From NCBI GenBank assembly GCA_021820485.1, contig JAKADO010000014.1, forward strand, positions 1-45,652: 45,652 bases of DNA, in the 5' to 3' direction. Of this stretch, positions 1-45,652 are shown in pieces. The stretch's first letter is position 1; the number at the start of each line of letters is the position of its first letter. The notes under the pieces were generated by a model that saw nothing but the letters and a program-made list of their open reading frames with translations, had not been told where the DNA came from and did no database searches. The stretch comes from Bacillota bacterium. GTDB taxonomy: Bacteria > Bacillota > Sulfobacillia > Sulfobacillales > Sulfobacillaceae. The translations under genes were made by a program, and so were the position numbers.

Positions 1-911
1 CGATCTTTCTCACCTCTCCCGCCCGATCGGTGGTGCTGCGCCGCGGGCCGATGGGACCTGTCGCCCCGCGCGCGCACGATATGGTGCGCGAACATCGCTT
101 TCTCGAAGCGCTTCACGACCAATACCCATGGGCTCCGGCTGTGTACGCTCGGTCTGAGGATGGCCACACCCTCGGCGCGCCATTCTTTGTGATGGAGCCG
201 CGAAGGGGGGTGCTGATTGATCGGGCATGGCTTAACGGCCACCCTTATCGCCATGAGGAAGGCCGTCGCATTTCCGACGTGATGGTGAATCGCTTGGTCG
301 ACCTTCACCGGGTTCCCTGGCAACGCTCTGCCCTGGCCTCCATGGTAAAGCCGGAAGGATTCATGCGGCGGCAGGTCGAGGGATGGGTTGCCCGCTATCA
401 GCGAGCCAAGACGGAAGAGGTTCCGGGAGTGGAGCGGCTGTGCCGCTTTCTTTTGGAGCGGGTGCCGGAGAGCAGAGACGCCACCGTGGTCCATTATGAC
501 TACAAACTGGATAATGTGCTCTTTGATGACCGGTTGGACGACTTAGCGGGGGTGTTTGACTGGGAAATGGCGACGGTCGGCGATCCTTTGGCGGACTTGG
601 CGGTGGCAATGAGCTATTGGACTGAAGCCGGGGATCCGGCCATTCTCAAAGAGGCGCTGGGGGAAGCCCCGGTCACCATGGAACCCGGGTTCTATACGCG
701 CAGGGAATGGATTGAGGCCTATGCCGCCAGAAGCGGGCGAGCCATTCATGACTTTGGCTATTATCTGTCCTTCGCATACTTTAAGCTGGCCGTGATTTTG
801 GCCCAAATCTACTTTCGATACCTTAAAGGGCAAACCCAAGACGCTCGCTTTGCCCGCTTTGGAGAGGCGACGCGCCAACTGCTTATGGTCGCCATGGATG
901 TTGAACTATAG
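1..911 (+). CDS. APH-type kinase (phosphotransferase family), 5' end outside window
   Basis: The reading frame is open back to base 3, so the true start lies upstream; at least 300 residues are visible. The frame has the aminoglycoside-phosphotransferase/choline-kinase fold signature: a catalytic loop of HxDxxxxN form (HYDYKLDN) and, about 16 residues later, a metal-binding DWE in FDWEMATVGDPLADLA. Such kinases are often encoded beside acyl-CoA dehydrogenases, and in human ACAD10/ACAD11 the two domains are fused. The LvaA kinase of Pseudomonas levulinate catabolism, which phosphorylates a 4-hydroxyacyl-CoA, belongs to the same broad family. It is followed within 11 bases by an enoyl-CoA hydratase and then an acyl-CoA dehydrogenase, so one operon is likely. 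A lipid or CoA-ester substrate is inferred from context; antibiotic phosphorylation is unlikely. Confidence 0.8.
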   Translation, partial: IFLTSPARSVVLRRGPMGPVAPRAHDMVREHRFLEALHDQYPWAPAVYARSEDGHTLGAPFFVMEPRRGVLIDRAWLNGHPYRHEEGRRISDVMVNRLVDLHRVPWQRSALASMVKPEGFMRRQVEGWVARYQRAKTEEVPGVERLCRFLLERVPESRDATVVHYDYKLDNVLFDDRLDDLAGVFDWEMATVGDPLADLAVAMSYWTEAGDPAILKEALGEAPVTMEPGFYTRREWIEAYAARSGRAIHDFGYYLSFAYFKLAVILAQIYFRYLKGQTQDARFARFGEATRQLLMVAMDVEL

Positions 912-922
912 GGGGTTCCTTG

Positions 923-1702
923 ATGCCGGACATTATCCAAGAACAGCGGGGGCCGATCTTGTCTCTAAGGCTCAATCGGCCCGACCGGCTGAACGCGTTT
1001 AGCGAAGAGATGCTGGTTGGATTGAAGGCGGCGCTCTCCGGTGCCGCCACGGACGAGGGCGTGCGGGTCGTGGTGCTGAGTGGCGAGGGTCGGGCCTTCA
1101 GCGCTGGGGGCGACGTCAAAACCATGGGGGACGTGACTCCGGAAACGGTGTATCAGCATATTGGCCTCTTGAACGAGACGATTTTAGCCATGACGCAGTT
1201 GGAGAAGCCTGTTGTGGCGGCGGTGCATGGGGTCGCGGCGGGCGCGGGATTCAATCTCGCACTGGCATCCGACCTGATTGTGGCTGCCGCCGATGCACGC
1301 TTCATCATGAGCTTCGTGCAAGTGGGCCTCATTTCCGATGGAGGAGGGCTCGCCCTGTTGCCCCGTTTGGTCGGTCCTGCGGTCGCCAAAGAACTGTTTT
1401 TCCTCGGAGAACCGTTGTCTGCCGAGCGTGCCTACCAACTTGGCGTTGTCAATCGGCTGGCAGCTGAGGCCGACCTGGCAGAGACTGTTGAGGATTTGGC
1501 CATGCGATTGGCTCAGGGGCCTCGCTTCGCGATGGCGCAAACCAAACGGCTGGTTGAGCTCTCGACCCGGGCAAGCTTGATGGACATGCTCAAGCAGGAA
1601 CAAATCACCCAATCGGTGCTGGTCGGCACGTCGGACCATCAGGAAGGGGTGCGGGCGTTCTTGGAGAAGCGTCGACCCCGATTCATGGGGGAGGTGAACT
1701 AG
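923..1702 (+). CDS. Enoyl-CoA hydratase/isomerase, crotonase superfamily (PaaG-like)
   Basis: A 259-residue crotonase-fold protein. SAGGDVKTMG and HGVAAGAGFNLALASD form the oxyanion-hole and CoA-binding region. The stretch VGLISDGGGLALLPRLVG resembles the PaaG isomerase signature (GLVPDAGG...LLPRLVG), with Asp where classical hydratases place one catalytic Glu. This points to a hydratase or double-bond isomerase on acyl-CoA; the substrate cannot be read from sequence. ATG 923 is preferred over the TTG at 920 because the GGGGG ribosome site at 911-915 is then 7 bases away. It sits between the kinase and acyl-CoA dehydrogenase genes; the next gene starts 2 bases after its stop. Confidence 0.88.
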   Translation: MPDIIQEQRGPILSLRLNRPDRLNAFSEEMLVGLKAALSGAATDEGVRVVVLSGEGRAFSAGGDVKTMGDVTPETVYQHIGLLNETILAMTQLEKPVVAAVHGVAAGAGFNLALASDLIVAAADARFIMSFVQVGLISDGGGLALLPRLVGPAVAKELFFLGEPLSAERAYQLGVVNRLAAEADLAETVEDLAMRLAQGPRFAMAQTKRLVELSTRASLMDMLKQEQITQSVLVGTSDHQEGVRAFLEKRRPRFMGEVN

Positions 1703-1704
1703 TC

Positions 1705-2868
1705 GTGGATTTTCGTTTAAGTTCCGAAGAACGGATGATCCGCGACACGGTCAGGGAATTTGTCGCGCGGGAAGTCATGCCATTGGAGCCAGAGGTGCTC
1801 AAGAACGAGCGGGAAGGTCGTCCGGGGCTGCCCCTGGAGACCCTGAAAGCGTTGCAGGCCAGAGCACGGGCTATCGGATTCTGGGGAATCAACACGCCGG
1901 ACAAGTATGGTGGGGCCCACCTGGGAGCACTCGCCCTGGCGATGACATATGAAGAATTAGGCCGGACGTTTGTCCCTTTTCAGTTCGGAGGCAGTGCGGA
2001 CAATATTCTTTATGCGTGCAATCCCGAGCAGGAGAAGCGGTACCTCATTCCCACGATAGAGGGCAAACGGCGCTCTTGCTTTGCCTTGACGGAACCCGGC
2101 GCCGGGTCGGACGCGGGCAATATTCGAACCACGGCTATAAAACAGGGGCGCGAATGGGTGATCAATGGGGAAAAGATCTTCATCACCAACGGCAATGAGG
2201 CGGACTTCGCCATGGTGTTCGCCGTGACGGATAAAGCCAGAGGACCGCACGGAGGAATTTCCTGCTTTTTAGTGGATCGGGAGATGGGTTGGCGCTCGAC
2301 TGCCATTCCCACCATGGGAGACTGGGACCCCGGGCAGCTCGTGTTTGAGAATGTTCGCGTCCCCGAGGAGAACCTGCTGGGCGAAGAGGGGCGGGGCTTT
2401 GATCTGGCCATGCGGTGGATCGGGGCGGCCCGCTGGGTGATTCCCGCCCGGGCGATAGGTGCCGCGGAACGGCTCGTGGGAATGGCGCTCGATTATGCCA
2501 AGCAACGCGTGACCTTCGGCGAGCCTTTGGCCAATCGCCAGGCCATCCAGTGGATGATTGCAGACTCCGCCGTGGAAATTGAGGCAACCCGTTGGATGAC
2601 GTACCGCGCGGCGTGGATGGAGGATCAAGGCCTCGACAACCGTCACCAGGCATCTCTGGCTAAGCTTTATGGCGCCAACATGGCCAATCAGGTGGTCGAT
2701 CGGGTGCTTCAAATTCACGGGGGCATGGGCTATACCAAAGAGCTGCCTATCGAGCGCTGGTATCGAGAGATGCGGCTTTTCCGAATTTTTGACGGCACGG
2801 ATGAGATACAGCGCTACATCATTGCCAGAAACCTCCTGAAAGGTCATGTGCGCTTAGGGGATGTGTAA
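1705..2868 (+). CDS. Acyl-CoA dehydrogenase, Asp at catalytic-base position
   Basis: A full-length 387-residue flavoprotein of the acyl-CoA dehydrogenase family. The FAD/substrate signature CFALTEPGAGSD and the C-terminal signature HGGMGYTKELPIERWYRE are clear. Where medium-chain dehydrogenases carry the catalytic Glu (YEGT), this protein has FDGTDEIQR, an Asp. ACAD10/ACAD11-type enzymes also carry an Asp in a DGPDE motif there. It starts at GTG 1705 two bases after the hydratase stop, with GGGAGGTGA upstream, so it is in the same operon. It could dehydrogenate an unusual acyl-CoA, or act in phosphate elimination from 4-phosphoacyl-CoA as LvaC does. The family call is firm; the substrate is inference. 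Confidence 0.9.
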   Translation: MDFRLSSEERMIRDTVREFVAREVMPLEPEVLKNEREGRPGLPLETLKALQARARAIGFWGINTPDKYGGAHLGALALAMTYEELGRTFVPFQFGGSADNILYACNPEQEKRYLIPTIEGKRRSCFALTEPGAGSDAGNIRTTAIKQGREWVINGEKIFITNGNEADFAMVFAVTDKARGPHGGISCFLVDREMGWRSTAIPTMGDWDPGQLVFENVRVPEENLLGEEGRGFDLAMRWIGAARWVIPARAIGAAERLVGMALDYAKQRVTFGEPLANRQAIQWMIADSAVEIEATRWMTYRAAWMEDQGLDNRHQASLAKLYGANMANQVVDRVLQIHGGMGYTKELPIERWYREMRLFRIFDGTDEIQRYIIARNLLKGHVRLGDV

Positions 2869-2963
2869 GCGCCTGCAAGTGATGGCGACTTGCCCGGCGG
2901 TGAACTACGGAGGTGTGTTTTAGGACGGGTTAGCGGTCCCACCGTACATCGGCTAGGGACGAT

Positions 2964-3015
2964 GCGCATGGCAGAGACCGTCCTGAGTCATGCGCGAAAA
3001 GCGAGGTGATATAAT
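2964..3015 (+). promoter_or_regulatory. Extended -10 promoter with inverted repeat, upstream of ABC exporter
   Basis: TG-A-TATAAT at 3007-3015 is a perfect extended -10. No TTGACA-like hexamer lies 17 bases upstream. Instead GCGCATG (2964-2970) and CATGCGC (2989-2995) form an inverted repeat with an 18-base gap whose right arm overlaps the -35 position. Transcription would start near 3022. The repeat is a candidate operator; the regulator is unknown. Confidence 0.6.
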
Positions 3016-3065
3016 GATCCTATTGTGGAAGTTTTGAATGGTTTGATGGAAACGGGGTGATGGGC

Positions 3066-4814
3066 ATGGGGCGGGGATTAGTAGCGCGCTTCGTCCGACA
3101 TCATTGGATCTGGTATCTTTTCGCCCTGGTGACGGTCGGCGCATCGAAAGCGATTCAAGTCCAAATCCCCAACATCATTGGGGATTTTATTAATCAGTTT
3201 AGGACCGGGGCTACCTTGGGCGCGGTCGAGCGTTACGCGCTTGAGTTGGCCGTGGTATCTCTGTTGTATGTTGTGCTGTTCGGGTTTGGGCAATATACGG
3301 TCAACAAGATGGCCCGGGTATTTGAGGCAGATCTGCGGCATCGGTTGTTTGAGCATTGGGAAACCTTGGAGTCCCACTATTTCCATCGTCATACGGTCGG
3401 CGATCTGCTTTCGCACGTGCTGAATGACGTGCCGGCTGTGCGGCAAGCCATGGGCGGCGGCGTGAGCCAAATATTGCAGGCGGTTTTTTTGTTCGCCGCC
3501 ACGTTGTTCATGACGTTGGGCCACATTAACGTGGGGCTCACCGTGGTAGCGCTCATTCCACTGTTGTGCATCCCTGTGGTGGTCGTCTATCTGGGGCCCA
3601 AGATCCGCCGCCAGTCCCGGTTGGTGCAGGAATCGCTGTCGGCGATGTCCGACTTGGCCGAGGAAAGTCTGGCCAGCATTCGACTGGTAAAGTCCACCGC
3701 CAATGAAAGTGTCGAGACGCGGCGGTTCGCGGAAAAAACTGACGTCATCTACGACGAATCGATGCAGCAGGTGCGGCTCAACACGGCATTTCAGGCGCTG
3801 ATTCCCTTGTTGACGGGCATTAGTTTTGCCATTGCCCTGTCTTACGGCGGAGACCTGGCGCTCACGCATCAGATTAGCCTGGGGGCGTTCGTTGCCTTTA
3901 CTGTCTATCTCAGCATGCTGGTGCGTCCGTTGATGCAATTCGGGAACGTCATCAACATCTTTCAAAATTCCTCGGCGTCGCTCGTACGGATCCAAACGCT
4001 GTTGGATGCCCAACCCACAATCACCGATCCGGAAAACCCCGAGCCGTTTCCCGAACACGCTGACATCCGCATTGCAAATCTCACCTATCATTACCCGGAT
4101 TCAGCGCATCCGGTGCTCGACCACATCAACGTCACCATCCCGGCCGGCAGCACGTTGGGCATTGTCGGCCGGACGGGCGCCGGCAAGACCACCTTGGTCA
4201 GCCTGTTGCTGCGTGAGATTGATCCCCCTCCGGGAACCATCTTCTTCAATGAGGTTGACATTCGCAATGTCCACCGGAAGACGCTGCGCTCTGAAATCAC
4301 GTACGTGCCGCAGGACGGATTTCTGTTTTCGACCAGCGTTGGCAACAACATCGCGTTTCCCATCGATGCAGCGGTTCCGGACAGTGACCTGGAGCGAGCC
4401 GCAGGAAACGCTCAGATTCTGGCGACGGTGCAGGCTCTGCCAGACCGCTTCGACACCGTGGTGGGCGAGCGCGGGATCAATCTTTCGGGAGGACAACGGC
4501 AGCGCGTGGCTATGGCGCGAGCCCTAATCAAGACGCACGCCCAAATCGTGATTTTCGACGACAGTTTGAGCGCGGTCGACAGTCGCACTGAGACGGAAAT
4601 TCTGCGCAACTTGGCGGAATTGAAGCGGCAGGGGCGCACCACCATCGTTATCAGTCATCGATTGTCGTCGCTCCGGGATGCCGATGCTGTGTTGGTGTTG
4701 GATGGAGGCCGTGTGGCCCAATATGGGACTCCGCAAGAGCTCATCCGCCAACCTGGACTCTATGCCCGTCTGTACGCCATTCAATCGGAAGGAGGGGCAT
4801 CCAGTGGGTCCTAA
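3066..4814 (+). CDS. ABC exporter half-transporter, degenerate-site subunit
   Basis: A 582-residue half-transporter: a six-helix membrane domain (about residues 10-320) followed by an ATPase domain. Visible motifs are Walker A GRTGAGKTT, signature LSGGQRQR, Walker B IVIFDDSLSAVD and switch His ISHR. The catalytic Glu after Walker B is Asp, as in the non-catalytic subunit of heterodimeric exporters (TM287/288, BmrCD, MdlAB). ATG 3066 is preferred because GGGG at 3054-3057 is then 8 bases upstream; GTG 3057 and ATG 3060 are alternatives. The partner gene overlaps its 3' end. The substrate could be a drug, lipid or peptide and cannot be read from sequence. Confidence 0.92.
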   Translation: MGRGLVARFVRHHWIWYLFALVTVGASKAIQVQIPNIIGDFINQFRTGATLGAVERYALELAVVSLLYVVLFGFGQYTVNKMARVFEADLRHRLFEHWETLESHYFHRHTVGDLLSHVLNDVPAVRQAMGGGVSQILQAVFLFAATLFMTLGHINVGLTVVALIPLLCIPVVVVYLGPKIRRQSRLVQESLSAMSDLAEESLASIRLVKSTANESVETRRFAEKTDVIYDESMQQVRLNTAFQALIPLLTGISFAIALSYGGDLALTHQISLGAFVAFTVYLSMLVRPLMQFGNVINIFQNSSASLVRIQTLLDAQPTITDPENPEPFPEHADIRIANLTYHYPDSAHPVLDHINVTIPAGSTLGIVGRTGAGKTTLVSLLLREIDPPPGTIFFNEVDIRNVHRKTLRSEITYVPQDGFLFSTSVGNNIAFPIDAAVPDSDLERAAGNAQILATVQALPDRFDTVVGERGINLSGGQRQRVAMARALIKTHAQIVIFDDSLSAVDSRTETEILRNLAELKRQGRTTIVISHRLSSLRDADAVLVLDGGRVAQYGTPQELIRQPGLYARLYAIQSEGGASSGS

Positions 4815-6585
4815 AGACGCGGAGCCAATCAAAGCCAACCAGTCCACCGTAAGGGAACTGCTGCGCTATGCTCGTCCTTACGGCATGCTGTTATTGGGGG
4901 TCGTGGCCCTAGTCATCATCTATAACTTAACGCAGGTCATCCAGCCAGACTTGGTGAAGATTGCCATTGACCGCTATCTCCTGGTAAAGCACGCCCGTTT
5001 ATACCCGTTGGTGATGATTGGTCTCATATACCTGGGCATTACGGGAGCGGGACTTGTTGCCAACCTCATCCAAACGCGCTGGGTGGCGAGGGCTGGTCAG
5101 CAAATTGTGCGGCAAATGCGCATCGATCTGTTCGAGCATATCGAATCGCTGTCCATGCAATACTTTGAAACGCATGACACCGGTCGCCTGCTCACCAATG
5201 TATCCAGCGACACGACGCGCATCAGTCAGTTCTTCACGCAGTTTTTACTAAGCGTCATCCGTGACGGCTTCACCGTCATCTTGGTGCTTGGGGCCATGCT
5301 GCTGCTGAACTGGAAGCTCGGGCTCATGGCCGCCATTGTCATTCCCATCATAGCGGCCATGTCACTGGCGTTTCGGCCGAAGCTCCGCACCATTTATCAG
5401 GCCACCCGGTCACGGCTGTCGCGGATGATTGCCTTCATTGCGGAGAATTTGACCGGCATGCGCATTACCCAGATATTCCACCAGGAAGCCAAGCAGCTGC
5501 AGGCGTTCGAAGCGTTGAACCAGCCCTATCAGGAAGCCAGCATTGCCGAGTTTCGCTGGGATGTGCTATTCAACCGGAGTTTCGACTTGTTGGGCAACCT
5601 CGCAGTGGCCTTTGTCGCCTGGATCGGCGGGCGTGCGGTGCTTCACCACTCCATACAATTGGGAGTGCTGTATGCGTTCATCTCCTATATCCAGCAGTTC
5701 TTCGCGCCCATCAACTCGCTGACTCAGAACTGGAACACATTGCAATCCTCGATGATTTCGGCTGAACGCGTGGGTGGCGTCCTCTCGACTCGGCCGACCT
5801 TGGTGGATCCCGACGAGCCGGCGGTGCTGCCAGAATCGGTGGCGGGCGAAATCATATTCGAGGATGTGCAATTTGCCTATAAAGAAGACCTTCCGGTATT
5901 GAACGGCATCTCGTTGCATGTGAAGCCGGGGGCGTTCGTCGGGATAGCGGGTGAAACCGGAGCTGGCAAGAGCACGCTGATTAGCCTCTTGGGCCGGTTC
6001 TACGACGTGACGGGTGGCCGGATTCTTGTGGACGGCATCGACATTCGCAACGTCCGCCAACAGGACTTGCGCCGCATTTTGGCCGTTGTCCAGCAGGAAG
6101 TATACCTATATTCCGGCACGGTGCTCGACAACATTCGGCTGTTCCGTCCCGAGGTGGGCCGTGAAGCGGTGGAAGCAGCGGCTCGATTGACCGGGGCGGA
6201 TGCCTTCATTCGCCATTTGCCCCAGGGATATGACACATGGCTTACGCCGCGTGGGGCCAATCTCTCCACTGGCCAGCGCCAACTGCTGGCCTTCGCGCGC
6301 ACGATTATTCTGAACCCGCGCATCTTGGTGCTGGATGAGGCCACCGCCAACATTGACGCGATTAGCGAAATGGCGGTGCAAAAGGGATTGATGGAGGTGG
6401 CCAAGAATCGGACGACCTTGGTCATTGCCCACCGCCTGTCCACCATTCGGGATGCCCAGCCCATCGTGGTGCTCGACCGTGGAGAAATCCGCGAAATGGG
6501 AAGTCATGCCGAGTTGATGGCGCGGAACGGCCTCTATGCGGAAATGGTGAAGAAGTCCCGGGCGACCCAAGAGCAACTGGCCTGA
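4804..6585 (+). CDS. ABC exporter half-transporter, catalytic partner subunit
   Basis: A 593-residue half-transporter with an N-terminal membrane domain and a C-terminal ATPase. Motifs are Walker A GETGAGKST, signature LSTGQRQL (Gly replaced by Thr), Walker B ILVLDEATANID with the catalytic Glu, and IAHR. The altered signature here complements the altered Walker B of the upstream subunit: one ATP site is fully canonical and one degenerate, as in TM287/288. The start is GTG 4804, 6 bases after GGAGGGG (4791-4797), so it overlaps the upstream stop by 11 bases and is translationally coupled. The frame is open further upstream, but without a ribosome site. Confidence 0.92.
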   Translation: MGPKDAEPIKANQSTVRELLRYARPYGMLLLGVVALVIIYNLTQVIQPDLVKIAIDRYLLVKHARLYPLVMIGLIYLGITGAGLVANLIQTRWVARAGQQIVRQMRIDLFEHIESLSMQYFETHDTGRLLTNVSSDTTRISQFFTQFLLSVIRDGFTVILVLGAMLLLNWKLGLMAAIVIPIIAAMSLAFRPKLRTIYQATRSRLSRMIAFIAENLTGMRITQIFHQEAKQLQAFEALNQPYQEASIAEFRWDVLFNRSFDLLGNLAVAFVAWIGGRAVLHHSIQLGVLYAFISYIQQFFAPINSLTQNWNTLQSSMISAERVGGVLSTRPTLVDPDEPAVLPESVAGEIIFEDVQFAYKEDLPVLNGISLHVKPGAFVGIAGETGAGKSTLISLLGRFYDVTGGRILVDGIDIRNVRQQDLRRILAVVQQEVYLYSGTVLDNIRLFRPEVGREAVEAAARLTGADAFIRHLPQGYDTWLTPRGANLSTGQRQLLAFARTIILNPRILVLDEATANIDAISEMAVQKGLMEVAKNRTTLVIAHRLSTIRDAQPIVVLDRGEIREMGSHAELMARNGLYAEMVKKSRATQEQLA

Positions 6586-6604
6586 TATCGGGGACACATG
6601 CAGG

Positions 6605-6642
6605 CCCGATGAGCGGTTGTGCCGCTCGTCGGGTCCTTTTTT
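6605..6642 (+). terminator. Rho-independent terminator after ABC exporter operon
   Basis: A 12-bp stem (CCCGATGAGCGG with CCGCTCGTCGGG, one G-T pair) is followed by TCCTTTTTT. It lies just beyond the stop of the second ABC gene and before the stop of a convergent gene. Confidence 0.9.
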
Positions 6643-7102
6643 ATTGTGACAGCGGAATCGCCGCCATCGTGACCCGAGCGCACAAAAGGGCCACGATCGC
6701 GGCCAGCAGCAGGGTACCCTTCTGGCGCATCACCTGATTGTTGCGGGTTACGGCCCCAATTACCGCCGTGAAGTAGGCGTGATGCAAGCCGTCAGGGGCG
6801 TGGGAATAGTTGTCATAGAATGCTTGCAGCTTTGGACTGTCATACTCGGCAGTCAGTAAAAGCGAGATGCCGGACAGCAGCATGGCTGCCGTCAACAATC
6901 CGAAACCCAGCATGAACCCGGTCATAGGCGTGCCTGCCTTGTGGTGCATGGGCAGGCTGACTGCCCATAAGCCGCTCATCAGCACCGCCAACAAGCTCAG
7001 CAAGGCGACCGCTCGGGTGTTGATGGAATGGACGCGGGCCAAGCTTTGATTCAGGCGCCGTTCACTCAATTCAACGAAGAAGTGGCCGTGCTCCACACGC
7101 AT
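6641..7102 (-). CDS. Small membrane protein of unknown function
   Basis: About 153 residues with at least three hydrophobic helices: ALLSLLAVLMSGLWAVSL, a GFMLGFGLLTAAMLLSG segment, and a C-terminal GTLLLAAIVALLCARVTMA helix. The soluble segment between helices two and three holds a His-rich stretch (NYSHAPDGLHHAYF). I do not recognise the family. The frame opens at GTG 7129, but the AAAGGAG ribosome site lies at about 7105-7110, which supports GTG 7096 (8-base spacing) or ATG 7102 (2-base spacing). It converges on the ABC operon. Confidence 0.65.
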   Translation of the reverse strand: MRVEHGHFFVELSERRLNQSLARVHSINTRAVALLSLLAVLMSGLWAVSLPMHHKAGTPMTGFMLGFGLLTAAMLLSGISLLLTAEYDSPKLQAFYDNYSHAPDGLHHAYFTAVIGAVTRNNQVMRQKGTLLLAAIVALLCARVTMAAIPLSQ

Positions 7103-7170
7103 CGCTCCTTTTATGGTAAGGAGGGGCACTCTTTGCCGCTCCAGTCATACGGTATGGTGTGAGGAAATTT

Positions 7171-7728
7171 ATGGTAACCGAGGGGGTGATTCCAGTCGCA
7201 CCGCGTCGAATGCTTACGGAAAGGCCGTTTTGGTCGAACTTGGCGCCGTGGCTGGGTGTCTACGCAGGCGATCTGCGCCGTGACACCTCAGGGGTTCCAT
7301 CATGGGCAGTGACTCTTTTCCGCGTGCTGAACTTGCCGTGGTCCACGCTTGCTGCCGTGGGCGCGGTGTTGACATTTGGGGAGCATTTCCCGCACCTCAC
7401 AGAAGAGTATGTCATTGCCGGCCTGGCCGGATCAGCCACGGTGGCTAGAGTCGCGCCCTCGCTGGCCCAATTCTCTCTGCGCTGGCGATCCGAGCGAGCT
7501 GACATCCTTCAGGGCTCCCTGCCAATCTCGGCGGCCGCGAGTCGCCGTGCCCTCGGCTGGGCGCTCTTGGCGCTGGTTGTCTTGCCGTGGTTGTCCACCG
7601 GGGATCTCCGCCTTGACTGGCTGGCGGTTCTGATTCCAGCCTCGTTTGCGGGCCGGGCGCTCTGGGAGCCGTGGTGGTGGAGGGTCACTTGGACGGTGGT
7701 CGAGCGAGTCAGCCGCCATCGCTCCTAA
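7171..7728 (+). CDS. Unknown membrane-associated protein, first gene of a four-gene operon
   Basis: 185 residues, with ATG 7171 preceded by GAGGA. Hydrophobic stretches include LFRVLNLPWSTLAAVGAVL, ALGWALLALVVLPWL and LDWLAVLIPASFAG. The C-terminus is Trp/Arg-rich (WEPWWWRVTWTVVERV). The pattern suggests three to four membrane segments with a charged central loop (RWRSERADIL). I do not recognise the family. The next gene starts 38 bases downstream with a very strong ribosome site, and the cluster ends in one terminator at 8788-8824, so co-transcription is likely. Confidence 0.65.
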   Translation: MVTEGVIPVAPRRMLTERPFWSNLAPWLGVYAGDLRRDTSGVPSWAVTLFRVLNLPWSTLAAVGAVLTFGEHFPHLTEEYVIAGLAGSATVARVAPSLAQFSLRWRSERADILQGSLPISAAASRRALGWALLALVVLPWLSTGDLRLDWLAVLIPASFAGRALWEPWWWRVTWTVVERVSRHRS

Positions 7729-7766
7729 CACGGGGAAGTCGGTTTGACGGGCGAAGGAGGATTGAC

Positions 7767-8051
7767 ATGAGCAAAGACACCGGCAAAGAGCCGTGTCCAT
7801 GCCATCCGCGGCCGGTGATTCTGTACGTGGAGAGCCAGCGCATCCCACTCCAATGCGCCTGTCTCATCGCGGAGACGGCCGCCATTTCTGGCGTCCAGAG
7901 AGCCATCGCGGAACGGTTGTTGGCGTTTTTAGAGAATGAAGCGGTCGCGGAGGAGCCCACCGATAGACTGAAATCGTTATGGGATGACTTCTCAAAGTTG
8001 TGTGCGGAGGATGAATCGCAGAAAGGAGCCGCTTCATGGGAGAGCAAGTAG
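7767..8051 (+). CDS. Small protein with two CxC motifs
   Basis: 94 residues starting at ATG 7767 behind GAAGGAGG, an almost ideal ribosome site. The N-terminal third carries CPCH and, 20 residues later, CAC, in the frame EPCPCHPRPVILYVESQ...LQCAC. The rest looks helical and acidic (LLAFLENEAVAEEP, LWDDFSKLCAEDE). Two CxC pairs could bind a metal ion or form disulfides; neither can be decided from sequence. The frame opens further upstream at 7671 without a ribosome site. Its 3' end overlaps the next gene by 16 bases, suggesting translational coupling. Confidence 0.7.
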   Translation: MSKDTGKEPCPCHPRPVILYVESQRIPLQCACLIAETAAISGVQRAIAERLLAFLENEAVAEEPTDRLKSLWDDFSKLCAEDESQKGAASWESK

Positions 8052-8392
8052 CTGCAAAGGACGGCGTCGTGGCTGCAGTGGGAGCCGAAGCGCAACAAGG
8101 GCCCGGCCCGGCCGGGGCATCAGCCAGCAGCGCGTCGAAGGATCAAACCAGTGCCGCATCAGTAGCGGTGGGCGAATATGGGGCGGCCGCCGCCAGCAAC
8201 GCCGGCGTGGTGGTGGTAGGTCCGTGGGGAGCCGCCGCCGCCAGTGAAGTGGGGGTAGCGGCTGCCGTGCCCAATTCCGCCGCTGCCAGCAGCAATGCGG
8301 CGAATTCCAGTCACGTGACCAGTCACGGAGAACGGGCGCCCGAAACACCCGCGCCGGAATTGGTCAGGGCGCCTGTCCCGGACAACTCATGA
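8036..8392 (+). CDS. Alanine-rich low-complexity protein
   Basis: 118 residues made mostly of Ala, Ser, Val, Gly and Pro. AAAGGAG lies 7 bases before ATG 8036, so translation is well supported despite the odd composition. Two imperfect repeats stand out, YGAAAASNAGVVVVG and WGAAAASEVGVAAAV, followed by an Ala/Ser/Asn segment and a Pro/charged tail. There is no signal peptide or canonical transmembrane helix, and no Cys. It may be disordered or assemble through its Ala/Val repeats. It lies between the CxC protein and the DUF1003-like membrane protein and overlaps the first. Other frames here are also open because of the composition, but they lack ribosome sites. Confidence 0.6.
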   Translation: MGEQVAAKDGVVAAVGAEAQQGPGPAGASASSASKDQTSAASVAVGEYGAAAASNAGVVVVGPWGAAAASEVGVAAAVPNSAAASSNAANSSHVTSHGERAPETPAPELVRAPVPDNS

Positions 8393-8403
8393 GGATGAAT
8401 CTC

Positions 8404-8775
8404 ATGTCGGAGACCCCGAGCTTCAATGAGCGGGTGGCTTCCTTTATCACGCATGTGGTGAACTCCATGTGGTTTCTGTACGGTTTTGGGACATTCATCA
8501 TCCTATGGATGGAATTTGCTCCCGGATTGCATTGGGACACGTCCCCACAGTATCCCGTGATGCTGTATTGGGTCAATCTGTTTCAAGCGGTCATGCTGCC
8601 CGTGTTGGCGGTCGGCCAATCGGTCATTGACCGCCAAAACCGCAAGCGGCAAACCCTCGAGCTCGAGATTGTCGAAAAGCTTGACCGGGTGTTGGCCACG
8701 GTTGATCGGCGCGTGGAATCCATAGACCAGGTGGTGCAAACCATAGAGCATCAGGATGGGGCAACCGACGCATAA
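8404..8775 (+). CDS. DUF1003-like membrane protein
   Basis: 123 residues. The order NERVASFITHVVNSMW - helix - FAPGLHWDTSPQYP - helix - QNRKRQTLELEIVEKLDRVL follows DUF1003 proteins: two membrane helices closed by a QNR and a helical, probably coiled-coil tail. That tail continues with heptad-like spacing (VDRRVESIDQVVQTIEH). ATG 8404 is preferred, 8 bases after GAGGA at 8391-8395; ATG 8389 and 8395 are in frame but lack room for a ribosome site. It is the last gene before the 8788-8824 terminator. DUF1003 function is not established. Confidence 0.75.
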   Translation: MSETPSFNERVASFITHVVNSMWFLYGFGTFIILWMEFAPGLHWDTSPQYPVMLYWVNLFQAVMLPVLAVGQSVIDRQNRKRQTLELEIVEKLDRVLATVDRRVESIDQVVQTIEHQDGATDA

Positions 8776-8787
8776 ACGATTCCCATG

Positions 8788-8824
8788 GCCAAGAGCCGTC
8801 CCCCGTTGGACGGCTCTTGGCTTT
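8788..8824 (+). terminator. Rho-independent terminator closing the small-protein operon
   Basis: A perfect 13-bp stem, GCCAAGAGCCGTC with GACGGCTCTTGGC, has an 8-base loop and is followed by TTTG. The T tract is short. Confidence 0.8.
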
Positions 8825-8918
8825 GTGCTCGAATCAGGAATTTCGGACAAGAGGGTGTGGCTATTGCGGTCTTGACGTTGCAAAAGGGAAGATGCCCCAA
8901 ACAGTCCCCCGACCGCTC

Positions 8919-10058
8919 TTACCCAGCGGATTCATTGTCCGTCATCGCCAAGGCTCCCTGCCACAGCACCTCGACACCGATCGGCAAGGCACGTTCATCG
9001 ATGACAAAGTGCGGCGAATGATGGGGATAAAATCCTTCATCCGGGCGGCATCCCAACAGAAGGAAGGCGCCGGGGATGCGGTGCAGGTAATGCGAAAAGT
9101 CTTCGCCCCCCATGATTGGCGGGTGTTCCAGCAACTCGACCACGGATTGGATGGCTGCGCTCCACCGCGCCGTGACCATCGCGTCATTGATGACGGCCGG
9201 GTAGCCGCGCGTATACGTGACCTCTGCCGCGGCGCCATAGAGGGCGGCCGTCGTTTCTGCCATGTGGGCAATTTCCTTGGCAATGGCGGATTGCACTGAG
9301 TGCGACAGTGTCCGAACCGTACCAAGGATCTCTGCCGTGTCGGCGATGATGTTGGCGGCTGAACCGGCGTGAAATGCGCCGCAAGTGACGACGGCTGGTT
9401 CAGTGGCTGGCACGCGTCGGGACACGATGGTTTGCAACTGGGTGACAATCTGCGAGCCAATAAGCACGGCGTCTTTTGTGGATTCCGGCTCCGAGGCATG
9501 GCCGCCGTGTCCCTGAACGAGGATGCGAAATCGGTCCGAGTTGGCCATGATGGGGCCTGGATGCAAAATGGCTGTGCCCACCGCATCGGGGCTCTGCAAA
9601 TGCAATCCAATGACGGAATCCATGCCGTTCAGCACGCCGTCACGAATCATGTCCAAGGCGCCCCCCGGGTGCTTTTCTTCGGCCGGTTGAAAGAAAAGGC
9701 GCACTCGGCCGCGTTCAAGACCGCGCTCGGCCAGTCGCCGGGCGACCCCCAGGACAATGGCCATGTGCCCGTCGTGGCCACAGGCATGCATCAGCCCAGA
9801 GTGGCGGGACGCAAACGGGAGCCCGGTGGTCTCCTGCAACGGAAGCCCGTCCATTTCCGAACGCAGCGCCACTGATCGACCGGCGGTTCGGCCTTCGACA
9901 TCGACGACGACGCCGGTCCCGGCGATGGGCTCGGGGCGAAGCCCCAGCGAGCGCAGCGCGTCCATCAGATATGCTTGGGTTTCGTGTTCCTGATGGCCCA
10001 GTTCGGGTATTTGATGCAATGCGCGGCGATGCTCAACAACCTCTTGTTGCCAGTCCAT
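8919..10058 (-). CDS. M20 family amidohydrolase (N-acyl amino acid / peptide hydrolase)
   Basis: 379 residues of the M20D aminoacylase/carboxypeptidase type. Metal-binding motifs are HACGHDGHMAI (His, Asp), the EE pair in FQPAEEKHPGG, and GGEDFSHYL near the C-terminus; the N-terminus RALHQIPELGHQEHET is typical. Such enzymes cleave N-acyl amino acids, hippurate, indole-acetyl conjugates or small peptides in the cytoplasm using two divalent metals. The start ATG 10058 follows GGGAGG. The next upstream minus-strand gene is the small DUF3096-like one, with a hairpin between them. It fits with the two S9 peptidases as part of a peptide-using lifestyle. Confidence 0.9.
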   Translation of the reverse strand: MDWQQEVVEHRRALHQIPELGHQEHETQAYLMDALRSLGLRPEPIAGTGVVVDVEGRTAGRSVALRSEMDGLPLQETTGLPFASRHSGLMHACGHDGHMAIVLGVARRLAERGLERGRVRLFFQPAEEKHPGGALDMIRDGVLNGMDSVIGLHLQSPDAVGTAILHPGPIMANSDRFRILVQGHGGHASEPESTKDAVLIGSQIVTQLQTIVSRRVPATEPAVVTCGAFHAGSAANIIADTAEILGTVRTLSHSVQSAIAKEIAHMAETTAALYGAAAEVTYTRGYPAVINDAMVTARWSAAIQSVVELLEHPPIMGGEDFSHYLHRIPGAFLLLGCRPDEGFYPHHSPHFVIDERALPIGVEVLWQGALAMTDNESAG

Positions 10059-10125
10059 AATCCATTCCTCCCATGATAGTTTCGTTCGCGAGGGACCTCA
10101 CAGTTTCCTGCCCGTTGCACGTGAA

Positions 10126-10160
10126 CGCCGCCCGGTCACCCTTGTGAGGACCGGACGGCG
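10126..10160 (-). terminator. Intergenic hairpin, possible terminator
   Basis: CGCCG-C-CCGGTC (10126-10137) pairs with GACCGG-A-CGGCG (10149-10160), 11 bp with one C-A mismatch. It lies after the DUF3096-like gene and before the M20 gene on the minus strand. No T tract follows, so it may be a weak terminator or a processing site. Confidence 0.4.
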
Positions 10161-10183
10161 AGGGAATGTTCATCGATTGATGC

Positions 10184-10324
10184 TTAGTGGACAAGACCCA
10201 GGATCCCGACCACAATAAGATATATTGCGATGATGTAGTTGAGGAGTCGCGGACGCCACAAAATGAGAAGACCGGCAATCAGGGCCAGCACTGCAGGGAT
10301 CCGCAAGAATGCTGCGGTCACCAC
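10184..10324 (-). CDS. 46-residue DUF3096-like membrane peptide
   Basis: The frame begins at GTG 10324 (or GTG 10321), five bases after a perfect AGGAGGTG, and encodes 46 residues. The protein is a helical hairpin: LRIPAVLALIAGLLILW, a turn RPRLLNY, then IIAIYLIVVGILGLVH. This matches the DUF3096 family pattern (ALIAG-LIL...PRLLNYIVAIYLI--GLLGL). It is almost certainly membrane embedded. Function is unknown. A second, diverged copy occurs at 19947-20084. Confidence 0.82.
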   Translation of the reverse strand: MVTAAFLRIPAVLALIAGLLILWRPRLLNYIIAIYLIVVGILGLVH

Positions 10325-10344
10325 GCCATCACCTCCTCTGTGCC

Positions 10345-10365
10345 GCTCGACCATGGCGGTCGAGC
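10345..10365. repeat. 8-bp inverted repeat in divergent intergenic region
   Basis: GCTCGACC (10345-10352) and GGTCGAGC (10358-10365) are perfect inverted arms around a 5-base loop. They lie between the divergent DUF3096-like and GNAT genes, upstream of both ribosome sites. This could be an operator or a 5' leader hairpin. Confidence 0.45.
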
Positions 10366-10426
10366 CTCAATTTGGGGCTATACGATATTATTCGTTAGAA
10401 AGTAAGAATTTTGGGGAGGTGGGTCC

Positions 10427-11203
10427 ATGATGTTGACGGTGCGCCGTCTCATAGAAGCGCTGGATCGCGATCCCGTGTGGACTTGGCCGGGGGTGGAGCG
10501 ATGGGAGTCCTCCTGGGGCATGGGCACCTGGAATCCGGATCCTCGGACTCAATTCGGCGATGTCATCTTGAAATGCCGTCCGCCCCGGCGGGCCGTCCGA
10601 GCATTTGTGAAAGACATGGAAGCGCGCTATCGCGGTCGGCATCCCGATATTCACGCCGGACCGCTGGATTCTCCCCTGGTTGTCGAATGGGCGCTAAACG
10701 AGGGATATGAGATCGTGGAACGCAGCATGCTGTTGGTGCACCCGTTGAAGGGTATCGTGCCAGATGCTGGGAATACGGCTCAACTGGCGACTCGATACGA
10801 GGACTGGGTTGGGTTTCACCAGCTCGAAGAGACCGTGTTCGGCTGGCCAAAACAGTCGCCGGAGGTCATATATCATGAAGTGCGGGAGTCTAGTCATCCG
10901 GAACGAACGGCGCTGTATGTGGTTATTCGGGATGGGGCGGTTGCATCAGCGGGAGGCATGACGGTGCATGGCGATCACGCCATGTTGTGGGGAGGACAGA
11001 CTCACCCAGAATGGCGCCATCGCGGTCTCTATCGTCAGGTGGTGGCTGCCCGCCTGAACCACGCCCAGCGCTTGGGGTTGGAGTGGGTGGCGGTGAGTGC
11101 CAAAGAAGATACATCTTTTCCGCTTCTGCTACGCATGGGCTTTCACGCTGTGGGCCTGACGCGCGTACTGCGCCGGCCATCGGGAGACGAGAACAAAAAT
11201 TGA
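10427..11203 (+). CDS. GNAT family N-acetyltransferase
   Basis: 258 residues. The C-terminal half has the GNAT acetyl-CoA-binding order: a beta strand in VIRDGAVASAGGMTVHGD, the pyrophosphate-binding region THPEWRHRGLYRQVVAA, and LGLEWVAVSAKEDTSFPLLLRMGFHAVG at the end. The N-terminal 100 residues are Trp-rich and match no domain I know. ATG 10427 follows GGGGAGGTGG; ATG 10430 is also possible. The substrate is unknown. The next gene starts 14 bases after its stop, so the two form an operon. Confidence 0.8.
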   Translation: MMLTVRRLIEALDRDPVWTWPGVERWESSWGMGTWNPDPRTQFGDVILKCRPPRRAVRAFVKDMEARYRGRHPDIHAGPLDSPLVVEWALNEGYEIVERSMLLVHPLKGIVPDAGNTAQLATRYEDWVGFHQLEETVFGWPKQSPEVIYHEVRESSHPERTALYVVIRDGAVASAGGMTVHGDHAMLWGGQTHPEWRHRGLYRQVVAARLNHAQRLGLEWVAVSAKEDTSFPLLLRMGFHAVGLTRVLRRPSGDENKN

Positions 11204-11216
11204 GGAGGGTGCCTGA

Positions 11217-12080
11217 ATGCGCATCGCTTTTCTTGGGTTAGGGCAAATGGGCCGTCGCATGGTGGAGCGATTGGATCCACAAGAAACTATGATATGGAAC
11301 CGGACGCTAGACATTGTCAATCAACTTGGCCAAAAAGGCTATCGTCCCGTTCCCGATTTGGAGTCCGGTGTTCGGGAGGCGAATGTGGTCATCACCATGT
11401 TGCGCGACCATCAGGCGGTTCGCGAGGTAGGCGAGCGTGGACTGTTTTTGGGCCTCGGCCGCGGCCAAACCTGGATTGACATGACCACGGGGGATCCCGC
11501 CTCTGCGGAGTCGTTCCATGCTTTGGCCGCCTCGCAGGGGGCGCGTTTTGTGGCGGCGCCGGTGTTGGGCACACTCGGGCCGGCAGCGGGAGGCACGTTG
11601 ACGGTGCTGGTGGGTGGACTCCCCCAGGACATCGATGCGGTGCACCCATTGCTGGAACGGTTTGGCACGGTTCGTCGGATCGGGAGCCCCCGGCAAGCGC
11701 TGGTGATGAAACTCATCGTCAACACGGTGTTGGCCTATTACATGGAGTCGGTATCGGAGTCTCTGCCGCTGGCCGATGCCGAAGGTCTTTCCCGGGAGAC
11801 AGTGCTCGAAGTTCTTGAAGCAAGTTCCGTGGCAGCGCCAGTCCTTCGCGGCAAGGGAAAGCGTTGGATCGGGAGCGAGTATGCCAACCCCGAGTTTCCC
11901 ATTGATCTGTTGGCCAAAGATCTCGGCTTGATGGCGGAAAGCGGCGAGCAAGCCGGTCTGGGGATGCCGGGAGTTTTGGCCCTGCGCGACCTGTTTTTTG
12001 CCGCTGCGACGGGAAATGCAGGACGTCAATGGGATATGTCCGGAGTGGGAGAAGCTTTGGTGCGACGAACCAAGCCGTGA
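11217..12080 (+). CDS. Beta-hydroxyacid dehydrogenase (3-hydroxyisobutyrate dehydrogenase family)
   Basis: 287 residues. The N-terminal Rossmann motif MRIAFLGLGQMGRRM has the GxGxxG of NAD(P)-binding beta-hydroxyacid dehydrogenases. The substrate motif is seen as AAPVLGTLGPAAGGTLTVLVGG, and the catalytic Lys is in VMKLIVNTVLAYYMES. Likely substrates are 3-hydroxyisobutyrate, tartronate semialdehyde or succinic semialdehyde; sequence alone does not choose. ATG 11217 follows GAGGAGGG. It is the last gene of the pair with the GNAT gene. The promoter of a short RNA begins inside its last codons. Confidence 0.87.
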   Translation: MRIAFLGLGQMGRRMVERLDPQETMIWNRTLDIVNQLGQKGYRPVPDLESGVREANVVITMLRDHQAVREVGERGLFLGLGRGQTWIDMTTGDPASAESFHALAASQGARFVAAPVLGTLGPAAGGTLTVLVGGLPQDIDAVHPLLERFGTVRRIGSPRQALVMKLIVNTVLAYYMESVSESLPLADAEGLSRETVLEVLEASSVAAPVLRGKGKRWIGSEYANPEFPIDLLAKDLGLMAESGEQAGLGMPGVLALRDLFFAAATGNAGRQWDMSGVGEALVRRTKP

Positions 12081-12086
12081 TATACT
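12057..12086 (+). promoter_or_regulatory. Promoter for a short transcript
   Basis: TTGGTG (12057-12062), an 18-base spacer, then TATACT (12081-12086) preceded by TG one base away, an extended -10. It overlaps the 3' end of the dehydrogenase gene and would start RNA near 12093. Confidence 0.5.
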
Positions 12087-12117
12087 GGGGGCACATTCAC
12101 GCAGGGGGGTGGTTTCC

Positions 12118-12174
12118 ATGGCAGGGGCAGCGGCAATCCGCATCAATCCATGGAGACCCCCTTTCGGGCGCTAG
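12118..12174 (+). CDS. Possible 18-residue peptide MAGAAAIRINPWRPPFGR
   Basis: ATG 12118 lies 7-8 bases after AGGGGGG, which could act as a ribosome site. The peptide has an Ala-rich start and a Pro/Arg end. The same bases also pair in the proposed RNA fold, so coding is uncertain. Confidence 0.2.
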   Translation: MAGAAAIRINPWRPPFGR

Positions 12175-12196
12175 CTGTTTCCAGCAGTTCCTTCGG

Positions 12197-12227
12197 AAGA
12201 GCTCGGTCTTCATGGCCGAGCTCTTTT
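12197..12227 (+). terminator. Rho-independent terminator of short transcript
   Basis: A perfect 10-bp stem, AAGAGCTCGG with CCGAGCTCTT, runs directly into TTTT, two of which belong to the stem. It closes the 12093 transcript. Confidence 0.75.
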
Positions 12228-12276
12228 GCTGTCCTTGCGCGTGAGTGCAAGACCAAGAAGGAGGACTGCATCGGAA

Positions 12277-12835
12277 ATGAATGTGGAGATCAGGGAACGA
12301 TTGGAAACTTCTATACGAAGAAGAGTGGATTTCGGGCATTCCCCGCATATTGGGGAATGGCAAGGAGGCGGAAACATACCTCTGTACCGCGCATCCCCGC
12401 CGCAGGGTTGAGTACGTCGTGGCCAAGGTCTATCGTCCGGGCGAGTGTCGGGCACTCCAAAACGATGCCCTGTATCGCGAGGGCCGCCTCGTGGGTTCGC
12501 GTACGGTGTCCAAGGCCATGGAGCAAAAGCCCCGATTTGGCCGAAAGGGCTCGAGGCGACCTGAGTGGGGGCGGAATATGAGCATCTTGTGGCAGGGTGT
12601 CGTGGTGGCGGTGGAAGCGCCGTTGCGATGCCATTTGGCGCCCGGAGATTCATTTTGGTTCATCAGAAAGAACCATGGATAATTGACTGGCCGCAGGCTG
12701 TGGATGTCCGGAAGGCCCCTCGGGCGCTGATCTGCTTGCGCGCGACCTCACCACTGCCGCGCAATACTTTATACGGCGCGGCCTGGACGTGAATCCACGG
12801 CAGCAAGCGGAGGCGACGTGGAGAAATATTGGTAC
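12277..12835 (+). pseudogene. RIO-type kinase pseudogene (frameshifted, catalytic loop lost)
   Basis: RIO kinase motifs appear in order but spread over three frames. ATG 12277 opens with MNVEIRERLE in frame 1. From about 12305, frame 2 gives LLYEEEWISGIPRILGNGKEAETYLC, then VVAKVYRPGECRALQNDALYREGR and RFGRKG. From about 12565, frame 1 gives WGAEYEHL and ILVHQKEPWIIDWPQAVDVRKAP, the metal-binding DFPQAVD motif of the family. From about 12726, frame 3 gives ADLLARDLTTAAQYFIRRGLDV, the usual C-terminal helix. About 45 residues stand between the last two core motifs where intact proteins have roughly 95. The catalytic HGDLSEYN loop falls in that deletion. The gene is dead beyond simple sequencing error. 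Confidence 0.8.
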
Positions 12836-12953
12836 AATCTTTGGGATCTGGTACCATGATCTATCGTTATTACATGACATAATGTTAAACTGTAAATAGG
12901 TTCCAACATTCGAAGGAGCTAGTACCATTTACCTGTCTTGAGGAGGATTTGGC

Positions 12954-13499
12954 GTGAAGCGTTCAAAGGCCGTTGCACTCGGATTGGCGGCATTTCCGTT
13001 GATCCTTGCAGGATGCGGCATTCAGGAAGCGCAGGCTTCCCAATACCTCCACGTCGTGCCCGGCACGAACGTGGTAGATGTGAAAGTTGTGAGCAGCCTC
13101 AACAACAATCTAGCTGAGAACACCATCGACGGAGTTCCGGCAGGACACCTGACCATTACGGTTCCCGTTGGGTCGCAGGTTCACCTCCAGGTGACCAACC
13201 AAGGAGCGCAGCCTGAGACCTTCGGAATTTACAACGGCACTCAGTTGGCGTTCAACGGCTCGGGCGACAACTATTACACTGATGTTAACCTCAATGCAAC
13301 GGATGGTCTCATGGGAGGCACGGCTGGTCTGCTTAGTGGGCAGTCCCAAACATATGTCTTTACCGCATCAAAAGTTGGAACTTATACCTTGGCAGATCTG
13401 CTCAATGGCGCTGATCCAAGCAGCAACATTCCCGTCAGCAACATTTGGGAAACCTTCAAAGTCGTGCCATCGGGCGCTCCCTCATTGACGACCAAGTAG
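12954..13499 (+). CDS. Sulfocyanin-like cupredoxin lipoprotein without copper ligands
   Basis: 181 residues starting at GTG 12954 behind GAGGAGG. The N-terminus is a lipoprotein signal: Lys/Arg, a hydrophobic core and the lipobox LAGC with Cys21. The mature part is all-beta and reads like a cupredoxin/sulfocyanin domain: LTITVPVGSQVHLQVTNQG, GLLSGQSQTYVFTASKVGTYTL, ending in WETFKVVPSG. Blue-copper proteins need a Cys and two His near the C-terminus (Y-x-C-...-H-...-M). Here that region is TYTLADLLNGADPSSNIPVSN, with no Cys or His, and the only Cys in the protein is the lipidated one. The fold is likely kept but type 1 copper binding lost. It is probably anchored outside the membrane. Confidence 0.75.
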   Translation: MKRSKAVALGLAAFPLILAGCGIQEAQASQYLHVVPGTNVVDVKVVSSLNNNLAENTIDGVPAGHLTITVPVGSQVHLQVTNQGAQPETFGIYNGTQLAFNGSGDNYYTDVNLNATDGLMGGTAGLLSGQSQTYVFTASKVGTYTLADLLNGADPSSNIPVSNIWETFKVVPSGAPSLTTK

Positions 13500-13514
13500 C
13501 GGATACGGGACCGT

Positions 13515-13543
13515 GAGGCCTGCCGAACGGCAGGCCTCTTGTT
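13515..13543 (+). terminator. Rho-independent terminator after the cupredoxin gene
   Basis: GAGGCCTGCC and GGCAGGCCTC form a perfect 10-bp stem with a GAAC loop, followed by TTGTT. It lies between two convergent genes and may serve both. Confidence 0.8.
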
Positions 13544-13544
13544 C

Positions 13545-15425
13545 CTAATGGGGGGCGCTCGGCTCCTGCGGTGCGTCGGGCAGGTGATATGGCACGACAG
13601 TCACGCTGACCTCGCGGCGGAAGACCAGCACTGCTTCCAGGGCAAATGCCATGTGGTTGTGCAGAATGTTTTGCCATGGCTTTCCGACCACCAGCTCGGG
13701 AATGACCACAATGACCCGCCCGGGTGCGAAGAGATGAGTCAAGTGGTCGATGTATCGGACCATCGGCCGCAGTATGGAACGATATTGCGATTGGATGGCC
13801 ACAAATTTAATCCGCCCGTCGGGTTGCCACTTGTTCCAGCGCTCTGTGACAAGACGCTCACGTTCGGGTGATGTGGAGATGTGGAGAGCGATGAGTTCGT
13901 CAGGATTCATGGAAAGCGCGGTGGTGAGTGTGGCCATCGTCATGCGGTTGATGCTGGCCATTGGCACCACAATCACCAGCTTTTTGGCCAGAGGCTTATG
14001 GGTAAGGTCATTCAGCCGCAGGTGGTCCGCCACCATGATATAGTGCCGGCGCACGGCGCGCAGCCCCCAGATCATCAAGGGGATGGCAATGACTACGATC
14101 CATGCCCCTTCGGTGAACTTGGTGATAATCGAGATGACAACCACAATGGAAGTGAGCATGGCGCCCAAAACGCCCGTAATGACAGTCGCGATGCGGCCTG
14201 GTGCGGCCTTTTCCGCAAGGCGCTTCTTGACCAAACTCACCATGGCAATGGTGAAGCTCACATATACGCCTACGGCATAGAGGGGAATCAAGGCGTTGGT
14301 GTCCCCATTGAAGAGAATCACCAAGAGAATGGACATCCCACCGAGGACAAGAATGCCGTTTTGGTACACCAAACGATCGCCCCGCGCCAAAAACATGCGA
14401 GGCATCCATTGGTCCCGCGCCATGAGGCTGGCTAGCTGCGGAAACCCTGCAAAGCTGGTGTTGGCGGCAACCGCCAATATGGCCATGGTGACAAACGACA
14501 GCAAGTAAAAATATATTCCATGGCCAAAGAGCCGAAAGGCCAATTGCTGCAGGACGGTCACTTGATTGTTGGGCACAACGCCAAAACGAAATGCGGCGAC
14601 TGAGGTGCCGAAAAACATGGAACCCAGCAACAGTCCCAACAGAACCAGGGTGGTGCGGGCTCGGCGGGGGGCCGGATCGAGAAAAATCGGCACGCCATTG
14701 GAGATGGCCTCGATGCCGGTTAGGGCTGAGGACCCCGAACTGAAGGCGCGCAGGATTAAGAGCAGCGAGACCGCGGCGAGCGGGCTGGGCGCAAAGTAGG
14801 CATGGATCGGCTTTGCCGTGGGTTCCGCTTTCACGAGGGCATAGACAGCCATGATGAGTACCATGGCAATGAAAAGATAGACCGGTGCGACGAACAATTG
14901 CGCGGATTCTTTCACCCCGCGCAGGTTGACCATCATAATGAAGAGAATCACCAGCACGGACAATGGCACGGTCCATTGCAGGAGTCCGGGAAACGCCGAC
15001 ACAACCGCCGCCACCCCCGCGGTGACGCTTACCGAGACGGTCAAGGTGTAGTCCACCAACAGGGCAGTTCCCGCAATCACCCCCGACCATGGTCCCAAGG
15101 TGTCGCGCCCAATGACATAGGCCCCGCCCCCGTTGGGGTACGCGGCGATAATCTGCCGATAGTTGAAGACAAGAAACGCTAGCAACAGCACGATAACGCC
15201 CGAAATTGGCAACGAATACCACAAGGCGCCGATTCCTGCAGTGCTGAGAACAATGAGAATTTCCTGGGTCCCATAGGCCACCGATGACAGGGCATCAGGA
15301 GAAAGAACCGAGAGGCCTTGCCAGACCACCACTTTGCGGTCTGCTTCCTCGCGGTCCTTAATGGGCCTGCCAAAAACCACACGGCGCCAATTCAAAAACT
15401 CCACCTCGTTCTTATTTCTAGACAA
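13545..15425 (-). CDS. kimA: KimA-type potassium importer (APC superfamily)
   Basis: 626 residues, close to the usual KimA length. The N-terminal region matches Bacillus KimA (YdaO) closely: LSVLSPDALSSVAYGTQEIL, then YRQIIAAYPNGGGAYVIGRD and LLVDYTLTVSVSVTAG. About twelve membrane helices are followed by a soluble C-terminal domain of about 150 residues (from VVPMASINRMTMATL). KimA is a proton-coupled K+ importer, controlled in Bacillus by c-di-AMP both directly and through a riboswitch. Only 62 bases separate it from the upstream gene here, too few for that riboswitch. The start ATG 15425 lacks a strong ribosome site. It is probably co-transcribed with the upstream PH-like gene. Confidence 0.88.
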   Translation of the reverse strand: MSRNKNEVEFLNWRRVVFGRPIKDREEADRKVVVWQGLSVLSPDALSSVAYGTQEILIVLSTAGIGALWYSLPISGVIVLLLAFLVFNYRQIIAAYPNGGGAYVIGRDTLGPWSGVIAGTALLVDYTLTVSVSVTAGVAAVVSAFPGLLQWTVPLSVLVILFIMMVNLRGVKESAQLFVAPVYLFIAMVLIMAVYALVKAEPTAKPIHAYFAPSPLAAVSLLLILRAFSSGSSALTGIEAISNGVPIFLDPAPRRARTTLVLLGLLLGSMFFGTSVAAFRFGVVPNNQVTVLQQLAFRLFGHGIYFYLLSFVTMAILAVAANTSFAGFPQLASLMARDQWMPRMFLARGDRLVYQNGILVLGGMSILLVILFNGDTNALIPLYAVGVYVSFTIAMVSLVKKRLAEKAAPGRIATVITGVLGAMLTSIVVVISIITKFTEGAWIVVIAIPLMIWGLRAVRRHYIMVADHLRLNDLTHKPLAKKLVIVVPMASINRMTMATLTTALSMNPDELIALHISTSPERERLVTERWNKWQPDGRIKFVAIQSQYRSILRPMVRYIDHLTHLFAPGRVIVVIPELVVGKPWQNILHNHMAFALEAVLVFRREVSVTVVPYHLPDAPQEPSAPH

Positions 15426-15487
15426 TTTTACTGAAAATCACAAGTCGAGGCTAGCGGCCATGTCGAATCGGAAGGAATCACGGCGAA

Positions 15488-15850
15488 TTATGGCGATGGA
15501 AGGCGGTTGATGATGGCTTCGGCCACTGTGTTGGGGTCGGTGACTTCCACCGCTATGCTCACATAGAGGTGGCGGCCGATGTAAAAGTTCTTCAAGTCCA
15601 GGGTGATGACATGCTCTGGATTTTCGTAGGAGAGGAAGTACCAGCCCTTGTCTCCCACATAATGTCCCTCGTGGATGGTTCCGATGGTCGCGCCACCGAC
15701 CCGAAGAAGGCGCGGCGGCACCCGGAGGCGGCTATGCACGCGAGCAATGGCGCCATAGGGAATGACTAAGCGGCCTTGCAGCGCCTCCAGCATGGTCAAT
15801 CCCGTCAACGTAATGACGAGTTGGTGGTCTTGCAGTTCGATGTGCCGCAT
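15488..15850 (-). CDS. Bacterial PH-domain-like protein
   Basis: 120 residues. ATG 15850 follows GGAGGAG with 7 bases of spacing; the frame extends upstream without support. The sequence is a run of short beta strands (HQLVITLTGLTMLEAL, RLVIPYGAIARVHSR, GTIHEGHYVGDKGWYFLSY, HVITLDLKNFYI, HLYVSIAVEVTD) ending in a helix VAEAIINRL. That is the layout of bacterial pleckstrin-homology-like domains. No membrane helix or Cys is present. It lies 62 bases upstream of kimA on the same strand, so a link to that transporter is possible but unproven. Confidence 0.65.
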   Translation of the reverse strand: MRHIELQDHQLVITLTGLTMLEALQGRLVIPYGAIARVHSRLRVPPRLLRVGGATIGTIHEGHYVGDKGWYFLSYENPEHVITLDLKNFYIGRHLYVSIAVEVTDPNTVAEAIINRLPSP

Positions 15851-16027
15851 GATAGTCTCCTCCGCCCTGAAACAGTATGGAAAATTCTTGGAGCGGGCCG
15901 CACAATGAAACATCTCCTGGTATTCACACTACGCGATGGCTGACAGCGGCACAACTCTGGTGGTTCATACCGAGGGATAGGCAGGAGTTTTTTTGGGTGA
16001 GGCGAATCCCTAAGCGAAGGTGATGAA

Positions 16028-17236
16028 GTGTCGCACGATCAGGAACATAGATGGCCAATCCTGTCCCAACGAGCAGACCGGGTCCTAAACGGCCCCGCTC
16101 CGGGCGCTTGGATGCCCGGAAGTTCCCCTAATGCCATTAATTTAGTGAGCGGATATCCCTATGCGGACGCGGTGCCGGTCGAAGCGCTGGTGGCGGCGGC
16201 GCGCGCCCTAGCCCAGGACGAGGGCGACCGTCCCTTTCAATATCTCGGCTCCGCTCGTCAATCGTTTCTCCGGGAGTGGCTGGCTCGAGCCATGGGGCCC
16301 GAATTGGGAGCGGAGGACCAGCTCCTCGTAACCTTTGGCGCTTTGCAGGGGCTTGATTTGGCAGCACAGGCGGCGCTGGATCGTGACACGGCGGTTCTTG
16401 TGCAATCGCCCACTTACATGGAGGCGCTCGAGGTGTTCCGCAACTACACGGACCACATCGTGCCGGTGGCGGAATGCGACGGGGTCTTTCCCATGGGGGC
16501 GGTTGAGGAAGCGCTTGAGGGCGCCGCACGCCGTGGCACTCCGGTGCGCCTCATCTATTGGGGTGCGGATTTTCAGAATCCCACCGGGCTCGTTACTCCA
16601 GAATCCGATCGGCGGGAGCTCGTGTCATTGGCGGCCCGCCATGGGGCATGGCTAGTAGAGGATGCAGCCTACCGTGACCTCTTCTTTGGCGAGCCTCTGC
16701 CGTCCTTGAAGGCGTTGGATTCCGCCCAGCACGTCGTCTACCTAGGCACTCTCTCGAAGACCGTAGCGCCGGGGCTTCGGATCGGGTGGGCGGTTGGGCC
16801 CAAGCGGCTGCTGACGGCTATGGATCGAATGAAGAAGGACTTGGGGAACCCGTTCGTCGAAGCGGTGGTGGGCGAATATCTCCAAGCCATCGATTATGAA
16901 TCCCACGTCCGCGAGTTGCGCCAGGCTTACGCTCAACGCGCCGAAGAAGCGGTGAAGGCCCTCGGAGCGCCGGCTCAAGGCGTGGAGGTGCCCAAGCCCC
17001 GAGGAGGCTACTTTCTTTGGGTGCGGCTGCGCGAAACATGGGACAGCGACCACGTGGCCGCGTTCCTGGCGCAGGAAGGGATCATGGCGCTTTCTGGACG
17101 CTGGTTCTGTGTGGAGACTGAGCCCGATCCGCATGCCATTCGGCTGTCATTCAGCTACCAACCCCTGGATCAGCTAATCGATGGATTTTCCGCTGCAGGC
17201 CGCGCCTTGCGGGCCTTTGCCGAAGCCCATCCCTAA
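16028..17236 (+). CDS. PLP-dependent aminotransferase, class I/II fold
   Basis: 402 residues of the fold-type I subgroup related to 2-aminoadipate aminotransferase and the catalytic half of MocR regulators, without the DNA-binding domain. Visible PLP elements are DFQNPTGLVTPESDRREL, the aspartate in LVEDAAYRDLFFG, the Schiff-base lysine in YLGTLSKTVAPGLRIGWAVG, and the substrate-carboxylate Arg near IRLSFSY. Likely substrates are 2-aminoadipate, branched-chain or aromatic amino acids. It starts at GTG 16028 after GAAGGTGA. It runs convergent to the pirin operon, and its stop overlaps that operon's last gene by 4 bases. Confidence 0.9.
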   Translation: MSHDQEHRWPILSQRADRVLNGPAPGAWMPGSSPNAINLVSGYPYADAVPVEALVAAARALAQDEGDRPFQYLGSARQSFLREWLARAMGPELGAEDQLLVTFGALQGLDLAAQAALDRDTAVLVQSPTYMEALEVFRNYTDHIVPVAECDGVFPMGAVEEALEGAARRGTPVRLIYWGADFQNPTGLVTPESDRRELVSLAARHGAWLVEDAAYRDLFFGEPLPSLKALDSAQHVVYLGTLSKTVAPGLRIGWAVGPKRLLTAMDRMKKDLGNPFVEAVVGEYLQAIDYESHVRELRQAYAQRAEEAVKALGAPAQGVEVPKPRGGYFLWVRLRETWDSDHVAAFLAQEGIMALSGRWFCVETEPDPHAIRLSFSYQPLDQLIDGFSAAGRALRAFAEAHP

Positions 17237-17460
17237 ACAACCGGATCCAACACCACCTCGACGGAAAACGGTTCACGGTTGTAGACGATGATCCGCATGC
17301 CGCCGCGAGTCGGCATGGGGGCAGCGATGACGTCGGCGCCTTCCGGTGTGGTGGAAAGTATTGTCACCGGGCCGGGCCGCCACTGGTTGTCAACCGGAAA
17401 TGGCGGCCCGGAGGCGAAATTTCGGGGCAGAACCTTAAGGGCGATCGGATTCGTCGGCAT
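17233..17460 (-). CDS. Hypothetical 75-residue protein downstream of pirin
   Basis: ATG 17460 has AAGGGGGA upstream with about 8 bases of spacing and overlaps the end of the pirin gene by 26 bases, which favours real, coupled translation. The protein is Pro-rich, with short predicted beta strands (PVTILSTTPEGADVIAAP, MRIIVYNREPFSVEVVLDP). No domain is recognised. It converges on the aminotransferase gene. Confidence 0.55.
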   Translation of the reverse strand: MPTNPIALKVLPRNFASGPPFPVDNQWRPGPVTILSTTPEGADVIAAPMPTRGGMRIIVYNREPFSVEVVLDPVV

Positions 17461-18436
17461 TCGCAGAATCCCCCTTGAAATTCGTCGCGGGAATGGTGCC
17501 CATGCGCCCGGATTGGTAGTCCTCGAAGGCTTGCACGATGTCCGCGTGGGTATTCATCACAAATGGACCGTATGAGGCGATTGGCTCTCGAATTGGTTCC
17601 CCTCCCAGAAGGAGAATCTCCAGGCGATGGCTGGGGCCCTCCGGGCTTGCGCTGGCGGTGATGGTCAGCGCGTCACCTGTACCGAATAGCACCCCTTGCC
17701 CCTCGTGAATCAGGACGCCAGCGGGACCGACGGAACCGCTCCCCGTTAGCACGTAGGCCAGCGCGTTATAATTCTTTGGCCAAGGAATTCGCAGCATGGC
17801 GTTGGGTTCGAGGGTCGCATGGATAACCGTCACCGGCGTCCAAGTGACGCCTGGCCCATGGTATCCCCCCAAATCTCCGGCGATGATGCGCAGGAGAGCA
17901 TCTCCGCGTTCCGAAGCGACCAAGGTGACATGGTTGGACTCCAGGCTCTGATAGCGAGGAGGCGTCCACTTCAGCTTCTTCGGCAGGTTCACCCACAGTT
18001 GGATGCCGTGAAAGAGCCCACCAGTTCGAACCAGATTCTCGGGTGGCATTTCATCGTGGAGGATGCCAGCTCCGGCAGTCATCCATTGCGTGTCGCCATT
18101 GCTGATGTACCCGCCTCCTCCTTGGGAGTCATGATGCTCAAAGGCTCCATCAATGATGTAGGTTACCGTTTCAAAGCCCCGATGAGGGTGCCAAGGGGCT
18201 CCCTTGGCTTCGCCGGGGGCATATTCCACGGCCCCCATGTGATCGAGCAGCAGGAATGGATCGGCTTCGCGGAATCCGATTTCACGGGTGGGCCAGGGCC
18301 GCCGCACAGGAAAGCCGGCGCCTTCCAACAGCGATGGAGCGGTGACGATGCGCTCGACTGGACGATCGATGGAGCTCTCCCCAGGCTCGGCCACGCGGGG
18401 CAAAGCTGTCCAACGTTCAGGGGTTACGGCAGGCAT
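17435..18436 (-). CDS. Pirin family protein
   Basis: 333 residues, two cupin domains. The iron ligands of pirins are visible: HPHRGFETVTYIIDG supplies two His, and AGAGILHDEMP supplies His and Glu. The surrounding GGGGYISNGDTQWMTAG and PRYQSL segments are typical. Bacterial pirins have been shown to oxidise quercetin (YhhW) or to bind metabolic enzymes; which applies here is unknown. ATG 18436 follows GAGGAGGG. A good promoter (18466-18494) lies 30 bases upstream. The small gene at 17233-17460 follows in the same transcript. Confidence 0.92.
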   Translation of the reverse strand: MPAVTPERWTALPRVAEPGESSIDRPVERIVTAPSLLEGAGFPVRRPWPTREIGFREADPFLLLDHMGAVEYAPGEAKGAPWHPHRGFETVTYIIDGAFEHHDSQGGGGYISNGDTQWMTAGAGILHDEMPPENLVRTGGLFHGIQLWVNLPKKLKWTPPRYQSLESNHVTLVASERGDALLRIIAGDLGGYHGPGVTWTPVTVIHATLEPNAMLRIPWPKNYNALAYVLTGSGSVGPAGVLIHEGQGVLFGTGDALTITASASPEGPSHRLEILLLGGEPIREPIASYGPFVMNTHADIVQAFEDYQSGRMGTIPATNFKGDSANADESDRP

Positions 18437-18465
18437 AGGATCCCTCCTCTAACTTACTAAAAAGA

Positions 18466-18494
18466 AGTATCGTTGACTCGTAGTCGTTTGTCAA
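18466..18494 (-). promoter_or_regulatory. SigA-type promoter of the pirin gene
   Basis: On the minus strand, TTGACA (18494-18489) is followed by 17 bases and GATACT (18471-18466). The spacing is ideal and the -35 perfect. RNA would start about 20 bases before the ribosome site. The remaining intergenic bases up to 18712 show no gene. Confidence 0.75.
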
Positions 18495-18712
18495 GAAGTA
18501 GCCTTTGGCTTCGCAGCGGGGATTATGCCGGTGAGGGGACGTCAGACTCAAGTGAGGCGCTGGTCGCGTCGCATGCGTTATATTAAGGGGGACAAGCAAT
18601 CGTCTACGCAGATCTTTTGGATGTCTAGCGCAAGACACATGGCCGTGGGACCGCGAGGCCAGGCAGAACCCGGCGAGCAGGCGACGGGCGGGATGTGGGG
18701 AGGGCATGACCA

Positions 18713-19942
18713 ATGGGCGAATGGCGCATTTCTCGAAAGACGGCGCGCCGCTTCCTCTTGGACAGTTTGCTGGCGGGTCCGGGAAGAGCTCGCTTGGACT
18801 CTCATCCCACCACAGCGGGGGAACTGGTGGAGCGGCTCGAGGCGGTGCAAATTGACCCAGTGGCACGGGTTGGTCGCAATCAAGATTTGGTCATAATGGC
18901 GCGCGATGCGCGCTACCGACCTCACGATCTCGATCAGCTGTTGGCATTGGGGCACATTTTCGAGTATCGCGCCAATGAGGCATCGGTTCTTCCCATGTCC
19001 GACTACCCGCTCTTCAAAGGGGTTCGCGAGCGACTGCAGGCGCGTCTCAAGCCCGAATTGGATCGGCATCAAGAGTTGGTTTCCCACGTGACGGCGCGCA
19101 TCGCCAACGAGGGACCGTTGCCGGCTCGGGCATTTGTCACGGAGAAGAAGGTTTTGGGCTATTGGGACACCGAGAAGGCCACCACCAAGGCGACGTCACA
19201 CGTGCTGAACCTTCTCTTCGATGCGGGGTTGGTTATGGTGGCGCAAAGACAAGGCGTGACGCGTTTTTTCGATCTTCCCGAACGCACAGTGCCGCCAGAG
19301 GTGATGGCGCGCAACCAGGAGTTGAGCCCGGAGGAGGCTGACCAGCAACTATTTGACAAATACTTGGCCGCCTACCGATTAATCAGCGGCCAAGACAACC
19401 GCTTGGGATGGGGCGGGCGCCCCATGGCTTGGCGCCGCGGGCAATTGGCGGCCCGGGAATCCCGCGGGGCCCTAATCCGCCTGGTGGTCGAAGGGGTCAA
19501 GGCTCCCTACTATGTTCGGCAGGAAGATGCCGACCGGCTTCGGTTTTGGGAGGGCCAAGAACGCGGGTGGGATCGGCCCATTCGATTTTTGCCGCCGTTG
19601 GACAACCTGCTTTGGGATCGCAATCGGCTGGTAGACCTCTTTCAGTTTCACTATCGATGGGAGGTCTATGTGCCCCCGCAGAAGCGCGCGTTTGGCGCCT
19701 ACGCCATGCCTGTTCTGGTCGGCGATCGCTTGGTGGGCCGGATTGATCCCGAATTGAAAAGGGCGGAGTCTTTGCTGGTGGTGCGCAATGTCGCTTGGGA
19801 ATCGACGGTTCGACTGACCCCGCGCCTTCGCCGGGATATTGAGGCGTCTCTTCAAACCTGGGCGGAGAGACTCGGGGCATCGGCCGTTCATTGGCCCACA
19901 GCATCGAGCCCACTGGCACGCGCACAACCCCGAGCCCGCTGA
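18713..19942 (+). CDS. YcaQ/AlkX-like winged-helix DNA glycosylase
   Basis: 409 residues of the HTH_42 family. The N-terminal signature ELVERLEAVQIDPVARVGRNQDLVIMARDARY, followed by IFEYRANEASVLPM, is characteristic. Members AlkZ and E. coli YcaQ (AlkX) unhook DNA interstrand crosslinks and remove bulky alkylated bases; AlkZ uses a Q-x-Q motif and AlkX a Q-x-D/E motif, seen here as Q46-I-D48. Later segments include LPPLDNLLWDRNRL and PQKRAFGAYAMPVLVGDRLVGRID, the family's C-terminal wing. ATG 18713 follows GGGGAGGG. Its last residues are encoded inside one copy of a 21-bp repeat shared with the convergent small gene. Confidence 0.85.
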   Translation: MGEWRISRKTARRFLLDSLLAGPGRARLDSHPTTAGELVERLEAVQIDPVARVGRNQDLVIMARDARYRPHDLDQLLALGHIFEYRANEASVLPMSDYPLFKGVRERLQARLKPELDRHQELVSHVTARIANEGPLPARAFVTEKKVLGYWDTEKATTKATSHVLNLLFDAGLVMVAQRQGVTRFFDLPERTVPPEVMARNQELSPEEADQQLFDKYLAAYRLISGQDNRLGWGGRPMAWRRGQLAARESRGALIRLVVEGVKAPYYVRQEDADRLRFWEGQERGWDRPIRFLPPLDNLLWDRNRLVDLFQFHYRWEVYVPPQKRAFGAYAMPVLVGDRLVGRIDPELKRAESLLVVRNVAWESTVRLTPRLRRDIEASLQTWAERLGASAVHWPTASSPLARAQPRAR

Positions 19943-19971
19943 CCGTTTAGACGCGCACAACCCCGAGCCCG
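19918..19971. repeat. Two perfect 21-bp direct repeats at a convergent gene end
   Basis: Bases 19918-19938 and 19951-19971 are identical, 33 bases apart. The left copy encodes the end of the glycosylase gene (residues RAQPRAR). The right copy is the 3' end of the minus-strand DUF3096-like gene (residues GLGVVRV). This looks like a local duplication that gave one gene a new C-terminus. Confidence 0.85.
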
Positions 19972-20084
19972 AGCACGCCGACCAACAAGAGATAAATCCC
20001 GACAGCCATGCGGAAATGCTTGGGCTGCCACAAGGCGATGATGCCCGCCACAATGGCTGCTAAAGACAAAACATCGAGACGCAT
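19947..20084 (-). CDS. 45-residue DUF3096-like membrane peptide, second copy
   Basis: ATG 20084 follows GAAGGAGGG. The 45-residue product is a helical hairpin, MRLDVLSLAAIVAGIIALWQ, then PKHFRMAVGIYLLLVGVLGL. It is alignable with the 10184-10324 peptide (AGxxxLWxP...IYLxxVGxLGL) and with the DUF3096 pattern. It is probably an inner-membrane peptide of unknown role. Its last seven codons lie in a 21-bp repeat shared with the convergent gene. Confidence 0.75.
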   Translation of the reverse strand: MRLDVLSLAAIVAGIIALWQPKHFRMAVGIYLLLVGVLGLGVVRV

Positions 20085-20130
20085 AGGATCCCTCCTTCAT
20101 ATCCTTTAAGACATCCTATGCGTCAGTGCA

Positions 20131-21240
20131 TCAAAGTGAACCATGCCGGCCGCGCTGTGGATTGAACAGATAAGGGGCTTGGCGGCCATGCAATGCCACA
20201 TCCACCAACAATTGGCCCAATGCCGGACCGAATTTGAAGCCGTGCCCGGGAAACCCGCCAGCCACCACCACTGTGGGCCAGTCAGGGTTGCGGCCGATGA
20301 CAAAATGTCCATCTGGGGTGTTGGTGTAGAGGCAGACCCTGGCGTCCTGCACCTCTACCGGATGAATGGGGGGGATGAAGTCCAGCGCTGAGGCCAACTG
20401 GTCAATGTCTTGTTGATGCACATGGCGGTCGATGTCGGAGACAGACGAGACGGTTCCCCCATGATGAATGCCTGCCTTGATTCCTTGTCCATTCAGATAG
20501 GGAAACCCGTAGACTTGAATGCCGGTCTCAGGCTGCTCCCGGATATAGATGGGAAGAGACGTCAGCGGTGTGGCATGCCGAGCCTTAAACCACACCGGGA
20601 CTTGACGTTCCACGTCGAGAGGCAAGGTGGGCCACCATTCCTGAAGCCAGGCGCCTACCGTCAGCACGACCTGCCGAGCCTCGATGGACTCCCTGTCGGT
20701 TGTGATCACGGTGTGTGAGGGCAGGGAACGGAGGGATTGCACGGTGCAGTTGAAGTGGGCAACAGCGCCCGCCTCCCGCGCCGAGGACAGCAAGGCATCC
20801 AATGCGGCCTCCACTTGGAGGTAGCCGGCAATGGGTTCATAAATGCCGACTTCGTCGGGGCAGGGACGGAATCCAGGGAACCGGCTGACAATATCTGTCG
20901 TGTCGAGCTCATCGTAGGGCAGCCCATGAGTCTTGGCCGCTAGACGGGCCCCGTGAACCACCGCGGAGGTCGGGAGACCCATCATGAGGCCCCGCTCCTC
21001 ACGAGAAGCGTCCTATTCGTCAAGTCTTCCAGGCGGTGCCATTCGCGATAGGCTTCCTGAACAAAGGGGACATAATCGGGATGCTCAAAGTACGCCTGAC
21101 GGATGATGCGTGTCTTGCCGTGCGACGAGCCGTTGGTGTGGGCGACCGAGCAGCCCGATGACCCGGAAGCCCCTCTGGGCCGCTTGGTAGAGTGTGGAGG
21201 TTCCGGCAATGCCTAGTCCTATAACCGCCAAGTCACACAT
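20131..21240 (-). pseudogene. Monomeric sarcosine oxidase-like FAD oxidase, two frameshifts
   Basis: Three pieces in order make one MSOX/SoxA-type protein. Piece 1 from ATG 21240 has the dinucleotide motif [20 protein letters not shown]. Piece 2, about 21150 to 20985 in another frame, has [20 protein letters not shown], the flavin-contacting GSSHG region. Piece 3, back in the first frame from about 20990, holds the rest to 20131, including VCLYTNTPDGHFVIG, whose Cys aligns with the residue that links FAD covalently in MSOX, and GGFPGHGFKFGPALG. The second break fits loss of one G in a G run near 20995. The two shifts compensate, but stops between them prevent read-through. Sequencing error cannot be excluded. 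Intact enzymes demethylate sarcosine or related N-methyl amino acids. Confidence 0.8.
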
Positions 21241-21320
21241 TGCATCCCCGTCTTTCGCTGCTGACTTCGTGAGGTAATCATGGATACCCTCCGCTGCGCC
21301 ATGCAAAATTGGCATGATGT

Positions 21321-21349
21321 TTGATATGCGCATGCCCAAATCGTATGTT
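21321..21349 (+). promoter_or_regulatory. Promoter of the unusual tRNA gene
   Basis: TTGATA (21321-21326), 17 bases, TATGTT (21344-21349). Predicted start near 21356, only about 3 bases before the mature 5' end, so this tRNA has its own promoter. Confidence 0.55.
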
Positions 21350-21358
21350 TGTACGTAT

Positions 21359-21455
21359 GACGACCACTGGGTCCTGGTGGGCTCCCTCGGCTGCAAACCG
21401 AGTGTCCTGGGACGGGGTCTCAGGAGTTGGGTTCGATTCCCAAGGGTCGTCTCCA
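21359..21455 (+). tRNA. tRNA-Cys (GCA) with selenocysteine-tRNA (selC-like) architecture
   Basis: 97 nt including an encoded CCA (21453-21455). Acceptor 21359-21366 pairs with 21444-21451: seven Watson-Crick pairs plus a terminal A-G. The T stem 21427-21431/21439-21443 abuts it, giving the 13-bp (8+5) branch of bacterial tRNA-Sec instead of the usual 12. The D stem has 6 bp (21369-21374/21379-21384) closed by a UGGU tetraloop. The anticodon stem is 21386-21390/21398-21402 with loop CUGCAAA, anticodon GCA. The variable arm is an 8-bp stem (21405-21412/21418-21425) with loop CGGGG. The discriminator is U73. GCA and U73 are cysteinyl-tRNA synthetase identity elements, while the body is that of tRNA-Sec. 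An ordinary tRNA-Cys has a short variable loop. Confidence 0.88.
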
Positions 21456-21474
21456 GTGTGCTTGGCGCAAATGC

Positions 21475-21514
21475 GAGGCGCTCGAAAGAAGCCGTGCCTT
21501 CTTCCGAGCGCCTC
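21475..21514. terminator. Long hairpin between tRNA and convergent regulator gene
   Basis: GAGGCGCTCG (21475-21484) and CGAGCGCCTC (21505-21514) pair perfectly, and an inner AAGAAG/CTTCTT extends the stem. There is no T tract on either strand. It lies between convergent units and may act as a bidirectional terminator. Confidence 0.5.
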
Positions 21515-21582
21515 TGATTCCTGCAAATATTATGATAAGTGATTCACCCATAGGATAATGTCCTGGAGGGCTCATGGGAGTC

Positions 21583-23589
21583 TCAATATTGTCTCAACTT
21601 GCCACTGACAGCTTGGGACAGGTGAACCAAAGCCTGCTCCTGATAGCGGTAAAAAGTTGCCCGGCTGATATGGAGCTTCTCCGCGTGCTGCCAGATGGAC
21701 TGCGACTTCTCCCAGTAAGAGAGTTTCAAGACTTCCTGGTCGCGCAGGGTCAGCGGGGATTTTGGCTCCCCATCCACCAACTCCTGCAGCAACCTCTTCA
21801 CCGCACCCACGGACCGCGCATGCCGGGTTGCGAGGCGACTTTCCTGAAGTGTTGTGTCGTTATTCCAATGGGCGAGAAAATATCGGACATCTGTCGGAGA
21901 GACCGGCTCCTCCGGAGATGCTAGGGTCCGCCCGGACACAATTTGCCGAATCCATTGGCCAAAATGCTGCTGTCTTAGATCCAGCACAAACAGTTCTTCG
22001 TCTGCGCCAGAGTCCCGACTGACTGGGAAGGGATAACTTTGATATCCAATCGCCCGCAAAAAGCTTTTCAGTTCGGGGTTGACCAGCACCAACAACCCCA
22101 TGACCCCGGCCTGCATCGACATTTGGTCACGGGCCACCACGCCCAGAATTTGTTCCGGGCTATAGCGTGGGTGATGAAGCGCAATCCCCGTCATCGCGTT
22201 GTAGCCGGCCTTGGCCTCCTCAATGGCACAGCGCCTGATGCCGAGTTCCAGCGCCATGAGCCGAGACACCAGCTGAGGATGGAACTTTTCCAAGAGGGCG
22301 AGCGTGGTCGCGTGCAGCGCCACCGAGACAAACACCGCCACCGGCTCGCCGTTGGGGGCTCGAGTCACGCGAATGGATTCCGGAAACTCCATCGCCACCG
22401 CGTCAAAGAGTGCCAGCAACTGATCAGGAGGCAAGATCTGGCGCCGCCATTCACGGATGAGCGACCGCAGTTGGCTATGCTCTTCAGGACGATACCCGCT
22501 CACCTCAAGGTCTGCGGCCGAGGATATGTCAGGCCACTGGGTCGCCTCCTGAAAGATGTCCCGGCACAGCCACAAGAGCTGTTGTGCGAGCCCTCCTTGC
22601 TGCGCTCTGGGCACTTGGTCCCAGTCGGCCAGGAGCACATCGATGGCGCGGTTCCGCAGACGTTCGAAAAAGCCCGGGTCTCGATTGCGGAAATCCTCGA
22701 ACAGATGCATGACGACGATGTCATGCAGACTCACCTCGCCATGGGCGGTCTGCTTTACGAACGACAATGCCTTGAGCGCCTGGTATTGACGGGCCGTGAT
22801 GCGCTGCTGCAGCACGCGCCGCAGTCGGTCCAAGCTGGCTCCAGCCATGAGGGTAAGCGCGTCCACCAAGGGCTGCAGATCGGGGTCGGTGATTTCTCGC
22901 AACAGCCGTGCCGATAACGTCTCTCGAACGAGCGGGGCCAACTCCTCGGATGGTTGCCGACTAAACCGGCTACGCGCTTCTGCGGCGACCGCCAAGGAGA
23001 GCGGATGTCCGAGAGCTAATTGGTGCGCTCTTCGGATGTCCTGCTTGGGCCAATGTCGGCGAACCAGAAAGTCCTCAATTTCGGTCGGCGTAAACCCTTC
23101 CAGGGCCCACACCGTAACCCGGTGCCGCCATCCGGGGTCTAACAGCCACTGCGACATGAGGTTGGCCCGGGACGCAACCATGACCAATAAGCCGGTCTCG
23201 GGAAGGCCGGTTAGAAACACCTCCCGCAGCCATCCCTCCAGGACTTGAAGCTCCTCATAATTGTCAATGGCGAGAACCAAGGGGGGATGCGCATCGGGCT
23301 GACGGCGCCACTCTTCAAAGGCCTCGGGCAGAGCTTCGAGAAATCCCCGCGGCGTACGGTAGCAGGTGCGCCCGTCAACCCAGGCAGTCAGGGCATTTCG
23401 GGACTGGGCACGATGCAAGAGATGCAGCAAGAGGGTGGATTTCCCGATGCCGCCCATGCCAGTCACCGCCACAATTTTCGTAGGTGGCGCGCAGGCGGTC
23501 AGCCACTCTTCAACCTGCTGGCATTCATGCTGCCGCCCGACAAATAAGTTGGCGCGTTCGTCGGCGATCCTAATCGACAACGGGTTCAC
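21583..23589 (-). CDS. STAND-type ATPase regulator with C-terminal HTH
   Basis: 668 residues. Residues 10-25 (RANLFVGRQHECQQVEEWL) and Walker A VTGMGGIGKSTLLLHLL, then Walker B PLVLAIDNYEEL and the sensor-like LLVMVASRANLMS, identify a signal-transduction ATPase of the NB-ARC/MalT type. The middle 300 residues are helical without an obvious repeat. The C-terminus LTLRDQEVLKLSYWEKSQSIWQ and LHISRATFYRYQEQALVHL looks like a sigma-4/LuxR-like helix-turn-helix. GTG 23589 is chosen because GAAAGGAAA lies 5 bases upstream; TTG 23670 and ATG 23631 are in frame without a good ribosome site. It probably senses a ligand and regulates genes, target unknown. Confidence 0.8.
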   Translation of the reverse strand: MNPLSIRIADERANLFVGRQHECQQVEEWLTACAPPTKIVAVTGMGGIGKSTLLLHLLHRAQSRNALTAWVDGRTCYRTPRGFLEALPEAFEEWRRQPDAHPPLVLAIDNYEELQVLEGWLREVFLTGLPETGLLVMVASRANLMSQWLLDPGWRHRVTVWALEGFTPTEIEDFLVRRHWPKQDIRRAHQLALGHPLSLAVAAEARSRFSRQPSEELAPLVRETLSARLLREITDPDLQPLVDALTLMAGASLDRLRRVLQQRITARQYQALKALSFVKQTAHGEVSLHDIVVMHLFEDFRNRDPGFFERLRNRAIDVLLADWDQVPRAQQGGLAQQLLWLCRDIFQEATQWPDISSAADLEVSGYRPEEHSQLRSLIREWRRQILPPDQLLALFDAVAMEFPESIRVTRAPNGEPVAVFVSVALHATTLALLEKFHPQLVSRLMALELGIRRCAIEEAKAGYNAMTGIALHHPRYSPEQILGVVARDQMSMQAGVMGLLVLVNPELKSFLRAIGYQSYPFPVSRDSGADEELFVLDLRQQHFGQWIRQIVSGRTLASPEEPVSPTDVRYFLAHWNNDTTLQESRLATRHARSVGAVKRLLQELVDGEPKSPLTLRDQEVLKLSYWEKSQSIWQHAEKLHISRATFYRYQEQALVHLSQAVSGKLRQY

Positions 23590-23676
23590 GGGCGTTTCCT
23601 TTCGATGGGCGACCAATGTTTTTGACGGCATTATTCTCGAAACGCCGCACAAAGTCCTGCTTTTCGACAACCTGCC

Positions 23677-25617
23677 TTATTCCGTCCAGTTGTCGATGGG
23701 GAGTGCTTGGAAGCGCTCCTGTACGCGCAGCCCCAAGACTTTGACGTAAAATGTGAATTCGGCCTCGCGGGCCCGAATGATGGTGTCAGCGCCAACAAAC
23801 CCATGGCCTTCTCCAGGGAATTCGAGGAAAGCGACCGGGATACCGCGGGACCGGAGCGATTCTGCCATGCGCACGGACTGATTGGGCAGCACGACATGGT
23901 CATCCGAACCTTGAAAGAAAATTACGGGCGCCTGAATCTGATCCGCATGGGCGAGCGGCGACCGCTCGTCGTATCGGTCTTCGTCCTCGGGGAGCGTCCC
24001 GATAAGCCGATCGAGATAGCGGGATTCAAATTTATGCGTGTCCTGGGCCAGGCCTTTTAAGTCGCTGACGCCATAGTAGCTCGCTCCGGCGCGGAACACT
24101 TGGCTGAAGGTGAGGGCGGCCAAAGTGGTATAGCCCCCAGCGCTGCCCCCCCGGATTAGCAGCCGGTGTCGATCGGCTTGCCCATGACGTGTCAGAAACA
24201 ACGCCGCGTTGACGACGTCTTGCACATCCACAATGCCCCATTGGTGCCGGAGTCGGTTGCGATAGGCTCGGCCATAACCGGTGCTGCCGCCATAATTGAC
24301 ATCAACGACGGCAAATCCGCGCGACGTCCAGTATTGGGTATCGAGTCGGAAGACAGCATGGCTTCGGCTGGTCGGGCCGCCATGTGCCGACACGATTAAG
24401 GGGGGGACCTCTCCTTCGGGTGCGAGATACTCGGGGTTCTTGGGCGGGTAGTAGAACGCGTGCGCCATTAGCCCATTCTCGGTGGGGAAGTGGATGGCTT
24501 CCGGCACTGAGACGGCTTCCTCATCCATGGGGAGGGGGGCGCTTCGTTTAACGGCCCGGAACCGTCGCCTGGTGGCATCGAAGTGCACAATCGTGGACGG
24601 CGTACGGTCGGACGCCGCGATCATCAGAGCCTTTGCTCCCGATACGCGGAGATGGGTCAAGACCGTATAGGGGCAGATGATGTGCGTCATTTCCCGGCTA
24701 AAGATATCGATCAGCACCATCGTGGCGTACCCGCCCATCGTGTAGGTGGCCAAGAGCGTCGCTTCATTCACGAACCCATAGGTTGAGAGGCCGAACCGCG
24801 AGGCCGCTTCGCCAAATTCGGCGTGCAGCGCGGTGAGTGTGCGGACCTCCTTGCCGTCCCAACAGTAGAGATTCCACCACCCCGTCCGGTCTGAGACAAA
24901 GAATAGTCGACCATCCGGCGACCAAGCCGGTTGAAAGATGGATTCGTCATGTCCGCCCGCTACGGCCGTGGCGGGGTCCAAACTTCCATCCGTTTTCAGG
25001 GATGCGCTATAGAGCGTGGTGTCGTCCCAAGGCATGTTGGGATGATCCCAAGCGACCCAAGCGAGTTTCGAGCCATCAGGGCTGAGGCGGGGAAACATAA
25101 AAAAGTCATGTCCTGACGCGAGAACGGTGCCTATGGTGTCGGGATCTCCGAAAGGAATCGCCACCACGGCATTCTCGACGCGCTGAGGATCCCGATGATC
25201 CTCGCGAACCGCAATCAGGCGGTCATGGGTCGGATCCACCACCAAGTCCGCGTATCGCACCGGTGCATCGGCCGTGATGGGGCAGGGCACGGATCCCGGG
25301 GACTTCCGATAGATGCGGTGATCCGCATAATGCGAAAAATAGACGACGCCTTGGTGAACGGTGAAAGCGCCGCCGCCATACTCGTGTACCCGGCTCCGTG
25401 CGCTCCAGGGGGGCGGGGTGATGTCTTCAATGGTTCCATCGGGCATTTCATGCACGACAACGTGTCGGCCCCCCTCTTCCGGACGACTCTCAATCCAATA
25501 GAGATCGTCGCCGTCGATGAAGACTTCGGCGAAGGTGACGGTCTTATGGGTCAGCAGGTCCGCAGATATCGGCGATTTCCACGTGCCGTAGGGCGCGACG
25601 CTGGGCGCAGAGTTCAT
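23677..25617 (-). CDS. S9 family peptidase (acylaminoacyl peptidase / dipeptidyl peptidase type)
   Basis: 646 residues. The first 370 form a beta-propeller-like repeat region (RLSPDGSKLAWVAWD, PAWSPDGRLFFVSDRTGWWN). The catalytic alpha/beta-hydrolase domain begins near VSAHGGPTSRSHAVF. The triad is visible: Ser in IRGGSAGGYTT, Asp in FFQGSDDHVVLP, His in FPGEGHGF. It lacks a signal peptide, so it is probably cytoplasmic and removes N-terminal dipeptides or acylated residues. The regulator gene begins 87 bases downstream on the same strand, so both may be co-transcribed. Confidence 0.92.
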   Translation of the reverse strand: MNSAPSVAPYGTWKSPISADLLTHKTVTFAEVFIDGDDLYWIESRPEEGGRHVVVHEMPDGTIEDITPPPWSARSRVHEYGGGAFTVHQGVVYFSHYADHRIYRKSPGSVPCPITADAPVRYADLVVDPTHDRLIAVREDHRDPQRVENAVVAIPFGDPDTIGTVLASGHDFFMFPRLSPDGSKLAWVAWDHPNMPWDDTTLYSASLKTDGSLDPATAVAGGHDESIFQPAWSPDGRLFFVSDRTGWWNLYCWDGKEVRTLTALHAEFGEAASRFGLSTYGFVNEATLLATYTMGGYATMVLIDIFSREMTHIICPYTVLTHLRVSGAKALMIAASDRTPSTIVHFDATRRRFRAVKRSAPLPMDEEAVSVPEAIHFPTENGLMAHAFYYPPKNPEYLAPEGEVPPLIVSAHGGPTSRSHAVFRLDTQYWTSRGFAVVDVNYGGSTGYGRAYRNRLRHQWGIVDVQDVVNAALFLTRHGQADRHRLLIRGGSAGGYTTLAALTFSQVFRAGASYYGVSDLKGLAQDTHKFESRYLDRLIGTLPEDEDRYDERSPLAHADQIQAPVIFFQGSDDHVVLPNQSVRMAESLRSRGIPVAFLEFPGEGHGFVGADTIIRAREAEFTFYVKVLGLRVQERFQALPIDNWTE

Positions 25618-25727
25618 GGAGACACCACTTTCTTCCTACATTCTTGCTTAACGGTTCATATTCGTGACCGGCAGAGTAATTCCTTTTTCTTGGCACCCTG
25701 TGGCCTGTCTTTGAGGCATTCCTAAAG

Positions 25728-25759
25728 AAGGAAGGAATTTTAAAAGGAAGGAATTTTAA
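25728..25759. repeat. 16-bp tandem direct repeat upstream of the degenerate-GGDEF gene
   Basis: AAGGAAGGAATTTTAA occurs twice without a gap, 25728-25743 and 25744-25759. Each unit contains a ribosome-site-like GGAAGGA. It lies 49 bases before the chosen start at 25808, in the 5' leader. It may be a duplicated regulatory site or a recent slip. Confidence 0.85.
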
Positions 25760-25807
25760 ATTGCATGTCGAAATTGTTTGGTAATTGTCGCAGGGAAGTG
25801 GGGGAAT

Positions 25808-26908
25808 ATGGGCCAGACCTTAAGCATGCCGATAGACGTGTTGCCGAGTCTGTTGCTGAGCAGTTGCTATGCGGTTGGGATTCTGTTTCTCGCTATCTAT
25901 CGGAAAGAGATTGCGAGCCGTTTTGTAGGGGCATGCGTCCGGTTCTTGGCGGTGGGAGCCTTGGGCTGGGGGGGTGTGGGCCTCCTGGGGCTTCACGCGC
26001 CTCACGGGCTTCGGTTGTTGCTCCCGTTGGGGCTCTTGGTAGCAGTCGGGGCGGTTGAACTAACGCTCCGCCTGGCTCAGGTGCCGGTACCCCGCGGATA
26101 CGCGGTGTTCTACGTGGGGGCGATGCTTTTGGCGGGGCTTTCGCGGTGGATCCTGCCTCCTTATGAACTTCAGCACCCGCTCCGTGGGGCCGATTGGGCT
26201 CTGGCAGCGGGCGTGGCGGTGGGGTGGGCTTTCGCGTTGATTGTGGCGGTGCGCGCGGCCGCAATGCATCGACGCTATGCGTTGGTGGGGGTTGCGGTCG
26301 GGCTTTCCTTGGCCGTGTTGCTGGCCCTACACAACGGCGAATGGCTTCCGGGGCATGCGGACGGAGGGCCTTGGGGCTGGGGAGCCGGATTGGCGGCTTG
26401 GTTGTATGTAATGGTGACAGCGCGGCACCGGCAGATTCAGGGCAGTACCCCGCTTCTCGGCGATTCGACAGGACTAGCCTATTTGGAGGCCATGCTTGCG
26501 CAAGCCCCAGTCGGCGTGCTCCATGGCGAGTTTGCTGAATTTCAGGCCCTCAAGGACCGTTATGGAGCGCACATGGCGGATCAGTTGGCCTACCGGGTGA
26601 GTCGTGAACTCGAGGGGATCTCGCGCCACAATGACCGTGTTGTCTGGCTGGGGGGCGGCCAATTTTTGCTGATTTTTCCCGGCATCGCCTTTGAGCACAA
26701 GTATGCGGTCCGCGATCGCGTGGCCCAGGTTGTGCGGCAATTGCAGCTCACGAGTGGCGCGGGGGCAACGCCGATCCCGGTTACGGTGCATTTGGGCTGG
26801 TCATGGGGCGAAGCCGGCGCCTCCTTTGAGCATGTGCTGAGCGAGGCCAATCGCGCCATGCAAGAGGAGAAGTCGCGCCAGCTTCGCATTCAGGCTGGAA
26901 GTCGTTAG
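25808..26908 (+). CDS. Membrane protein with degenerate GGDEF domain
   Basis: 366 residues. Residues 1-210 contain about six to seven hydrophobic helices, a putative membrane sensor. The C-terminal 160 residues follow a GGDEF fold, but the signature is LGGGQFLLIF: the metal-binding Asp and Glu are Gly and Gln, so cyclase activity is not expected. RHND lies exactly five residues before it, matching the RxxD inhibitory c-di-GMP-binding site. The protein is therefore a candidate c-di-GMP receptor. ATG 25808 is chosen with GTGGGGGA upstream; TTG 25778 and ATG 25826 are alternatives. It is preceded by a 16-bp tandem repeat. Confidence 0.78.
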   Translation: MGQTLSMPIDVLPSLLLSSCYAVGILFLAIYRKEIASRFVGACVRFLAVGALGWGGVGLLGLHAPHGLRLLLPLGLLVAVGAVELTLRLAQVPVPRGYAVFYVGAMLLAGLSRWILPPYELQHPLRGADWALAAGVAVGWAFALIVAVRAAAMHRRYALVGVAVGLSLAVLLALHNGEWLPGHADGGPWGWGAGLAAWLYVMVTARHRQIQGSTPLLGDSTGLAYLEAMLAQAPVGVLHGEFAEFQALKDRYGAHMADQLAYRVSRELEGISRHNDRVVWLGGGQFLLIFPGIAFEHKYAVRDRVAQVVRQLQLTSGAGATPIPVTVHLGWSWGEAGASFEHVLSEANRAMQEEKSRQLRIQAGSR

Positions 26909-28434
26909 GATTCCGATTGTTCAATCAAGGCGGCAATGTGGTCAACCGTGGCGATGCCATAAGCCTCCGTGGGGTTGCGGTTGCTCAAAATGGCAATGGC
27001 AATGTTTTCATTACCTCCGGAGACGTACCCTACCGAGTTGATTTCCCACCCTAATCCGGGCAGCGGAAGCCACCCGTTCTTGAGGGCGACCGAAGCGCCG
27101 GTCGGGGCACCGCTGTTGACGCCCCAATCCTCGTAGCCCACGATGTGGGTCATGAGATTTCGGGCGTAGGCTTGGCTGGCGGGGTCCAAAATGGCGTTGG
27201 GAACCGCGTAAAGCTTCATGAGTTCCACCTGGTCTGTCACTGTGGTTTGCGTCAGTCCCCAGTACCCGTGAGTGCCGGGGATGGTGTTCGTGAGTCCGGC
27301 CGCGTTAAGGAAGCCCTGAATTCCCCTTGAGCCGCCAGCCAGATACCAGAGTGTCGTGGCGGCTTGATTGCTGCTGTCCTCAATCATCGGCACCATTTGC
27401 TGTGTCTCCTCGGGCGTCAGAGGGGCATGGTGCAGTTCCGCCTGCCACAACAATGTTGCCATGATGGTGGCCTTCACAATGGAGGCTGTGTCATACCGCA
27501 TCTGGGGTTGAAAGCTCCACAACGTGCCCGTATTCAAATTCAGCACAGCGGCCGACACTTGGCTTTGCCGCGTGGTCAAGTACTGCTCGACGGCACTGGC
27601 GAGGGTGCTGGATGTGGCAGGGCTGGACGGCGGTGGTGGAGGCGGCAGTGGGATGGGGGCCAACTTTTGCAATGCTTGCTTGATTTGCTGCTCGAGGCTT
27701 GTGAATTGAGTGAGTTCTTGAGTCGGAGGCAGGTTCCAGAAGGTTTGAATGCGCTGGAGGGTCCGTTGTCCGAGAGGCACTCCTTCGGGATTGCGCCGGG
27801 CGTTGTTCAACGCCTCTTCCAATGCGGTCTTGCCGTTCAGGATGGCTCGCGGACGTCCTTGGACAAGTCCTGTGCCGAGTTTTTTAAGGCGGGTTTCGGC
27901 GCTGACCCACTGATGCGTTTGTCGAATCCAGAGGTTCTCTTGTCGAACGATTTTTGCGACGGTGCGATCTTTTTCAAGGGCGGTTTTCTCGAAGATCTTC
28001 GCGCCGGTGTCCCATGGTGTGACGGTGGCGACCCATCGGGCGCCGGCGGCATTCAGTGACTGGTGGTCGGTTTGAAGCACCGCTTGCCAGTCATTATAGG
28101 CGCGTTGACGAATGGCATTGAATGCGGGCGTCTGGTTGGTAAACCAGACTGAAGGGAAAGGGCCCCACGGGGTGGAATGGACAGATATCAGTTGGCGAGT
28201 CAGCGATGTGGCTTCCTTTGCTGGCAGGCCTTGGTGCGCCAACCCATCGATATAGGATTGGGCGCTCACCAATCCCTTGGCATTGTGACTCACTTGCTCC
28301 CGAATCGCAAAGGTGGCGGGGATGCCTGCCATGAGCATCATGGAGGCGATGAACCACAGCCAAGCATGCGGGGTGCCGGTGCCGGGTTGCCGATGAGAAT
28401 GGTGGAGTGGTTGTTGTTGTTGTTGACCAATCAT
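26905..28434 (-). CDS. Membrane-anchored serine hydrolase of the beta-lactamase/PBP fold
   Basis: 509 residues. After a Gln/His-rich start (five Gln in a row from CAA repeats) comes one membrane helix, WLWFIASMMLMAGIPATFA. A helical region of about 220 residues follows, then a Pro-rich linker with eight prolines. The C-terminal 230 residues are class A beta-lactamase-like: SIVK (SxxK, near residue 318), SSN (near 354) in place of SDN, and KNG (near 452) in place of KTG. It may be an enzyme of cell-wall turnover rather than a resistance enzyme. ATG 28434 follows CAGGTGA. The stop overlaps the convergent gene by 4 bases. Confidence 0.75.
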   Translation of the reverse strand: MIGQQQQQPLHHSHRQPGTGTPHAWLWFIASMMLMAGIPATFAIREQVSHNAKGLVSAQSYIDGLAHQGLPAKEATSLTRQLISVHSTPWGPFPSVWFTNQTPAFNAIRQRAYNDWQAVLQTDHQSLNAAGARWVATVTPWDTGAKIFEKTALEKDRTVAKIVRQENLWIRQTHQWVSAETRLKKLGTGLVQGRPRAILNGKTALEEALNNARRNPEGVPLGQRTLQRIQTFWNLPPTQELTQFTSLEQQIKQALQKLAPIPLPPPPPPSSPATSSTLASAVEQYLTTRQSQVSAAVLNLNTGTLWSFQPQMRYDTASIVKATIMATLLWQAELHHAPLTPEETQQMVPMIEDSSNQAATTLWYLAGGSRGIQGFLNAAGLTNTIPGTHGYWGLTQTTVTDQVELMKLYAVPNAILDPASQAYARNLMTHIVGYEDWGVNSGAPTGASVALKNGWLPLPGLGWEINSVGYVSGGNENIAIAILSNRNPTEAYGIATVDHIAALIEQSES

Positions 28435-28510
28435 GAGCATCACCTGCTGCTAAAACGACATGTCACTGGAACGGGTTGCGCTGTGGTTTTGGAAATTTTT
28501 GGATTGCGCG

Positions 28511-28539
28511 TTGACGGATAGTCGAAAAACAGTGAGAAT
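28511..28539 (+). promoter_or_regulatory. Promoter of SCO-type lipoprotein gene
   Basis: TTGACG (28511-28516), 17-base spacer, GAGAAT (28534-28539). RNA start predicted near 28546, with a leader of about 35 bases. Confidence 0.6.
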
Positions 28540-28580
28540 AGGCGAAAACGAGTCATGTAATAAGTCGGAGGTTGTGTGCA

Positions 28581-29753
28581 GTGAAACGCAGATGGTGGGT
28601 TGCTTTAACAGCGGCTATGGGAGTTTTTGCGACTGCTTGCGGAACTACGCCCGCTTCCTCGACAGGCACGAGCGCCAACGGGGGCGTGGTGGTGTCGTCG
28701 TCCTATCAGGCCACCGCCGCCAACGTGGATCCCGGATCGCCGCTCAACAACAAGCCCGCGCCAAACTTCACGCTGACCAATCAATTCGGACAGTCGGTCT
28801 CGTTGACCCAATATCGCGGCAAAGTTGTCATCCTGGCGTTTTTGGACAGCCGATGCACGACCATTTGTCCTTTGACATCCGAGGAAATGGTCATGGCCAA
28901 AAAGATGCTGGGAGCAAAAGCGGGCTCGCAAGTGGCGTTGTTGGCTGTCGACGCGAACCCAACAGCGACGGCGGTGTCGGATGTCTATTCATACTCCCAG
29001 GCCCACGGTGTTTTGCACCAGTGGAATTTTCTCACGGGTACGAAAGCGCAGTTGGCCCATGTATGGAAACAGTACGGAATTTATGTGGCCATTCAGCACG
29101 GAGCCATAGACCATACGCCGGGCGTATACATCCTCAACGCCAAGGGCCAGGAAAATCGGCTTTACATGACGCAAATGGCCTATGGCGGGCTGGGACAGCA
29201 GGCGCAACTCTTCGCCCAAGCCATGGCACGCATTTTGCCGCATCCCACCACGACGTCGAAGGCGGTCCTGCATCGGGCTCTGGTGCAGGAGTCTACCATC
29301 CACACGCTGAACCAGGCCAAATTGCCCCTGGCGTCAAGCCCGGGAGGATCGTTGACGCTGGGCGATGGGACTCCCCGTTTGCTGGTGTTTACCGCTAGTT
29401 GGCTGACCGAACTATCCAACGTGCCCGCGCAGATGGAAGCGTTAGACCAATATCAGGCTTATGCCGCCGCGAACCACCTGCCCTCGTTGGTGGCGATTGA
29501 TGAGGTGCCGACGGAGCCTTCGCCGAATGCATTCCGAACGCTGCTCAAGCAAATGCCTACGCTCCAGTACCCTGTGGCTCTCGACAAGACGGGAGCGGTC
29601 GCGGACGAAGTTGGGGTTCAGGACATTACTTGGTACGCGCTCGTGAATGCACACGGCAAGGTGATTTGGGCACACGACGGCAGCAACAACTGGTTAAGCA
29701 TCCCCAGCTTGGAACAGCAAGTGAGTCGCGCTTGGGCCAAAGCGAATGGATAG
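28581..29753 (+). CDS. SCO1/SenC-type lipoprotein fused to a second thioredoxin-like domain
   Basis: 390 residues. A lipoprotein signal ends at Cys20 (FATAC). Residues 55-215 are an SCO1/SenC domain: APNFTLTNQFGQSVSL, the copper/redox motif RCTTICP (CxxxC, Cys92 and Cys96) and the third ligand His178 in DHTPGVYILNAKG. SCO proteins deliver copper to the Cu-A site of cytochrome oxidase or act as thiol reductases. Residues about 255-390 form a second thioredoxin-like domain whose active site is SWLTELSNV instead of WCxxC, so it has no redox Cys. GTG 28581 is chosen, with CGGAGG 8-9 bases upstream. Confidence 0.85.
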   Translation: MKRRWWVALTAAMGVFATACGTTPASSTGTSANGGVVVSSSYQATAANVDPGSPLNNKPAPNFTLTNQFGQSVSLTQYRGKVVILAFLDSRCTTICPLTSEEMVMAKKMLGAKAGSQVALLAVDANPTATAVSDVYSYSQAHGVLHQWNFLTGTKAQLAHVWKQYGIYVAIQHGAIDHTPGVYILNAKGQENRLYMTQMAYGGLGQQAQLFAQAMARILPHPTTTSKAVLHRALVQESTIHTLNQAKLPLASSPGGSLTLGDGTPRLLVFTASWLTELSNVPAQMEALDQYQAYAAANHLPSLVAIDEVPTEPSPNAFRTLLKQMPTLQYPVALDKTGAVADEVGVQDITWYALVNAHGKVIWAHDGSNNWLSIPSLEQQVSRAWAKANG

Positions 29754-29773
29754 CTCGGGACAATGACGGAGAA

Positions 29774-29986
29774 TTACTCTGTCCTGGAGGGATCCGCGGC
29801 GGAGTCCGGGGATTCCATCCAGGCTTTGATTTGCGCGCCGTAATCGGTCAGCACCTGGTGCGCTTCGTCGATCCAGGTGAGATACCGAAGGCTGTACGCC
29901 GCCTGAAGGGTCTCACCGTGTTTGATTGCCCGCAACGCAGTCCGGACGGTGTCCCGTTTGAGGCACCTCCACAGGGTCGTGTTCAT
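29774..29986 (-). CDS. Hypothetical 70-residue protein
   Basis: ATG 29986 lies 7 bases after AAGGGGAG, a good ribosome site. The protein is basic and helical at the start (RCLKRDTVRTALRAIKHGE), then aromatic (YSLRYLTWIDEAHQVL), with an acidic tail. There is no recognised domain, signal or membrane helix. It stands alone between the convergent SCO gene and the divergent MntR gene. The upstream spacer 29987-30183 shows no further gene. Confidence 0.6.
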   Translation of the reverse strand: MNTTLWRCLKRDTVRTALRAIKHGETLQAAYSLRYLTWIDEAHQVLTDYGAQIKAWMESPDSAADPSRTE

Positions 29987-30183
29987 GGCGCTCCCCTTCT
30001 AACAGATTTACCATGTTATATGTCTTAACGGCGAAACATGGGAGTCAAAAACTGTCGATCATGAAAAAATGATTCACAGGCCTAAGGCGGCTATCCCTGT
30101 CCCGCAGGTCGTCCCCACGCATCATTCCCAGCGGTGTGCGTATGAATAGGAGAAAAGGCGTGCATAGAAAGTAGGGAGCGCCC

Positions 30184-30597
30184 ATGTCCACTCCGAGTCA
30201 AGAGGACTATCTTGAGGCCATTTGGGTGTTAACGGAGCAGAAAGGCTATGCGCGAGTCACCGATTTGGCGGAGCGCCTCGCCATCAGCCCGGCGTCCGCC
30301 AGCAAAATGGTGCGCCGGCTTCATGAGGCCGGCCTCTTGACATATGAACGGTACAGGGGGTTCGCATTTACCCCGGAAGGGCAGAAGCAGGGACGACTCC
30401 TCTACGCACGCCACCAAATCTTGGAACGGTTCTTAACACATCTGGCGATTGGCTCGGCCAGTGACGTGCATCGCATTGTCGAGGGGATTGAACATCACTT
30501 TGATGTGCTGCGTTTGGACCAAATCGAGCGTTTGGTCACCTATATTGATAGCCATCCCCATTGGTGGCGGCAGTTTTTGGACGACTCAACCGCGTAA
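30184..30597 (+). CDS. mntR: MntR/DtxR-family metal-dependent repressor
   Basis: 137 residues, the length of the short MntR class. The N-terminal winged helix-turn-helix reads YARVTDLAERLAISPASASKMVRRL. Metal ligands of Bacillus MntR are all in place: Asp8 and Glu11 (EDYLE), His77 (ARHQI), then Glu100, Glu103 and His104 (VEGIEHH), one residue later than the reference. This pattern predicts manganese sensing rather than iron. No Mn transporter lies in the window, so its targets are elsewhere. ATG 30184 follows GGGAGCG. It converges on the MFS gene. Confidence 0.88.
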   Translation: MSTPSQEDYLEAIWVLTEQKGYARVTDLAERLAISPASASKMVRRLHEAGLLTYERYRGFAFTPEGQKQGRLLYARHQILERFLTHLAIGSASDVHRIVEGIEHHFDVLRLDQIERLVTYIDSHPHWWRQFLDDSTA

Positions 30598-30621
30598 GGG
30601 AAATGACCATCCGCTTGCCCT

Positions 30622-32043
30622 TTATGCGGACGAAGACCGTTTCTCGACGGGCTGCCGCCCCATCGTGGCATAGGCGTCTTCGTCGTGGACTTGGAGCGCG
30701 ATTCCGGCTGCGGCAGCAGCCAAGACAGCGGCCGCCATAAAGGCGTGACGGTAAGCGTCAACGACGATGTGCGGCGCAGCGCCCGGATGGATGCTCAGCG
30801 AGGCGGCGATGACGGTTGCCAGCACCGAGACGCCCAGCGTGCCGGCAATTTGCCGCTGGGTGTTGAATAAGGACGATGCCCGCCCGGTATCCGCTGACGA
30901 GATTTCGGAGAAGGAGGCGGCTTGCAACGGCAGAATTTGATAGGCCATGCCAGCGCCCACCAAAAACATGAAGAGGCGGATCCACCACTGACTGGTTCCC
31001 AAGTGGATGGTCGCAAGGCACAAGATGGCCCCTGTGACGCCCAGCAGTCCTCCGAACATCAGTCGCCGCGGTCCAATCTTGGGATACAGGCGCGCGACCA
31101 GCCGAGACGACAAAATAACCCCTACGGCCTCCGGGAAGGTTGTGAGCCCCGAGCTTAGCGCACTGGCCCCGCGAGCCTCCTGCAAGAATTGCGGCATGGC
31201 AAACAGGACGCCCATAAAGGCGGCGCTGCCGAAGAGCGACACTAGGTTGGTGGTGCGAAACAGGCGGTGCCGCAACAGCGATAGCGAAATCATCGGGTGG
31301 GCCCGCCGAAGCTCGACCTGTACCATGATGGCCAATAGGACGAGCCCGAGAAGGCCCGGCGCCAAAATGACCGGCGAGCCCCAGCCATCGGTTGCTCCTT
31401 CGCTGAGCGCATAGACAAACAGCGCCAGTCCGAAGCCCGACAAAAGGAATCCCATCCAATCGAATCCCCCGATTCGCGGTTCTTGGTGCTGGTGGAGAAA
31501 GAGCAGTCCAAACACTAAGGCCAACACGCCCAAGGGAACGTTGACATAGAAACACCAACGCCACGACAACTGGTCGACTAAGAGTCCGCCAATGACAGGA
31601 CCTGTGGCTGGAGCCAAAACGGTGGGAACCAACAGTATGGCGGAAGCCCGTGCACGTTTCTCGGGCGGGAAGGCCCGATACAGCATCGCTTGGCCCACCG
31701 GTGTCAAAATGCCGCCCCCAATGCCTTGCAGGATGCGGAAGGCTACGAGTTGCCCAAGGCTTTGACTGAGACCTGCGAGTGCCGAGGCGGTGGTGAAGAT
31801 GGCCAAGGAGGCGAGAAAAACGGTGCGGGTGCCTATTCGGTCACCGAGCCATCCCGCTGCCGGAATCCACAAGGACAGGCTCAAGAGATACCCAATCACC
31901 ACCCAGTCGACCGAGGTGATGGAGGCGCGAAAGTCCCGGGCGATGGACGGCAAGGCGGTATTGACGATGGTGGCGTCCATGATGTTCATGAACATCGCGG
32001 CGACAAAAACAATGGCCACGACCGTATCTTGGCGTATCCGCAC
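30622..32043 (-). CDS. MFS multidrug exporter, DHA2 (14-helix) family
   Basis: 473 residues with many hydrophobic helices. Family signatures are visible: FMNIMDATIVNTALPSIARDF at the start (motif D1), GDRIGTRTVFL (motif A), RILQGIGGGILTPVG (motif B) and APATGPVIGGLLVDQLSWR (motif C, the antiporter motif). EmrB/QacA-type pumps export drugs by proton antiport. GTG 32043 follows TTAGGAGG with 6-base spacing. A 13-bp palindrome lies 48 bases upstream and may be an operator. Confidence 0.9.
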   Translation of the reverse strand: MRIRQDTVVAIVFVAAMFMNIMDATIVNTALPSIARDFRASITSVDWVVIGYLLSLSLWIPAAGWLGDRIGTRTVFLASLAIFTTASALAGLSQSLGQLVAFRILQGIGGGILTPVGQAMLYRAFPPEKRARASAILLVPTVLAPATGPVIGGLLVDQLSWRWCFYVNVPLGVLALVFGLLFLHQHQEPRIGGFDWMGFLLSGFGLALFVYALSEGATDGWGSPVILAPGLLGLVLLAIMVQVELRRAHPMISLSLLRHRLFRTTNLVSLFGSAAFMGVLFAMPQFLQEARGASALSSGLTTFPEAVGVILSSRLVARLYPKIGPRRLMFGGLLGVTGAILCLATIHLGTSQWWIRLFMFLVGAGMAYQILPLQAASFSEISSADTGRASSLFNTQRQIAGTLGVSVLATVIAASLSIHPGAAPHIVVDAYRHAFMAAAVLAAAAAGIALQVHDEDAYATMGRQPVEKRSSSA

Positions 32044-32090
32044 GGTATCCTCCTAAGCGCTGCGCTGGTGACTGCAGGGGATGGTAACTG

Positions 32091-32103
32091 ACTTAGAATA
32101 AGT
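32091..32103. promoter_or_regulatory. Small palindrome upstream of the MFS gene
   Basis: ACTTAGAATAAGT is a perfect 5+5 palindrome with a 3-base centre, placed where an operator for the minus-strand exporter gene would lie. It does not match the known MntR box. Chance occurrence is possible. Confidence 0.3.
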
Positions 32104-32153
32104 GTGGAAGAACTGCCGCGTCAATGGTTCCTTCTACGACCGCCTTCCGGCAT

Positions 32154-32185
32154 AAAAAAGGACCCTGCCGTCGGGGGCAGGGTCC
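32154..32185 (-). terminator. Rho-independent terminator of the Mo-hydroxylase/oligopeptidase operon
   Basis: On the minus strand, GGACCCTGCC and GGCAGGGTCC form a perfect 10-bp stem followed by six T. It lies 12 bases after the prolyl oligopeptidase stop. Confidence 0.92.
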
Positions 32186-32196
32186 ACGGAACCACG

Positions 32197-34218
32197 CTAG
32201 GATTGGACTGGCAGTCCGAGATGATGAGAGAGGAAAGTCCAGATGTCTGCCTCTTCATCGAGCCACTGTTCCACCGACTTGCCGACGCCATGTCCGGCTT
32301 TGGCCGCAACGCGCAGCAAAATCGGCTCGCCAGAGCTGCTGGCCTTTTGCAGCAAGGCGGTCATCTTGCGGGCATGCATGGGATCTACGCGACTATCCTC
32401 GTCTGAGGTGAAAATGAGCGTCGCGGGATAGCGGGTGCCGGGCACGACATGATGATAGGGCGAATAACTGTAGAGCCATGCGAACTCCTCGGGGTTCTCC
32501 GGTGAACCATACTCTTGGGTCCATAAATCTGCGATGAGGAAACGGTGAAACCGCAGCATGTCGAGCAATGGCACGCCAATAATGACGGCATGGGCCAACT
32601 GGGGGTTCTGGGTGATGAAGGCGCCTGTCAGCAATCCGCCGTTGCTGCGCCCTGTGACGCCCAGATGTTCGGGATCGGTATATCCCGCCTGAACCAAATG
32701 AAGGGCCGCCGACGCGAAGTCATCGAAGACATTTTGCTTGTGCTCCCGCATGCCGGCTCGGTGCCAGGATTCGCCGAACTCGTTCCCGCCCCTCAGCGCT
32801 GCGATGGCAAAGATTCCTCCTCGCTCAACCCAAGCCCGAACCGAGGCGGAATAGGCAGGCAGGTAGGGCACGTCAAATCCGCCGTAGCCGGTCAACATGG
32901 CGGGGGTGTGCCCGTTCTTTTGAAATTCGGCGGGATGGGCAATGAAGAGCGGAATGCGCGTTCCGTCCTTGGAGGTGACCCATTCCCGCGTTACTTGGAC
33001 AGCCTCCGTGGCGTCTGCTGACTGCGCCCATAAGATATCCACCAATCCTGCGTCGTCGACGCGGTGGATGGCAGCGGGAACGGCGAAGCTGGAATAGCCG
33101 TAATACAACGCCTGATTGGTGCTGGAGAGCCCGATGATGCCGCATGCGGCCGGCAAGTCCATTTCTTGCTCCAAGCGCCCGTCCAGCGTGAAAGCGGTCA
33201 AGCAGGAGACCGCATCCTTCAGGGTATGGAGAAAGAGGTGATTCGGGGTAGCAGCCGCTTCTATAATGGGTTCGCGCGTCCGAGAGGGGATCACGGTGGT
33301 CACTGTGCCATCGGCCAGCGACACCTCCGCGACTCTCCCAGTGTCGCTTTCGAAGTTCGTCAACACCAAGAGTCGGTCGCCTGTCCATAGGGGCTCCGCG
33401 ACCACCTCGCCGTGGTCGAAAACACACCGAGGCGTCAGATCCTCTGGGTCCCGATCCACCACGTACAGTACGGTACGGGTCCAGCCATAACTTAGGGCGA
33501 TGACCAGATGGCGCCCAGACGGCGAGAGCGATAGTCTCGGCATGGCCCGCTTGTCATCGGGCGAGGCGAAGATCAGCGGATCATCCTGGTACGGTGTGCC
33601 CAACTTGTGATAATAGACTCGCGAATGGTAGTGCTCGTCGCCGGTCGGGACTGAGCCTGGCTGGGGATAGCGCGTATAAAAGAAGCCATCACCGCCGTCC
33701 GGAAAAGCAACCGAGGCATAGCGGGCGCGTGGTATGCGGTCCTCCAGGAGGCGCCCTTCCTGAAGGTCGTATACGTGCAGCACAGCCCACTCGTTGCCAT
33801 GCTCCGACAGTCCATAGAGAATATAGCGTCCATCCTGGGACGTGTACGCCCAGTCGACGTGCATGGGCTCGCCAGCCCCGACTTCATTGGGGTCGACAAC
33901 CACCAACCGCGTGCCATGCCGTTCCGCATAGAGCACGGCATGCTCCTGGCCAGCCTCCCGGCGTTGGTAGAGCAGCGTGTCGCCGTCACCATGAGGCAGG
34001 CTGATGTCGGGCGTGCTGCGGAGTTCCTTCAATCGCCGCCGGATCGCGTCGCGGCCGGAATAGGTGCTAATCATACTTTGGGTATGGGCCATCTGCTCCT
34101 CAGTCCAGGCGCGCGTTTCTGGACTCTGGGCATCTTCCAGCCACCGGTACGGGTCAGTAATTGAGTGCCCGTGCAGAACCTCGGTGACTGGTCGTTCATC
34201 AGTCTTGGGATATGGCAT
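32197..34218 (-). CDS. Prolyl oligopeptidase (S9A family)
   Basis: 673 residues. The N-terminus reads MPYPKTDERPVTEVLHGHSITDPYRWLED, the hallmark of prolyl oligopeptidases, and is followed by the seven-bladed propeller. The catalytic triad is Ser in VTGRSNGGLLTG, Asp in TSDEDSRVDPMHA and His in AAKAGHGVG. It cleaves short peptides after Pro in the cytoplasm. ATG 34218 is chosen with GGAG upstream; it starts 20 bases inside the end of the Mo-hydroxylase small-subunit gene, so translation is coupled. The frame is open further upstream without a family match. It is the last gene of the operon. Confidence 0.93.
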   Translation of the reverse strand: MPYPKTDERPVTEVLHGHSITDPYRWLEDAQSPETRAWTEEQMAHTQSMISTYSGRDAIRRRLKELRSTPDISLPHGDGDTLLYQRREAGQEHAVLYAERHGTRLVVVDPNEVGAGEPMHVDWAYTSQDGRYILYGLSEHGNEWAVLHVYDLQEGRLLEDRIPRARYASVAFPDGGDGFFYTRYPQPGSVPTGDEHYHSRVYYHKLGTPYQDDPLIFASPDDKRAMPRLSLSPSGRHLVIALSYGWTRTVLYVVDRDPEDLTPRCVFDHGEVVAEPLWTGDRLLVLTNFESDTGRVAEVSLADGTVTTVIPSRTREPIIEAAATPNHLFLHTLKDAVSCLTAFTLDGRLEQEMDLPAACGIIGLSSTNQALYYGYSSFAVPAAIHRVDDAGLVDILWAQSADATEAVQVTREWVTSKDGTRIPLFIAHPAEFQKNGHTPAMLTGYGGFDVPYLPAYSASVRAWVERGGIFAIAALRGGNEFGESWHRAGMREHKQNVFDDFASAALHLVQAGYTDPEHLGVTGRSNGGLLTGAFITQNPQLAHAVIIGVPLLDMLRFHRFLIADLWTQEYGSPENPEEFAWLYSYSPYHHVVPGTRYPATLIFTSDEDSRVDPMHARKMTALLQKASSSGEPILLRVAAKAGHGVGKSVEQWLDEEADIWTFLSHHLGLPVQS

Positions 34219-34693
34219 GGGAGTCTCCTTCACGGATGATAGTGGCCGCCCGCTCGACGGCATTGACAATATGTTGATATCCGGTGCAGCGGCAGAGATT
34301 GCCGGACAGCGCCTCACGAATTGCACTCCGGGTAGGATTTGGATTATTCTCCAAGAAATGCGCCGCGGTCATGAGAAATCCTGGGGTGCAGAATCCGCAC
34401 TGCAGCGCATGTTCCTGCCAGAAGGCTTCCTGAACCGGATGGAGTACGCCATCCTTTGCCAATCCCTCGACGGTGGTGATTTCGCAGCCGCTTGCCGTGA
34501 CCGCCAAGGTGAGGCACGACCGGGCCGGGCGACCATCGAGCAATACTGTGCAGGCTCCGCAGACACCTTGTTCACAACCCAGGTGAGTGCCAGTGAGGTG
34601 AAGCTCATCCCGAAGCACGTCCGCCAACAGCCAGCGGGGCTCCACTTCCAACGCATGCTTTACGCCGTTGACGGTCAGAGTAATGGGAACCAT
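34199..34693 (-). CDS. coxS-like: Mo-hydroxylase small subunit, two [2Fe-2S] clusters
   Basis: 164 residues. The plant-type ferredoxin cluster is bound by CEQGVCGACTVLLDGRPARSC and the second cluster by CGFCTPGF and CRCTGY. This is the electron-transfer subunit of the xanthine dehydrogenase/CO dehydrogenase family, carrying electrons from molybdopterin to FAD. ATG 34693 overlaps the last base of the FAD subunit's stop (TAATG). The CO dehydrogenase nomenclature is structural only; the substrate is not known. Confidence 0.93.
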   Translation of the reverse strand: MVPITLTVNGVKHALEVEPRWLLADVLRDELHLTGTHLGCEQGVCGACTVLLDGRPARSCLTLAVTASGCEITTVEGLAKDGVLHPVQEAFWQEHALQCGFCTPGFLMTAAHFLENNPNPTRSAIREALSGNLCRCTGYQHIVNAVERAATIIREGDSHAISQD

Positions 34694-35580
34694 TATGCTT
34701 GCCTCCCTTTCATTTCTGCCAACTTCGCTCGCTCCAGCGCGCCCGCGAGGGCTTTCTCCACCAGAGTTTGGGCCAGTTGGCGGCGGTAGTCAGCGCTGGC
34801 ATGCAGGTCATCGGTGGGGTCGATGGCCTCCTTGATGTGTTGTCCGACCTCTCGCCAGAGAGATGGGCTTGGCGATTGGCCTTGCAGCGAGGCTTCGAAG
34901 TCGGGATCTCGCCATGGGATGTCCGCCACTCCGCCTAACGCAATTCGCGCCGACTGAATGGTGTCGGAGGCGTTCAAGACGATGGATGCGGCGGCAATGG
35001 CCAGGGCAAAATCGCCGGCTCGAACGGCGTACTCCGTGATGTGGGCTCCCGCATGGGCATGGGAGGGCGTTCGCACCCCCGTCACCATTTCGTCAGGGGC
35101 CAGGGCGGTGATGAAGTAGCTGAGAAAGAACTCCCGGGCGGGTATGGTTCGCTCTGCAGCGGCTGACGAAACCACCAATTCCCAGTCGAACAGAGTCGCC
35201 AAGACCGGCAGCTCCGCAGCGGGGTCCGCGTGCGAGAGGCTTCCGCCAATGGTGCCGCGGCTGCGGATAGCGGGGTGTCCGATGAGATGCTCTGCCTCGG
35301 CCACCAGCGGCACCTTGCGCTGAATGAGCGGATGTTGTTCCAACTGATAGTGGCGCACCAAAGCGCCGATGGCGAGTCCTTGATCGGTTTCCTTGATGTG
35401 GGTCAGTTCAGTGAGACCGTTGATGTCAATCAGCACGTCAGGATGGGCGAGACGCATGTTCATCATGGGAATTAAGCTCTGCCCACCCGCCAGGATCTTG
35501 GCGTCGCCGTGCTCGCTCAGCAACTGCAGCGCCTCGTCGAGAGTATGTGGCTGGTAATACTGAAAGGCTGGCGGTTTCAT
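34693..35580 (-). CDS. coxM-like: Mo-hydroxylase FAD subunit
   Basis: 295 residues. FAD-binding motifs of the CoxM family are visible: ILAGGQSLIPMMNMRL near residue 31 and TIGGSLSHADPAAELP near residue 110. It accepts electrons from the iron-sulfur subunit. Its ATG overlaps the large-subunit stop by 4 bases and its stop overlaps the small-subunit start by one, so the three subunits are translated as a coupled set. The gene order L-M-S differs from the M-S-L order of authentic cox operons. Confidence 0.93.
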   Translation of the reverse strand: MKPPAFQYYQPHTLDEALQLLSEHGDAKILAGGQSLIPMMNMRLAHPDVLIDINGLTELTHIKETDQGLAIGALVRHYQLEQHPLIQRKVPLVAEAEHLIGHPAIRSRGTIGGSLSHADPAAELPVLATLFDWELVVSSAAAERTIPAREFFLSYFITALAPDEMVTGVRTPSHAHAGAHITEYAVRAGDFALAIAAASIVLNASDTIQSARIALGGVADIPWRDPDFEASLQGQSPSPSLWREVGQHIKEAIDPTDDLHASADYRRQLAQTLVEKALAGALERAKLAEMKGRQA

Positions 35581-37850
35581 TGGAAGCCTCCTTTCTCCTC
35601 TAAAGCCTGAAACAGTCTTCCGGGGGTTACAGGGGCAAAGTCCAATTTCAGCCCCCGGTCCTGGAAGGCATCTTCGACAGCCGAGAGTACAATGGCTTGC
35701 GACGGGATGATGCCGGCTTCCCCAACCCCCTTATAGCCAGCAGGATTGCTGGGCGCTGGATAATCGCGATGGTGAATCTCAATGTCCGGGCTTTCCACGG
35801 CACCGGGCAATCGATAATCCAAGAAGGAGGTGGTCAACGGCTGCCCATCTTCGCTATAGATCATCTCTTCGTAGAGAGCGCTGCCGAGTCCCTGCACGGT
35901 GCCCCCGATGACCTGTCCGTTGGCCAACAGCGGATTTACGATGGTTCCCCCATCATGGACGATGACGTATCGCTCGATGCGAATGTCGGCTGTTCTTTCA
36001 TCGACGCGCACAATCATGCCGTGGGATCCAAATCCATACGTGGGCGTGCCGGAGCCAAAGTAGTCTTCATGGATGAGCATCTCGCCAGAAGGCGCGATTT
36101 TTCGGGCTAGCTCGGCCCAGTCTAGAGAGACGCTGGGGACTCCTTGGACAGAGAACCGGCCATCCTGAAAAATGATGTCGTCGACGTGGGCTTCGAGCGC
36201 TCGCGCTGCCCAATCCTTAGCCTTGGCAATAAATCCTTCGCCGGCAACACGTGCCGCGTTGCCGGCCATAATCATGGTGCGGCTGCCGAAGGTTCCAATT
36301 CCCTTTTGAATCTGGTCCGTGTCGCCTTCCACCACGGTGATGCGGTCCAAAGGCAACTGCAATGTATCCGCAGCAATTTGCGCCAGGGCCGTGCGGTGCC
36401 CCTGGCCCTGGCCGGTGGCGCCTGTGCTCAACAGAACTTGACCGTCCTCCAACAGGCGAAGCCGCACCCCTTCGAATCCAAACCCGGCCGAAACTTCCAC
36501 GTAGTTGGCGACGCCCAACCCCAAGCGAATGCCGTCCTGGCGGGCAGCCGCCTGCCGCTTTCGAAATGCCGAAAGGTCGATGGCCTCGAGCAGATCCTGA
36601 AATGCCTGAGGGAAATCGCCGGAGTCATACATGGCGTCTGGGATGCCGGTTCGATAGGGCAGTTCGTCGGGCCGAACCAAGTTTTTCCGGCGAATCTCGA
36701 TCCGATCCATCCCTAGTTCTTCCGCAGCACGGTCCAACATGCGCTCGATGATGTAGTGCCCTTGGGGGCGTCCTGCGCCTCGATACGGGGCCTGGGGCAC
36801 TTTGTTGGTGAGCACGGCCGCGCCATTGATGGCCAGATGGGGGATGCGGTACGGGCCGGGCAAGTTCCTGGCGGTGGTCCGTGAGACAATCATGCCGCCG
36901 CCCGGGTAGGCGCCATTGTCTTGATAGTAGGTATCGACTAAGGCCACGAGCGTTCCATCGCGGTTGATGCCCAACTCCACATGATGAATTTGTTCCCGCT
37001 CCTGATAGGTTGAGAGAAACTCTTCGAATCGGTCACCCGCCCATTTGATGGGTCGCTGAAAGTGGACCGCGCAGTAGGTGACCAACGCTTCTTCCGGATA
37101 CGTTCCGTTTTTGACGCCGAATCCGCCGCCCACTTCCGGGGCAATGACGCGGACTTGGCTTTTCTCCATGCCCAGATATTCCGCAATGCGCTCTTGGGCG
37201 CGGTGCACGGATTGGGTGGCGTGATAAACCAACAGAGTTTGGTTCTGGGGATCATAATGCGCGGCGATCCCTCGGGGTTCCATAGGTTGGGCACTGACCC
37301 GTCCGAGGCGCAGCGTTGCCGTGACCACGTGGTCCGCTGCAGCCAAAGCGCCTCGGCCTGCGCCGCTTTCGTACTGCACGCGATCGACGACGTTGGTGCC
37401 CAGAGACGGGTGAAGAATTTCCTGGTCTTGGGCGGCTTCCTCGGCATTGGATAGCGCCGGCAATGGCTCATAGTGAACCTCGACCAGCTCCGCCGCATCT
37501 TCGGCCACGTACCGGTTGTCGGCCAGTATGGCGGCGACCGGTTCACCGACGTAATAAACGCGGTCATGCGCGAGGGCAGGTGGAGCGATGGGGGCCATGC
37601 CGGGCAAGGGGCGCCGGAGGTTCTCCCACTCTTGGGATGTGATGACGGCGTGCACTCCCGGCAGCTTTTTGGCCGCTTCCGTATTTATTCGGGCGATCCG
37701 GGCATGGGCATGAGGAGAACGGACCAGAGCCATGACCCATTGACCCTCGAAATTGATGTCACTCACATACTGGCCCAATCCTTGTACGAGCGCACGATCT
37801 TCCGTGCGGGGAACGGGCCGGCCAATCCAGCTTCGTTCTTGAATGGCCAT
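35577..37850 (-). CDS. coxL-like: Molybdenum hydroxylase large subunit, form II (AYRGAGR type)
   Basis: 757 residues. The molybdopterin-binding family is clear from the N-terminal WIGRPVPRTEDRALVQGLGQYVSD, GGGFGVKNG, GATGQGQGHRTALAQIAA and the C-terminal VGEAGIIP, which carries the catalytic Glu. The active-site loop is APYRGAGRPQG. True form I CO dehydrogenases have AYxCSFR with a copper-binding Cys; here it is absent, so this is form II. Members oxidise CO poorly if at all and may act on aldehydes or N-heterocycles. ATG 37850 follows GAGGTGA. A TATAAT at 37881-37886 lies upstream. Confidence 0.92.
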   Translation of the reverse strand: MAIQERSWIGRPVPRTEDRALVQGLGQYVSDINFEGQWVMALVRSPHAHARIARINTEAAKKLPGVHAVITSQEWENLRRPLPGMAPIAPPALAHDRVYYVGEPVAAILADNRYVAEDAAELVEVHYEPLPALSNAEEAAQDQEILHPSLGTNVVDRVQYESGAGRGALAAADHVVTATLRLGRVSAQPMEPRGIAAHYDPQNQTLLVYHATQSVHRAQERIAEYLGMEKSQVRVIAPEVGGGFGVKNGTYPEEALVTYCAVHFQRPIKWAGDRFEEFLSTYQEREQIHHVELGINRDGTLVALVDTYYQDNGAYPGGGMIVSRTTARNLPGPYRIPHLAINGAAVLTNKVPQAPYRGAGRPQGHYIIERMLDRAAEELGMDRIEIRRKNLVRPDELPYRTGIPDAMYDSGDFPQAFQDLLEAIDLSAFRKRQAAARQDGIRLGLGVANYVEVSAGFGFEGVRLRLLEDGQVLLSTGATGQGQGHRTALAQIAADTLQLPLDRITVVEGDTDQIQKGIGTFGSRTMIMAGNAARVAGEGFIAKAKDWAARALEAHVDDIIFQDGRFSVQGVPSVSLDWAELARKIAPSGEMLIHEDYFGSGTPTYGFGSHGMIVRVDERTADIRIERYVIVHDGGTIVNPLLANGQVIGGTVQGLGSALYEEMIYSEDGQPLTTSFLDYRLPGAVESPDIEIHHRDYPAPSNPAGYKGVGEAGIIPSQAIVLSAVEDAFQDRGLKLDFAPVTPGRLFQALEEKGGFQ

Positions 37851-37880
37851 ATTTTCACCTCGTTTCTAAGCTACTCTTTG

Positions 37881-37886
37881 ATTATA
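37881..37886 (-). promoter_or_regulatory. Candidate -10 of the Mo-hydroxylase operon
   Basis: A perfect TATAAT on the minus strand 31 bases before the large-subunit start. No clear -35 is seen at 17 bases, so either an activator helps or this is chance. Confidence 0.4.
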
Positions 37887-37963
37887 CCGAGACTGCCAAG
37901 AAATGGGGATGAATCCCCTAAATCGGCGAGGCTGGGCGAATTCTATAGACAGGGGGTGGTGGA

Positions 37964-38335
37964 GTGTCGACCCGAGTCTTGCTCGTCGATCCCTCTCCTG
38001 CCATTTATCGAGTGGCGGCTTGGGAGCTATGCAGCGAAGATTTGTGGGTGCGCGGTGTTCCCACGGCTCAGGACGCTTTGGATTTGCTCGAACAGTGGAT
38101 GGCAGATTTGCTGGTGATTGCGGTGACGCTGCCCGATGTTCCCCCCCGCCGCCTGGCTGAAGTGGCCTGCCGCCGCTGGACCGTCCGGACGGCCTTCATG
38201 GGGTACGCGATGCCCCAGGAGGAATATCGAACCCGGCCGCGCATTCCCTGGATTCAAAAGGACAAGGTGACCGGCACTCGATTGCGGGCGTTGGCTCATG
38301 ATCTCCGCCCCTGTGCCTACAGCGGCGATGATTGA
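37964..38335 (+). CDS. Receiver-like protein without phosphoacceptor Asp
   Basis: 123 residues with the alternating fold of response-regulator receivers: VLLVDPSPAIYRVAAWEL, DLLVIAVTLPDVPPRRLAE, and a late IPWIQKDKVTG with the conserved Lys (K99). At the phosphorylation site the usual LLDVMLP is VIAVTLP, with Ala53 in place of Asp, and only one of the two acidic-pocket residues (Asp9) remains. It therefore should not be phosphorylated in the normal way. GTG 37964 follows AGGGGGTGG. It is divergent from the Mo-hydroxylase operon and its 3' end overlaps the fpg gene by 19 bases. Confidence 0.72.
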   Translation: MSTRVLLVDPSPAIYRVAAWELCSEDLWVRGVPTAQDALDLLEQWMADLLVIAVTLPDVPPRRLAEVACRRWTVRTAFMGYAMPQEEYRTRPRIPWIQKDKVTGTRLRALAHDLRPCAYSGDD

Positions 38336-39129
38336 ACCTCGGGACACCAATAGGTGGTGCGTCCGGCAATCTCGCTTGTGGTAACGACACCATGGGCTCC
38401 ACAGGGCTGCCCTGCCCGATAGTGCACCTGGAGAAACACTCGATACCCGCCCGATAGGGCGTCCTCGCTATGGATAGGATCTCCGACGCCTCCAGATTCG
38501 ACTGCGTGGGCTAGGACTGCGGGGACAATCTCTCCGACTCGTGTCCAATCCTGAAAGGTGAGCTGGTATGCAGGCGTTCCCGGATAAAGCTTCGCCTTAT
38601 AGAGAATCTCGTCGCTATACACGTTGCCAATGCCTGCGACCACATGCTGGTCGGTCAAACAGGCTTTGATGGGACGGCGGGCGCTATGATAGGCTTCCCT
38701 CCAGAGGCCCGGGTGGTATTGATCAGAGAGGGGCTCGACGCCGAGCTTTCTCCAGCGTTGGTCGAGTTCCGCCGCACTCATGGCATCCATTCGCCCCAAT
38801 CCGAGGTGAAACTGCACCCAACGGGTCTCGTCCAAGCCCATGGTGATGGCGCCGGGCTGGTCCTCGTAGGAGAGGGTGATGCGCCCTCCCAGCATCAGGT
38901 GAATATAGAGCTCACAGTAGCTGGGCTGGACGCCGTCTACGTGAATCGCCAAGCTTTTGCCGCGGCGTGCGATAGACTGGATGCGCCCTCCGACCAGAAC
39001 GTCATGAAGGGTGTTTACGGGGTGATTGAGACGCTTCGGCCGCTCGGCGGCCAATGCCGTGATGGTGCGGCCGTTCAGCCAAGCAGACAGGTGTCTACGG
39101 TAGTTTTCCATTTCCGGAAGTTCTGGCAT
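38317..39129 (-). CDS. Fpg/Nei family DNA glycosylase with altered zinc finger
   Basis: 270 residues. After initiator Met, Pro2-Glu3 form the catalytic N-terminus (PELPEM), and Lys58 in RRGKSLAIHV is conserved. The helix-two-turn-helix region is seen in VVAGIGNVYSDEILYKAKLYPG. The C-terminal zinc finger is normally PCxxCG...CPxCQ. Here it reads PCGAHG...WCPEVQ: the second Cys is His and the fourth is Val. Family members remove oxidised purines or pyrimidines and nick the strand. Its end lies inside the convergent receiver gene by 19 bases, which may explain the changed tail. The ribosome site is weak. Confidence 0.88.
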   Translation of the reverse strand: MPELPEMENYRRHLSAWLNGRTITALAAERPKRLNHPVNTLHDVLVGGRIQSIARRGKSLAIHVDGVQPSYCELYIHLMLGGRITLSYEDQPGAITMGLDETRWVQFHLGLGRMDAMSAAELDQRWRKLGVEPLSDQYHPGLWREAYHSARRPIKACLTDQHVVAGIGNVYSDEILYKAKLYPGTPAYQLTFQDWTRVGEIVPAVLAHAVESGGVGDPIHSEDALSGGYRVFLQVHYRAGQPCGAHGVVTTSEIAGRTTYWCPEVQSSPL

Positions 39130-39227
39130 ACGGTCAGCATGTGCGGTCGACCGCCTTTTATGCAAGAATAGGGCAGGTTCAACCGTCTAGATAAGAAAGA
39201 GAGTTCGTCACCTTGGGGAGGTAACGC

Positions 39228-41030
39228 ATGGCCAAACGCGACAATCCGCCCGAACGCCACCGCCGACGCTTGCGGATGCGTTGGGGACGACTCATCGGCT
39301 TTCTCGTGTTCGTGGGGGTGGTCATCCCCGTGCTGGGCTTGGCATGGAGCGGGTTTCGCCTCAAGCAGGAAGCCAGCGCGCTAAAGACCGATTACCATGC
39401 CCACGATTACGCCGCTTTGGCTTCTTCCATCCAGCGCTTGGGCGGAACCCTAGGCATGATGCGGACGGAGGCCGTTCTGTTGAGTTGGCTCAACATCGTT
39501 CCGGGAGTCAGGGGCTACTACCAGAATGGCATGGATCTGCTGACAGCCGGACATCTTGACCTCCATGCTTTCGGTCAGGTGCTGCCACCGGTCCTGACCG
39601 CTGCGGAATCCCCGGGAACGGCAGCTCAGCGGAAAGCGCGGGTGAGTCAGGCGGTTTCGCAGGCGGGCCTTCTGATGCAGCAGTTGACCCCGCAAATCCG
39701 CGCGGCCAACGCTTCCGTGCAGCATATGAACCCCGCGGCATGGCCTGGCCTCTTGAGCAATAAAGGGTTGAGCGTCACGGCACTGCAGTCCCTGAGCGAT
39801 ACGCTAGTGCGCATGCTCCCCACGATGAGCGGTCCGCATCCCATATTGGCCACGATTCTCGGGTTGCCCAATCCCACCCGCTATCTCTTGATCTTTCAGA
39901 ACAGCGGCGAGTTGAGGGCGACCGGGGGCTTCATGACCGCCTACGCTTACGTGCCATTCCACAATGGCAAGCTGGGCAAGATTACCTCGCAAAATATCCA
40001 GAACTTGGACACGGCGGTCACCTATCACCCTCCCGCTCCGCCGATCATCGGCGCCTATTTGCCAGTCAAGTACTGGCATCTCAGGGACGCCAACACGTCG
40101 CCGGACGTTCCACAGACAGTGTCCAACATCTACATGTTGTATCGGTCTATCCCGAACGCCCCCAAGGTCAACGGGGTCATGTTTTTGGACACCTGGTTCG
40201 TGGACTCTCTCATCGCCGACGTGGGAGGACTCAATGTGCCCACTATCAAGGGAAAGACCATTCACCTCACAGCACAAAACGCCAATTATGAGATGGAATA
40301 CATGGCGGAGGGGATGGGCCTTCCGTCCAATCTGCGCAAGCTCTTTATCGGCACCATGATGAAAGAGCTGATGCATGAGGTGCTTCATGGGCACACCAGC
40401 GGATTGATCAAAGTGGCTGCCAGCCTGCGACAAGCGCTCGACAACAAGCATGTTTTGCTCTACTTCAACAATCCAGCGGCGGAGCGCTTCTTCGCCCAGC
40501 AAGGCTGGGGCGGGGTGGTGCCGCGCCACGTCAACGGCAATTATATCCAAGTGGTGGATGAAAACCTCCTGGGTCACAAGGACAACTATTACGTGCGTGA
40601 ATCCTATGATGTTAACGTTCGTACGGTGGGAGGCCGACAGCTGGAAACGGTAACGATCCATTGGGTTGATCCGGCGGTGGTCAACTGGTGGCTCACCGTG
40701 CCGTACCATTCCTGGATTCGTGTCTACGTGCCCATCAATGCCCAGTTCATCTCCATGACTGGAGTCGATAGCTACGTTGATGACACTGCCAATACGACGT
40801 TGAACAAGCAAGAGTTCGGCGGTCATGTCGACTTGCCAGGACGCATGAACCGGTCGCAACCGCCTTCCAGGGGGAAGGTGGTTGTCAAGTTCTGGCTGCC
40901 ATCCGGCGTCAACGTCAACCGGCTCTATTTGCAAAAGCAACCGGGATTCTTGCCTGAACCCGTGACCGTGACGGTGCACGGCGTGACCAAGCATATCACG
41001 CTGAATTCCAATCAGTGGCTGACCTTTTAG
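39228..41030 (+). CDS. DUF4012 domain membrane-anchored protein
   Basis: 600 residues. A basic N-terminus precedes one membrane helix (LIGFLVFVGVVIPVLGLAW); the bulk is extracytoplasmic. The DUF4012 signature is clear in PTRYLLIFQNSGELRATGGF, then a NTSPDVPQTVSNIYMLYRS segment and VNGVMFLDTWFVDSLIADVGGL. The family occurs in Gram-positive bacteria and is thought to act at the cell surface; function is not established. ATG 39228 follows GGGGAGGTAA. It stands alone and is followed by a hairpin-forming region. Confidence 0.88.
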   Translation: MAKRDNPPERHRRRLRMRWGRLIGFLVFVGVVIPVLGLAWSGFRLKQEASALKTDYHAHDYAALASSIQRLGGTLGMMRTEAVLLSWLNIVPGVRGYYQNGMDLLTAGHLDLHAFGQVLPPVLTAAESPGTAAQRKARVSQAVSQAGLLMQQLTPQIRAANASVQHMNPAAWPGLLSNKGLSVTALQSLSDTLVRMLPTMSGPHPILATILGLPNPTRYLLIFQNSGELRATGGFMTAYAYVPFHNGKLGKITSQNIQNLDTAVTYHPPAPPIIGAYLPVKYWHLRDANTSPDVPQTVSNIYMLYRSIPNAPKVNGVMFLDTWFVDSLIADVGGLNVPTIKGKTIHLTAQNANYEMEYMAEGMGLPSNLRKLFIGTMMKELMHEVLHGHTSGLIKVAASLRQALDNKHVLLYFNNPAAERFFAQQGWGGVVPRHVNGNYIQVVDENLLGHKDNYYVRESYDVNVRTVGGRQLETVTIHWVDPAVVNWWLTVPYHSWIRVYVPINAQFISMTGVDSYVDDTANTTLNKQEFGGHVDLPGRMNRSQPPSRGKVVVKFWLPSGVNVNRLYLQKQPGFLPEPVTVTVHGVTKHITLNSNQWLTF

Positions 41031-41102
41031 AGTCCAGCAGGAGTGGTTCACACGATCCCCTTCGGGAAGCACCTGCACGCTTCCGCTGAGGGCGTGCGCA
41101 AA

Positions 41103-41148
41103 CACACAACGCCCACCAGTCACGGCTGCTTCTGGTGGGCGTTGTGTG
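41103..41148. repeat. Perfect 17-bp inverted repeat
   Basis: CACACAACGCCCACCAG (41103-41119) is repeated inverted at 41132-41148, with a 12-base loop. There is no T run on the plus strand. It could be a strong terminator-like hairpin after the DUF4012 gene, or a mobile-element remnant. A smaller hairpin (GGAAGC/GCTTCC) precedes it. Confidence 0.8.
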
Positions 41149-41159
41149 AATAATGAAAC

Positions 41160-41755
41160 CCAGCGGCACCTCGATGGTATCGCTTAGCGGTTGCAATGTC
41201 TAGTAAAGCGATACAATTCAGAGAAACGGCTCGATCGATGTCATGAAGGGGAGACCGCCGGTTATCGATGCGTCATGTGTTCCGTGACGGGACCGCGCTT
41301 GGGACGGTTTAGGTGGCTTTCGACCAAAGACGCGGGCTTGCGGGACGACTTATGCGGACTGACTCGCGGATGAGGGGGATTTCATCACGTCTCCCGTCAA
41401 AATCGCCCCATGCCTCGCCGGGGGCCCAACACCGTGGCTCGTTAATGCAAGAAATTGGTTATGCGCCCCAGGGACGCCTGACTACGAGCCAAGCGTCCGG
41501 CATTGTGAGTTTTCTCGTTGGTGTACTGATTTCGGCCCGATGGAGAATTTTGTCGAATACGTCCAGGACATCCCGCGTCCTCCCTCCGTTAATCTACCTG
41601 CCACCTGCGATTTGCCTCCTCGCTGCGGTTCCGTTTACGCACAAACGATGGGAATCGCGTACCTTCCCCGCAGTGCCCTGGAATCCCGAGATGTGGTGAT
41701 CCATTTCGCCGAAGGTTAGGTATCCATAAGCGAAAGCGAAGGTGGGGGATGCAGT
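41160..41755. other. Gene-poor stretch, no feature supported
   Basis: Several short frames exist, the longest at 41313-41699, but none has a recognised domain or clear ribosome site. A promoter-like GTTGCA, 16 bases, TACAAT lies around 41190-41217, next to an inverted TATCGCTT/AAGCGATA. The region may be decayed sequence. Confidence 0.4.
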
Positions 41756-42100
41756 ATGCCGCCGGCGGTACCAGTGCTGCACGGGTTGTCGGGCGCTACC
41801 CTCACTGCGATCTGGTGGCTGATGATTATTGGGCTGGAGTGGCTGTTGGCGGCCCTCACCGCTGTCATCGGCGTCCAGTTGGCCACCGCGCTGAGCAACC
41901 GGTATGCGTTGGGATCCCTTCGCCTGCAGCAGCATGTACAACGATATCGCGGGGATGCGGTCGTTCCAATGCCGGATTTCAAGACCCGGCGGGAATTTCA
42001 TTCCCAGCGCGCCCGTGAACTGCCGTTGCCCGTCGGGTTGCGCGGGCATGCGGTGCTGCGTCTGTCCGATTTTCAACGCCGGCCGCCTACCAAATCTTAG
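41756..42100 (+). CDS. Hypothetical small membrane protein
   Basis: 114 residues with one or two membrane helices (LTAIWWLMIIGLEWLLAALTAVIGVQLA) and a basic soluble tail (RLQQHVQRYRG, KTRREFHSQRARELPLPVGL). GGTGGGGGA lies about 6-7 bases before ATG 41756. No family is recognised. The opposite strand is also open here but has no ribosome site, and its product lacks structure. Confidence 0.5.
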   Translation: MPPAVPVLHGLSGATLTAIWWLMIIGLEWLLAALTAVIGVQLATALSNRYALGSLRLQQHVQRYRGDAVVPMPDFKTRREFHSQRARELPLPVGLRGHAVLRLSDFQRRPPTKS

Positions 42101-42164
42101 CGGCATGGTTCGGTCGGATCCATCGCGGCTCGGGAGATGTGTTCCGGTTCGGGGTGTAAACCAA

Positions 42165-42198
42165 CAAAAAAACCCGCAGGCCCTTAGACTGTGCGGGT
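42165..42198 (-). terminator. Terminator of the tRNA operon
   Basis: On the minus strand ACCCGCA and TGCGGGT form a 7-bp stem followed by seven T. It lies 6 bases after the tRNA-Val CCA end. Confidence 0.85.
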
Positions 42199-42203
42199 GA
42201 AAA

Positions 42204-42278
42204 TGGTGGGCACGACTGGTATCGAACCAGTGACCTCTTGAATGTGAGTCAAGCGCTCTACCACTGAGCTACGCGCCC
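42204..42278 (-). tRNA. tRNA-Val (CAC)
   Basis: A standard cloverleaf of 75 nt with encoded CCA. The acceptor is GGGCGCG/CGTGCCC, the T loop is GGTTCGATACC, and the anticodon loop CTCACAT gives CAC, which reads GUG. It is the last gene of the three-tRNA operon. Confidence 0.93.
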
Positions 42279-42332
42279 ATGTTCTTGCCGAGAAAACATT
42301 TTAAGTCATTCATGCGGGCCTGTCAAGGCGGT

Positions 42333-42407
42333 TGGTGGGCCCAGCAGGATTCGAACCTACGACCAACCGGTTATGAGCCGGCAGCTCTACCGCTGAGCTA
42401 TGGGCCC
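42333..42407 (-). tRNA. tRNA with CAU anticodon (Met or Ile2)
   Basis: A 75-nt cloverleaf with encoded CCA and A73. The anticodon loop CTCATAA gives CAU. It could be elongator Met, or Ile2 if the C is modified to lysidine by TilS. The anticodon stem and GGTCGTAGGTTC arm resemble Bacillus Ile2, but E. coli elongator Met shares the loop. It lacks initiator features. Confidence 0.9.
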
Positions 42408-42426
42408 GTACGTCCGGAAAATAAAA

Positions 42427-42502
42427 TGGCTCCTCGAGCAGGACTCGAACCTGCAACCACCCGGTTAACAGCCGGGTGCTCTACCAATTGAGCTATCGAG
42501 GA
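42427..42502 (-). tRNA. tRNA-Asn (GUU)
   Basis: A 76-nt cloverleaf with encoded CCA and G73. The acceptor is TCCTCGA/TCGAGGA; the anticodon loop CTGTTAA gives GUU. It is the first gene of the operon and starts about 19 bases after the promoter -10. Confidence 0.94.
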
Positions 42503-42520
42503 GTGTCATCGACAACCGAT

Positions 42521-42549
42521 ATCTTAACACGCGGCCGAGACTGCGTCAA
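42521..42549 (-). promoter_or_regulatory. Promoter of the tRNA operon
   Basis: On the minus strand TTGACG (42549-42544), 17 bases, TAAGAT (42526-42521). The spacing is ideal for SigA. Confidence 0.75.
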
Positions 42550-42955
42550 GCCATGGGTATGACTCACAAAAAATGTCTTCGAAATGCGATCGTGGCCTCA
42601 CAAATGACACGTACTCAAAGGGAGTATAGCGATGGCCACCGAAATTCCCTGCGTCACACGTTTCGGGAAGCTTCATTGACGCCGTTGTCGGTGGTGACGC
42701 GACTTGGCCCATCACGCACGTCCCCTCGCTCGACGGGCGGCCGTGCATCGCGCCGGCTGCCGTTGCGACATCACGCAAACACCGCGCATCATGGCCTTGC
42801 CCAACACCGTAGTGTCGTCCGCCCAGAAATCCTCCCTACCGCAACCTCGACATCTCCGGGGTCGGAGGAAATTTCGGGCAGAGTGCCATTGTCAAGACAG
42901 GAATTGGCAGGAATACCGTCGAAGTTTGAAATCAGCACGATTCAGGAGGCGCATT
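42550..42955. other. Intergenic region without a supported gene
   Basis: Long open frames run through this stretch on both strands and enter tdk in frame, but the codon pattern is poor and no domain is seen. A 14-codon frame (ATG 42631) ends early. It may be leader sequence for tdk or decayed DNA. Confidence 0.4.
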
Positions 42956-43543
42956 GTGGCCGGATTCATTAAAGTCATTACGGGTGAAATGTTTTCAGGG
43001 AAATCGCAAGAACTGGCGCGTCTCATTAAGCAGTCGTTGTCGCAAGGTTTTGAGGTGCACGTGTTTTATCCGGCGGGAGCTTCGCGAGGCAGTGAGCGGG
43101 ATATTGAGTGCCGCCTGCCAGAATCGCACCCCCAACTTTTCGTGGATGCGGTGCCGAATGCGAATGCAGCATGGCTCAAGCAAAAGCTCAAGGCGTCTAC
43201 GGCGGTTGTGGCAGTTGATGAAGGGCAATTTTTTTCCGATGATATTGTCGAAGTCGTCCAAGAACTCCGCCGACAGGGAAAGATGGTGTTGATTGGCGGG
43301 TTAGATCAAGATTATCTGGAGCATCCTTTTGGACGAATGGGCGATTTGATGTGCATCGCCAATGATGTGGAAAAGTTTCATGCATTCTGTGCTCATTGTC
43401 AGCGTGAAGATGCCTTCATTTCCCATCGTGTCACGGATGAGGTGGGACAGGTCGTGGTTGGCGAGCATAACTACGTGCCCTTGTGCGAGGATTGCTATCA
43501 GTCGGCACGCAGGCCGCAGGAGGTTCAGGTATTCGTCGATTAG
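42956..43543 (+). CDS. tdk: Thymidine kinase, type II (Tdk)
   Basis: 195 residues. Walker A is GEMFSGKSQE, Walker B VVAVDEGQFF, and the lasso/nucleoside-binding segment GLDQDYLEHPFG. A zinc site is made by CAHC and CEDC. It phosphorylates thymidine with ATP in the salvage pathway. GTG 42956 lies 6 bases after CAGGAGG; the frame is open 250 bases further upstream, but without family similarity. The next gene overlaps its end by 13 bases if it starts at ATT 43531. Confidence 0.94.
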   Translation: MAGFIKVITGEMFSGKSQELARLIKQSLSQGFEVHVFYPAGASRGSERDIECRLPESHPQLFVDAVPNANAAWLKQKLKASTAVVAVDEGQFFSDDIVEVVQELRRQGKMVLIGGLDQDYLEHPFGRMGDLMCIANDVEKFHAFCAHCQREDAFISHRVTDEVGQVVVGEHNYVPLCEDCYQSARRPQEVQVFVD

Positions 43544-44187
43544 ATCCACGTTTGGCGCTCATTAAGGAATGGTGTGGTCGGTTTCAGACGATTGCCGATA
43601 TCGGGGCACATGAGGGGCTCTTGGCACGGCATTTGTCGGCAGCGGGACATCAGGTCTTCGCGACGGAACTCACCCTTGCGGGGGTGGCAGCACTCCGTGA
43701 TGGGGTCAGCGGTACGGGGGTGACGGTCTCGCTTGGGGATGGCCTTCAGCCCGTTTGGCACGAACCGGTGGACTGCGTCGTCGTTGCCGGCATGGGGTAT
43801 GAGACGATTTTGGAGATTGTTTCAACCCATGATCACATAGCGAGTCATCCGCGTTTTATTGTTCAGCCAATGCAGGGGGCGCTGTTGCTGCATCAGGCGA
43901 TTATTGAACAGGGTTGGACAATTCTTCAGGCGGACATTGCTCAGTACCGCCGCCACCTGTATCCGACGTGGCTATTGGACATGTATCATATAGATCATGC
44001 ACGCGATAACGGACCGCACGCCCAGTTTCTACCGACTGAGTTCCGCGGGTCTCCGGCTTATGTGGAATGGCTGGAGCGGGAGCGGCGATTTCGCCGTCAA
44101 GCCTTGACTCATCGGCAATCCACCCGCATGCGTCAAGAAGTGGACTGGCTAACGGCGGAAGTGAATTCGGAAAGGAAACGGGAGTGA
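43531..44187 (+). CDS. trmK: TrmK, tRNA (adenine-22 N1)-methyltransferase
   Basis: About 218 residues. The SAM-binding motif ADIGAHEGLLARHL, then VVVAGMGYETILEI (AGMG motif) and RFIVQPMQG, match TrmK, which methylates A22 in bacterial tRNA. The helical C-terminus (RERRFRRQALTHRQ) is also typical. AGGAGGT at 43518-43524 is 6 bases before ATT 43531, and residues after it (IRRLDPRLALI) match the family N-terminus. No ATG, GTG or TTG has a proper ribosome site; GTG 43483 is the in-frame alternative. It overlaps tdk by 13 bases; rnhA starts 4 bases after its stop. Confidence 0.85.
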   Translation: MRRLDPRLALIKEWCGRFQTIADIGAHEGLLARHLSAAGHQVFATELTLAGVAALRDGVSGTGVTVSLGDGLQPVWHEPVDCVVVAGMGYETILEIVSTHDHIASHPRFIVQPMQGALLLHQAIIEQGWTILQADIAQYRRHLYPTWLLDMYHIDHARDNGPHAQFLPTEFRGSPAYVEWLERERRFRRQALTHRQSTRMRQEVDWLTAEVNSERKRE

Positions 44188-44190
44188 CCC

Positions 44191-44646
44191 ATGACGCAAG
44201 AGTACCAAGTATACACGGATGGCGCCTGCCGAAACAATCAGGCTCCGGGAGGACAACCGGGCGGATGGGGCGCTGTATTCGTCGACGGTCCCAGCTACTC
44301 AGGATACGACGCCCGCACGACCAACAACCGCATGGAATTGACGGCGGCGATTGAAGCCCTGAAGCACACCGAACCGGGAGCAAAGGTAAAGCTTCACAGC
44401 GATTCTGCGTACGTGATCAATGCTTTTTTGCAAAACTGGTTTCAGGGTTGGGAACGGCGTGGTTGGAAGAACGCTAAAGGCCAGCCTGTCGAAAACCAGG
44501 ACTTATGGCGTGAACTCTATCAATTGGCCAAGGAACGCCGCGTTGAATGGATAAAAGTCAAAGGGCATGCCGGCGATCGCTATAACGAGATGGCCGATCA
44601 ATTGGCTGTGGAAGCCATCCGCGAAGCACATGGACAACATCGCTAG
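44191..44646 (+). CDS. rnhA: Ribonuclease HI
   Basis: 151 residues, the usual length. The catalytic residues are in place: Asp10 (YTDGAC), Glu49 (NNRMELTA), Asp71 (HSDSAYV) and the C-terminal Asp in GHAGDRYNEMADQLA. It degrades the RNA strand of RNA-DNA hybrids. The basic-protrusion region FQGWERRGWKNAKGQPV resembles E. coli RNase HI. ATG 44191 follows GGGAG with 7-base spacing and starts 3 bases after trmK, so it belongs to the tdk-trmK-rnhA operon. It is followed by rnpB. Confidence 0.95.
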   Translation: MTQEYQVYTDGACRNNQAPGGQPGGWGAVFVDGPSYSGYDARTTNNRMELTAAIEALKHTEPGAKVKLHSDSAYVINAFLQNWFQGWERRGWKNAKGQPVENQDLWRELYQLAKERRVEWIKVKGHAGDRYNEMADQLAVEAIREAHGQHR

Positions 44647-44684
44647 TCTTAACTAAAGTTGGATGGCCATATGGTGGCTAACTA

Positions 44685-44693
44685 TGTTATACT
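44685..44693 (+). promoter_or_regulatory. Extended -10 promoter of rnpB
   Basis: TG-T-TATACT at 44685-44693, with no clear -35. Predicted RNA start near 44700, just before helix P1. Confidence 0.6.
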
Positions 44694-44699
44694 CGTTAT

Positions 44700-45058
44700 C
44701 CGACATGCGAGTTTGCTTGACGATCGCGGGCAACAGTCCGAAAGGCGTTGTCTGAGGAAAGTCCGAGCTGCGTAGAGCAGGGTGCTGGATAACGTCCAGT
44801 GGGGGCAACCCTAAGGAAAGTGCCACAGAAAACAAACCGCCTTCCGTGAGGAAGGTAAGGATGAAACGGTGCGGTAAGAGCGCACCAGAGGCCAGGTGAC
44901 TGGTCTGCTTGGTAAACCCCACCCGCAGCAAGACCGAATAGGGGCAGGATGAGGTTGCTCGCTGACTTCTCGGGTAGGTCGCTTGAGGTGTTTGGCAACG
45001 AACATCCCAGATAAATGATCGTCCACGACAGAACTCGGCTTATGGCAAACTCGTGGTG
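44700..45058 (+). ncRNA. rnpB: RNase P RNA, class A
   Basis: The universally conserved core is present: GAGGAAAGTCCGAGCT near 44754, AGGGTGCTGGATAACGTCC, GGATGAAACGGTGCGGTAAG, GGTAAACCCCACCCGCAGCAAG with GACCGAATA, and the 3' ACGACAGAACTCGGCTTAT. Helix P1 is formed by 44707-44716 and 45045-45054. The layout is class A rather than Bacillus class B. It is the catalytic part of RNase P, which trims tRNA 5' ends. Ends are approximate to a few bases. Confidence 0.95.
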
Positions 45059-45066
45059 GCGCACAC

Positions 45067-45100
45067 GCTGGCTTCTGTCGCAAGACGGGAGCCGGCTTTT
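45067..45100 (+). terminator. Terminator of rnpB
   Basis: A 13-bp stem with G-T pairs, GCTGGCTTCTGTC with GACGGGAGCCGGC, closed by GCAA and followed by TTTT. Confidence 0.88.
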
Positions 45101-45167
45101 GTCGTATTCGGGGCTCGTGGCGTGGTTACACGCGTAGTATGTCAGATGAAGACCCCCCTTAATGAAC

Positions 45168-45534
45168 TGAACCCCCGGAAGTGGACACACAGGAAATAAG
45201 GCTTGTGTGACGAAATTTCTTCCGGGGGTGTTTTCTTTTGGGGAATGTGAGACGCCCGTTCGACAGGGAGACGAAGAAGCGGGCGGTGGAGTTGCACCTC
45301 AACGAGCACATAGCGTCGACCAGCTTTGTTCAGGCGCTGGGCTTGAAGGCGGAACTCGTGTACATCCACCGCATTCAGAGCGTGTCCCACTTAGCTCAAG
45401 ATGTGGCTCGCTACATCCGATTCTACAATCATGAGCGCTATCAAAAGAAACTGCGGGACATGGCCTCGGTGGAGTACCGGCCCCACATCACGCGGTCGGC
45501 GTAGCCCTTCCCGTGTCTACCAAACGGGGCTTTA
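45168..45534 (+). mobile_element. Internally deleted IS3-family element, about 367 bp
   Basis: Imperfect terminal inverted repeats are visible: 45168-45190 (TGAACCCCCGGAAGTGGACA) and 45514-45534 (TGTCTACCAAACGGGGCTTTA). Only the first codons of the OrfA-type gene and the last of the OrfB-type gene remain, in one frame. A hairpin (ACCCCCGGAAG 45171-45181 with CTTCCGGGGGT 45219-45229, then TGTTTTC) lies at the left end; it may protect the element from readthrough. Without a transposase it can only move in trans. Confidence 0.75.
45238..45504 (+). pseudogene. OrfA-OrfB fusion remnant of an IS3 transposase
   Basis: The 88-codon frame joins an OrfA start (RRPFDRETKKRAVELHLNEH, a helix-turn-helix onset) to an OrfB end (DVARYIRFYNHERYQKKLRD, then SVEYRP). 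These are the edges of an IS3/IS150-type transposase; the catalytic DDE core is missing. The junction lies near residue 38. It is not functional as a transposase. Confidence 0.8.
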
Positions 45535-45543
45535 ACAGTTTGA

Positions 45544-45572
45544 TTGCAATGTATCCAAAACTATCTTATACT
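45544..45572 (+). promoter_or_regulatory. Promoter of the IS607-type gene, leaderless
   Basis: TTGCAA (45544-45549), 17 bases, TATACT (45567-45572). The RNA start is predicted at about 45579-45580, which is the ATG itself. Confidence 0.65.
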
Positions 45573-45587
45573 ATCCAATATGGATAG
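45571..45587. repeat. Palindrome over the start codon
   Basis: CTATCCA-ATA-TGGATAG is a perfect 7-bp palindrome covering the end of the -10 and the ATG. It may be an operator bound by the recombinase. Related TATCC/CTATC motifs lie at 45552 and 45561. Confidence 0.7.
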
Positions 45588-45652
45588 GTTTGTCAGCATT
45601 GGTGAAGCCGCCCAAGCCTTGGGGGTCTCTATTACCACCTTGCGGCGTTGGG
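45580..45652 (+). CDS. IS607-type serine recombinase (TnpA), 3' cut by window end
   Basis: The 24 visible codons, MDRFVSIGEAAQALGVSITT then LRRW, form the MerR-like helix-turn-helix that begins IS607 TnpA/resolvase proteins. The catalytic serine domain would lie beyond the window. No ribosome site precedes the ATG, in keeping with leaderless translation. A tnpB gene may follow outside the window. Confidence 0.72.
   Translation, partial: MDRFVSIGEAAQALGVSITTLRRW

Follow-up and report, generated by a model that had tools for sequence, protein, structure and literature searches.

The closest known system to the tRNA gene described here is the selC* tRNA-Cys (Mukai 2017, as described in PMC7609411, on which we draw throughout). 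As described there, selC* tRNA-Cys carries a long variable arm, U73 and a GCA (or UCA) anticodon, and it is marked out by an A51a bulge in an 8/4 branch; Firmicutes are among its phyla, and selB* and/or cysS* accompany it only in some delta-proteobacteria. The combination of GCA and U73 forms the main identity elements of tRNA-Cys (PMC7609411). Two other groups are mentioned in the same paper: tRNA-Secs with sense anticodons (Mukai 2016, as cited in PMC7609411), and allo-tRNAs (Mukai et al. 2017), which have a 12-bp branch, either 8/4 or 9/3, and serine identity.

The gene lies at positions 21359-21455 of a 45,652-nucleotide stretch of DNA from a Sulfobacillaceae bacterium (hereafter the window, meaning the whole stretch analysed), and a first-pass annotation had described it as a tRNA of selenocysteine-tRNA shape with a cysteine anticodon. 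Such tRNA-Sec-like molecules with altered anticodons had been said to be known from metagenomic surveys, and counterparts are indeed described in PMC7609411. The gene poses a puzzle: a full tRNA-Cys is present, yet the bacterium keeps a second one shaped like tRNA-Sec. By examining its fold, its relatives within the order and its counterparts in other phyla, we conclude that it is probably an additional cysteine tRNA with a Sec body, structurally a variant on selC* tRNA-Cys.

Fold, identity elements and upstream region

The gene is real, being called by cmscan as tRNA-Sec and by ARAGORN as tRNA-Cys(GCA). The match of 21359-21455 to RF01852 (59.9 bits, E 8.7e-10, gathering cut-off 47 bits) beats that of the general tRNA model, which belongs to the same clan, and so in the covariance-model comparison that the first-pass annotation had proposed, the tRNA-Sec model wins and an ordinary tRNA fold is not preferred. 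The features of the locus, in window coordinates, are as follows.

21301-21315, no strand: dyad ATGC-N7-GCAT at -58, immediately before the -35 box
21321-21349, plus strand: sigma-70-like promoter TTGATA-17-TATGTT, a consensus match only; its -10 box ends 9 nt before G1
21359-21455, plus strand: Sec-like tRNA-Cys(GCA) gene, kept in relatives; U73 at 21452, encoded CCA at 21453-21455
21359-21365, plus strand: 5' strand of the acceptor stem, 7 bp with 21445-21451; 100% of cells paired (n = 10 sequences)
21366, plus strand: A7a, layer 8, facing G at 21444 in an A.G mismatch
21369-21384, plus strand: D arm, 6-bp stem and UGGU loop; compensatory changes at columns 14-23 and 15-22
21386-21402, plus strand: anticodon arm with loop CUGCAAA; CUGCAAACCG unchanged across 10 members
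21405-21425, plus strand: long variable arm, a 9-bp hairpin with a GGG loop; both-side changes at six pairs across relatives
21427-21443, plus strand: T arm, 5-bp stem UUGGG/CCCAA, without an A51a bulge

G1 lies at 21359, C72 at 21451 and the GCA anticodon at 21393-21395, within an arm whose stem is 5 bp long. The acceptor/T stack consists of 13 layers (seven standard pairs, the A.G of layer 8 and the 5-bp T stem). The 13-bp branch (8+5) of the first-pass annotation therefore stands as a geometry, since layer 8 is A-U in four relatives and canonical tRNA-Secs have G.A there, but its eighth acceptor layer is a mismatch and not a pair. Its 6-bp D stem with UGGU loop is borne out by the fold and by compensatory changes in relatives, and the GCA anticodon, U73 and encoded CCA that it listed were all located; its 8-bp variable arm has to be corrected to 9 bp (21405-21413 with 21417-21425, including one G-U). 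Across ten sequences 93% of cells are paired and changes on both sides occur at 13 pairs, values that none of 500 shuffles equalled.

The promoter that had been attributed to the gene is supported by the consensus match at 21321-21349, and most relatives have a -10-like box at about the equivalent position. The conserved dyad at -58 is newly seen here: 8 of 11 family loci have a match to at least seven of its eight bases between -61 and -55, whereas 5000 shuffled trials gave a mean of 0.03 such loci and a maximum of 2. Five of the dyad loci are syntenic and so are not independent; those of G001 and G011 lie elsewhere and have the dyad too. None of 30 canonical tRNA-Sec genes, which have a TTGACA-type promoter, has it at that position. 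The dyad is probably a regulator site, its spacing would fit a LysR-type site, and we lean towards the view that a dyad-binding activator regulates the GCA tRNA. A genome-wide pattern search in seven genomes gave no convincing target for a dyad regulon, and the selenium-associated LysR NF040786 was rejected as the regulator, with no protein over the cut-off in 26 genomes.

Several observations concern the surroundings of the gene. Downstream of it, at about 21476-21518, is a strong inverted repeat whose loop AGCCGTGCCT is identical in G002 and G006 while the stem sequence differs; it may belong to the 3' end of a minus-strand NTPase gene. Two minus-strand frames, at 20131-20985 and 21085-21396, together make up an amine oxidase gene (N-methyl-tryptophan oxidase-like) that forms a single frame at the equivalent place in G002 and G006; the split gene is a pseudogene or an assembly error. 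Farther away, at 34199-37850 on the minus strand, translations assigned by eye indicate a three-subunit operon of the molybdenum hydroxylase/CO-dehydrogenase type.

Coexistence with the normal tRNAs and conservation in the order

The window's genome (G000, a 3.24 Mb assembly, 92% complete) carries a normal tRNA-Cys on contig C125 at about 30101-30172, so the gene in the window is not the sole tRNA-Cys, a reading that we reject. A search for selA and selB, also proposed in the first pass, found one gene of each, and there is a single CysRS. Three formate dehydrogenases each have one in-frame TGA in the reading frame, and Sec is therefore read from UGA in this genome, a codon that the anticodon GCA does not match. 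No canonical tRNA-Sec(UCA) was found in the 92% complete assembly; it is probably lost in an assembly gap, because the TGA-encoded formate dehydrogenases, SelA and SelB are present and relatives carry tRNA-Sec(UCA). The same three components led us to reject the reading of the GCA tRNA as a replacement Sec tRNA. Given the normal tRNA-Cys, SelA and SelB, and the genes with in-frame TGA, the tRNA does not serve the genome as its one tRNA-Cys and does not stand in for tRNA-Sec, and it plays no part in reading the Sec codon.

Besides the copy in the window, the taxonomic family has 14 further copies, one of them degenerate, and the sister family of the order has one (in G035). Intact family copies occur in G000, G001, G002, G006, G011, G013, G014, G017, G021, G022, G023, G027, G030 and G031. 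Relatives carry canonical tRNA-Sec(UCA) as a separate gene in addition to the GCA tRNA; G001 has two different tRNA-Sec genes in addition to it (locus L020 and G001:C12:20786-20877). CCA is mostly encoded. Layer 8 is A.G in the degenerate copy as in ten intact members; four others show A-U there and G035 shows U.C, and of 30 canonical tRNA-Secs from the class 28 have G.A. The purine mismatch is thus a trait common to both tRNAs here with its orientation swapped, and the swap is a candidate discriminator between them.

The degenerate copy in G005 (L117, G005:C67:4645-4739) has lost one base in the anticodon arm and is apparently decaying, and several relatives lack the gene altogether, so that over evolutionary time it can be dispensed with. 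Both facts could suggest that the gene in the window is a relic or pseudogene, yet compensatory changes, unchanged functional bases and a promoter conserved elsewhere in the family make this hardly credible, and they agree with the first-pass opinion that the gene looks functional. In one genus the D arm has been reduced to 5 bp with a three-base loop, which suggests that mimicry of tRNA-Sec has loosened there and counts against the explanation that we prefer.

SelB is present in all 14 relatives that bear the GCA tRNA, a co-occurrence that is not significant within the relatives alone (p 0.07). Gene order is common to five family members and the remaining loci lie elsewhere; an operon partner was accordingly rejected, no conserved partner gene adjoining the GCA tRNA across the family loci of the order. 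No second or dedicated SelB* or CysRS* was found among 42 genomes, and no selenium genes lie near the GCA tRNA in the order Sulfobacillales. The lack of significance within the relatives, of dedicated factors and of selenium neighbours all count against the explanation that we prefer, as does the failure of the dyad and NF040786 searches to yield a regulator.

Phylogeny and occurrence in other phyla

In a maximum-likelihood tree of the tRNAs, built from only 89 columns with the anticodon and base 73 masked, 50 GCA tRNAs from the phyla named below stand apart from all 42 UCA tRNA-Secs (support 94/94) and the GCA tRNAs of the Sulfobacillus family form a clade (99/94); two GCA outliers, L079 and L118, group with the UCA tRNA-Secs. 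A single ancient lineage, which would include the known selC* tRNAs, is favoured and not proven, because the columns number only 89 and a local origin is compatible with an AU test (p 0.28); the tree itself disfavours descent from the tRNA-Sec of the order. Of the 52 tree sequences with GCA, 51 have U73, and of the 42 with UCA, 40 have G73.

These pairings bear on the idea, raised in the first-pass annotation, that the tRNA might be charged with Sec through SelA. In its full form this would make it a tRNA-Sec with an altered anticodon, charged with serine by SerRS, converted by SelA and delivering Sec to chosen Cys codons. The Sec body and long variable arm are kept, SelA and SelB are present, and sense-anticodon tRNA-Secs are described (Mukai 2016, cited in PMC7609411); but U73 stands in place of G73, a canonical tRNA-Sec(UCA) exists alongside in relatives, the three formate dehydrogenases of G000 use in-frame TGA, and the D arm is shortened in one genus. 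The linkage of GCA to U73, the reading of UGA as Sec and the separate tRNA-Sec of relatives leave Sec charging unlikely, and the altered-anticodon tRNA-Sec as a whole very improbable.

When 84,980 named species genomes were scanned with a pattern, 78 matches resulted, and 45 of the 50 tested scored with the covariance model. The matches fall in about eight phyla in all: they include Sulfobacillus (with S. thermotolerans), Ammonifex and other Clostridia, Desulfacinum and other delta-proteobacteria, Actinomycetota, Nitrospirota, Acidobacteriota, Planctomycetota and Poribacteria. SelB is present in 40 of 43 genomes with a Sec-like GCA tRNA (38 over the cut-off and two cut at contig ends), and a search of 36 genomes with the tRNA-Sec model showed that most have a canonical tRNA-Sec as well. 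The three genomes without SelB are of planctomycete types and belong to the planctomycete/acidobacterial subgroup, which may therefore do something else. The GCA tRNAs of planctomycetes and acidobacteria (L186, L196, L144, L170, L184, L133, L167 and L187) mostly start with GGCCGGU.

A second SelB gene exists in the genomes of about half of the named loci and lies directly downstream of the tRNA in 17. The delta-proteobacterial tRNAs have the A51a bulge in their T stem and are followed by selB*; they are the selC* tRNA-Cys of PMC7609411. The groups that, like the tRNA in the window, have no bulge include Sulfobacillus, Geothermincola/Solincola and the Nitrospirota locus. In members with a simple 8/5 branch and no selB*, such as those of Sulfobacillus thermotolerans (complete genome CP019454, L141), what the tRNA itself does can be told apart from what SelB* does. 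At selB*-bearing delta-proteobacterial loci (L134, L135, L161, L164 and L204, with selB* in most), MvhD/HdrA-like genes adjoin the tRNA. MvhD/HdrA are candidate targets of SelB*-dependent Cys insertion on the basis of this adjacency; as targets of the selB* subgroup at large they were rejected, Cys at the suspected site not being general.

Selenium-gene neighbours (yedE, yedF and the selenium LysR) in other phyla are newly seen here. At L183 the LysR regulator NF040786 is just upstream and YedF just downstream of the tRNA; YedE and YedF are neighbours at L172 and, by sequence clustering, at L192; L142 has YedE; and L199 has YedF together with a Sec lyase-related cysteine desulfurase. At L146, L193 and L199 the gene for the Sec-like tRNA-Cys is preceded, at a distance of 4-8 nt, by a gene of the 2-hydroxyacyl-CoA dehydratase type with its activase.

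Role of the tRNA and comparison with known systems

Because tRNA-Cys identity rests mainly on GCA and U73, the reading with the best support is that the single CysRS charges this tRNA, and we regard it as very likely. The explanation that we favour, a second cysteine tRNA with a Sec body, is preferred because of the GCA/U73 pairing, the one CysRS and separate tRNA-Cys, the covariation and the link to SelB, and because of the selenium-gene neighbours elsewhere, the conserved dyad and the separate lineage (94/94). Under this explanation the ordinary CysRS would charge the Sec-bodied tRNA with cysteine and the product would be able to read UGC/UGU; the gene would be driven by its own regulated promoter and kept beside a normal tRNA-Cys and a normal tRNA-Sec. 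The association of the tRNA with SelB and with selenium genes suggests that its Sec-like shape affects how the Cys-tRNA is used: most likely it allows this Cys-tRNA to be treated separately from the bulk pool in selenium-related physiology, via SelB or via selenium/sulfur-dependent regulation. Delivery by SelB or in a context-specific way is a tentative part of the proposal, less probable than its opposite.

A simpler account is that of a plain extra tRNA-Cys isoacceptor, used via EF-Tu and induced at high cysteine demand or stress, whose body reflects ancestry without special function. The anticodon loop CUGCAAA of the normal tRNA-Cys, the regulated look of the promoter and the want of a dedicated SelB* or CysRS* all fit it, yet the Sec body is kept over phyla and the tRNAs are almost confined to SelB-bearing genomes, and we judge it rather improbable. 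Use off the ribosome, for instance to supply an enzyme with Cys or, as a regulatory RNA, to signal selenium/sulfur status, would accord with a stand-alone, regulated and patchily lost gene and with the selenium/sulfur neighbours in other phyla; it appears a good deal less plausible still, as the anticodon loop is unchanged and CCA mostly encoded, as in a decoding tRNA, and the order has no conserved partner enzyme gene nearby.

The second, Sec-bodied cysteine tRNA could also be part of something larger: an ancient second Cys-decoding system tied to the Sec trait in many phyla, in which SelB (or SelB*) would carry the tRNA, under selenium/sulfur control, to selected UGC/UGU codons. We offer this as speculation, with a probability as low as that of the plain isoacceptor; if true, cysteine would be placed at selected codons, those of selenoprotein variants with Cys being one example. 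The tRNA is a testable system instead of a curiosity, given that it is conserved across phyla and linked almost perfectly to SelB, and given its selenium-gene neighbours and the conserved dyad.

Compared with known tRNAs, the gene shares the anticodon loop CUGCAAA, U73 and CCA with the canonical tRNA-Cys of its genome, which differs in its 7/5 branch and short variable loop. With tRNA-Sec (RF01852) it has in common the 13-layer branch, the 6-bp D stem, the UGGU loop and the long variable arm, but it has GCA in place of UCA, U73 in place of G73, and A.G in place of G.A at layer 8. Allo-tRNAs, as presented in PMC7609411, are likewise long-arm tRNAs from the same metagenomic surveys; the tRNA described here differs from them in its 13 layers, 5-bp T stem, U73 and GCA. 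From selC* tRNA-Cys as described in the same paper the present tRNA differs in that it has a 5-bp T stem without the A51a bulge, A.G at layer 8 and 8/5 geometry, and its genome has a single SelB and a single CysRS, without selB* or cysS*. Because the hallmark 8/4 branch with A51a bulge and the selB*/cysS* genes are lacking, we regard the tRNA as a new 8/5 variant and not as a strict selC* member, one that shares with selC* tRNA-Cys the tRNA-Sec body, the long variable arm, U73, the GCA anticodon and coexistence with the Sec machinery.
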